From contig JACPQZ010000068.1 of NCBI GenBank assembly GCA_016190205.1, positions 1 to 43,325 of the forward strand: 43,325 nucleotides of DNA, given 5' to 3'. Source of the DNA: Candidatus Omnitrophota bacterium (lineage in GTDB: Bacteria > Omnitrophota > JACPQZ01). Position 1 is the first letter of the stretch, and each line of letters starts with the position of its first letter. Below, one piece after another: positions 1-43,325 of this stretch. Under the pieces are notes generated by a model that saw only the letters and a program-made list of their open reading frames with translations, searched no databases and was not told the origin of the DNA. The position numbers were made by a program, and so were the translations under genes.

Positions 1-80
1 AGCGAGCCGGCGGACCCTGCTGCGCAAAAAATGAGGTTCGCTCCGAAGGGCGCCGCCCCCGGCTGCGATCGGCCCGTTGT
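1..80 (-). repeat. Half copy of type-2 inverted-repeat element, matching about 12420-12500 in reverse complement
   Basis: gcggaccctgctgcgcaaaaaatgaggttcgctccgaagggcgccgcccccggctgcgatcggcccg is the reverse complement of 12430-12495. Confidence 0.85.
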
Positions 81-185
81 GCCATGCGCCAGCGACCAAA
101 GCACGTTTGGTATAGCTGCGGGCCAACCGGGCCGCGCCCACCTTGGGCTTACACCGCAATCCTTGAGCGCCTCACGTGACAAGGT

Positions 186-235
186 TACTTAGAAACGCCC
201 GGCTCGGACCCGTAGAGCCCCTTGGGATGTTTTAG
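186..235 (-). repeat. Partial end of type-1 inverted-repeat element
   Basis: cccggctcggacccgtagagccccttgggatgttttaggtttt matches the reverse complement of the right end of the element at 12340-12395. Confidence 0.75.
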
Positions 236-271
236 GTTTTCGACTGGTCTCGCTCAACGAATAAATGCTGC

Positions 272-478
272 GGTCCCCTCCCCGCTACGTGTGCATAGCA
301 GGCCGATCGTCACCGGAGCCGGACCTCAAAATGCCGAGCGGGCATGGATCGCCCGAATACATCCCTCATGCGAGAGCGAGGCATTTTGCAGAGCGAGGCG
401 CCACGCCGGGGCGCCGAGCGGTCCGGCGGAGGGGATGATCGGCCTGCGAATGCCAGGTAATGAGGGGGAGGGGCCGAA
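272..478. repeat. Large imperfect inverted repeat (about 200 bp)
   Basis: gcaggccgatcgtc (about 298-311) pairs with gatgatcggcctgc (about 434-447); cctcaaaatgcc pairs with gaggcattttgc; tcccctcccc pairs with gggggagggg. Confidence 0.65.
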
Positions 479-771
479 AAAAATCCCCACACAAGCCGTG
501 TAGGATAGCGTTTAAGTGAACCAGATGCTTTAGGTGGGAACCCTCTCGGAGATTTCTGCGCTGCCTCTCGTCGAGATCTGCGCTCCGTCCCCAAAGCCGG
601 ATCCCCAGTGGTTCGGTGTTGGCTCAAAAACGGCCATCCAGTCACGAGCTAGGTAGGGAATGGTTGCGGAATTAGTATAGCAATCCCAGGTATGGTTACA
701 AGATTTTTTATGAGGTGTGTCTTAACCTGCGGCAGGCGAGGGAGATATTTCTTTTCACACTGCAAGAAATG

Positions 772-2865
772 CTATTGACGGATTTGGATTCCGGCGAGCT
801 GGGAGAGTCCGCGGCAGACAGCTTCATACACGGTCTTCACGTCGCGTTCCACGAGGGTACTCCCCCGCGGTTCAAAATGAAGCTCGTAGGCTATGGACCT
901 TTTGTCCTTCGGGATATTTCCGCCTTGATAATGGTCAAAAAGGGTCACGTGGAGATCCGCGTCCAATTTCGCAGATTGAAGAGCCGCCTCGCCCTCCTTT
1001 TCAATAAGCGCTGTGATTTCAGATGAACGCACCTTAAAATCCGCAATCAAGGAGATGTCGTAGCGAACGGAGGGAAAGCGGGAAGGGGCCTTCACGGGAC
1101 GCGCGAGCCCGGCCCCTTCTTCGACGCACTGGATCAAGGGCTCAAGTCTTAGTTCGCCGAACCAGAGCCGTTGTTTGATGTCAAAGGATTCCAAAACATC
1201 TTGCCGCACCCCGCCCAGAAAGCCCACGCGGTTTGCGTCCAGCAGGATCGAGAGTCCCATCCCAGGCAGGTGGGAGGGCCCTCCCTCTAGTTCTTGAAAC
1301 ATAACTTGTTTTTGAAACTGCGAGAAGACGTGCTCCACATATCCCTTAAGGTCAAACACGCTGTAGGCACGCGGTTTCTCGGCCCAGTTGCGGACGACAT
1401 TCCCCGTAAGCAGAATTCCCAAGAGGAGCTCTTCCCGGGGAGTTTGGGCATCGTCTTTGCGATAGACCTTGCCCACTTCAAAAAAGCCTAAATCCGTCAT
1501 GCGGCGGCTCACGTTATAGCTGGCGGAGGCCAGCATCCCGGCGAGAAGACTCGGACGCAAGATCTCCTGTTCGCGCGAACGGGGATTGGCCACACTCAAG
1601 ACCTGCCCTTCCTGGCCGGACCCCGACCGGGCCAGTGTCTCACGCGGAAGCAGGGCATAGGTCATCGCCTCATTGAGACCGCTGGCGGCCAAGGCCTCTT
1701 TCACCTTCCAGACGAGCCCTTCCCCCGCCGGGCGCGGGGGCCTCTCGGTCCGTCCCTGCGGCAGGGTACTGGGCACCCGGTCATACCCCCATACGCGCAC
1801 AATCTCTCCGGTGCAATCGACCGGGCGCTCAAGATCATGCCTCCAAGAAGGGATGTGCACCCAAAGCCGCTCACGCTCGCGTTTCAAAATCGCGATGCCC
1901 AGCCCCGTTAATATCTGTTCCACGCGCTTCCGGGGAATGGAGGCGCCGACCAAGCTGTCGACCGCCTTCGGCCACACCGACACGCGGCAGGGCCGCTCGC
2001 GTTTCTTCCCCAAGTCGATCATGCCCTTGGCCACCGTGCCGCCGGCCAAACCGGCCATGAGCCCGGCCGCCCGCTGGGCGGCGTGAGGCACCTCCTCTAA
2101 ATCGATGCCCCGCTCAAAACGGTAAGATGATTCCGTGCCTGTCTTCGTCCTCCGCACAGCCCTGCGGATTGCGATAGGATCGAAGCACGCGCTTTCGATC
2201 AAGATATTCCGGGTGGCCGGACCAATCTCTGTCTCCGACCCTCCGACCACCCCTGCCAAGGCGACCGGGCGCCGGGCATCCGCGATCACAAGGACTTCGG
2301 GACTTAACACATGTTTCCGGCCGTCGAGGGCCGCAAACTCCTCGCCCTCGCGGGCGCGCCTGACGATGACTCTCCTCCCCTCCAGCCGGTCCAGGTCAAA
2401 GGCGTGCAAGGGCTGACCGAGCTCCATGAGGCAGTAGTTCGTGATGTCAACGATATTGTTGACGGGCCTGATGCCGACCGCGAGAAGGCGTTCCACCAGC
2501 CAGCGGGGGGATGCGCCCACTTTGACACCGGTCACGACCCGCGCCGTATAGCGCAGACACTTCTTCTCATCCTCCAGGGTGACCGAGGCCCATTTCGTAA
2601 TGGGCTCCGGGCCCTCTTCAAATTTTTCCTTAGGGCCCTTGAGTCTCTTGCCGGAAAGAACCGCGACCTCGCGCGCTATACCCCGGATACTTAAGCAGTC
2701 GGGGCGGTTGGAGAGGACCTCAACCTCCAGGACAGTATCCCGCGCCCCTTCAGGCTTCGTAATGGACTGGACTGGAAAACCCGCCAGGGTAAGCCGGTCG
2801 GCCAGGAGCCTCGCCGAAAAATCGACGTCTACAAACTCCTTGAGCCACTTTAAGGATACCCGCAT
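772..2865 (-). CDS. pheT: Phenylalanyl-tRNA synthetase beta subunit
   Basis: B3/B4-type motifs (EVEVLSNRPDCLSIRGIAREVA, RFERGID, GLNEAMTYAL) and C-terminal FDX-ACB domain; follows pheS. Confidence 0.95.
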   Translation of the reverse strand: MRVSLKWLKEFVDVDFSARLLADRLTLAGFPVQSITKPEGARDTVLEVEVLSNRPDCLSIRGIAREVAVLSGKRLKGPKEKFEEGPEPITKWASVTLEDEKKCLRYTARVVTGVKVGASPRWLVERLLAVGIRPVNNIVDITNYCLMELGQPLHAFDLDRLEGRRVIVRRAREGEEFAALDGRKHVLSPEVLVIADARRPVALAGVVGGSETEIGPATRNILIESACFDPIAIRRAVRRTKTGTESSYRFERGIDLEEVPHAAQRAAGLMAGLAGGTVAKGMIDLGKKRERPCRVSVWPKAVDSLVGASIPRKRVEQILTGLGIAILKRERERLWVHIPSWRHDLERPVDCTGEIVRVWGYDRVPSTLPQGRTERPPRPAGEGLVWKVKEALAASGLNEAMTYALLPRETLARSGSGQEGQVLSVANPRSREQEILRPSLLAGMLASASYNVSRRMTDLGFFEVGKVYRKDDAQTPREELLLGILLTGNVVRNWAEKPRAYSVFDLKGYVEHVFSQFQKQVMFQELEGGPSHLPGMGLSILLDANRVGFLGGVRQDVLESFDIKQRLWFGELRLEPLIQCVEEGAGLARPVKAPSRFPSVRYDISLIADFKVRSSEITALIEKEGEAALQSAKLDADLHVTLFDHYQGGNIPKDKRSIAYELHFEPRGSTLVERDVKTVYEAVCRGLSQLAGIQIRQ

Positions 2866-2866
2866 G

Positions 2867-3886
2867 CTAAAATTGCCTCAAGAAACGGAGATCGTTTTCA
2901 AAAAAGAGGCGGATGTCTTCTACGCCGTAAAGCAGCATGGCCAGGCGCTCCACTCCTACGCCAAACGCAAAGCCCTGGACCCCCTCCGGATCGTATCCGA
3001 CTGCCTCGAAGACATTCGGGTCCACCATACCGGCCCCCAGGATCTCCAGCCAGCCCGTCCCGGAGCAGACCCGGCAGCCCTTTTGACGGCAGGAGAAGCA
3101 GGAGATATCCACTTCTGCGCTGGGCTCCGTAAAAGGAAAGAACGAGGGACGGAACCTGAATTTCAGGCGCGGTCCGAACAAGCGGCGGCAAAATAGCTCG
3201 AGGGTGCCTTTTAGATCCGCAAAGGTGATCCGCTCCCCAACGAGAAGCCCCTCCACCTGATGAAACATAAAGGAGTGCGTGGCATCCGTGGCGTCCGGGC
3301 GGAACACGCGCCCCGGGGCTACAATAGCCAGGGGAGGTTTTCGGGATTCCATTACTCGGATCTGTACCGTGGACGTCTGACTGCGCAAGAGATACTTCTC
3401 GTCCAGATAAAAGGTGTCGAAGGCCTCGCGGGAGGGATGATCCAAGGGGATATTGAGGGCCTCGAAGTTGTAATACTCGGTCTCGATCTCCGGGCCGGAT
3501 ACCACTTCAAAGCCGAGTGAAATAAAAATGCCTTCGAGCCGTCGGATTGTTTGGGTCAGGGGGTGCAGGCGTCCCCTTGCAGGAAGGATCCCGGGCAGGG
3601 TAAGATCCATCGAAACCGGTCGTTCCGCCCTTCCCTGACGGAAGTCCCCCTGCCGTTTCCGGATGGCCTCCTCGAGCTCCTGCTTGAGCACATTTAAGAG
3701 GCGGCCGGCCTCGCGTCTTTTCTCTTCTGGAAGGGCGCCGAGTTCTTTCAGCCTTTGCGTGACCAGGCCCTTCCGGCCCAGGTATCGAACGCGGAAGGCC
3801 TCCACCGCCTCTTCCGCTGTTAGTCCTTGAAGCGCGGCACGGGCCTCTTGGGCCAGCTCACTCAAGTCCTGCACGTGACTCATCAC
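2867..3886 (-). CDS. pheS: Phenylalanyl-tRNA synthetase alpha subunit
   Basis: Class II aaRS motifs: HPLTQTIRRLEGIFISLGFEVVSGPEIETEYYNFEALNIP, GRVFRPDATDATHSFMFHQVEGL, FGVGVERLAMLLYGVEDIRLFFENDLRFLRQF. Confidence 0.97.
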   Translation of the reverse strand: MMSHVQDLSELAQEARAALQGLTAEEAVEAFRVRYLGRKGLVTQRLKELGALPEEKRREAGRLLNVLKQELEEAIRKRQGDFRQGRAERPVSMDLTLPGILPARGRLHPLTQTIRRLEGIFISLGFEVVSGPEIETEYYNFEALNIPLDHPSREAFDTFYLDEKYLLRSQTSTVQIRVMESRKPPLAIVAPGRVFRPDATDATHSFMFHQVEGLLVGERITFADLKGTLELFCRRLFGPRLKFRFRPSFFPFTEPSAEVDISCFSCRQKGCRVCSGTGWLEILGAGMVDPNVFEAVGYDPEGVQGFAFGVGVERLAMLLYGVEDIRLFFENDLRFLRQF

Positions 3887-4243
3887 CTAAGCCTTGGAGG
3901 CGCCTTTGACCCAGTTGATCAAAGTGTCGAATGCGCCCGGATCTCTTGCGGCAAGTTCCGCCAGGACCTTCCGGTTCATGTTCACTTGGATTTTCTTAAG
4001 CGCGTCCATGAAGCGCCCGTACGTAAACCCATGGGGTCTTACAGCAGCGTTGATGCGCTGAATCCAGAGGCGCCGGAAGTCCCCTTTGCGGGCCCGGCGG
4101 TCCCTGAAACTATAGGTCCAACCCTTGTGGACCGTCTCTACCGCCTGCCGGTAACGCCTGCGGCCGCCCACAAACCCTTTCGCCGCCTTTAATATCTTTT
4201 TCCTTCTGTGTCGTCTCGCAATAATGTGCGTAGTTCTTGCCAT
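3887..4243 (-). CDS. rplT: 50S ribosomal protein L20
   Basis: MARTTHIIARRHRRKKILKAAKGFVGGRRRYRQAVETV; ORF call trimmed to MARTTHI start preceded by an agagagg SD. Confidence 0.96.
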   Translation of the reverse strand: MARTTHIIARRHRRKKILKAAKGFVGGRRRYRQAVETVHKGWTYSFRDRRARKGDFRRLWIQRINAAVRPHGFTYGRFMDALKKIQVNMNRKVLAELAARDPGAFDTLINWVKGASKA

Positions 4244-4272
4244 TCTTATTTTCCTCTCTCGTACGACGAAGC

Positions 4273-4447
4273 TACCAGAAACCAGTAACCAGTTACCAGA
4301 TAGATTCCAGAAACCAGATACCAGAACCATGCGATTAGCAAATTGTTCTTCAGTTTTTAACCTTTCTTCAGCTTCTTGCTTTGACCTTTTTTTCTGGCTT
4401 CTGGTATCTGGTATCTTCTGGTTTCTGGTTACTGGTATCTGGTTACT
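4273..4447. repeat. Heptamer-repeat inverted arms (CCAGATA / CTGGTAT family) between rpmI and rplT
   Basis: ccagaaaccagtaaccagttaccag... (4273-4328) and ...ctggtatctggtatcttctggtttctggttactggtatctggttact (4392-4447); 7-bp period, opposite orientation. Confidence 0.85.
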
Positions 4448-4451
4448 CTAT

Positions 4452-4652
4452 TTATCGTGAGTACGGCAACACGGCCAGGATGCGATGGCGGTCCGTCCGA
4501 TCGACGAGCTTATGCTTGCGCTGATGGCGTTTTTTATCCCGGGTGTGTCCCGTCATAAGGTGCCGGTGCCCGGCCCGGGTCCGGAGCACCTTTCGGTTGC
4601 GGGTCACGCGAAAGCGCTTTGCCGCAGACTTATTGGTTTTGAGTTTGGGCAT
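4452..4652 (-). CDS. rpmI: 50S ribosomal protein L35
   Basis: MPKLKTNKSAAKRFRVTRNRKVLRTRAGHRHLMTG. Confidence 0.95.
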   Translation of the reverse strand: MPKLKTNKSAAKRFRVTRNRKVLRTRAGHRHLMTGHTRDKKRHQRKHKLVDRTDRHRILAVLPYSR

Positions 4653-4660
4653 ACGGATAT

Positions 4661-5173
4661 CTACCTCGGTTTGGGGGCAAGATAAAGGATCATATTCCGT
4701 CCTTCACGGAAGGCGGGTTTTTCCACCACCCCCACCTCCTCGCAATCGCTCACCAGACGGTCGAGTATCTTCTGCCCGAACTCCTGGTGTGAGGCCTCCC
4801 TCCCGCGGAACATGAGCGTGACCTTTACCTTGTCCTGATGGCTTAAGAAACGTTTGGAGTTCTTGAGCTTGACCTGATAATCATGCTCTTCTATCTTGGG
4901 ACGGATCTTGATCTCCTTGATCACAACGGTCTTCTGTCTCTTCCTGGCTTCCCGCTTCTTTTTTTCCTGTCCGTACACGTACTTGCCGAAATTCATGATG
5001 CGGCAAACGGGTGGATCCACCTGACCTGCGACCTCGACGAGGTCCAGACCCGCTTCCTCCGCCCTTCGGATGCCTTCTGCAGTCGTAAGGACGCCCAATT
5101 GCTCACCCTTCTCACCGATGACACGCACCTGCTTTGCACGAATCTGGCCGTTGATCCTGAGCGTTTCTGTAAT
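4661..5173 (-). CDS. infC: Translation initiation factor IF-3, predicted ATT start codon
   Basis: Reading upstream of the called ORF gives (ATT)TETLRINGQIRAKQVRVIGEKGEQLG; AGGAGG lies 7 nt before ATT. Confidence 0.9.
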   Translation of the reverse strand: MTETLRINGQIRAKQVRVIGEKGEQLGVLTTAEGIRRAEEAGLDLVEVAGQVDPPVCRIMNFGKYVYGQEKKKREARKRQKTVVIKEIKIRPKIEEHDYQVKLKNSKRFLSHQDKVKVTLMFRGREASHQEFGQKILDRLVSDCEEVGVVEKPAFREGRNMILYLAPKPR

Positions 5174-5177
5174 GGCG

Positions 5178-6905
5178 CTACCTCCTCTTTTCGTTGATGT
5201 CTTTTAGGATAGTCTCCATGAACGTTGCGAGCATTTGCGCGCCCATGTCGCCTTTGCCCCGCCGGCGCACGCTGACGGTTCCCTCATTTATTTCGCGTTC
5301 CCCCACCACTAAAAGATAAGGGACTTTCTGCAACTCACCCTCGCGGATTTTGTAACCGATCTTTTCGGAACGCAGGTCCCCCTGGGCCCGGATCCCGCGG
5401 CCGCAAAGCTCCTGCACGATCGCACGAACCGCTTGGGCATGGCCCTCCGCAATGGAGAGCGCCTTCACCTGCACTGGCGCGAGCCACAGAGGAAAATCTC
5501 CTCCAAAGTGCTCGATCAGAATTCCCAAAAACCGCTCCACCGACCCAAAACAGGCCCGATGGATCATGACCGGACGCGCCTTCTTGCCGTCTTTGGCCAC
5601 ATATTCGAGCTCGAAGCGCTCGGGCATGGAAAAATCCACCTGTATCGTACCACACTGCCAGGTGCGGTCCAGCGAGTCCCGGATGTGAAAATCGATCTTC
5701 GGTCCGTAAAAGGCCCCCTCTCCGGGTTGAACCTGGTAGCCGATTCCGGAACCTTTGAGCGCCTCTTCCAGGGCCTGCGTCGCCTCGTTCCACATGGCGT
5801 CCGTACCGAGGGAGCGCTCGGGCCGCGTCGAAAGCTCCACGTCTACATACTCAAAACCCAAGGTCCGATAGACCTCGAGGATGAGACGAATCACGCCCCG
5901 GATTTCACCCTCCATATCGCCCGGGGAGCAAAAGATATGCGCATCGTCTATGGAAAAACTCTTCACGCGAAAAAGACCGTGCAGCACCCCCGATAGCTCG
6001 TGCCGGTGCACGAGACCCACTTCCGCCATGCGCACGGGCAGATCCCGGTACGAGTGCTGGGTTTCCTTGTAAATCAGCACGCCGCCCGGGCAGTTCATGG
6101 GCTTAATGGCGAATTCACGCTCGTCTATGCGCGTGAAATACATGTGCTCTTTGTAGTGATCGTAGTGCCCGCTCCTTTTCCAGAGTTCGTCGGCCAAAAC
6201 GACCGGGGTCCGCACCTCAACGTAACCGGCCTTCCGGTGCATCTCCCTCCAAAACCCAAGCAGGGTTTCGTACAGCACGAGTCCGTTGGGATGCCAGAAG
6301 GGAAAGCCCGGTCCCTCGGGATGAAAGCTGAAGAGCTCCAGCGCCTTGCCCAGCTTCCTGTGATCCCGCTTCAGGGCCTCCTCGCGCTGTTTGAGATACC
6401 GCTCCAGCTCCTCCCGGCTGGCGAAGGCCGTCCCATAGATGCGTTGCAGCATGGGATTCGACTCGCTCCCCCGCCAATACGCGCCGGCGACACTCAAGAG
6501 TTTAAGGGCCTTGACCTCGCCTGTGGATTGGACATGACCGCCGCGGCAAAGATCCAGGAAGGCGCCGTGACGGACGGTCGTGATCGCCTCCTGGTTATCC
6601 AAATCCCGCAAGATCTCAAGTTTGTAAGGCTGCTTCTTCTGAGTGAAGATCCCCACAGCCTCCTCCCGCGAGACGGGGGTTTGAACGAAAGGATGATTCT
6701 CGGCCACGATCTCGTGCATCCTCTTTTCGATCCGCTCGAGATCCTCGGGTTGAAAAGAGGAGGGACAATCAAAATCGTAGTAAAAACCTTCCTCCGTGGC
6801 GGGGCCGATCGCAAGCTTCACATCCGGAAAAAACTCCGTGACTGCCTGCGCCAGGATGTGTGCGGCACTGTGCCTGATCTTTTCTAGTTTATTGTCCATA
6901 CCCAT
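5178..6905 (-). CDS. thrS: Threonyl-tRNA synthetase (TGS domain apparently absent)
   Basis: IRHSAAHILAQAV, CPGGVLIYKETQHSYRDLPVRMAEVGLVHRHELSGVLHGLFRVKSFSIDDAHIFC, anticodon-binding C-terminus. Confidence 0.96.
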   Translation of the reverse strand: MGMDNKLEKIRHSAAHILAQAVTEFFPDVKLAIGPATEEGFYYDFDCPSSFQPEDLERIEKRMHEIVAENHPFVQTPVSREEAVGIFTQKKQPYKLEILRDLDNQEAITTVRHGAFLDLCRGGHVQSTGEVKALKLLSVAGAYWRGSESNPMLQRIYGTAFASREELERYLKQREEALKRDHRKLGKALELFSFHPEGPGFPFWHPNGLVLYETLLGFWREMHRKAGYVEVRTPVVLADELWKRSGHYDHYKEHMYFTRIDEREFAIKPMNCPGGVLIYKETQHSYRDLPVRMAEVGLVHRHELSGVLHGLFRVKSFSIDDAHIFCSPGDMEGEIRGVIRLILEVYRTLGFEYVDVELSTRPERSLGTDAMWNEATQALEEALKGSGIGYQVQPGEGAFYGPKIDFHIRDSLDRTWQCGTIQVDFSMPERFELEYVAKDGKKARPVMIHRACFGSVERFLGILIEHFGGDFPLWLAPVQVKALSIAEGHAQAVRAIVQELCGRGIRAQGDLRSEKIGYKIREGELQKVPYLLVVGEREINEGTVSVRRRGKGDMGAQMLATFMETILKDINEKRR

Positions 6906-6923
6906 TTTCTGAAAAACAACGCT

Positions 6924-7064
6924 TGTCGTGAGTGCTGTGTGATGTGTGGTGGGAAAATCACCTCACTCACCCCTCATCACTCACGACAGCCGCGTCTATT
7001 CCTCACAAGAGTGGTGTGTGATGTGTGATGAGACAGGCTCATCACTTACCACTCAGCACACACG
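6924..7064. repeat. Two heptamer-type hairpins (GTGTGAT family)
   Basis: tgtcgtgagtgctgtgtgatgtgtggtggg / cacctcactcacccctcatcactcacgaca, then gtggtgtgtgatgtgtgatgagac / ctcatcacttaccactcagcacac. Confidence 0.8.
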
Positions 7065-7093
7065 ACTGACGTTGCTCTCCAAGCGTAAAAAAT

Positions 7094-7166
7094 GGGCGAT
7101 AGAGGACTCGAACCTCCGACCTTTTGCATGTCAAGCAAACGCTCTAACCAGCTGAGCTAATCGCCC
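7094..7166 (-). tRNA. tRNA-Val (anticodon GAC)
   Basis: Reverse complement GGGCGATTAGCTCAGCTGGTTAGAGCGTTTGCTTGACATGCAAAAGGTCGGAGGTTCGAGTCCTCTATCGCCC folds as a cloverleaf; loop TTGACAT. Confidence 0.95.
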
Positions 7167-7191
7167 TTTTTACAGTATGGCGTGCCCTGTC

Positions 7192-7360
7192 CGTACTGCG
7201 TACTGCGTTGTGCGTACTGCGTGCTGCGTGAAAAATCCATCGTTTAGACGCCTGTGTACGGTGAACAGTCTACGGTTTACGGCACACTGTTAAGTATTAA
7301 CCCTTTTGAAAACAGGGCTCGCATCCCTTACGCTGTACGCAGTACGCGGTACGCTGTACG
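7192..7360. repeat. Heptamer-repeat cluster (GTACTGC and GTTTACG words) with inverted arms
   Basis: cgtactgcgtactgcgttgtgcgtactgcgtgctgcg (7192-7230); gtgtacggtgaacagtctacggtttacgg (about 7254-7282); cgctgtacgcagtacgcggtacgctgtacg (7331-7360). Confidence 0.85.
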
Positions 7361-7378
7361 ATCACGGTCACACTGGAA

Positions 7379-8269
7379 TTATTGCGCGCGGTCCCACTCC
7401 CGCCACCGGCCTTGGTCGAAGCCGAAGTCCTGACCGGTCAGGCGCACCAAGGTCGCCAGGGCCTGCTCGCGAATTCCCTGCCGCTCGTCATCCAGCACCT
7501 CGATGAGCTGGGGCGCCACGCCGGGATCCCCGATCTGGTCCAGGGCGGCGATGGCCTCCAGACGAACGTCCGGACTGCCATCTTGAAGCGACTGCACCAC
7601 ATGGCCGGAAGCCGACCGCTTGCCGATCCGGCCCAACGTTCTCACGGCCGCCACCCTCAATTCCGCTTCACGATACCCGATATAACGGGAGAGCGGCTCA
7701 ATCGCCTGTTCGTCGCCTATCGCAGCCAGCGCATCGCAAGCTGCCACGCGCACCTTCATGGAGTCGTCTTCCAAACGGCCGATGAGGGGTTGGGTGGCGT
7801 CTTTAGCCCCAAGTTCACCCAGGGCCTCCACGGCAAAAAGGCGAACCCACATCTCGGGATCCTCCAGCACGGCAATTAAATCACCCGTCGTAGAAGGATC
7901 CTGAATCTGGCCGAGCCCTTTGACCGAAGTCCAGCGCATCCGCGCCTCAGTGGAGTTAAGAAAATGCTGGAGCACGGGAATGGCCCGCGCGTCCTTTGTC
8001 CGCCCCATTAGATCAAGGGCGTCCACCCGGGCGGCGGTGGCAGCATCCGGATTCCGAGCCAGGCGCTCGAGCTCCGGTATGGCGAGCACCCCCATACGCT
8101 CCAGTTCCTTGAAGGCCGCGGTTCGGGTGCGCGAGGCCTGCAGCGCGAGGACCCACTTTTTAGCCTCCGGGCTGCGGACCTCTTCCGCCCCTCCCGCCCG
8201 CGCCGGCGCCGGGTGCGTCACGACCAGCTGCGAAACAATGCTAATCATCGCGATCGACAAAAACCTCAC
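7379..8269 (-). CDS. Exported HEAT-repeat protein (GTG start)
   Basis: Repeated PLIGRLEDDSMKVRVAACDALAAIGDEQAIEPLSRYI-type units; AGGAGG-N6-GTG start and signal peptide VRFLSIAMISIVSQLVVTHPAPARAGG. Confidence 0.85.
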   Translation of the reverse strand: MRFLSIAMISIVSQLVVTHPAPARAGGAEEVRSPEAKKWVLALQASRTRTAAFKELERMGVLAIPELERLARNPDAATAARVDALDLMGRTKDARAIPVLQHFLNSTEARMRWTSVKGLGQIQDPSTTGDLIAVLEDPEMWVRLFAVEALGELGAKDATQPLIGRLEDDSMKVRVAACDALAAIGDEQAIEPLSRYIGYREAELRVAAVRTLGRIGKRSASGHVVQSLQDGSPDVRLEAIAALDQIGDPGVAPQLIEVLDDERQGIREQALATLVRLTGQDFGFDQGRWREWDRAQ

Positions 8270-8301
8270 GTCACACCTCCTACTGTTTGGCGAGCAAGGT
8301 T

Positions 8302-8537
8302 CGTACAGCGTACAGCGTCTTGCGTACTGCGTACTGGGTAATGAAGTACGGAGATGACGTTTGTGCAATGTGCCACGTGCAATGAGAAAAATGACGGCGA
8401 CAACTGATTCACCTTTTCCACATTGCACTTTGAACTTTGCACTTTGCGCAGACCCAGTATTCCACCCAAGCAACGGACGTCGGACGAAGGCTACCCAACT
8501 GACGCTGTACGCAGAACGCAGTACGCTGTACGAACGC
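8302..8537. repeat. Nested heptamer hairpin filling the intergenic region
   Basis: Outer arms 8302-8338 (GTACAGC x2 ... GTACTGC x2) and 8502-8537 (GCTGTAC GCAGAAC GCAGTAC GCTGTAC); inner arms 8363-8384 (GTGCAAT GTGCCAC GTGCAAT) and 8421-8449 (CATTGCA CTTTGAA CTTTGCA CTTTGCG). Confidence 0.85.
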
Positions 8538-8557
8538 TATCTTTTACCGTCGAAAAA

Positions 8558-8643
8558 TGCCGGAGGCCGGACTTGAACCGGCATGGGACTTACGTCCCAA
8601 GGGATTTTAAGTCCCTTGCGTATGCCAATTTCGCCACTCCGGC
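8558..8643 (-). tRNA. tRNA-Leu (anticodon TAA)
   Basis: Reverse complement GCCGGAGTGGCGAAATTGGCATACGCAAGGGACTTAAAATCCCTTGGGACGTAAGTCCCATGCCGGTTCAAGTCCGGCCTCCGGCA; long variable arm; loop CTTAAAA. Confidence 0.95.
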
Positions 8644-8668
8644 GTAGCAGACGGATGATAATTGCGTC

Positions 8669-8734
8669 TGTCGTGTGTGGTATGTGATGAGTGATGTGAC
8701 GGTCTCACCACACACCACACATCACTCACGACAG
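8669..8734. repeat. Heptamer-type hairpin (GTGTGAT family) between two tRNA genes
   Basis: TGTCGTGTGTGGTATGTGATGAGTGATGTGAC / GGTCTCACCACACACCACACATCACTCACGACA. Confidence 0.8.
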
Positions 8735-8757
8735 GCGCGGCAACCCACCGGAAAAAA

Positions 8758-8827
8758 GGCGCGAACCGGAATCGCACCGGTGTACGCGGTTTTGCAGACC
8801 GCTGCCTGACTACTCGGCCATCGCGCC
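8758..8827 (-). tRNA. tRNA-Cys (anticodon GCA)
   Basis: Reverse complement GGCGCGATGGCCGAGTAGTCAGGCAGCGGTCTGCAAAACCGCGTACACCGGTGCGATTCCGGTTCGCGCC; loop CTGCAAA. Confidence 0.95.
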
Positions 8828-9442
8828 ATGAAGGCGATTTAACACGACCCGCGCAATCTTACGCTTCGCCGCATGGCGAACCCATTCGCTGCGGCCCAGG
8901 CGGTCCAGAATCCAAACCGTAACGGGCTTTTGTCCGAACGGCCCCCCATTCCGTCCCAGGCGATTGGCAACAATAAAATCCAGTTTTTTGTCGCGCAGTT
9001 TGCGCCGCGCCTCGCGCTTAAAATCCCCGCTCTCGAGGCAGAAACCCACACGCCACAGGCGGCCGCCCCCCCGCTTCGGGATGGAATTGAGAATATCCGG
9101 GTTCTCCACCAGACGGAGGAGCCCCGGTCCCGCCGAGCGTTTCATTTTCCCGCGCACGGCGCGGGCGGGCCGCCAATCGCTCACCGCAGCGGTCATCACG
9201 AGGACCCGGGCGGTCTTTACGGCTCTTAAGACAGCGCCCCGCATCTCGCGTGCCGTCCGAACTCTGATCACCCGAAGTCCGCGGGGAACCGCAATGGGGG
9301 TAGGTCCCAGGATGAGCGTGACCGACCAGCCGCGCCGCGCGGCTTCACGGGCGATCTCGACCCCCATCTCACCGGTGGACGGATTGGAAATAAAGCGCAC
9401 GCGGTCGATGGGCTCCTGGGTGGGACCCGCGGTGACGACCAT
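8810..9442 (-). CDS. coaB: Phosphopantothenate-cysteine ligase (CoaB domain as a separate protein)
   Basis: MVVTAGPTQEPIDRVRFISNPSTGEMGVEIAREAARRGWSVTLILGP; ends inside tRNA-Cys; 5' part of called ORF is heptamer repeat. Confidence 0.88.
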   Translation of the reverse strand: MVVTAGPTQEPIDRVRFISNPSTGEMGVEIAREAARRGWSVTLILGPTPIAVPRGLRVIRVRTAREMRGAVLRAVKTARVLVMTAAVSDWRPARAVRGKMKRSAGPGLLRLVENPDILNSIPKRGGGRLWRVGFCLESGDFKREARRKLRDKKLDFIVANRLGRNGGPFGQKPVTVWILDRLGRSEWVRHAAKRKIARVVLNRLHGAMAE

Positions 9443-9463
9443 TTGACGCGTAATGATCTTCTT

Positions 9464-9497
9464 CGTACTGCGTACTGCGTACTGCGTACTGCGTGTT
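9464..9497. repeat. CGTACTG heptamer tandem repeat (about 4.5 units) between coaC and coaB
   Basis: cgtactgcgtactgcgtactgcgtactgcgtg. Confidence 0.95.
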
Positions 9498-9514
9498 TTG
9501 TGCATCGTGCTTCG

Positions 9515-10060
9515 TTAGGACCTTAATACCTTCGAAATCGCCTTGATAACGGCCTCGACACTTGCCACGTGCCCGATCCCCGTATAACCGCAGGCCAGCT
9601 CTCCCACTAGGGGCTCGATCAGCCGATAGCCCATGTCACGCAGCGCGGCTACATTTCGCTTGACCGCCGGATGCCCATACATCTTGTCATTCATGGCAGG
9701 CGCTATGAACACCGGGGCCGAGGTCGCCACCACAGTGCAGGTTAATGCATCATCGCAAATACCGTTCGCGATCTTTCCGATGACCTTGGCGCTTGCGGGA
9801 TAAATAATAACGCCGTCCGCCCAGTTGGCGATCCGGGTGTGCACGGGCTCAACATTGGAGCCGGGCGCGAAGAGATCCGTCACCACAGGCCGTCCCGAAA
9901 GGGTCTCCAGGGTCACGGCTCCCAGAAACCGAGTGGCCGCCTCCGTCATGATGACCTGAACCTCACTGCCCTTATCACGGAGCGCGCCCACCAGGTCCGC
10001 ACTGCGGTAGCTCGCAATCCCCCCCGTCACACAGACCACCACACGGCTTCCCTTTTTCAT
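9515..10060 (-). CDS. coaC: Phosphopantothenoylcysteine decarboxylase (CoaC flavoprotein)
   Basis: VVCVTGGIASYRSADLVGALRDKGSEVQVIMTEAATRFL; PAMNDKMYGHPAVKRN. Confidence 0.92.
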   Translation of the reverse strand: MKKGSRVVVCVTGGIASYRSADLVGALRDKGSEVQVIMTEAATRFLGAVTLETLSGRPVVTDLFAPGSNVEPVHTRIANWADGVIIYPASAKVIGKIANGICDDALTCTVVATSAPVFIAPAMNDKMYGHPAVKRNVAALRDMGYRLIEPLVGELACGYTGIGHVASVEAVIKAISKVLRS

Positions 10061-10257
10061 TTGGAATTAAGATCCTTGCACGCCACCTTGCCGGCCCTGA
10101 TTTCATCCAGCGCCACTTCGAACAGTTTCCTGGAATGGGACTCTGTGAGTTTGGGAGACCCGCCGTACAGCTCCTGGACCCTGCGGGAGGCCACGATGAC
10201 CAACTTGTATACACTAGGAACCTTGCTGATCAATTCTTGAATCGGTGTGTAACCCAT
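10057..10257 (-). CDS. rpoZ: RNA polymerase omega subunit
   Basis: MGYTPIQELISKVPSVYKLVIVASRRVQEL; located between gmk and coaC. Confidence 0.85.
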   Translation of the reverse strand: MGYTPIQELISKVPSVYKLVIVASRRVQELYGGSPKLTESHSRKLFEVALDEIRAGKVACKDLNSK

Positions 10258-10267
10258 CACTTTCACC

Positions 10268-10864
10268 TCAAGCTGTAATACGATTTCTTTCTGCAACGAT
10301 GATGGCCTTGAGCTCTTGCAGCGATCTGGCCACTGTTCTATTCGTGATCGCGTAATGATAAAGAACTATTTGCCTCGTTTCCCTGCGCGCCTCTTTAAGC
10401 CGGCGGGCCATTTCCACGGGATGATCCGTCCTGCGCCGCGCCAAGCGCTCCTTAAGAACAGAAAAGGACGGCGGCCGGATAAACACAAGGACCGCGTCCC
10501 TAAATTGCTTCTTGACCTGCCGGGCTCCCTCAACGTCGAGGGTGAGAAGCACGTCCCACCCCTTCGTCAAGGCGCGCATGACCGGCGCGCGGGGCGTGCC
10601 GTAATACGCCCCAAAGACTTGCGCCCACTCCAGGAATTTGCCCCGCCGCACGCCTTCTCGAAATGACCTCTCGGCCGTAAAAAAATAATCACGGCGGTGC
10701 CTCTCCCCGGGCCGCGGGCGTCGCGTCGTTACCGAGACCGAGCGCACGAGCCCCTCCACGCTCCTTAAGAGCAGGCGGCACAGCGTCGTCTTGCCGCTCC
10801 CCGAGGGCGCCGAGACCACGAATACACGACCCCTCCCCATCCTGGACCGCCGGGGCCTGGTCAC
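10268..10864 (-). CDS. gmk: Guanylate kinase (start may be the internal Met at about 10840)
   Basis: [56 protein letters not shown]. Confidence 0.95.
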
Positions 10865-11112
10865 GCGGGACTCTCTCTCATGCGTTCTATGATCGTTTCG
10901 GGCTGTGAGCTGGAAAGTATGACATGATCGCTGTCTGTAATGATGACCGACCGCGCCTTGCGCCCGTGCGTGGCGTCGACGAGTTTGTTGGCACGCCGGG
11001 CTTCGTCCTTCAACCGCTTGATAGGCGCGGCCCCGGCCGAAACAACCGCCACCACCCGGGACGCCACGACCACATTGTTAAATCCCAGGCCGATGAGCCC
11101 GTCGCTACTCAA
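10861..11112 (-). CDS. RemA/DUF370 family regulatory protein
   Basis: [63 protein letters not shown]; yicC-remA-gmk order. Confidence 0.88.
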
Positions 11113-11980
11113 GATTCTGTACCTGTTCCCGGACCTTTTCCAGGACCCCCTTCAGGTCTATGACGCGGCGGGCCAGCGCCGCATCGGGGGATTTGGAACC
11201 GATGGTATTCGTCTCCCGCAGAAGCTCCTGTGTCATGAAGTCAAGCGAACGGCCTGCCCCATCGTCTCCGTTCAAGGTGCGCTCGAAGGCCCCGAGATGG
11301 CTTTTGGAGCGTATGATCTCCTCTGAGATATCGCAGCGCTCCGCAAATATTGCCACCTCCCGGGCCAAGCGGTCAGCATCAATCCCTAACCCTTGGGAAA
11401 GCTGTTCGACCCGCTCCTTAAGCCGGACCTGATACGCCTCCACCATTTGCGGGGCCCGGCGTTCGATGTCACGCAGGATGCCGCGCAAGTTTAAGAGATG
11501 CGCCTTCAGATCGCGCGCCAGCGCTTGGCCTTCCCGCCGGCGCGCCCCTTCCATCTTCGAAAAGGCTTGATCCACCAGCTTGAGTATGGGGGGCCAACCC
11601 TTTCTCAACATGCGGTCGCCCTGAGAAAAAGTGACCACCTGCGGAAGCTGTGCGAGTTCCACCAGATTGATTTCGGAGCGTACCCCCAGGCGTTTCTTCA
11701 AACGATTCAATGAACGGATATAGAATTCCGCGATTTGGGGATTAAACCGTAGGTCCTTCTCCTGGGCAGGATTGTCGTTGAGTACGGCGACTGTAACCTT
11801 ACCCCTCCGCACCCAATGTCCCACGCGCCTCCGCAGCTGCTCTTCAAAAGCCGCGAGATGAGACGGGATCTTAAGGCCGATCTCGAGGAAACGATGGTTG
11901 AGGGACTTGACCTCTACCTCGACCTTCCCAATGGGCGTCCAGGCAGAGCTCCGCCCGTACCCAGTCATGCTCTTGGCCAA
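11105..11980 (-). CDS. yicC: YicC family endoribonuclease-like protein
   Basis: [12 protein letters not shown]...[21 protein letters not shown]...[45 protein letters not shown]. Confidence 0.93.
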
Positions 11981-12081
11981 ATCTCAACTCCGCATCTCAT
12001 TGTGTGGAAGCTATATATTATACAAAATATGGCATATATGTCAACGGCCCGGCCCTGAATAGAGGTTTGAATTATGAAATG

Positions 12082-12641
12082 CCCGTCTTGTCCCCTCGAG
12101 CCCCGGGATGTTTTCCCCCAACCCCGAGGGCGTACGGGGGGTCGGTTTCCTCCTCGCCAGGCTCGGGGAACGGCTGAACTCGGCCCGATTAAGCACTCGC
12201 GCTGTAGAAATCAGCCCACTGGCTGATTTCCCCCCGCCTTCGCCCCCCGAAGCTTCATGCGAAGGGGGGCTTCGGCGTGGACAGCGCTCGAATCGGGCCT
12301 CAGACAGCAGCCGTTCTCTTTCCCTCGCTGGCTTCGGAGAAAACCTAAAACATCCCAAGGGGCTCTGCGGGTCCAAGCCGGGCCTTTGCCCATTGAGATC
12401 CTGGCCGTCGTCTTGGAGGCCAGCGGGCCGATCGCAGCCGGGGGCGGCGCCCTTCGGAGCGAACCTCATTTTTTGCGCAGCAGGGTCCGCCCGTTCGCCT
12501 GGACTGATGCGGTGCGCAAAAAATGCAGAGTGAGCGCCTCGCTGGGGCGCGAACGTTTCGCGGAGAAGGGTGCCGGCCCCGGGTGCAGTATCCTGGATGT
12601 TTGAGATCGGCCCGCATGGGGCCCAAGGGGACGAGACGGGC
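12082..12641. repeat. Composite large inverted-repeat block: type-1 (about 12090-12392) plus type-2 (about 12418-12618), flanked by an outer inverted repeat
   Basis: Outer GCCCGTCTTGTCCCCT / AGGGGACGAGACGGGC; type-1 arms gaacggctg...cccgatt / aatcgggcc...cagccgttc; internal hairpin AAATCAGCCcactGGCTGATTT; type-2 cattttttgcgca / tgcgcaaaaaatg. Confidence 0.85.
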
Positions 12642-12670
12642 GTTTCTAAGTGAACGAAAGGAGCTAAAAG

Positions 12671-13195
12671 ATGAAAGGGATCATAGGCATTGTGGCTATT
12701 ATGTTGGGGATCGCGTGGCCTCTTGCATCAGCCTTGGCTGATACGGGCCAGGCTACTATTTCGGGGACGCAGGAAGGCTCCACCATAAGCGGGACCGCCC
12801 AGCTCGAAGATACGGAAGAGGGACTTAAGATTTCCATCCAAATTAATGGGGCGCCGCCGGGGCTTCACGGCATCCATATCCATGAATTCGGAGGCTGTGC
12901 CGACGGCGGCCAGGCGGCGGGGGGACACTTTAACCCGGATGGCGCCCAACACGGCTTCCTCCCCGAGCAGGGCTTGAAAGCCGCTCACGCGGGTGACCTA
13001 GGAAATATCCAGATCGACGACAAGGGCCAGGGAAGGCTTGACTTCACCCTTCCAGGGCTCACTTTAACCGGCACCAAGTACAGCGTCGAGGGCCGCGCCG
13101 TCATCCTCCACGAGCTCAAGGACGACTTTGGACAGCCAAGCGGAAATGCCGGCGGACGCATAGGTTGCGGAAGCATCGTTCTAATGGGAAGCTAG
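12671..13195 (+). CDS. sodC: Cu/Zn superoxide dismutase, exported
   Basis: Signal peptide; metal ligands retained: HIHEFGGC, GGHFNPDGAQHG, HAGDLGN, VILHE; GNAGGRIGCGSI. Confidence 0.95.
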   Translation: MKGIIGIVAIMLGIAWPLASALADTGQATISGTQEGSTISGTAQLEDTEEGLKISIQINGAPPGLHGIHIHEFGGCADGGQAAGGHFNPDGAQHGFLPEQGLKAAHAGDLGNIQIDDKGQGRLDFTLPGLTLTGTKYSVEGRAVILHELKDDFGQPSGNAGGRIGCGSIVLMGS

Positions 13196-13219
13196 CCAGT
13201 CGAGTTTAACAGTATTAAC

Positions 13220-13248
13220 TTGACACTAAAAAATATGTATTATAGTAT
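13220..13248 (+). promoter_or_regulatory. Putative sigma70-like promoter for the 13281 gene
   Basis: TTGACA (13220-13225), 17-bp spacer, TAGTAT (13243-13248) in an AT-rich segment. Confidence 0.5.
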
Positions 13249-13280
13249 AACTTGCGCTAGCTTTATACACACCGCCCCGT

Positions 13281-15731
13281 ATGCAAAGCGTACTCAAAAA
13301 ATCCGCGGCTCTATTTTTAACTTACACCCTCCTCATCACAGGCCTGCCCACTCCGGGTCTGGCATCTGATTTAGCCAAAGAATATCTCGCCGCCGAATCC
13401 TCGGTACACAGATCAAGGGACTTCCTCGGCCTTCTGGCGGCTGAAGCCGCCTTAGCAAAACTTTATCCCGACGTGGTGGGCCCAAACTCCCAGATGATAT
13501 TAAGGGAGGGCGAAGTTTATCTCGGCAGTGATCGCGAGCTCGTTCATTACGTGGAGGGGATTCCCCTGCTCCAGGATGCCTCGTTTAAGCTCCTGAGCGA
13601 CAGCCGCCTTCTCGTAAGTGCTGCCTTGAATCAAGCGCCCATGGAGATTCTCGTCACGCGCAGTCCTGTTCCGGGTTCCCTGCAATCAGACGGCCCCTTC
13701 GGAGACGGGGTGTACGTCAACCTGCTGGACCAGTTTGCAAACGTCTTCCGTACGCTTGCTTCGAAATTGGGATGGGGAGTGAATGCGAAATCGTTCCATG
13801 CGCTTGCCAGGAAATTGACCTGGGGACTGGCGCGACAGAAGGTGTTTTATGGGCGCGCCGAAGATCCAATTGAGCCTGACGAATGGAGCCTTTTTGATGA
13901 AGTGGCGGAGTTCGACGCTAGAATCAGACGCAGGCTCGGACCGAGGGATTATAAGATATGTTCGCTACTGTACCATGGTTGGCAGGAGTACGGAATTCAT
14001 CCTGCTAACTTTCTTCGTCTCATGAGGCACATGCCAAAGGGAATAAAAGATAAGGATATTTCCGCTGCAACGGATGAAGAAGTATGGGGCATGGTCGAAG
14101 AAGGCTTGATTCAGGCCCTGGATCCCAAAATGGAAAAGGATTCAATGGTCCGCCTCTCGGTGATTGAGCCGCTCGGACTCTATGCGTCACCTGAAGCTCG
14201 CGCGGCTTTAGAAAAAGCACTGTGGGATGATCCCGATAAAGCTGTGCAGAACCTGGCTCACAACACCCTGAAGGCGTCTGGAGTGAGCGGTGCCGTGAAC
14301 CAGGGGGATGGGGTAACAGGCAGAGCGGAAAAGAGCGATTTTCCCGGGGAGGGGGTTAAGGCTCTTCGCCCGGAGGCCAAAACCTGGGGTGAACTCGCGA
14401 GAAGAACGGTCAGAATCTTCTATGAACAATGGGCCGTAACTAAGACACCCTTTCCTACCAATGTGGAGTGGATATATGGTAAGCGCGACGTCGAGGTTGC
14501 CGATGCAATAAACCGCTTCAATCATTACAACGCCCGCAGAGGTGTAATGACCTCCGAGTTTGCCCGAACGCTTCTCAAAGTCATACGCGCGCGCATGCGC
14601 AAGCCTAAACCTAAAAACGCCACTTCCAAGTGGATACTGGCCCAAATAGCCCGTGAAGTGAAAAAGGAGGACTTCCCCGCCTCCGCCCATGAAGAATATG
14701 AGACGCACTTTAAGCCGCGGCTTGAGCAGTGGCTCCTTGAAGGGCTCGTGGACGCCGCCCAGCGGGACGGAATAGCGCTCACGCTGGATCCTTATGCCAA
14801 GGACTTGTTTGAGGCCATCGGATCCCATGTAACGGGATCGTTCCCACAGTGGTTCAGCATGTGGAGCGAACCCGATTCAAAGGAGTTCCTGTATGAAGTT
14901 CTTACAAAGTTATCGGACGAAGGCAGGCTTGCTTCTCAACTGACCTCTCAGGAAATCGTTGAGGCTATCTGGGGACACGTCAAAACGAGTAAAGGTCACG
15001 CCCCATCAGAAAAAGATTTACATCATTCACGCAAGATCAACTTTGAGCGGGTACGTGCAATTCTTTCCGGCGCTCAAGAGGTGCACGCGAAGTTAAGAGA
15101 AGCAGCAGGGCGGGGCGAAAACCACGAGCCCGGCGACGGCCTGACCGCGGCCCAGGGGGATGGTCTGCGGCCTTTATCGGCAGAAGAGGTGGTTGCGGGA
15201 GTTGTAACTGAAAATGGTGTTCATGCCGCGAATATCTCGGATCTCGCGCTCCTGCCCTCGCTTTTGGAGCGTCGCGGCATACGTCTGGGCAAAGGAGGCA
15301 TTAAACGGCAGGAGAGCCTCAATGTGGTGGCAGTGGGTGAAGAGCCGGTAGCCCTCATCCGAGCCCAGATTGCTGAGGGCCACATCACTCCGAGCCATGT
15401 GGCGGCCGCCTTGCCGGAATCGAGCGCCGCTCTGCGCGAGGAGCTTAGGGCCTTGGGTTGGGACATCCTGAATCCGGATCAAGTCTCACTTGAGAACCGA
15501 ATCGTGGTAGACAAGATCCAAAATTCGCTCTCCGTCTTATGGAAGACTGAACCCCTCCACTACGTCATTTCAGACCCGGGCTACGTCCCCGACCCCAAGT
15601 ACCGCCGCATCTCCATCTCGACCGCATACCTACAGGGCATTTTGGGAGACGGAATCGCCGTCATCCAAAACGCACCCACCTCTGAAGAAGCCGAGCACGC
15701 CACCCAAATATATCTAGACTGGTCTTCTTGA
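13281..15731 (+). CDS. Large exported protein of unknown function with GDG[VLI] linkers
   Basis: 816-aa ORF; N-terminal signal peptide MQSVLKKSAALFLTYTLLITGLPTPGLASD; no family recognised. Confidence 0.85.
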   Translation: MQSVLKKSAALFLTYTLLITGLPTPGLASDLAKEYLAAESSVHRSRDFLGLLAAEAALAKLYPDVVGPNSQMILREGEVYLGSDRELVHYVEGIPLLQDASFKLLSDSRLLVSAALNQAPMEILVTRSPVPGSLQSDGPFGDGVYVNLLDQFANVFRTLASKLGWGVNAKSFHALARKLTWGLARQKVFYGRAEDPIEPDEWSLFDEVAEFDARIRRRLGPRDYKICSLLYHGWQEYGIHPANFLRLMRHMPKGIKDKDISAATDEEVWGMVEEGLIQALDPKMEKDSMVRLSVIEPLGLYASPEARAALEKALWDDPDKAVQNLAHNTLKASGVSGAVNQGDGVTGRAEKSDFPGEGVKALRPEAKTWGELARRTVRIFYEQWAVTKTPFPTNVEWIYGKRDVEVADAINRFNHYNARRGVMTSEFARTLLKVIRARMRKPKPKNATSKWILAQIAREVKKEDFPASAHEEYETHFKPRLEQWLLEGLVDAAQRDGIALTLDPYAKDLFEAIGSHVTGSFPQWFSMWSEPDSKEFLYEVLTKLSDEGRLASQLTSQEIVEAIWGHVKTSKGHAPSEKDLHHSRKINFERVRAILSGAQEVHAKLREAAGRGENHEPGDGLTAAQGDGLRPLSAEEVVAGVVTENGVHAANISDLALLPSLLERRGIRLGKGGIKRQESLNVVAVGEEPVALIRAQIAEGHITPSHVAAALPESSAALREELRALGWDILNPDQVSLENRIVVDKIQNSLSVLWKTEPLHYVISDPGYVPDPKYRRISISTAYLQGILGDGIAVIQNAPTSEEAEHATQIYLDWSS

Positions 15732-15755
15732 TACACAGCCTTCAGTCGATAATTT

Positions 15756-17354
15756 TTAAGCGGGCTCACCCAACGGAAGGTCCACCAGGCAGGGATCGTG
15801 GTCCGAGATGCGCAACTTGAGATACTTATTGAGGTCGTTTAAGGTGCGGCCAAAGTGGGGAGCAAACCGATAACTCCCGTGCCCATGCGGTTGAGTGAGA
15901 TAGGCCTTGACGAAAATCCAGTCCAGGCGGAATTTCCCCACAAGGCCGGCCAAGGCCCTGTCCACCTTAAACGTGGTTTTATAACCCCACTTATCCCGCT
16001 CGTTTGAGTTGGAGAGCGTTCCCCGGTACCCCGCCGAACGCCCCCGGCCCCCCCGAAAATCGAAACGGCTCCCGTCATTAAACCGAAAGCGCTCTATAAT
16101 CTTAAAGAGCTCCCCCACACGGTTCGGGGCCAGCACAGGGACGTGCGGGGCCGTGGGATTTTGGTAATTCTTGGTCATGGTCGAGACCGCTTGCATGGTC
16201 CCCACAAAAAGGGCCTGCGGGAGGAAAGCGTCCAGCACACGGCTTAGGGCAAAGGCCGGGCTCATGAGCCCTTTCTCCACAACCCGGGGCGTGGAAGTTG
16301 GGCTTAAATCGTAAGGGGCGGAATTAAAATCCCCGGCCAAGATGACAGGGTGCCCGATCGCTTTAATGTAACTTAAGATCTCGGCCATCTGCTGGGTGCG
16401 AAGCTCCGGCCCGCACTTTATCTCCAGGTGCACATTGATGATCGAAATCCTCTCCTCGGGAAGTCCGGGCACCTCAAGGTCCACCCGGAAATAAGTCCTG
16501 CCGCCCATCTTGACCTCGCGGTGGAGGGATTCATTGAAAACCTCGCGCGCGCTGAAGCGGCGCAGCCTTTCCAAATAGGAAGTCTTCTGCTTTTCCCGCC
16601 CGTACCAGTCGTAGCCCTGATTATAAAGCCGGAATCCCTCCACGTAGACGATGGGGTAGCGTGAAAGAACGGCGCAGCCGAACAAACCCTTGAAGCGCTT
16701 GGGATCCACCCGGTAATACTCCGTGGCCTCGATGTCCGTTCCGCCCCCCTCAAACGTGATCGTCTCCCGGCCCAGGATGACAGGGTCCACCTCCAGATAT
16801 TCGGGGAGATAGGCGTAATTCATCCCCGCCGCCTGGGCCAGGTCTTTCACAGCGTTCCGGTAACCGGAGCGCTTGACACCCAAGTCCATTTCCTGGAGGA
16901 TGATGATATCAGCGTCCACCAGAAGTTTCCTTTCGTTTAAGACGCGCCGGTGCCTTCCCCTGCCCGGCCGGGCGCGCTTCGTGTCAATGAGCTTCTCGAA
17001 CGCCTCTTCATCGGTAAAGGCGGAGATCGCCTCAGCCATGTTGAGCGACTGCTCGATATTCCACGTGACCACGCGGACAAACTTTCCCAGCTCGGGGCTC
17101 GTCGGCCTATGGGGCGTCTTCCCCGCGTAGTGCGCCTCGTTGCTGATGATGGGGGTAAGCCACAGGTTTTCGAATCGCTGCCGGACCCGACCCTCCTGCG
17201 GATACTGATTCTCTGACATGAGCACGAGGTCCTCAAACGAAAGGAACTCGGGCTCCTGGTAGCGGACAAGTTTCATGCGTTCGTAAGTATCAGCTTGAAC
17301 AAGCTGCGGACACGACATAATCAACAACCCATAAAGAAGTGAGATATTTTTCAC
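15756..17354 (-). CDS. Exported endonuclease/exonuclease/phosphatase (EEP) superfamily protein
   Basis: VRVVTWNIEQSLNMAEA, IIILQEMDLGVKRSGYRN, VILAGDFNSAPYD, LRISDHDPCLVDL; signal peptide MKNISLLYGLLIMSCPQLVQAD. Confidence 0.85.
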   Translation of the reverse strand: MKNISLLYGLLIMSCPQLVQADTYERMKLVRYQEPEFLSFEDLVLMSENQYPQEGRVRQRFENLWLTPIISNEAHYAGKTPHRPTSPELGKFVRVVTWNIEQSLNMAEAISAFTDEEAFEKLIDTKRARPGRGRHRRVLNERKLLVDADIIILQEMDLGVKRSGYRNAVKDLAQAAGMNYAYLPEYLEVDPVILGRETITFEGGGTDIEATEYYRVDPKRFKGLFGCAVLSRYPIVYVEGFRLYNQGYDWYGREKQKTSYLERLRRFSAREVFNESLHREVKMGGRTYFRVDLEVPGLPEERISIINVHLEIKCGPELRTQQMAEILSYIKAIGHPVILAGDFNSAPYDLSPTSTPRVVEKGLMSPAFALSRVLDAFLPQALFVGTMQAVSTMTKNYQNPTAPHVPVLAPNRVGELFKIIERFRFNDGSRFDFRGGRGRSAGYRGTLSNSNERDKWGYKTTFKVDRALAGLVGKFRLDWIFVKAYLTQPHGHGSYRFAPHFGRTLNDLNKYLKLRISDHDPCLVDLPLGEPA

Positions 17355-20300
17355 GCCATAGTCATCAGCTTAAGAAGATTCTCATTCAACCTTCTTAGCT
17401 CTTCTCTATCGGTAACGAATACGGGCGGGATGTCAAATTGAAAAATCATGGCAAAATCTTTATCTGTAACTTCTGGCGATGGAATATGTTGAGGATATCT
17501 TCCAGTAAGCAGCACATACAAAGCCGACAGTTTTTCTATCTTTCTGCGATAATCCTGTATATGCAAAGCCCTCAGGCTTGCCACCACACCTTCCAACTGC
17601 CTAAAGTCACCTAGCACGCCGCCGACCGACTTAAAAATAAGCGCCTTGGCACCTTCTGGAAGGTCTTCCAGGTAATGATCGTCATCCAATGCAACGTCAA
17701 CAACGAATCCATTTCTGATCCCAGTTTGTAGCATCGCCCGGAGATCATTCATCCGATCTTCCTCTATTAACACGATCCTCTCATTCGCACTTGAAGATAG
17801 CGCGTTGAATACATGCACAAAACTGCCGAACATCATCCGCTGGTTATAGAGATGATTTTCAGGGATGAGGGTCGCAGGAATGAAATGCAAAAAAGGTTTC
17901 TTGTCGACGTGTGTAGCAACCCAATCTTTGGCAAGAGCATGTATCTGAGTCATTTCTTCATGCCATTTTGCAAGACTTGTGCGTTGATTTTGTTGAATCA
18001 GGGGCGGCTCCATCACCATGAGTCCCGGAGAAAATCTTTCGAACCGCGGAGCGTGATGTTGAGCCTCTCTCCGGGAACGAGCCGTATAAAAGCTGTTTCT
18101 ATCCGCAAACTCCAGAATGCCGTCGCCTCTCGTCATAGAAAACAACGCCGCACCGAGCGATCCAGCAAACTCCCTGTCCAGTTTAGATAGGGTTACGGTG
18201 ACACCTGCACGAAGAAGCTCTTCACCAAGTGACTTATTTATTCCATTTAACAACTCCTGTCCAGCCGGTCCTACGGTGTTCCCACCCGAAAGTATAAAGC
18301 GTTTGTCACCTCTCATCCTGTGGATATATCTTACCCATACAGCGATTTTTTCCGCCACTTCACGATAAAGCCTTTTCGCCTCTGCGTAGCCCACTCCCTC
18401 GGCTCTATCCAGCAGCTGACCTAAATCGTAAGCCGTAAAAATTTCTTTTCGTACAATAGTGGGGAGACCAAAAATCCGCGCGAGCTCCATCATCCCTTCC
18501 ACACCGACGTACGAAGCAATACCACCCTTGACCCCGCAACCTTCATCAAAAGGGGCATCCTCCCGTATATTTATCACAAATGCGCCGCCCTGCTCTATTC
18601 TGCCCATGTCGACGGCGCCGTTTTCCAGACGAGCGCTACCCACTCCCGTGCCCAGCGTCAACAGAACCCCGTTCCCTTCACCTTCCGCTGCCAATGTCGC
18701 AATTCCAAAAGCGCTGCCATCGTTCAAAAAAGCCGCCTGATTCGTTCCGTATTCTTGGCTCAATTCATCGCTCAAACGATTCAAAGCGGCATAATCCATT
18801 GCCACATCACCCTTACCAGATTCCTTCCAAACAAATTCGTAATTAACCATCCATACGACTCTTTTGCGTGCTACATCCACCACTCCCGGAAATGCGATGC
18901 CTATGCCCGAGACGGTACGATCCTGGGCCGTCTCTCTTACCATCGACTTGATAAGTTCTGCGAGCTGCGCACCGCCGGCGGTCACGGTATCCCTGACCAG
19001 TATCCTTTCCATGTGCCCGTCTGCAACCAAAACGCATTTGACTTTGTTTGCTCCAACATCCACCCCAATGTAGTTCCCCTCCCTCTCCCCCCATGCTGGC
19101 GGCCGGAACAAATGAGTTCTGGGCATAACTTCGAAAATCTCTTCTTCTTCTCTTACCGACAGCGGCAATATCTCTATCTTGGCACCCAGGTTTGAAAAAT
19201 AGTCGATCCGCTTAAAATGATCCCTGAGATAACCGCTTAACTGGTAGTACAAAACCTCGCTCATCTTCTTCGATGTCGATCCTATATATATTCTCTTGGC
19301 TCCAAACTCTATTGCGTAATTATAAATCATGGATCCAGCATACCTTAAGAGAACTGACCGAAGCGGTCCTTCGAACAAGTCTTTTGAGAGCGGTATGTTG
19401 ATCTCTCTAGCCCCGTACGGGCCACCTTCAACAGTGGCAACTAGTTTGTGGACCTGCGGGAACCTTTTGGCCGCCTGCTCGAACACGTGAGACCAATCAT
19501 TAATATCGCCGCTCGCGACGGCGCGTTGAAGCGGTATTTCAAGAGAAGTTTCATTCTTTAAAGATAGTATGGAGGGTACCCAGCGCTCACGCTTCCTAAC
19601 AATATAATTTCCAATAAACAAATTATTCACACCCGTCATATAACGAAAGGTGTTGATGGCTTCCTCGGGATTCTCAACCAGCGGCTCCTGTTTATTGAAC
19701 GAGGTATTGACAACCGCAGGAACGCCCGTCAACTCACCAATTCTATTGAGTAGTTTCCAATACCTGGGGTGGGTCCTCCTATTGACCGTTTGCGGCCTTG
19801 CCAACCTTTTTCCATACTGGTGTACACCGGACGCCAGGAGATGCTTCTTATCTTGACGGACATCATAGGCGACGATCATAAACGGCGCCTTGGCGGAGGC
19901 CACAAAATAGTCCTCGGCCGCCTCTTCAATAATGCTTAAAGCAGAAGGTCTCCACGACTGCCTTCCCTTTATGGCATTTGCCGTATTGTTAGCAGTATCA
20001 TCGAGAAGGTTTAGCAAAATGCTTCTCGCGCCGAGTGCTCGCGGTCCCGCCTCGCTCCTACCTTGAAACCAAGCGATAGGCTCGTTGCGCGCAATACACT
20101 GCGCTGCTTCCTCAACCAATCGCTCCTCATCCATCCTCGCGTAATCTCTACCTGCAACTAGACCCAAAGCCGACAGCGCATCCCTTATTTGCCGATCCGT
20201 ATACCCTGGTCCATAAGAGACGTGGTCCATTTCAAAAGCGACCGGATGGTGATAGATCTGTTTTGCAACAGTGAGCGCAGCTCCCAAAGCCGTCCCCGCG

Positions 20301-23005
20301 TCGCTTGCAAGAGGCTGCACAAATAAGTCTTCTCCTTTAACAAGTCCCTCTGAAATCAGTTTCCCGTTCGAGAGAATATTCAGAGCAATTCCTCCTCCCA
20401 AAGTCACTTTTTTAAGACCTCGTGTTCTGGGATGCGCCTGGAGGTAATACCTGACGATATCGGCGACGATCCGATCGGTCGCTTCCTGCAAAACAAAGGC
20501 CAGGTTTGCCAGGGGCCTGTCACCCACATGGATCGGATCTACATCTTGGCTGCTCTTTTCCGAAGGCAGTACCAAAGCGCTGACTCTATCCACAAACGAT
20601 TGTGACACTCGCACCTTTCCGCGGGCCATCTTCCCGTAATAAAGGTAATGCGGGTTCGCACTGAGTTGTCCCGTAGCATAGTCAAAACGCACATAATCGT
20701 TGAATAGCGCCCTTAACTTTCTCACGCGCCCCCGCTCGGTCTCATCACGGGGTTCGCCGTAAGGCGCAAACCCCATGACCTCTCCCTCTGCAAAGGTCGG
20801 TCTGAAACCGAGATATTCCGTCATGGCGGCCCACACCCAGCCCAGCGAGTTTGGAAGTTCATAGCGCGCTACTTCCTCCATGTCGCCATCATTGCCTACC
20901 CAAATGGACCCCGTTTCCGTATCACCGTATCCGTCCAGAGACACCACCAGCGTGGGGTCTTTGAAACCAGATGGATAATAGGCCGACGCGGCGTGAGCCA
21001 GATGGTGCCTCACGAATGAAACGCGCGGGGTGTAGGCCGTCCCATAGTATTCACGCAACCCTTTCAAAAAGTCCTCAAGGCTTGATACGCTGAACCTTGC
21101 CTTATTTTTCTCCGGTACGTTCCTACGCACGATATTCCCCGCCGGCGCGTTCTGTGCACCGATGTATCGCTGATCCATCTGTGCAAAAAACTCATCATTG
21201 GGCGCCGTAGAGTGTGGTGTATCAACATAGATATTGTAATTCCAGCCAATGGCTATGTGGCTGATATCGTCTAAGGTAATGCGTTCGTCTTTCAGCATCC
21301 TGTGAATTGCATTCACTGGAAAACGCGAGGTGTCGTGTTTGGTGCGCGATATCCTTTCTTCCTCCAATATGGAGACCACCCGTCCGTCTCTCACCAACAC
21401 GGCTGTTGAATCATGCCACGAACCCGAGATTCCGAGGATATACCCAGCCGTGGGTTGAGAAATATAATCGCCGTGGTATAACTTGATGCTCACACCCTTG
21501 TAGTACGTGCGATCCATAAGCCCCATGTGTTCAATGGGGACAATCTCCTTCTTATGAAAGCGCAGCAGGCTATCACTGTAATATACATCTACGATCCGGT
21601 CCTTCGTGATATCCAGTCGTATGACACCGGGCAAGCCAGCCAGATACCGCTGCACATCCTCCTCGGAATATACTTCTGCTCCGTTACAAAAATCGACGAC
21701 GGCATCTATGACTGCGGCAGGCATGTCGATGCCGTCTTCCCTCAGCATCTCCATCAAGAAACGCCGCTCATCCGCAAGGCGATTCGACACCCCGCTTATC
21801 TCGTTCAGCCCCGCTTCTATCCCCCTTCCGGGTTCTAATAACCATGTCCTCAAGACTACGGAGTCGACGCCCGCATTTAAAACCATAGGCAATGAGCCAC
21901 TGTTCATGCCGCCGTCTATTTCGATGGCCACATTCCGGATCCCGTTCTCGTAGAACATTTTCTTGAGCCCTGCCACCCGTTCGAACGTGCCCGGAATAAA
22001 CGTCCTGCCACTCCCACCGGGGGTTACGGCCATTAATACGATCTTGTTCATTTGATCGCCGAGCATGCCAAACACGCCGTTCAGCACAGACAAAGGCGTG
22101 TCCGGATTCAACACCAACCCTGCTTCGTAGCCTGATTTCTTGATATATCCGATCAGCGCCGCGAGAGACCCGGGGTCCGCGAAAGACTCGTAATGAACTG
22201 AAACGCTGTTCTGGCCCTCCTTAAGGCCCGCCGTTTTTATCCTGTCGATAAGCGAGGCATCGGGCTCCACGCACATCAGATGAACGTCTATAGGAAGGTT
22301 GACATCGGCTGTTCGGCTAATCTGGCTTGCGCAGTCGAAAGGAAGGGAGCCCGGCGTGAGCACGCCGTCCAGATGGTCTATGTGGACAGCGCCGACGCCC
22401 GCTTTTTGCGCACGTCTGACCTCCTCGATTAGGCCAGAATCAGCCGCCCCCATTAATGAGAATGACACCCGCGTCCGGGAACCCGCGAATTCTTCAGATC
22501 CATCAGCCGCCTGGTCATCGGATAACGGATCGACACGGTACCTATAGGCCTCTTCACCGGACCATCCCACGCCATCGCCCATGAGAGATGCAGCACGATC
22601 CATCGCGGCAACGCGCGCCTCAAAACGCGCGCCATACCGCCGAAATGGAATCACAACCCCGTTCTCCTCCACGGAGATGTAGTTTAAATCGAACTCGTAA
22701 CCATTGTGGGGTTGTAACAGGTCCCGAAAACGGCTGAGCAGAGCTTCGCGCGTTCCGTGCTTCATGAGAAAGTGCGAGGCTATTGAAAATACGGCGGCCA
22801 TAAACTGGGCATCCGCCAGGCTGGATCTTTTTATCTCAACATGGTCTTCGGTTGGCTGGAACTGCTGGAAGATGGATGGAGAGGCTAAAGCAGAGGCTTT
22901 GATGAAGATGCTGTTACCGGCGTCGGCCGGCTGGGCCACGATCTGGCAGGCGATGACTACCCACAGTACGCCCTGTGCTGGAATACGCTGCCCTTTTCCA
23001 TTCAT
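17351..23005 (-). CDS. 1884-aa exported fusion: Rpe-like epimerase + NodU/CmcH-type carbamoyltransferase + unknown + ROK-type kinase + unknown C-terminus
   Basis: Rpe: FSLMGAADSGLIEEVRRAQKAGVGAVHIDHLDG...DVHLMC...VTPGGSGRTFIPGTFERV...EIDGGMN; carbamoyltransferase: GISGSWHDSTAVLVRDGRVVSILEEERISRTKHD...HHLAHAASAYYPSGF...EAGPRALGARSIL...NTSFNKQEPLVENPEEAI; ROK: NYIGVDVGANKVKCVLVADG...GIAFPGVVD...LTLGTGVGSA...ILSGGNTVGPAG. Confidence 0.9.
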   Translation of the reverse strand: MNGKGQRIPAQGVLWVVIACQIVAQPADAGNSIFIKASALASPSIFQQFQPTEDHVEIKRSSLADAQFMAAVFSIASHFLMKHGTREALLSRFRDLLQPHNGYEFDLNYISVEENGVVIPFRRYGARFEARVAAMDRAASLMGDGVGWSGEEAYRYRVDPLSDDQAADGSEEFAGSRTRVSFSLMGAADSGLIEEVRRAQKAGVGAVHIDHLDGVLTPGSLPFDCASQISRTADVNLPIDVHLMCVEPDASLIDRIKTAGLKEGQNSVSVHYESFADPGSLAALIGYIKKSGYEAGLVLNPDTPLSVLNGVFGMLGDQMNKIVLMAVTPGGSGRTFIPGTFERVAGLKKMFYENGIRNVAIEIDGGMNSGSLPMVLNAGVDSVVLRTWLLEPGRGIEAGLNEISGVSNRLADERRFLMEMLREDGIDMPAAVIDAVVDFCNGAEVYSEEDVQRYLAGLPGVIRLDITKDRIVDVYYSDSLLRFHKKEIVPIEHMGLMDRTYYKGVSIKLYHGDYISQPTAGYILGISGSWHDSTAVLVRDGRVVSILEEERISRTKHDTSRFPVNAIHRMLKDERITLDDISHIAIGWNYNIYVDTPHSTAPNDEFFAQMDQRYIGAQNAPAGNIVRRNVPEKNKARFSVSSLEDFLKGLREYYGTAYTPRVSFVRHHLAHAASAYYPSGFKDPTLVVSLDGYGDTETGSIWVGNDGDMEEVARYELPNSLGWVWAAMTEYLGFRPTFAEGEVMGFAPYGEPRDETERGRVRKLRALFNDYVRFDYATGQLSANPHYLYYGKMARGKVRVSQSFVDRVSALVLPSEKSSQDVDPIHVGDRPLANLAFVLQEATDRIVADIVRYYLQAHPRTRGLKKVTLGGGIALNILSNGKLISEGLVKGEDLFVQPLASDAGTALGAALTVAKQIYHHPVAFEMDHVSYGPGYTDRQIRDALSALGLVAGRDYARMDEERLVEEAAQCIARNEPIAWFQGRSEAGPRALGARSILLNLLDDTANNTANAIKGRQSWRPSALSIIEEAAEDYFVASAKAPFMIVAYDVRQDKKHLLASGVHQYGKRLARPQTVNRRTHPRYWKLLNRIGELTGVPAVVNTSFNKQEPLVENPEEAINTFRYMTGVNNLFIGNYIVRKRERWVPSILSLKNETSLEIPLQRAVASGDINDWSHVFEQAAKRFPQVHKLVATVEGGPYGAREINIPLSKDLFEGPLRSVLLRYAGSMIYNYAIEFGAKRIYIGSTSKKMSEVLYYQLSGYLRDHFKRIDYFSNLGAKIEILPLSVREEEEIFEVMPRTHLFRPPAWGEREGNYIGVDVGANKVKCVLVADGHMERILVRDTVTAGGAQLAELIKSMVRETAQDRTVSGIGIAFPGVVDVARKRVVWMVNYEFVWKESGKGDVAMDYAALNRLSDELSQEYGTNQAAFLNDGSAFGIATLAAEGEGNGVLLTLGTGVGSARLENGAVDMGRIEQGGAFVINIREDAPFDEGCGVKGGIASYVGVEGMMELARIFGLPTIVRKEIFTAYDLGQLLDRAEGVGYAEAKRLYREVAEKIAVWVRYIHRMRGDKRFILSGGNTVGPAGQELLNGINKSLGEELLRAGVTVTLSKLDREFAGSLGAALFSMTRGDGILEFADRNSFYTARSRREAQHHAPRFERFSPGLMVMEPPLIQQNQRTSLAKWHEEMTQIHALAKDWVATHVDKKPFLHFIPATLIPENHLYNQRMMFGSFVHVFNALSSSANERIVLIEEDRMNDLRAMLQTGIRNGFVVDVALDDDHYLEDLPEGAKALIFKSVGGVLGDFRQLEGVVASLRALHIQDYRRKIEKLSALYVLLTGRYPQHIPSPEVTDKDFAMIFQFDIPPVFVTDREELRRLNENLLKLMTMA

Positions 23006-23026
23006 ACTATTTTTCGCAGCCTGTTA

Positions 23027-23926
23027 TTATTTCGTTAATAAATGCCGAAGTGCCTCTTCTAAATCGGGATGCTGAAACCGGTAGGCGGTCTCCTCGAGCC
23101 GTGCGGGTTTAACCCGCGTGCTCGCGAGCAGGATCTCATCGGCGAATTCCCCCAACAAGAGGCGCAGCATGAAGGCTGGGGCAGGAAGAAGGGCGGGTCT
23201 AAAAAGTACCCGCCCGAGGACTCTCGAAAACTCTTTGTTCATCACGGGCTGGGGAGATACGGCATTTAAAGGACCTTGGATGGATCCGGTTTTGATGGCA
23301 TGAAGCATAACGCCGACCAAGTCTTCCAGGGTTATCCAGCTCATGTACTGCCGCCCGCTTCCCAGGGGCCCGCCCAGGCCCAGCCGGAAAGGGGGAACCA
23401 GTTTCGCAAGGGCCCCGCCCTGGGGGGTAAGCACAAGCCCGATGCGCAGAAGCACCACCCGAATCCCCTTGTGCCGGGCCTGCTCGGTCGCGGCCTCCCA
23501 TTCCTGGCAGGTCTCGGCCAAATAGCCCCGCCCCACGGCACTGCGCTCGGTGAGAATATCTGCCCCCCTGTTTCCATAAAACCCTATGGCGGAGGCGGAG
23601 ACCCATACGCTTGGAGGCCGGTTGAGCCGCCCCAGGGCGCGGGCGATGAGGCGCGTTCCCCGCACCCGGCTGTCCCGTATGAGATCTTTCTTAGCCTGGG
23701 TCCATTTGCCCGTCGCGATATTTTCCCCCGCCAGGTGCACCACGGCATCCAGGCCTTCAAGCTCCGCGCGGTCAATGGACTCTCCTTTAGGGTTCCAGAA
23801 AATCTCTCCCGCCCCGGGTTGGGGCTCATGCCGGACGAGCCGGACCGCCTCATGCCCTTCGCCCTCAAGGCGGCGGACGAGCGCCGAGCCCACGAGACCC
23901 GACGTGCCGGAAACAAGGATCCTCAT
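23027..23926 (-). CDS. TIGR01777-family NAD-dependent epimerase (YfcH-like)
   Basis: MRILVSGTSGLVGSALVRRLEGEGHEAVRLVR; DAVVHLAGENIATGKWT; SASAIGFYGNRG. Confidence 0.9.
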   Translation of the reverse strand: MRILVSGTSGLVGSALVRRLEGEGHEAVRLVRHEPQPGAGEIFWNPKGESIDRAELEGLDAVVHLAGENIATGKWTQAKKDLIRDSRVRGTRLIARALGRLNRPPSVWVSASAIGFYGNRGADILTERSAVGRGYLAETCQEWEAATEQARHKGIRVVLLRIGLVLTPQGGALAKLVPPFRLGLGGPLGSGRQYMSWITLEDLVGVMLHAIKTGSIQGPLNAVSPQPVMNKEFSRVLGRVLFRPALLPAPAFMLRLLLGEFADEILLASTRVKPARLEETAYRFQHPDLEEALRHLLTK

Positions 23927-24513
23927 CGCACGAATCCCTTGTTCATTTTCTCGATGTGCAAATAATAAAGGGGGCGCCCCTCGGCGAGATAGCGTGCCTC
24001 ATAGTGCGTTTTCTCTCTCCCTTCACTCAAATGACCGCTCCCGCCTTCCAAAACACGGGACCACAGCCTGGGCTCTTTTAATGCCAGGTCCCGGGTCCCG
24101 GTGTAATAGTCCTCAAAATCGGTGACAAAGTGGATCCAACCCTCCTTCGCCAGCCGGTCGTGGAGCAGTTTAAGGAAATCCTCGGTGATGAGGCGCCGCT
24201 TGCGGTGGCGCCTTTTGGGCCAGGGGTCCGGGAAGTAGATATGAAAGCGCGCTACGGAGCTTGTCGGGATCTCATACGAGACGATTTCGCGCGCATCGCC
24301 TTTCACGATCTGAAGGTTTTCATGAGACCTGCGCCCGCCCCTATCCTGCGCGAGGCGGACCCACTTTGACGCGCGCTCAATCCCCACGAACTGAACGCCG
24401 GGATTTGCCCCGGCGCGGTCAATCAGAAACCGGCCTTTGCCGCAGCCGATCTCGACTTCAAGCGGCCGGGAGCTGTCCAGTACCAAGGTCTTTGAGAAAT
24501 TTGTCCAAGGCAT
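23923..24513 (-). CDS. trmB: tRNA (guanine-N7)-methyltransferase
   Basis: LEVEIGCGKGRFLIDRA; FHIYFPDPWPKRRHRKRRLI; FVTDFEDYY. Confidence 0.92.
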   Translation of the reverse strand: MPWTNFSKTLVLDSSRPLEVEIGCGKGRFLIDRAGANPGVQFVGIERASKWVRLAQDRGGRRSHENLQIVKGDAREIVSYEIPTSSVARFHIYFPDPWPKRRHRKRRLITEDFLKLLHDRLAKEGWIHFVTDFEDYYTGTRDLALKEPRLWSRVLEGGSGHLSEGREKTHYEARYLAEGRPLYYLHIEKMNKGFVR

Positions 24514-25246
24514 TTTGAAACGGCTCGGGTTGTTCGAGATTGATCAGATGTCCGGCCTCTTGAATGACTTGAAGCCGGGAATGGGGTATCCCCTTCTGCA
24601 TCAAATACGCCTCATCCAGAGAGATGACCTCGTCTTCATCGCCGGCTACGATGAGCGTAGGGCACATAATTCGAGGAAGAAGATCGGTGGAATCACGGCG
24701 CTCCGCCATCGCGATCAGCGAATCAGCCACTCCAAACTTTTCGTTATTCAGGATGAGTCTGCTTAATGCGCCGGCAAGCCTCTGGTTCTTCGCCCGCGTG
24801 CTATTCCCCAGGAGTTTTGGCATCATGACATCCGGCAGGAAGGCGAGGCCCTCTTTCCGGATTCTCTTTGCCATTTCCAATCGCCCCTTACGGGCCCCGG
24901 CAGCGTCAGTGGATGCGCGCGTCGAGAAAAGCCCCAGGGCCCGCACGCGCTCGGGGAATTGGCGGTAAAACTCGAAAGCTACATATCCCCCCATGGAAAT
25001 CCCCGCCAGGATCACGGGTTCGCGGATCCAGAGGGCGTCCAATAGATCCCGGACGCCGCGGGCCATGTCGGCCATGGACGGCCTTTCTTGCCGCGGCGAG
25101 CGACCGAACCCCGCAAGGTCCGGGGCAATGACCCGGTGTGTCCGCGAAAAGACTTGGATCTCTCCCTTCCACATGGCGCTGGATAAGGGGTAGGCATGCA
25201 GAAAAACGAGGGGGGGCCCTTCTCCGGCCGCTTCATAAGCGAGCAT
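24458..25246 (-). CDS. Alpha/beta hydrolase
   Basis: PLVFLHAYPLSSAMW; VILAGISMGGYVAFEFYRQ; LIVAGDEDEVI; VIQEAGHLINLEQPE. Confidence 0.9.
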   Translation of the reverse strand: MLAYEAAGEGPPLVFLHAYPLSSAMWKGEIQVFSRTHRVIAPDLAGFGRSPRQERPSMADMARGVRDLLDALWIREPVILAGISMGGYVAFEFYRQFPERVRALGLFSTRASTDAAGARKGRLEMAKRIRKEGLAFLPDVMMPKLLGNSTRAKNQRLAGALSRLILNNEKFGVADSLIAMAERRDSTDLLPRIMCPTLIVAGDEDEVISLDEAYLMQKGIPHSRLQVIQEAGHLINLEQPEPFQNALDKFLKDLGTGQLPAA

Positions 25247-25820
25247 AGTAATCCGGCTCGTTTCCAGGCTTCCATTTGATGTTACAGCCCACGCTCGGCC
25301 GCTGTTCGCGGCTCACCGGCTTATCTGAAAGCGCTGCCTCGATCGCCGCGCGCAGGTCTTTTCCCGTCACGGGCATTCCGCTCCCCGGGCGGCTGTCATC
25401 CATTTGCCCGCGGTAGACCAGCTTACGCCCCCGGTCGAACAAAAAGAAATCAGGGGTACACGCCGCGGTATAAGCCTTGGCCACCTCCTGGGATTCGTCA
25501 TAGCACATGGGAAAGGTAAACTTAAGATTCAGGGCCATTTTCTTAAGTTTAGCCGGGGCGTCGTCGGGATAGTGCTCGGCGTCATTGGAGCTTATGGCCA
25601 TGATCCCGAGGTCCTTATCCCGATAATCCTGACCCAGACGGGCAAGCCCTTCGCGCACGTGCACCACATACGGGCAGTGACAGCAGATGAACATCACGAG
25701 AAGGGCCTTTTTCTTTTCGAACGTTGCCAACGTGACAGGTTCTCCCGTCACAAGCGATAGGAGGGAAAAATCCGGGGCCCGCGTTCCCAGGGCAAGCATC
25801 GTGGAAGGGGTTAGCGCCAT
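25233..25820 (-). CDS. Thioredoxin/AhpC-TSA-like family protein
   Basis: APDFSLLSLVTGEPVTLATFEKKKALLVMFICCHCPYVVHVREGLARLGQDY. Confidence 0.85.
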   Translation of the reverse strand: MALTPSTMLALGTRAPDFSLLSLVTGEPVTLATFEKKKALLVMFICCHCPYVVHVREGLARLGQDYRDKDLGIMAISSNDAEHYPDDAPAKLKKMALNLKFTFPMCYDESQEVAKAYTAACTPDFFLFDRGRKLVYRGQMDDSRPGSGMPVTGKDLRAAIEAALSDKPVSREQRPSVGCNIKWKPGNEPDYYARL

Positions 25821-25821
25821 G

Positions 25822-26433
25822 TCAGTATTTCACCGAGCACCCATATGGCTGGGTGGACGGTGTCTCCGGTTCCTGCCCCTGAAGAGCCCTATCCAGGGCG
25901 GCGGACACATAATTGGTGGATGCCGGGATGTCGGCGGGATCGGCCGTGGGCGTATCGTCAATGGCCCCCTGATAGATCACAACCCCCTCTGGATTTACGA
26001 TGAACATGTGCGGTGTGGCCGTTGCGCCATAACTTTTGCCCACCTCCCCTGTCGTGTCCAAGAGCAAGGCACTGGGCTTCGCCCCCTTCTCGGCTATGAG
26101 CTCGTTCCAGCGCTCGGGTAAATAGTGCCCCTGCTTTCCCGGCGCCGACGTAGACACGGAAAACCAGACGACGCCCTGGGCCGCGTATTTTTCCTGTAGA
26201 GACTGCATGTTGCCGCTCGAATAGTGCTTACGCACAAAGGGGCAGTCGTAGTTCGTCCATTCCAGAACCACAAAACTCCCTTTGTGATTTGACAGTTGGT
26301 GCTGTGTGCCGCGGGTATCGGTCAATGTAAAATCGGGCGCCGCGTCCCCGGGCGAGACCGCCGCCCAGAGGGGTGAGACCCCGGCGGTGAGAGCCACGGT
26401 TAAAACAAAACTCAAAAGTAGATTCCTTGTCAT
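25822..26433 (-). CDS. Exported thioredoxin-like/redoxin protein
   Basis: Signal peptide; DAAPDFTLTDTRGTQHQLSNHKGSFVVLEWTNYDCPFVRKHY. Confidence 0.85.
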   Translation of the reverse strand: MTRNLLLSFVLTVALTAGVSPLWAAVSPGDAAPDFTLTDTRGTQHQLSNHKGSFVVLEWTNYDCPFVRKHYSSGNMQSLQEKYAAQGVVWFSVSTSAPGKQGHYLPERWNELIAEKGAKPSALLLDTTGEVGKSYGATATPHMFIVNPEGVVIYQGAIDDTPTADPADIPASTNYVSAALDRALQGQEPETPSTQPYGCSVKY

Positions 26434-27035
26434 GGTGCGGGTTCACTCCTCCTTGTCTGTTCAAATAGCTTCCTTACTTTTTCGTCCATCACAGGCGGGC
26501 CGACACTTACAGGAACCTCAAGCACAAGCTCCGCCTTCCCCGGGATGCACTCCTCTTTACAGGCCAGCCACTCGGCGCGGGCCTTGAGTCTGACAAGAGA
26601 CTCCTCATCAGACAAGATCCCCTCCTGAGGATGGATCTGGGTCAAGAGCATGACCTTTCCCTTGTAGCCGTAGCTCGTCAAGTCCCCGGTCCGGATGACC
26701 TGGTGTTTCGGCCAGAGTACCGGTCCTGCCTCAAAACCTTCTGGTAAATCCCAGATGAGCCGGGTGGCCATGCCCGAAACTCCCGGATCCTTCCAGTAGA
26801 TATGCCAACCGTCGTCCACCTTGAGCTTGAGTCCCACCCAGAAGGGGTGTCCAGCCTGCGCGGTCTTCACCTCCGACACAAGCTCGGCCTCAACATGGGC
26901 GTCTTTAATCACCCCTGCGCGAGACATGGGAATGAGTAACCAGATACCAGAGACCAGTAACCAGAAGATACCAGATACCAGAGACCAGGAGGCTCTCTTA
27001 ACGCCGGCGACGTGCGCTGTGGGTGGCAAAACCAT
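26430..27035 (-). CDS. Stand-alone DsbD N-terminal-domain-like protein; signal peptide partly encoded by heptamer repeat
   Basis: DGWHIYWKDPGVSGMATRLIWDLPEGFEAGPVLWPKHQVI...LACKEECIPGKAEL; proposed start MVLPPTAHVAGVKRASWSLVSGIFWLLVSGIWLLIPMSRAG. Confidence 0.7.
   Translation of the reverse strand: MVLPPTAHVAGVKRASWSLVSGIFWLLVSGIWLLIPMSRAGVIKDAHVEAELVSEVKTAQAGHPFWVGLKLKVDDGWHIYWKDPGVSGMATRLIWDLPEGFEAGPVLWPKHQVIRTGDLTSYGYKGKVMLLTQIHPQEGILSDEESLVRLKARAEWLACKEECIPGKAELVLEVPVSVGPPVMDEKVRKLFEQTRRSEPAP
26937..26990. repeat. CCAGATA/CTGGTAT heptamer repeat
   Basis: taaccagataccagagaccagtaaccagaagataccagataccagagaccagga. Confidence 0.9.
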
Positions 27036-28431
27036 AAAAACCCTCGGCCCCCTCCATGAGGGTCTCGGACAAAGTGGGATGGGGATGCACCACCTCCGCA
27101 AGCTCACGGGCGGTCGCGCCCATCTCCACGGCGAGCACCCCTTCGCTGATGAGCTCCCCAGCGCCCACGCCCGAAATACCCACACCCAGCACGCGCCCCG
27201 TATCCGGCTCCAAGATGAGTTTGGTCAGACCGTCCGGCCGGCCCAAGGTCAGGGCGCGTCCGGACGCGGCCCAGGGCACGCGCATGACCTCCACAGGGAT
27301 CCCTTCCTTCCGCGCCTCACTTTCCGTAAGACCGCACCATGCCACCTCGGGGTCCGTGTACACCACGGCGGGCATGACAATATTTTGGAAGGTGCCCTCG
27401 CCTCCCGCTATCACGTTCACCGCGACACGGGCCTCTTTCGATGCCTTGTGCGCGAGGAGCGGTCCGCGGGCGGCGTCCCCGATCGCAAAGATGGCGGGAT
27501 CAGAGGTCCTCTGCCCATCATCCACTCGGATAAAACCGTTGTCGTCGCGCTCGACCTTCGTATTTTCGAGCCCCACGTCGTCGCAGTCGGGGACCCGCCC
27601 CACCGACACGAGCACCCGGTCGTAAAGTTCGTCCCGCTTCCCGCTTCCCGCTTCCCGGTTCCCCGCTTTAAGCTCCATGGTCACCCGGATCTTGTTCTTT
27701 TGGGTTGCCATCTTCAGGACCTTCGCCCCAAGCCTCACCTCGCGAAAGGCCTGCTCCGCATACCGCATAACGGGCCGGGCCAGGTCCGGATCCACCCCGA
27801 TGAGAATGGATTCCATGGCCTCCGCGAGAACTATCCGGCTCCCCAGCGCGGCATAGACCGTGCCGAGCTCCATGCCGATGTAACCCCCGCCCACGATGAG
27901 AAAGTCGCGCGGGATTGTCTTTAACTCCAACGCCTCGGTAGAAGTCATGATCCGGGGATTGCCGAGGTCGAAATCCCTCGGGAGCACGGGACGGGAACCC
28001 ACGGCTATAATGGCGTTCTCAAACTGGATGAACTTCTGTCCCTCTTCCGTCTCGACCCTCAAGAGGGCGGAATTTTCAAAGTAACCCCTGCCGGTCATCA
28101 CCTCCACGCCCCGCTCGCGGCTTAAGGACTTCAGCCCCTGCGCGAGCCTGTCGACGACGGAATCTTTCCAGGCCCTCACCTTATCAAGATGGATCTTGGG
28201 TGCTGGAAATACGATTCCGCGGGCCTTGGACTCGCGCGCCTCCGTGATGGCGCGGGCGGCATGAAGGAGCGCCTTGGAAGGGATACACCCCTTGTGCAAA
28301 CATACCCCGCCCAGACTCTTTTCCTGTTCTACGAGGATGACCCTTTTCCCTTTATCGGAGGCATAAAAGGCGGCCGTATAGCCGCCGGGGCCCCCGCCCA
28401 CCACCACGAGGTCGGTCTTTAAAGGATCCAT
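26998..28431 (-). CDS. lpd: Dihydrolipoyl dehydrogenase (E3)
   Basis: VVGGGPGGYTAAFYASDKGKRVILVEQEKSLGGVCLHKGCIPSKALLHAA; FAIGDAARGPLLAHKASKEA; HPHPTLSE. Confidence 0.96.
   Translation of the reverse strand: MDPLKTDLVVVGGGPGGYTAAFYASDKGKRVILVEQEKSLGGVCLHKGCIPSKALLHAARAITEARESKARGIVFPAPKIHLDKVRAWKDSVVDRLAQGLKSLSRERGVEVMTGRGYFENSALLRVETEEGQKFIQFENAIIAVGSRPVLPRDFDLGNPRIMTSTEALELKTIPRDFLIVGGGYIGMELGTVYAALGSRIVLAEAMESILIGVDPDLARPVMRYAEQAFREVRLGAKVLKMATQKNKIRVTMELKAGNREAGSGKRDELYDRVLVSVGRVPDCDDVGLENTKVERDDNGFIRVDDGQRTSDPAIFAIGDAARGPLLAHKASKEARVAVNVIAGGEGTFQNIVMPAVVYTDPEVAWCGLTESEARKEGIPVEVMRVPWAASGRALTLGRPDGLTKLILEPDTGRVLGVGISGVGAGELISEGVLAVEMGATARELAEVVHPHPTLSETLMEGAEGFYGFATHSARRRR
27632..27666. 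repeat. CGGGAAG heptamer tract inside lpd
   Basis: tcccgcttcccgcttcccgcttcccggttcccc encodes GNREAGSGKRD on the minus strand. Confidence 0.9.
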
Positions 28432-29483
28432 GCTTCTTCGGGGTTTTCCAGGAGCCTGACAAGTTCGACCATAAAGCGGGCGCCGTCGGCCCCGTCAATC
28501 AGGCGGTGGTCGTAAGAGACGCTTAAAGGAAGGATTGTCCTCGGCACAATCTGGCCCTTGACTACGGCAGGTTTTAAGACCCCCCTGGCCACGCCGAGGA
28601 CAGCCACTTCCGGGTAATTAATCACAGGGGCAAAGTGCCCTCCCCCGATTCCGCCCAAGTTGGAAATCGTAAAGGTGCCCCCCTTTAGTTCCTCCGGAGC
28701 TACTTTCCGGAGCCGGGTCCTCTCGGCCAGGTCTTTAAGTTCGCGCGCGATATCGGACAACTTCTTCGTGTCCACATTGCGAATCACGGGGACAATGAGC
28801 CCATTGGCCGTATCCACCGCGATCCCGATGTGGAAATATTTCTTGGTGACGACCTCGTCCCTTTCCTCATCCAGGCTCGAATTAAGAAGGGGGTGGGCCT
28901 GCAAGACCTGGGCTACCACCTTCAGCATGAGGGCGGTGAGTGTTAGCCGTGTTCCTTTTTTTTCAAACTCGGGCCCGTAATGGGAAATGAGTTCGTTGAG
29001 CCGGGTGATGTCCGCCTCGCCAAACTGGGTCACATGCGGGATCGTAAGCCACGACTCCGTCATGCGCCGGCCGATCGTTTTGCGGATGCCCGAGAGGGGC
29101 TTTCTCTCAACCGGTCCCCACTTTTCAAAATCGATGTGCTCGTGGCGGGGGCGCCCGCCGGCTGCACGCTCCGTCCCCTTAAGCCGCCCGCCTCCTGTAT
29201 ACCGCCGGGCCTCCCCTGGAGACGAACCTTGAGTCGAATCGACCTCCCCATCTTTCCCCTCAAGGGTGAGAAGCGTCTGGCCAGTCTTTACGACGTCACC
29301 CATCTTGACATGGACCTTAGAAATTGTTCCGGCAACTGGAGAGGGAATGGGAGCCACTGCCTTCTCGTTTTCAAGCTCGAGGATATCCTGGCCTGCTTGG
29401 ATGGTATCCCCCTCCTTGACGAAGACGTTCACCACGGTGCCGGAGTCAGCGGTCTCACCGAGCTTAGGAAGCCTAATGACCAC
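28419..29483 (-). CDS. aceF: Pyruvate dehydrogenase E2, dihydrolipoamide acetyltransferase with a single lipoyl domain
   Basis: Lipoyl domain ILELENEKAVAPIPSPVAG; catalytic domain VIRNVDTKKLSDIARELKDLAERTR...FTISNLGGIGGGHFAPVINYPEVAVLG...LSVSYDHRLIDGADGARF. Confidence 0.93.
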   Translation of the reverse strand: MVIRLPKLGETADSGTVVNVFVKEGDTIQAGQDILELENEKAVAPIPSPVAGTISKVHVKMGDVVKTGQTLLTLEGKDGEVDSTQGSSPGEARRYTGGGRLKGTERAAGGRPRHEHIDFEKWGPVERKPLSGIRKTIGRRMTESWLTIPHVTQFGEADITRLNELISHYGPEFEKKGTRLTLTALMLKVVAQVLQAHPLLNSSLDEERDEVVTKKYFHIGIAVDTANGLIVPVIRNVDTKKLSDIARELKDLAERTRLRKVAPEELKGGTFTISNLGGIGGGHFAPVINYPEVAVLGVARGVLKPAVVKGQIVPRTILPLSVSYDHRLIDGADGARFMVELVRLLENPEEAWIL

Positions 29484-29500
29484 GCAAAAACTCCACAGTT

Positions 29501-29530
29501 CGGGAAGCGGGAAGCGGGAAGCGGGAAGCG
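29501..29530. repeat. CGGGAAG heptamer tract in the aceE-aceF spacer
   Basis: cgggaagcgggaagcgggaagcgggaagcg. Confidence 0.95.
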
Positions 29531-29536
29531 CAAGAC

Positions 29537-32041
29537 TCAGATAACAATGTCAGGGAACGACTTTTCAGAATCAATATCGAGCTCCTTGATTGCTTTTTCT
29601 ACCAGGCCCTTATCCACCAGGCCCTTCTGCGACAGCGCATAGAGGGCCGCCAGCGCGGTCATCTCCGCATCCACCTCGTAGAACCGCCTCAAGTTCGGCC
29701 GGGTATCGCTGCGGCCAAATCCATCCGTGCCTAGCGTCAAAAGCCCGCCGGGAATCCAGGGGGCGATTTGATCGGGCACGATCTTCATGCTGTCCGAGAC
29801 GGCCACGAAGGCGCCCTTTTCGCCCTCAAGCAACTGCTCGAGATATGACTTGCGCGGCGCCCCGGACGGGTGGAGCATATTAAACCGGCGCGCAAGGAGC
29901 GCCTCATTGCGTAGCCTTTTGTAACTTGTGGCGCTCCAGACGTCGGCCGAAATCTGGAAGCGCTCTTCCAATATCTCCGCCGCCCTCAAGGCCTGCAGGA
30001 GTATGGGGCCGCTGCCTAAGATATGAACCTGGGTGCCCGTATGCCCACCGCTTGGGCGGAACTTGTAGAGACCTTTAAGGATTCCTTGTTCCACTCCCTT
30101 CGGCATGTCAGGCATCGGGTAATTTTCATTGTAGAGCGTAAGGTAGTAGAAAATATTTTCCCCTTCCGCATACATGCGGCGCATCCCCTCCCGGATGATG
30201 AGCGCGACCTCATATTGAAAAGCGGGATCATAAGCCAAAAGCATGGGGTGGGTGCTCGCGAGAATCAAGCTGTGTCCATCCTGGTGCTGGAGGCCTTCGC
30301 CATTTAAGGTGGTGCGGCCGGCGGTCGCGCCCAGCAAAAACCCCTTGGTCCTTAAATCCCCCGCCGCCCACATGAGGTCCCCGATGCGCTGCAGCCCAAA
30401 CATGGAATAGTAGGCATAGAAGGGGATCGTGTTAAAGCCAAAATTCGCGTACGTCGTGCCCGCCGCGATAAACGAGCACATGGCCCCGGCCTCGGTAATC
30501 CCCTCCTCCAAAATCTGGCCGTCTTTCGCCTCCTGGTAGTAGAGAAACGACTCCTTGTCCACGGGGTCATACAGCTGACCCTTGGAAGAATAAATCCCAA
30601 CCTGACGGAAGAGGGCGTCCATGCCAAACGTCCGCGCCTCATCGGGGATGATGGGCACAACCCGCTTTCCGATTTCTGGATCTTTAAGGAGCTTGGACAA
30701 AAGCCGCACAAACGCCATCGTGGTCGAGATCTCGCTCGCCGATGCCTTCACAAACTCCGTGTAGAAGCCCTCGGCGGGAAGTTTAAGCGGCGCCGCCGCG
30801 TCACTGCGCCGCGGGAGAAATCCCCCCAGCTCCTTGCGGCGTTTTAAGAGGTACTGGGTTTCGGGGCTGTCTTCATCGGGCCTGTAAAAAGGCGCGGTCG
30901 CAATCTCATCGTCGCTTATGGGAATGTTAAAGCGGGTTCGAAATTCACGAAGCTCTTTTTCGTTGAGTTCTTTCTGCTGGTGAGTGATGTTGCGGCCTTC
31001 CCCGGCCTCTCCCAGGCCGTAACCCTTAACTGTCTTGGCGAGGATTACCGTAGGAGACCCCTTGTGCTCGAAGGCAGCCTTGTACGCGGCATAGACTTTG
31101 ACCGGATCATGGCCGCCCCGCTTGAGCTTGTGCATCTGGACGTCGGTCAGGTGGTTGACGAGCTCCAGGACTTCCGGGTACTTACCGAAGAAGTGCTTCC
31201 GGGTGTAGCTTCCTTTTTCAACGGAATACTTCTGATAATCCCCGTCCACGGCTTCTTCCATGCGCTTTATGAGCAGTCCCTTTTTATCGGCGGCCAAAAG
31301 CGGGTCCCAGTCGGAGCTCCAAATCACCTTGATGACGTTCCATCCCGCCCCTCTAAAAATAGCCTCAAGCTCCTGGATGATCTTTCCATTACCCCGCACC
31401 GGTCCATCCAGGCGCTGGAGATTGCAATTGACCACCCAGATCAAGTTATCCAGGCCCTCACGCGACGCGAGCGTCAGCGCGCCCAGGGTTTCCGGCTCAT
31501 CGGTCTCCCCATCTCCCACAAAACACCACACCTTCTGGCCATGGTCCTTGTAAATCCCGCGGTTGTTAAGATAGCGGATATACCTCGCTTGATAAATAGA
31601 CATCAGCGGCGCAAGCCCCATGACGACCGACGGAAACTGCCAGAAGTCGGGCATAAGGTAGGGATGCGGATATGAGGACAGTCCCCCTCCCTTCGCAAGC
31701 TCCTGGCGGAAGTGGTGCAGGTGCCGCGCCTGAAGCCTTCTCTCCAAATAGGCGCGCGCGTAATTGCCCGGGGAGGCATGCCCCTGAAAATAAACGATGT
31801 CCACCGGGGTGCCGTTCTCCCCGCCTCTAAAAAAATGGTTAAAACCCACCTCATAGAGAGTGGCGCAGGAGGCGAATGTGGAGATGTGCCCCCCGATGCC
31901 GTGATAAAGGCGGTTCGCCTTAACCACCATGGCCATAGCGTTCCAGCGGATATAGCTTTTGATGCGCCGCTCAAGCTCCCTGTCCCCCGGATAAGGAGGC
32001 TCGGCCTCGGGAGGAATGGTGTTAATATATGGGGTATTCAT
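29537..32041 (-). CDS. aceE: Pyruvate dehydrogenase E1, homodimeric AceE type
   Basis: ELERRIKSYIRWNAMAMVVKANR; GHISTFASCATLYEVGFNHFFRG; CFVGDGETDEPETLGALTLASREGLDNLIWVVNCNLQRLDGPVRGNGKIIQELE; start trimmed to MNTPYINTI. Confidence 0.96.
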   Translation of the reverse strand: MNTPYINTIPPEAEPPYPGDRELERRIKSYIRWNAMAMVVKANRLYHGIGGHISTFASCATLYEVGFNHFFRGGENGTPVDIVYFQGHASPGNYARAYLERRLQARHLHHFRQELAKGGGLSSYPHPYLMPDFWQFPSVVMGLAPLMSIYQARYIRYLNNRGIYKDHGQKVWCFVGDGETDEPETLGALTLASREGLDNLIWVVNCNLQRLDGPVRGNGKIIQELEAIFRGAGWNVIKVIWSSDWDPLLAADKKGLLIKRMEEAVDGDYQKYSVEKGSYTRKHFFGKYPEVLELVNHLTDVQMHKLKRGGHDPVKVYAAYKAAFEHKGSPTVILAKTVKGYGLGEAGEGRNITHQQKELNEKELREFRTRFNIPISDDEIATAPFYRPDEDSPETQYLLKRRKELGGFLPRRSDAAAPLKLPAEGFYTEFVKASASEISTTMAFVRLLSKLLKDPEIGKRVVPIIPDEARTFGMDALFRQVGIYSSKGQLYDPVDKESFLYYQEAKDGQILEEGITEAGAMCSFIAAGTTYANFGFNTIPFYAYYSMFGLQRIGDLMWAAGDLRTKGFLLGATAGRTTLNGEGLQHQDGHSLILASTHPMLLAYDPAFQYEVALIIREGMRRMYAEGENIFYYLTLYNENYPMPDMPKGVEQGILKGLYKFRPSGGHTGTQVHILGSGPILLQALRAAEILEERFQISADVWSATSYKRLRNEALLARRFNMLHPSGAPRKSYLEQLLEGEKGAFVAVSDSMKIVPDQIAPWIPGGLLTLGTDGFGRSDTRPNLRRFYEVDAEMTALAALYALSQKGLVDKGLVEKAIKELDIDSEKSFPDIVI

Positions 32042-32044
32042 CTT

Positions 32045-32089
32045 GCCAGACACGCTATCGTGTCTGGCAGACACGTGCTCGTGTCTGGC
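32045..32089. promoter_or_regulatory. Tandem pair of CAGACACG-N4-CGTGTCTG palindromes in the aceE/lplA divergent spacer
   Basis: GCCAGACACGctatCGTGTCTGGCAGACACGtgctCGTGTCTGGC. Confidence 0.75.
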
Positions 32090-32124
32090 TTGTTGTAACA
32101 TAGTAGAATATACACCCTTTAAGC

Positions 32125-32844
32125 ATGAAGTATGTTGACCTAACCTTACCTTCTCCCGAAGAAAACCTGGCCTTGGACGAGGCCCTCTTGGACTGGTGCG
32201 AGCAGGGCGAGGACGAGGAGATCATCCGTTTGTGGGAGGCCGCTTCGCCCTTTGTGGTCCTGGGATATTCTAACAAAATTCGGCGGGAAGTGAACTTGGA
32301 TTCGTGCAGGCGCCTCAAGATACCCATTTTGCGGCGCATTACGGGGGGCGGGGCCGTAGTGCAGGGGCCGGGGTGCCTAAACTACGCCCTCATCCTGCGC
32401 ACAGCAGGATCCGGCCCCTTTTCTAGCGCTCCGGGCGCCAACTGCTTTATTCTAAAAAGGCTTATTGAGATCCTGCGGCCGGTGCTGGGTAGATACATCG
32501 CGCTTGAAGGGAGTACCGATCTCACCTTAGGCGGCCTTAAATTCTCCGGCAATGCCCAGCGCAGGAAAAAGAGGTTTCTCCTCTTTCACGGAACCTTTCT
32601 CCTCCATTTCGACCTCGCGCTCATCGAAAAGGTCCTGCGGTACCCATCCAATCCGCCCCGGTACCGGAACGGCCGCCCCCACCGCGAATTTCTGACCAAC
32701 CTCAACCTCCCCACCCACGCTCTCAAAGAGGCGCTTAAAGCCGGCTGGAAGGCCGCAGGGCCCCTCTCCCAAACCCCGAATGGAAAGGTGGATGAGCTCG
32801 TCCGAAACCGCTATGCGCTTAAAGGCTGGACCTGGCGGACATGA
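32125..32844 (+). CDS. lplA: Lipoate-protein ligase A family protein
   Basis: PSPEENLALDEALLDWCEQG; LWEAASPFVVLGYSNKIRREVNLD; PILRRITGGGAVVQGPGCLNYALIL. Confidence 0.9.
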   Translation: MKYVDLTLPSPEENLALDEALLDWCEQGEDEEIIRLWEAASPFVVLGYSNKIRREVNLDSCRRLKIPILRRITGGGAVVQGPGCLNYALILRTAGSGPFSSAPGANCFILKRLIEILRPVLGRYIALEGSTDLTLGGLKFSGNAQRRKKRFLLFHGTFLLHFDLALIEKVLRYPSNPPRYRNGRPHREFLTNLNLPTHALKEALKAGWKAAGPLSQTPNGKVDELVRNRYALKGWTWRT

Positions 32845-32854
32845 CCAACCTTGC

Positions 32855-33184
32855 TTATGAAGGGAGGCGCTCCTTAAGCTCATCCCTTATAGTACCCTTC
32901 CAGCGCTTGACGCCCGAGAGATAGGCGGAACGCGCAATGAGCTGGGCGCCCACGGGGGCGGTGAGAAATACGAAGAGAATAATAAAGACGGTCCTCGCGG
33001 TGACCCCCGCTTCCTGAAAATGAAAGGCGACGGCGAGGAGAATGCACACGAGCCCCAGGGTGCCCGCCTTGGCGGTTGTTTGCATGCGCATGAAGACATC
33101 GGGCATGCGCGTGATGCCTACTGCGGCCAAAAGTGAAAAAATGCTGCCGATCACGATGAGTGCAGAGGCGACCGCCTGACTCAT
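32855..33184 (-). CDS. mnhG: Na+/H+ antiporter subunit MnhG/MrpG
   Basis: IGSIFSLLAAVGITRMPDVFMRMQTTAKAGTLG; operon context. Confidence 0.92.
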   Translation of the reverse strand: MSQAVASALIVIGSIFSLLAAVGITRMPDVFMRMQTTAKAGTLGLVCILLAVAFHFQEAGVTARTVFIILFVFLTAPVGAQLIARSAYLSGVKRWKGTIRDELKERLPS

Positions 33185-33456
33185 TTGCCCAACCCCCTTC
33201 TAATATAAAGCGCAAACATGACCGAGCTCACAAACATGATGAGGGCAAGGGTCATCGCCCCTGCAAGAAAAACGGTTTGTCCCGATTGAATCGCCTCAAG
33301 CGACATGAAGCCTATCGCCAGGTTTCCCATAAGGTCCAAGGAGATGGCCCGGTCAGGAAGGCTGGGTCCCCGCATGAGGCGCAGGAAACCTAAGAAAAAT
33401 GCGATCCCCAGTACAGCCATGGCTGCATGGGTCACAGAGAAACCTGCCCCGCTCAT
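33181..33456 (-). CDS. mnhF: Na+/H+ antiporter subunit MnhF/MrpF
   Basis: RLMRGPSLPDRAISLDLMGNLAIGFMSL; operon context. Confidence 0.9.
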   Translation of the reverse strand: MSGAGFSVTHAAMAVLGIAFFLGFLRLMRGPSLPDRAISLDLMGNLAIGFMSLEAIQSGQTVFLAGAMTLALIMFVSSVMFALYIRRGLGK

Positions 33457-33851
33457 TCCCCCGACCTCCGCTTCCCGCTTCCCGCTTCCCGCTTCCCGAA
33501 CAAAAGTCCCCTCGTAATCTTAAGCAGCCTCCTCTCAAAGCTCCGCTTGATACCCTCGACCAGCTCCTCCGGCTCCTCCGCAAATAGCGTGTGGATAAAA
33601 AGTATTTTGCGGTCATCGGAGATCTCCACGCTCAAGGTGCCCGGGGTGAGCGTGATCATGTTGGCGAGAATGGTAATCTCGGTGTCCGTTTGCGCCTCCA
33701 GGGGGATCGCCACAAAACCGGGCTTTAAATTCCGGATGGGTGACAGCACACAGACGGCGACTTTAAGATTCGCTAGGACGATTTCCCAAAGAAAATATAC
33801 GAAGAGGATAAGCGTCCGAACGAGCGCGACCAAAAGGCGTATCACTGTCAC
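33453..33851 (-). CDS. mnhE: Na+/H+ antiporter subunit MnhE/MrpE with heptamer-encoded C-terminal tail
   Basis: VLANLKVAVCVLSPIRNLKPGFVAIPLEAQTDTEITILANMITLTPGTLSVEISDDRKILFIHTL. Confidence 0.92.
   Translation of the reverse strand: MTVIRLLVALVRTLILFVYFLWEIVLANLKVAVCVLSPIRNLKPGFVAIPLEAQTDTEITILANMITLTPGTLSVEISDDRKILFIHTLFAEEPEELVEGIKRSFERRLLKITRGLLFGKREAGSGKRRSGE
33467..33498. repeat. CGGGAAG heptamer tract at the 3' end of mnhE
   Basis: tccgcttcccgcttcccgcttcccgcttcccg. Confidence 0.95.
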
Positions 33852-33855
33852 TTCT

Positions 33856-35349
33856 TCACCTCTTCAAGACGGCGGCCAAGTACTCCGAAGGATGCATGAG
33901 CTGCTGTGCCGCCCTCTGCGAAAGCCAAAAGAGCCCCTCCGCCCCCACGCCCAGGTAGACCGTCAGGAGCGCCAAGAGTGCTACGGGAAAAAGCAGGCCG
34001 GCCAAAGACTCCTGACGGCGGGCGGTCAACGGGGCCGCTCCTACAGGGGCATCCTTCCAGAACACCTCGTGCCAGATCTTCATCATGGAAAAAAGGGTGA
34101 GAAACCCCACGACGAGCGCGACGCCTGATACAAGATACTCTTTCAACACCAACCCCTCCTGGATAAGGGAAAGCTTTGCGAAAAACCCGGACAGGGGCGG
34201 CATGCCCGCCAGGGAAAGCGCGGGGATCAAAAAAAGCGCCGCGAGAAGTGGAAATTTTAGGTATATCCCCCCGAGCTTTTTGAGCTCGAAAGAACCCCCG
34301 CATCTCTCAACCGCCCCGCTCACCAGAAATAGATTAGTCTTCACGATAATGTGATGCACGATGTAGAAAATAGATCCCGCAAGGCCCGCCACCGTGTAGA
34401 GCCCGAGCCCCATGATCATATATCCAATTTGGCTTATGATGTGAAAGGATAGGATGCGCCTAAATTCATTCTGCGCCACGGCCCCGAGGACACCCGTCAC
34501 CATGGTCAAGGCCGACACGACGAGTATCAAGGAGTGCGTAAATGATGTCTCCCCCACAAAGATCAAGGTAAAGACACGGATCAAGGCATAGACACCCACC
34601 TTGGTCAAGAGCCCCGCGAAAATAGCGGAGACCGCGACCGGAGGAGTGTGATAAGAAGCGGGCAGCCAGAAAAAAAGCGGAAAGACGGCCGCCTTGATCC
34701 CAAAGGCCACAAGAAAAACGAGGGCGCAGGCCGTGACGAGATGCGTCTTGCCCAGCTGCGGGATCTTGACCGCAAGATCCGCCATGTTGAGGGTGCCGGC
34801 CAGTCCATAGAGGATGCCCACCCCGGCAAGAAACAATGCGGAAGAGATCAAGTTGAGCGTTACGTACTTAATCGCCCCCTCAACCTGGGCGCGCTCCCCC
34901 CCCAGGGCAATGAGCACGAAGCTGGATGTGAGGAGCACTTCAAACCAGACGTACATATTGAACAGGTCCCCCGTCATAAAGGACCCGCACACCCCCATCA
35001 TAAGAAAGTTAAAGAGCGGATAATAGCCGTGCGACTCGCGGCCGCTGTCCATGTGGGCCAGGGAATAGAGCATGACGGCAAAGCCGATGACCGCCGAGAC
35101 CAAAACCATCACACTTGAGAATAGATCGGCCACGAGGGTAATCCCCTGCGGCGCGGGCCAAGCCCCCATTTGGACAGCCTGGATGCCGTGCACCGTCACA
35201 CGGGTAAGAAGCCGTATGGCCGTCACGAGGAGCGCGCCGGAGCCCAAGAGGGCCAAGGACCGCTGCAAGGAGCGGTTGTACCATGTGAGCATGCACAAGA
35301 TGGCGGTCGAAAGCGGAATGAGCAATGGAAAAACGAGGAGGAGCTTCAA
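33856..35349 (-). CDS. mnhD: Na+/H+ antiporter subunit MnhD/MrpD
   Basis: Proton-translocating antiporter motifs: [45 protein letters not shown]. Confidence 0.94.
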
Positions 35350-35693
35350 GAATCGGTCCTCCGCATCTCATTTAAATTGTCCGTTCCCGACATCTGATAG
35401 GACCGGTACAAGAGCACCATGGCAAAGGCCAAGACCCCGAAGCTGATGACGATCGCGGTTAGAATCAAGGCCTGCGGGAGCGGATTGGCGAAGGGCTCGA
35501 CCGGCGCGAGCGCCCCAACAGGAGCGATGGGGGGGTTCACCCGCGTCACGCGGCCCACCGTGAATAATAGAAGATTGGCTGCATGGCTTAAGAGCCCAAG
35601 CCCAATGATAAGTTTCACCATGCTGGGACGCAGCAAAAGATAAAAACTCGCGGCGTACAAAACCCCCACCACGACAGCAAGCATCCCCTCCAC
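35346..35693 (-). CDS. mnhC: Na+/H+ antiporter subunit MnhC/MrpC
   Basis: NuoK-like; [42 protein letters not shown]-type motif ([17 protein letters not shown]). Confidence 0.93.
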
Positions 35694-35695
35694 GG

Positions 35696-36106
35696 CTACT
35701 CCTCCTCCGCCAGGGACAGGATGATCATGAGCGTCACGCCCATCACCGCGAAATAGACCCCGATATCAAAAATGACCGGCGTTCCCATATCCACGTGACC
35801 CAAAAGAGGGAGCTCCCACTCGACCCACTTTCCCGTCAAATAGGGAGCGCCCAGAAAAACCCCGGTAAAGCCGCTCCACATGGCGCAGAAAAGGCCCAGC
35901 GCCATCAGGAAATGGGGATCGGTCCGCAAGAGCCGTCGGGCGGACGGGGCATTGTACACCAGGGCATGGAGCGCAAAAGGCACCGCGGCCACGAGTCCCC
36001 CCACAAAGCCCCCGCCCGGGCTTTGGTGGCCGCCGGACAATAGGTACACCGACACCAAGAGAAGGATGGGCCGCAGCCAGCGCTCGACCGTCCTCACGAT
36101 GAGCAT
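35696..36106 (-). CDS. mnhB: Na+/H+ antiporter subunit MnhB/MrpB
   Basis: [50 protein letters not shown]. Confidence 0.94.
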
Positions 36107-38398
36107 CTAGGTATCCTCCTGTGCCGAGGCTTCGGAGCGGCTTGCGTCTCCCTCGCCGCGCCCCAAAAGGCGGAGTTTGAGCATTCCGAAGATGCCAAGC
36201 CCCGCGATGACCAAGACGGTGATCTCTCCCAGGGTATCAAAACCGCGAAAATCCACGATGATCACATTGACCACGTTGCGGCCATGGGCCGCCGGCAGGC
36301 TCTCCCTCGCAAAAAAACTGGTCAAAGTTTGATCTAACGGAAAACGGGTCGCGATCGCGACAAGCAGCGTGACGAGGCCGCCCACTCCTAAGGAAAGGAG
36401 CCCATCCCGGACGCGCGTCCCGTGACTCGAAGAAAGCCGGTAGCGCGGGAGGTGATAGAGCACCAGGATAAAGAGGATGACCGAGATCGCATCCACCACC
36501 ATCTGTGTCATAGCAATGTCCGGCGCTCCCAGGTGGAGAAATAGAAGGGCCACTCCATAGCCCACCACGCCTAAAGATGTCACCGCCCCGAAACGCGATC
36601 CCGTTCCCACGGCGAAAATCGCGGCCGAGACGATGATGGCTGATAAACCCGCTTCATAGAGAGAGGCGCCCGAAAAAACGTCGGGCCAGTAAACAATATT
36701 CCTCACCCATAGATAGTACCCCACGGACACGAGCAGGGTGGCCAAGGTGAAGATTAAATACCGCCTCAAATATCCGCTCTGCAGGATGCGTGTCTGGAAG
36801 GAGGCGAAGCCATCAAGCAACCGGAGCTTCATGTCATACCAGGATTCGGGCCCGAGCCGGTAGAGAAATGCAAAACCATTCAAAAGACGGCGCACAGCCT
36901 GCCTGACACAGGTGAGGCCGAGTCCCCCCGCAATCGCAGTGACCCCGGCTGCCAGCGGGGGCGTGAAACCATGCCAAGCGCCCGTAGGGCTCATGATAAA
37001 TGCGAGGGCTGCACCTTCTACGGAAAGCACGAGCGGCCCCACCCAGAGCGAGGGCGCCTCATGAGGGTGGGCAAGGGTGCGCCCCTCCCTGCCGAGAAAG
37101 GGACGAATGCCGCACACCCAGGCCGCGAGCACCATGCCCATACCGGAAAAAAGAAATATAGTTTTTAGAAGAAGTGCATGCGGCCCCCATTCCCAGAGGG
37201 ATTCGTACAAAAGCTCCTTGGCCATAAACCCCAGGAAGGGCGGAAGACCCATCATTGAGAATGCGGCGAGCACTCCGCACGCGGCGGTCAGGGGCATCGG
37301 CTTAAAGAGCCCGCCCACTTGTTCCGTATCCTTTTCCCCCGTCCCGCGGTCAATGGCTCCGGCCACAAGGAACAAGGCCCCCTTGTACAGCGCGTGGGCC
37401 ACCAACAGAATGGCCGCCGCCTTAAGCGCAGTATCTGTCCCCCATCCAAGCAAAACAGTCAAGAATGCCAAAACGCCGATCGTGGTGTAGGCCAAGATGG
37501 GCTTAAACTCCGTCCGGCGGAGCATAAGGAGGGTGGACGTAACGAGGGTGATGCAGCCCACCGCAACGAGCGCCCCCTGCCACTCGGGAGTACCCCCCAG
37601 AACCGGAAAAAGCCTCGCCAAAAGATAAATCCCGGCCTTCACCATGGTCGAGGAATGGAGGTAGGCGCTTACCGGAGTCGGCGCCACCATGGCGTTGGGA
37701 AGCCAAAAATGGAACGGAAACTGCGCGGACTTCGTGAAGGCCCCAATGAGAACAAGGAGAAGGATGACGAGATAAAGGGGATGGCCTTTTAAAACTTCTC
37801 CTTTTTCGAGGAGGGCCGAGAGCTCAAAGCCGCCGCCCGCTATCCCCATGACGAGAAGCCCCGCGAGGAGGGCAAGCCCCCCCACCCCTGTCACCAAGAG
37901 CGCCTGGAGCGCGGCGCGGCGGGCCTCCTCGCGCTTGTGGTCGAAGCCGATCAGAAGATACGAGGTAAAACTCGTCAGTTCCCAGAACACGAAAAGCGTC
38001 ACGACATGATCGGCGAGCACAAGTCCCAGCATGGACGCCATGAAGGACAAAAGGTAGGCGTAAAAGCGGCCGAGAAGGGCGTGGCCCTTAAGATATCCGC
38101 CGGAATAGATGAGGATGAGGGCCCCGATACCTGCTATGAGGAGGGTAAAGACAAGGCTTAAATCATCCAGATAAAATGAGAGCTGGATCCCGAGACTGGG
38201 TATCCAGGGTTCCGTGGTACGAAAGGTGTCGCCGCCGAAAACTGAAGGTATAAATCGGGCGAAATAGAGGGTAATAAGGAGGGGAAGGAGGGAGAAGACC
38301 CACCCCGCCCACCGGCCCAAGAAGCGTGTAAGCCAGGGTGCAAACAGGGAAAGTACAAAACCCGAAACAATCGCGACCAGCATGGTTGTAAGCCCCAC
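36107..38398 (-). CDS. mnhA: Na+/H+ antiporter subunit MnhA/MrpA
   Basis: 763 aa; FWELTSFTSYLLIGFDH, TKSAQFPFHFWLPNAMVAPTPVSAYLHSSTMVKAGIYLLARL, C-terminal DAISVILFILVLY and VVNVIIVDFRGFDTLGEITVL. Confidence 0.95.
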   Translation of the reverse strand: MGLTTMLVAIVSGFVLSLFAPWLTRFLGRWAGWVFSLLPLLITLYFARFIPSVFGGDTFRTTEPWIPSLGIQLSFYLDDLSLVFTLLIAGIGALILIYSGGYLKGHALLGRFYAYLLSFMASMLGLVLADHVVTLFVFWELTSFTSYLLIGFDHKREEARRAALQALLVTGVGGLALLAGLLVMGIAGGGFELSALLEKGEVLKGHPLYLVILLLVLIGAFTKSAQFPFHFWLPNAMVAPTPVSAYLHSSTMVKAGIYLLARLFPVLGGTPEWQGALVAVGCITLVTSTLLMLRRTEFKPILAYTTIGVLAFLTVLLGWGTDTALKAAAILLVAHALYKGALFLVAGAIDRGTGEKDTEQVGGLFKPMPLTAACGVLAAFSMMGLPPFLGFMAKELLYESLWEWGPHALLLKTIFLFSGMGMVLAAWVCGIRPFLGREGRTLAHPHEAPSLWVGPLVLSVEGAALAFIMSPTGAWHGFTPPLAAGVTAIAGGLGLTCVRQAVRRLLNGFAFLYRLGPESWYDMKLRLLDGFASFQTRILQSGYLRRYLIFTLATLLVSVGYYLWVRNIVYWPDVFSGASLYEAGLSAIIVSAAIFAVGTGSRFGAVTSLGVVGYGVALLFLHLGAPDIAMTQMVVDAISVILFILVLYHLPRYRLSSSHGTRVRDGLLSLGVGGLVTLLVAIATRFPLDQTLTSFFARESLPAAHGRNVVNVIIVDFRGFDTLGEITVLVIAGLGIFGMLKLRLLGRGEGDASRSEASAQEDT

Positions 38399-38429
38399 AC
38401 ATCATAGCAGATACATGGAGGGTGTCAAC

Positions 38430-38716
38430 AAAGGCCCGGCTCGGTCCCTTTGGCCGCCGGCTGTTTTCCCCGCACACCTCCGAGCGAGCCGGTGGGTCGG
38501 TGTTCTCCTGGCCGGCTCGGGGAACGGCTGAACTCGGCCCGCTTAAGCCGTCGCGCTTCCAAAATCAGCCCACTGGCTGATATTCCCCCGCCACAAAGCG
38601 CGGCGGGGACCGCGCTCGAATCGGGCCTCAAACAGCAGCCGTTCTCTATCCCTCGCCGCCTGCGGAGAACACCTAAAACAGCCGAAGCGGCCTTCAGGGC
38701 CCGAACCGGGCCTTTG
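38430..38716. repeat. Type-1 large inverted-repeat element, complete copy (about 287 bp)
   Basis: Termini AAAGGCCCGG ... CCGGGCCTTT; arms tttggccgccggctgtttt / aaaacagccgaagcggcc and gaacggctgaactcggcccg / cgggcctcaaacagcagccgttc; internal aatcagcccactggctgatatt. Confidence 0.9.
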
Positions 38717-38736
38717 CTATGACCAAAATAGACCTT

Positions 38737-38800
38737 ATCGGCACCGGGGCCGAGACGGGCAGATTCAAAATGAAGGGGGTCGGTGCCGATGGCGTATAAT
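38737..38800 (+). promoter_or_regulatory. Inverted repeat ATCGGCACC/GGTGCCGAT abutting a TATAAT -10 box
   Basis: atcggcacc 38737-38745, ggtgccgat 38782-38790, TATAAT 38795-38800, ATG at 38809. Confidence 0.55.
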
Positions 38801-38808
38801 ACTGTGCG

Positions 38809-39588
38809 ATGAAACATCTCATTCGAAAGCTGAAGCGAGCGGTGTTCGATTTGGACCCCAGCTACCATGACATGTTCGAGGATGCCGGGGCACAGAAAGC
38901 GGGAGGAGACTATCTTAAGGTGATCGAAAGGGCCCTGGAAGCGCGCTTCGGAACCTCAAAGGTCACCATCCTCGACGCCGGCTGCCAGGCGGGACGGCTT
39001 CTTATTCCCCTCGCCCGGGCGGGGCACCGGATGATCGGGGTGGACCGGTCAGCGTTTTCCTTGAGGCGTGCGCAAGGACATGCGCACGAGGCTCGCGTTT
39101 CAGTTGAACTTCACAAAGGCGACATTTTGAAGGTAAACCGGTGGGTTTCCAGGAAGAGCGTGGACGCCGCGATCTGCGCCGAGGTGCTCTATCTGGTGAA
39201 AAATTTTCCGGGCCATCTAACACGCCTCAAGGAAACGGTGCGGCCGGGGGGACTCGTCTTCATTTCCCACCGGCCGAAAGTGTACTACGCGGCAAAGGCG
39301 CTCGACGAGGGGCGTCCCGGCCTTGCGGAGACGATCGCCTCAAACACGGAGGGCCCAAGCCCGGACGGAATATACCACAACTGGCAGACCCCGCAGGAGC
39401 TCAACGAGCTCTATACAGACCTTGGCCTTAAGATACTTGAACTCGTCCCCATTCAGGAGCGAACATGGAGCCTGCCCCCAGGCCTTTCCCTGGACCACAA
39501 GGTGGAAGAAGCTCTCTCTAGCGTCCGCGCCGGGGACGGGGCTTACCGGATCCCGGACTATCTCCTGGTCGTTGCCCGGCGCCCTTAA
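38809..39588 (+). CDS. Class I SAM-dependent methyltransferase
   Basis: VTILDAGCQAGRLLIPLARAGHRMIGVDRSAFSLRRAQ; AAICAEVLYLVKNFPGHLTRLKETVRPGGLVFISH. Confidence 0.85.
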   Translation: MKHLIRKLKRAVFDLDPSYHDMFEDAGAQKAGGDYLKVIERALEARFGTSKVTILDAGCQAGRLLIPLARAGHRMIGVDRSAFSLRRAQGHAHEARVSVELHKGDILKVNRWVSRKSVDAAICAEVLYLVKNFPGHLTRLKETVRPGGLVFISHRPKVYYAAKALDEGRPGLAETIASNTEGPSPDGIYHNWQTPQELNELYTDLGLKILELVPIQERTWSLPPGLSLDHKVEEALSSVRAGDGAYRIPDYLLVVARRP

Positions 39589-39997
39589 GGCCCGCCGGCT
39601 TCTCCTTCGGCACAAACTTAAGTGAAACAGAGTTTATGCAGTAACGCAGGTGCGTGGGCGGGGGACCGTCGTCAAAGACATGGCCCAGGTGGCTCTCGCA
39701 ACGGCTGCACAATACTTCCATCCGCTCCATGAAATGCGAGCGGTCGGCCTTGCCCGTGACCGCCCCCTTTTCAATGGGGGCCCAAAAGCTGGGCCAGCCC
39801 GTGCCCGAGTTATATTTCTCCCCGGAGCCAAAAAGGGGCTGGCCGCAGGCAGAGCACTGGTAGACGCCCTCTTCCTTTAAATGAACATACTGACCGCTGA
39901 AAGAACGCTCTGTGCCTTTCCCCCGGCAGACGGAGTACTGCTCCGGAGTAAGCCGCCGGCGCCACTCCTCGTCCGAGTGTGAAATCTTGTCCGCCAA
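39518..39997 (-). CDS. msrB: Peptide-methionine (R)-S-oxide reductase
   Basis: EEWRRRLTPEQYSVCRGKGTERSFSGQY; YQCSACGQPLFGSGEKYNSGTGWPSFWAPI; CSRCESHLGHVFDDGPPPTHLRYCINSVSLKF. Confidence 0.95.
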   Translation of the reverse strand: MADKISHSDEEWRRRLTPEQYSVCRGKGTERSFSGQYVHLKEEGVYQCSACGQPLFGSGEKYNSGTGWPSFWAPIEKGAVTGKADRSHFMERMEVLCSRCESHLGHVFDDGPPPTHLRYCINSVSLKFVPKEKPAGLKGAGQRPGDSPGSGKPRPRRGR

Positions 39998-40006
39998 TTC
40001 TAACCT

Positions 40007-40504
40007 TTAGAGAGGGATACGGTTGTCGTTGGCGTCGTACGTGTACCGCGGCTTGTCGCTTACTTTGTGGATACGGGTATCGATGACAAAGAGCTCTCCT
40101 TCGGAAGACTCTACATCAAAGTCGAGATCCAAAACCTCACTCGTCTCCGTGTCCTTCATGTCCGTGCAGGAATAGAAGAGATCGCCGGTCTTACCCACGC
40201 GCTCGTGTACGCGCTCGAGGGTGAGCGTCCTTAAGTTTCCGGTCACCTCATCCTCAATGGTAAAGGCCCCTTCCACCTCTTCCACATCCGCGATGTACTC
40301 CTGGATGGCCTGGCGGATCTGGTCGGCGGTGGGTTCTAAAGCCGGGGCCGCCGGTGTTTCAGCAGCCGTCACTGCGGCGGCGCCGTGCTCCTCACCCGCG
40401 TGTTCCTGGCCGGCATGCTCCTGGCCGCCATGTTCCGCGGCCTGCGCGCCAACGCCCCAGAACACAAGGGCCGTGATCAACAATAACCCCTTCACATACT
40501 TCAT
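40007..40504 (-). CDS. Secreted small protein with His/Glu-rich repeat
   Basis: Signal peptide MKYVKGLLLITALVFWGVGAQAAEHGGQEHAGQEHAGEEHG. Confidence 0.8.
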   Translation of the reverse strand: MKYVKGLLLITALVFWGVGAQAAEHGGQEHAGQEHAGEEHGAAAVTAAETPAAPALEPTADQIRQAIQEYIADVEEVEGAFTIEDEVTGNLRTLTLERVHERVGKTGDLFYSCTDMKDTETSEVLDLDFDVESSEGELFVIDTRIHKVSDKPRYTYDANDNRIPL

Positions 40505-41538
40505 AGCATTTCCTCCTTTTCCTTATGTTGGTACCAAAACTCTGTTTCCACGTTTGTGTAGACTTCGCCGTCCACCTCGACGTGGGGATAGAAAAAGATG
40601 TTCACCGGTTCATGCCGCGCCATGGGAACTAGCCGGATGTCCCTTCCCATGCTGATTAAAAACTTGCTGGAGTCTAAATGACCGAAATAATAGTCCCTCT
40701 TGGCCGGCAGTTTCCACGCCTCGGAGGCATCCACGGTCACCCAGCCCTCCTCCTCCGCGTAAAACTCGGCCCAGCAGTGATAACCCGGGATGGGTCCGGA
40801 ACCTTCAGGCGGCACGGCCATCCCGATCTTAAACCGCGCGGGGATCTCGGCCGCGCGGGCCATGGAGATAAAGAGGGAGTGAAAATCCGTGCAGTTCCCT
40901 TTGCCTACGAGACACGCGCGCGCGGTATCGCCTCTGCCCCATCCCGGCACCGTCTTGTCGTAGCTCATGTGCCCGAGGACATGATCATAAATTCCCCGCG
41001 CCCTTTCTTGAACAGCTGACCTCCCTTCCACCGCCTCCTGCGTTCTCCGGCGGACTTTGTCGTCGATGACAAGGAGGCCCTGCGATTTCATATAAGAATC
41101 CAGATGGTCATTGGAAAGCTCCGCGTCATAGGAAGGCGTTCCATTTCCGGGGAGCTTGGCCCGGTACGCCACTTCCACCTCCAACTCCTGTGGAAAGGGC
41201 GCGACGAGGCCCAGGTGCAAGATTTCATTCCCATAATCAGGATCCTGTTCGATCCTGTAGGGTACGGGGGTCTCGATCTCTCGCGCGAGGATCTCCTGCT
41301 CACGCGAAGAACGGGCGAGGGGTATCCAAACCTCAACCTTCTGCGCCTGCGCCGGTAGACCGGTAAGCCGGGTCCGGTAAATCAAGTTGACTTCGGATCT
41401 CTCGAGAGAAGCTGCTCCGCGCGCCTCGCGGCCGTACGGACCCGTAACCGCGCCCACTAGAAGGGCAAGCAACATTAAGACGAACGATAAAAAGGGAACC
41501 ACGCTTTTCCTTTGAAAACCCTCTGTTTCGGGAAACAT
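40501..41538 (-). CDS. Transglutaminase-like domain protein, exported or membrane anchored
   Basis: ARACLVGKGNCTDFHSLFISMARAAEIPARFKIGMAVPPEGSGPIPGYHCWAEFYAEEEGWVTVDASEAWKLP (Cys/His/Asp triad). Confidence 0.9.
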   Translation of the reverse strand: MFPETEGFQRKSVVPFLSFVLMLLALLVGAVTGPYGREARGAASLERSEVNLIYRTRLTGLPAQAQKVEVWIPLARSSREQEILAREIETPVPYRIEQDPDYGNEILHLGLVAPFPQELEVEVAYRAKLPGNGTPSYDAELSNDHLDSYMKSQGLLVIDDKVRRRTQEAVEGRSAVQERARGIYDHVLGHMSYDKTVPGWGRGDTARACLVGKGNCTDFHSLFISMARAAEIPARFKIGMAVPPEGSGPIPGYHCWAEFYAEEEGWVTVDASEAWKLPAKRDYYFGHLDSSKFLISMGRDIRLVPMARHEPVNIFFYPHVEVDGEVYTNVETEFWYQHKEKEEML

Positions 41539-41611
41539 TCAAGAACAGCCGGGTAGGAACTAAATTGGGGACTTATTATACGTTAAAAGGGACTATTTAC
41601 AAAATACGAGC

Positions 41612-43132
41612 CTATATCCGGTGCAACAATACCAAGGGATGCGCGCTCATTACTTCTTGGAACCCAAGTGTTTTCAGGAAGTTAGAAATATCTACATTTC
41701 CCACAAGAACATACCCGGGCCGATAAATATCCAGGAACCTGACCAGGTTCTCCGGGGTCAAGGCCGCGCCGCTGGGCAGAGACACAAAGGGCCGCTCAAA
41801 GAGGCAGGGATCCGCAAGGAATTGGGATGCCACGAGGGCGTCCAGGGGGGCGTGCTCCCGTATCCAAGAATAGACCTCGTCGCGGCTTATGCGGTAGGCC
41901 CTCACCTGGGCGGGATAGACCTCCCCCCATGCATGCCGAAAGGGAAGGTAGTCCAGGAATTGAAAGACGAGGAAAGGGATAAGGACCAGATGGAGCGTGA
42001 TCGGTCGCTTGAGACCGGCCCATTTTTTACCGAGCACGAGCGCACCCTCTCTCAAGGCCCAAAAACCCGCGGCCCCCAGCATCATATAAGGAATAAGGGA
42101 ATATCTGCCCGTCTCTATTTCGGGCAGCCACTGGTGGGAAAGGGCGTAGAAAAAAAGGGTGCACCCTCCCTGCAGGGCAAAGATTAGGCAAAGGCGCGAA
42201 CGGGTCTTGAAATAGTCAAAGACGAGGTACGCCGGAACAAGGATGAACACAAACATGAGACTTCCGAACTCGCGCACGAAACCCGCAAGATGGCGGGCCA
42301 GGTTTGTCCAGTCCGCCGCGCGGTCCGGCGGAACAGTGGGCAGGCGGAGCACGGGAAGTGCGCTCTCGTAGTGCGCGCCCTGGACGAGCTCACTCAAGCG
42401 GTAGGTCTTGGCAGCAGCAAGATATTCGGGATACCAGGTGCCCCATTTAAGGAAACACAAAATTTCATACGGCAGGAGTATGGCCAGTACCCCGGAGGCC
42501 ACGCGCGCGTAAAGCCCAAATGCCTTTCGGGTCATGCCATGTATGAGAACTAGGGCCAAACCGAACGCGAGGATATTGTAAAACCCAGCCGCACGGATGA
42601 GGGCGCTAAAGCCCAGCACCACCCCCACCCAAAAGGGATGCCTCTCCTTTAAGTAAAGCCAAACCGCGATAAGTATGGAGGCAAGGTGCAAATGCTCCGT
42701 CCAGGGCCAAATGGCCGAGAAAATAAGAATGGGGGTATACCCCATAAAGAGCGCGACCATAAAGCTCGCCCACCTGTCTAAATAGATGCCCAGGATTTTA
42801 TTCAGGAGTACACAGTTTGCGGCCAAAAGGGCGATGTTAAGGCCGATAACCCCCTTAAGACCTGAAAGGGCCCACAGGATCCCTGCCAGAACGGGGTAGA
42901 CAGGCTGCATGAAAGGGAGAGACGGCTGCTCGGTGCCCGGCCAGTACTGGTAGAGGTTATAGGTAATCACGGCCCCCTTCCCCGAAAAAAGATTCCTCCC
43001 CATGTCGAGATATCCAGAGGCATCGGGGCTCAGGAGCTCCGACTGGGCGAGCGGGACGTGAGGGAGAAATATGCCGAGAAACAGCACGGCGCACAGGATA
43101 AGGTCCCACCGGGCCTCGGATTTAGAAGTCAT
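41612..43132 (-). CDS. Polytopic membrane protein, GT39/ArnT-like glycosyltransferase family
   Basis: 506 aa, multiple TM segments; LLSPDASGYLDMGRNLFSGKGAVITYNLYQYWPGTEQPSLPFMQPVYPVLAGILWALSG. Confidence 0.65.
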   Translation of the reverse strand: MTSKSEARWDLILCAVLFLGIFLPHVPLAQSELLSPDASGYLDMGRNLFSGKGAVITYNLYQYWPGTEQPSLPFMQPVYPVLAGILWALSGLKGVIGLNIALLAANCVLLNKILGIYLDRWASFMVALFMGYTPILIFSAIWPWTEHLHLASILIAVWLYLKERHPFWVGVVLGFSALIRAAGFYNILAFGLALVLIHGMTRKAFGLYARVASGVLAILLPYEILCFLKWGTWYPEYLAAAKTYRLSELVQGAHYESALPVLRLPTVPPDRAADWTNLARHLAGFVREFGSLMFVFILVPAYLVFDYFKTRSRLCLIFALQGGCTLFFYALSHQWLPEIETGRYSLIPYMMLGAAGFWALREGALVLGKKWAGLKRPITLHLVLIPFLVFQFLDYLPFRHAWGEVYPAQVRAYRISRDEVYSWIREHAPLDALVASQFLADPCLFERPFVSLPSGAALTPENLVRFLDIYRPGYVLVGNVDISNFLKTLGFQEVMSAHPLVLLHRI

Positions 43133-43150
43133 ACCAGACCACCTACATAG

Positions 43151-43325
43151 AAAAGGCCCGGCTCGGCCCCTTTGGCCGCCGTCTGTTTTCCCCGCATACC
43201 CGCGGGCGTGCCGGCGGGTCGGTGTTCTCCTAGCCGGCTCGGGGAACGGCTGAACTCGGCCCGATTAAGCCCTCGCGCTCCCAAAATCAGCCCCTGGCTG
43301 ATTTTCCCCTGCTTCGCTCCTTCAT
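43151..43325. repeat. Type-1 large inverted-repeat element, left part, truncated by window end
   Basis: aaaaggcccggctcggcccctttggccgcc...gaacggctgaactcggcccgattaagccctcgcgctcccaaaatcagcccctggctgatttt. Confidence 0.9.

Follow-up and report, generated by a model that had tools for sequence, protein, structure and literature searches.

Giant ORFs are well documented in the Omnitrophota, where they show few annotated domains and have been linked to adhesive, degradative or predatory roles (PMC10066038; PMC12057145). In Velamenicoccus archaeovorus one such protein has 39,678 aa; these giants are viewed as surface proteins, and members of the phylum, which have giant ORFs and pili, have been proposed to live as predators or parasites (PMC10066038). 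Among the class III O-carbamoyltransferases, a second point of reference, GdmN has the iron ligands H133, H137, D156 and D333 and the base H27 (PMC9633730). The literature covered here, from which preprints were excluded so that prior notice there is possible, contained no account of signal-led multi-enzyme proteins of sugar metabolism with shared end modules.

The stretch of 43,325 nucleotides of Omnitrophota DNA analysed here (the window) encodes a fusion of an epimerase-like, a carbamoyltransferase and a ROK-like domain between two orphan end modules. Its product is best explained, with a probability of about 50%, as a modular polyenzyme that is targeted to the membrane or exported and whose core activity would be ATP-dependent sugar O-carbamoylation. 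The features of the locus are:

17351-23005, minus strand: whole ORF, 1884 aa from ATG to stop, with a colinear full-length homologue (L107)
22916-23005, minus strand: signal-peptide-like N-terminus (aa 1-30), in which a positive n-region (MNGKGQR) precedes a hydrophobic core and an ADA|G-like end
22523-22891, minus strand: N-terminal module, NTM (aa 39-161), in which a conserved hydrophobic helix region comes after a LAxPSxFQ-like motif
21851-22468, minus strand: Rpe-like epimerase domain (Ribul_P_3_epim, PF00834; aa 180-385; Pfam E 1e-32)
21440-21850, minus strand: linker 1 (aa 386-522), an orphan domain in which numerous charged positions are invariant (RFHK, E-GL-DR; alignment A9)
19592-21439, minus strand: class III O-carbamoyltransferase, Kae1-like and YrdC-like (PF02543 and PF16861; aa 523-1138)
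19073-19591, minus strand: linker 2 (aa 1139-1311), an orphan domain preceding the ROK-like domain
18143-19072, minus strand: ROK-like domain (PF00480; aa 1312-1621; Pfam E 5e-9, 36.5 bits against a cut-off of 22.9)
17354-18016, minus strand: C-terminal module, CTM (aa 1664-1884), which ends in Ala and in relatives lies at the end of the protein
15756-17354, minus strand: signal-led protein of the endonuclease/exonuclease/phosphatase family (532 aa), whose start overlaps the stop of the fusion gene by 4 nt

The sequence-only reading had described the fusion gene as a single uninterrupted ORF, and this is confirmed, the frame being open across 1884 codons from the ATG. Just six further open codons lie upstream of this ATG, and initiation at the next sites downstream would truncate the conserved NTM, so that a frameshift or a wrong start is ruled out. 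All Pfam domain matches on the protein exceed the gathering cut-offs, which together with the conservation of active sites rules out chance domain hits. The three enzyme domains proposed earlier are thus Pfam-supported, at coordinates that agree to within tens of bases, while the stretches formerly left as unknown now correspond to the NTM, linker 1, linker 2 and the CTM. NCBIfam matches agree in kind with those of Pfam, none of them reaching an equivalog cut-off. The fusion gene has a GC of 0.513 and a GC3 of 0.552, versus about 0.58 and about 0.69 in its neighbors, which are housekeeping genes; this AT shift in such surroundings, combined with a patchy distribution in the phylum, suggests horizontal transfer. 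The adjoining gene of the endonuclease/exonuclease/phosphatase family is a possible operon partner. Elsewhere in the window, the plus-strand gene at 13281-15731 codes for a signal-led 816-aa protein that matches HEAT weakly; its GC3 is lowered to 0.590, and it is possibly another acquired large exported protein. A 6S RNA is present at 480-662 on the minus strand (Rfam, 69.9 bits).

The stretch from the epimerase to the ROK-like domain constitutes a unit of about 1450 aa (Rpe-linker 1-carbamoyltransferase-linker 2-ROK). When 85,462 species genomes were scanned for its linker 1/carbamoyltransferase stretch with short peptide patterns, which distant relatives may escape, five loci were recovered, four from genomes named Omnitrophota or Omnitrophica and one from a MAG named 'bacterium'. 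The unit is colinear in all five as far as they are readable (in L109 it is cut by the contig end), with 39-56% identity to the window, and this recurrence, which brings the number of assemblies to six including the window, rules out an assembly chimera. A search for the same architecture elsewhere was thus successful: L107 (RS_3_17) reproduces it in 1804 aa from the signal to the C-terminus, with 39% identity over its length, and other carriers measure 2164 aa (L108), at least 3025 aa (L105) and at least 18,962 aa (L106, from UBA6253). Among 384 sampled genomes of the phylum, linker 1 is clear in four, which belong to four different families; no relative of the unit was found in viral contigs. 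In trees the window unit groups with L105, L106 and L108, with L107 and L109 apart (100/100). Despite this separation the window shares both NTM and CTM with L107, and its CTM pairs with that of a carrier of starch synthase and dehydrogenase domains (98/96), a pattern which fits, short of proof, module exchange among carriers.

The carbamoyltransferase is the most conserved part of the unit, its two Pfam domains showing 66-72% mean pairwise identity as against 41-48% for the other domains. Both Carbam_trans_N (aa 523-911, profile positions 2-346 of 346) and Carbam_trans_C (aa 968-1138, positions 1-170 of 170) are complete, with a best E of 5e-47, and PDB relatives include the decarbamoylnovobiocin carbamoyltransferase (E 5e-67), TobZ (E 3e-64) and GdmN. 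The iron ligands H667, H671, D691 and D902 and the general base H531 are kept in all six copies. Likewise invariant in 6/6 copies are H208, D210, H242 and D364 of the epimerase domain, which, following established knowledge of the Rpe family, we take to be its metal-binding and catalytic residues. The active sites of both enzymes are thus intact. The relatives of the epimerase domain in the PDB comprise several Rpe structures (1rpx, E 1e-25); its NCBIfam rpe score of 118.1 bits falls short of the equivalog cut-off of 212.6, and it is therefore termed Rpe-like rather than Rpe. All fused copies have RTW in place of the canonical phosphate-site AGS and form a clade of their own, apart from the free-standing Rpe of the same genomes.

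These observations bear on the sugar-modifying assembly line that had been among the readings proposed from the DNA: its multi-enzyme part is the best fit, with active sites kept in 6/6 copies, but a strict assembly line is not supported because no carrier domain was found. In the polyenzyme favored here, the N-terminal Sec-type signal and the NTM would carry the polypeptide as far as the inner membrane or through it, the CTM might serve in anchoring, recognition or assembly from the C-terminal end, and a fixed, horizontally moving enzyme block would lie between them. The iron-dependent carbamoyltransferase would adenylate carbamoyl phosphate with ATP and then pass the carbamoyl group to a sugar hydroxyl; the Rpe-like domain could epimerise the same sugar in the form of a phosphate or a comparable ester, and its binding or phosphorylation might fall to the ROK-like domain. 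In this scheme we infer that the protein is targeted to the membrane, that its substrate is a sugar, that the domains cooperate and what the end modules do.

Comparing the large ORFs of relatives by sequence revealed both end modules in proteins with other cargo, the NTM being present in 27 and the CTM in 31 of the 384 phylum genomes. A strong hydrophobic segment within the first 110 residues is found in 21 of 24 members of this class, and 21 of the 24 have a following LAP-like motif; the n-region is positive in most of them and AxA-like ends are recurrent. The segment of the window protein is weaker than most (mean hydropathy 1.96 over 14 residues), and the strongest one in L107 falls within its NTM. 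L107 and L109 likewise start with a hydrophobic segment, of a sequence differing from that of the window, so the export-like start noticed earlier ahead of the fusion is conserved in kind. The lipobox-like VIAC is not: the N-termini of L107 and L109 have no lipobox, and a lipoprotein is therefore not supported. The CTM match stops 0-10 residues short of the stop codon in every ORF examined, and all 28 aligned copies (alignment A3) end in Ala, mostly as AA or SA, which could be a sorting or protease-recognition tail. Its AF2 model, a low-confidence one from a two-sequence input (pLDDT 62), is alpha/beta and had no match at E<=0.001 in a PDB fold search; by sequence, phmmer against the PDB gave chance-level matches only (best E 1.6), a profile gave a best E of 0.12, and there was no convincing Pfam relative. 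For the NTM, too, sequence searches of Pfam and the PDB gave no convincing relative. In the window genome each module occurs once, in the fusion gene, and a crude DNA pattern with little power recovered no other signal and LAP start in it. No NTM or CTM is seen within the available stretches of L105, L106 and L108. This counts against the polyenzyme favored here, as do the weakness of the hydrophobic segment in the window protein and the losses in the ROK-like domain described below.

Carbamoyltransferase activity requires ATP and carbamoyl phosphate, both cytosolic, and simple Sec export therefore conflicts with it. This is the main conflict in the best explanation, and the clash of the ATP requirement with the export signal adds weight to its rivals. 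One of these, unlikely in itself, is a multi-enzyme protein that is fully cytosolic or tethered to the inner membrane facing the cytosol, with the hydrophobic N-terminus as an anchor or targeting helix and the domains using cytosolic ATP and sugar phosphates. It accords with a class cargo that uses cytosolic metabolites (carbamoyltransferase, PPDK, HPr, PFK, PRK and starch synthase) and with the window genome, in whose assembly (92.8% complete) no free-standing Rpe was found and the fused domain is the sole Rpe-family match; this would suggest that the epimerase domain acts in the cytosol, unless the missing Rpe reflects an assembly gap. Three unit-bearing relatives encode a free-standing Rpe as well. 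However, under the positive-inside rule the positive n-region of most members would put the downstream part outside, and the recurrence of the AxA-like ends with the motif that follows them also argues against a cytosolic protein.

The domains carried by other members, as detected with Pfam, include starch synthase, GH77, glycogen debranching enzyme, amylase, PPDK with PEP-utilizer, NUDIX, PMI, HPr, CofD, ARMT1, radical SAM, DegT aminotransferase and PFK, many of them recognised weakly. L105 has a GAPDH after the unit, and in L108 two adjoining ORFs contain, respectively, an aminotransferase with PGM/PMM and PMI, and an FBPase. The L108 region (L108:2-19835) comprises three adjoining mega-ORFs with sugar enzymes, of at least 2420, 2164 and 2023 aa, the third with its own signal-like start. 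A further signal-led protein, from G056 (L042:6381-11998, plus strand), is a phosphofructokinase fused to HEAT repeats. The theme of this cargo is sugar phosphates and central carbon, and such enzymes normally depend on cytosolic metabolites. The largest frame, in UBA6253 (L106; L045-L048, G050:C5:333186-390071, minus strand), spans at least 56.9 kb, its 5' end being lost at a contig end. It contains kinase, PMI, Rpe, carbamoyltransferase, ROK, HAD, starch synthase, GH77 and debranching enzyme domains, along with CofD, methyltransferase, radical SAM, GNAT and sigma-70 region 4, and near aa 11394 a hydrophobic segment resembling a signal lies within the frame.

The presence of the unit within such different carriers, including this frame with its internal segment, and the independent orphan linkers between the enzyme domains could be accommodated by a polyprotein from which separate enzymes are released by cleavage once it has been exported, as had also been suggested from the DNA. 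This is nonetheless very improbable, as there is no protease domain or conserved cleavage-like spacer and the linkers themselves are conserved. Linker 1, which is seen clearly only together with the unit, yielded an AF2 model with a pLDDT of 80 and on this prediction looks like a folded domain rather than a flexible spacer; its model had no match at E<=0.001 in a PDB fold search, and its sequence has no convincing Pfam or PDB relative. Linker 2 also precedes a ROK domain in a 3619-aa ORF of G001.

The ROK-like domain retains the ATP-side DxG and GTG motifs, with D1316 and the catalytic Asp1429 present in the window copy; the catalytic Asp is kept in four of five copies and is Asn in L107. As for the epimerase, these residues are assigned from established knowledge of the family. 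In all five, Gly replaces the His of the sugar/zinc ExGH motif and Ala the Glu of GCxE, and the CxCGxxGCxE signature is absent. The domain thus appears to have a ROK-like fold, but its role as a kinase is doubtful because these sugar/zinc signatures are not kept. Catalytic repurposing, a third suggestion of the sequence-only reading, accordingly fits the ROK-like domain alone. Its broader form, in which an exported or surface protein keeps its enzyme domains mainly as binding or structural modules, is improbable: although the signal-led start, the degenerate ROK-like domain, the weak Pfam recognition of many cargo domains and the published view of Omnitrophota giants as surface proteins (PMC10066038) would favor it, the carbamoyltransferase has its full catalytic set and the strongest conservation, and the metal ligands of the epimerase are invariant.

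The ATP problem would also be removed by delivery into a host or prey cell, which would supply ATP, carbamoyl phosphate and sugar phosphates, the protein serving to rewire or tag the sugars of that cell. The proposed predatory or parasitic lifestyle of Omnitrophota with giant ORFs and pili (PMC10066038) and the recurrence of a whole set of sugar-phosphate enzymes in signal-led mega-proteins are consistent with this, but no translocation machinery is linked to the fusion protein. The four unit-bearing genomes gave no match to the ATP/ADP translocase family, a result that does not imply absence given that the controls were silent too. On balance such delivery is quite improbable. More generally, we tentatively raise the unlikely possibility that the signal-led, C-terminally tagged mega-proteins are an undescribed Omnitrophota class that provides a second complement of enzymes for sugar and central-carbon metabolism (epimerase, kinases, PFK, FBPase, GAPDH, PMI, PGM, PPDK, starch synthase and carbamoyltransferase), located beyond the bacterium's own cytosol. 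Their site would be a separate compartment or the inside of a host or prey cell, and the NTM and CTM would form a new protein-targeting system. If the class is truly exported, ATP-dependent sugar metabolism would take place outside the cytosol of the producing cell.

Returning to the polyenzyme reading, a mobile enzyme block, present in small as well as giant carriers and retaining intact active sites, offers a concrete, testable activity for proteins of obscure function. Its recurrence suggests that the poorly known phylum Omnitrophota has an undescribed class of modular multi-enzyme proteins, which is puzzling in its cell location and has so far been seen nowhere else, and the NTM and CTM are candidate targeting signals by which the whole class could be listed by search.

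In comparison with known systems, the carbamoyltransferase has the same complete Kae1-like and YrdC-like domains, iron ligands and general-base His as TobZ, GdmN, NovN, CmcH and NodU; the known class III O-carbamoyltransferases matched here are separate enzymes, whereas that of the window is embedded between an epimerase and a ROK-like domain behind a signal-like start. The epimerase domain resembles Rpe in family and in its His, Asp, His and Asp active residues, but differs in its sub-cut-off rpe score, its RTW phosphate site and its separate clade. With the ROK family sugar kinases the window domain shares the DxG and GTG motifs, the catalytic Asp and a score above the Pfam cut-off, but not the ExGH and CxCGxxGCxE zinc/sugar signature. 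The giant ORFs of the Omnitrophota are from the same phylum, and a homologous unit lies within the UBA6253 frame of at least 18,962 aa; however, the window gene, at 5.65 kb, is below the length of that class (>20 kb) and its 1884-aa product has its own end modules. Whereas the published giants are described as having few annotated domains and adhesin or degradative roles, the proteins described here carry enzymes of sugar metabolism.
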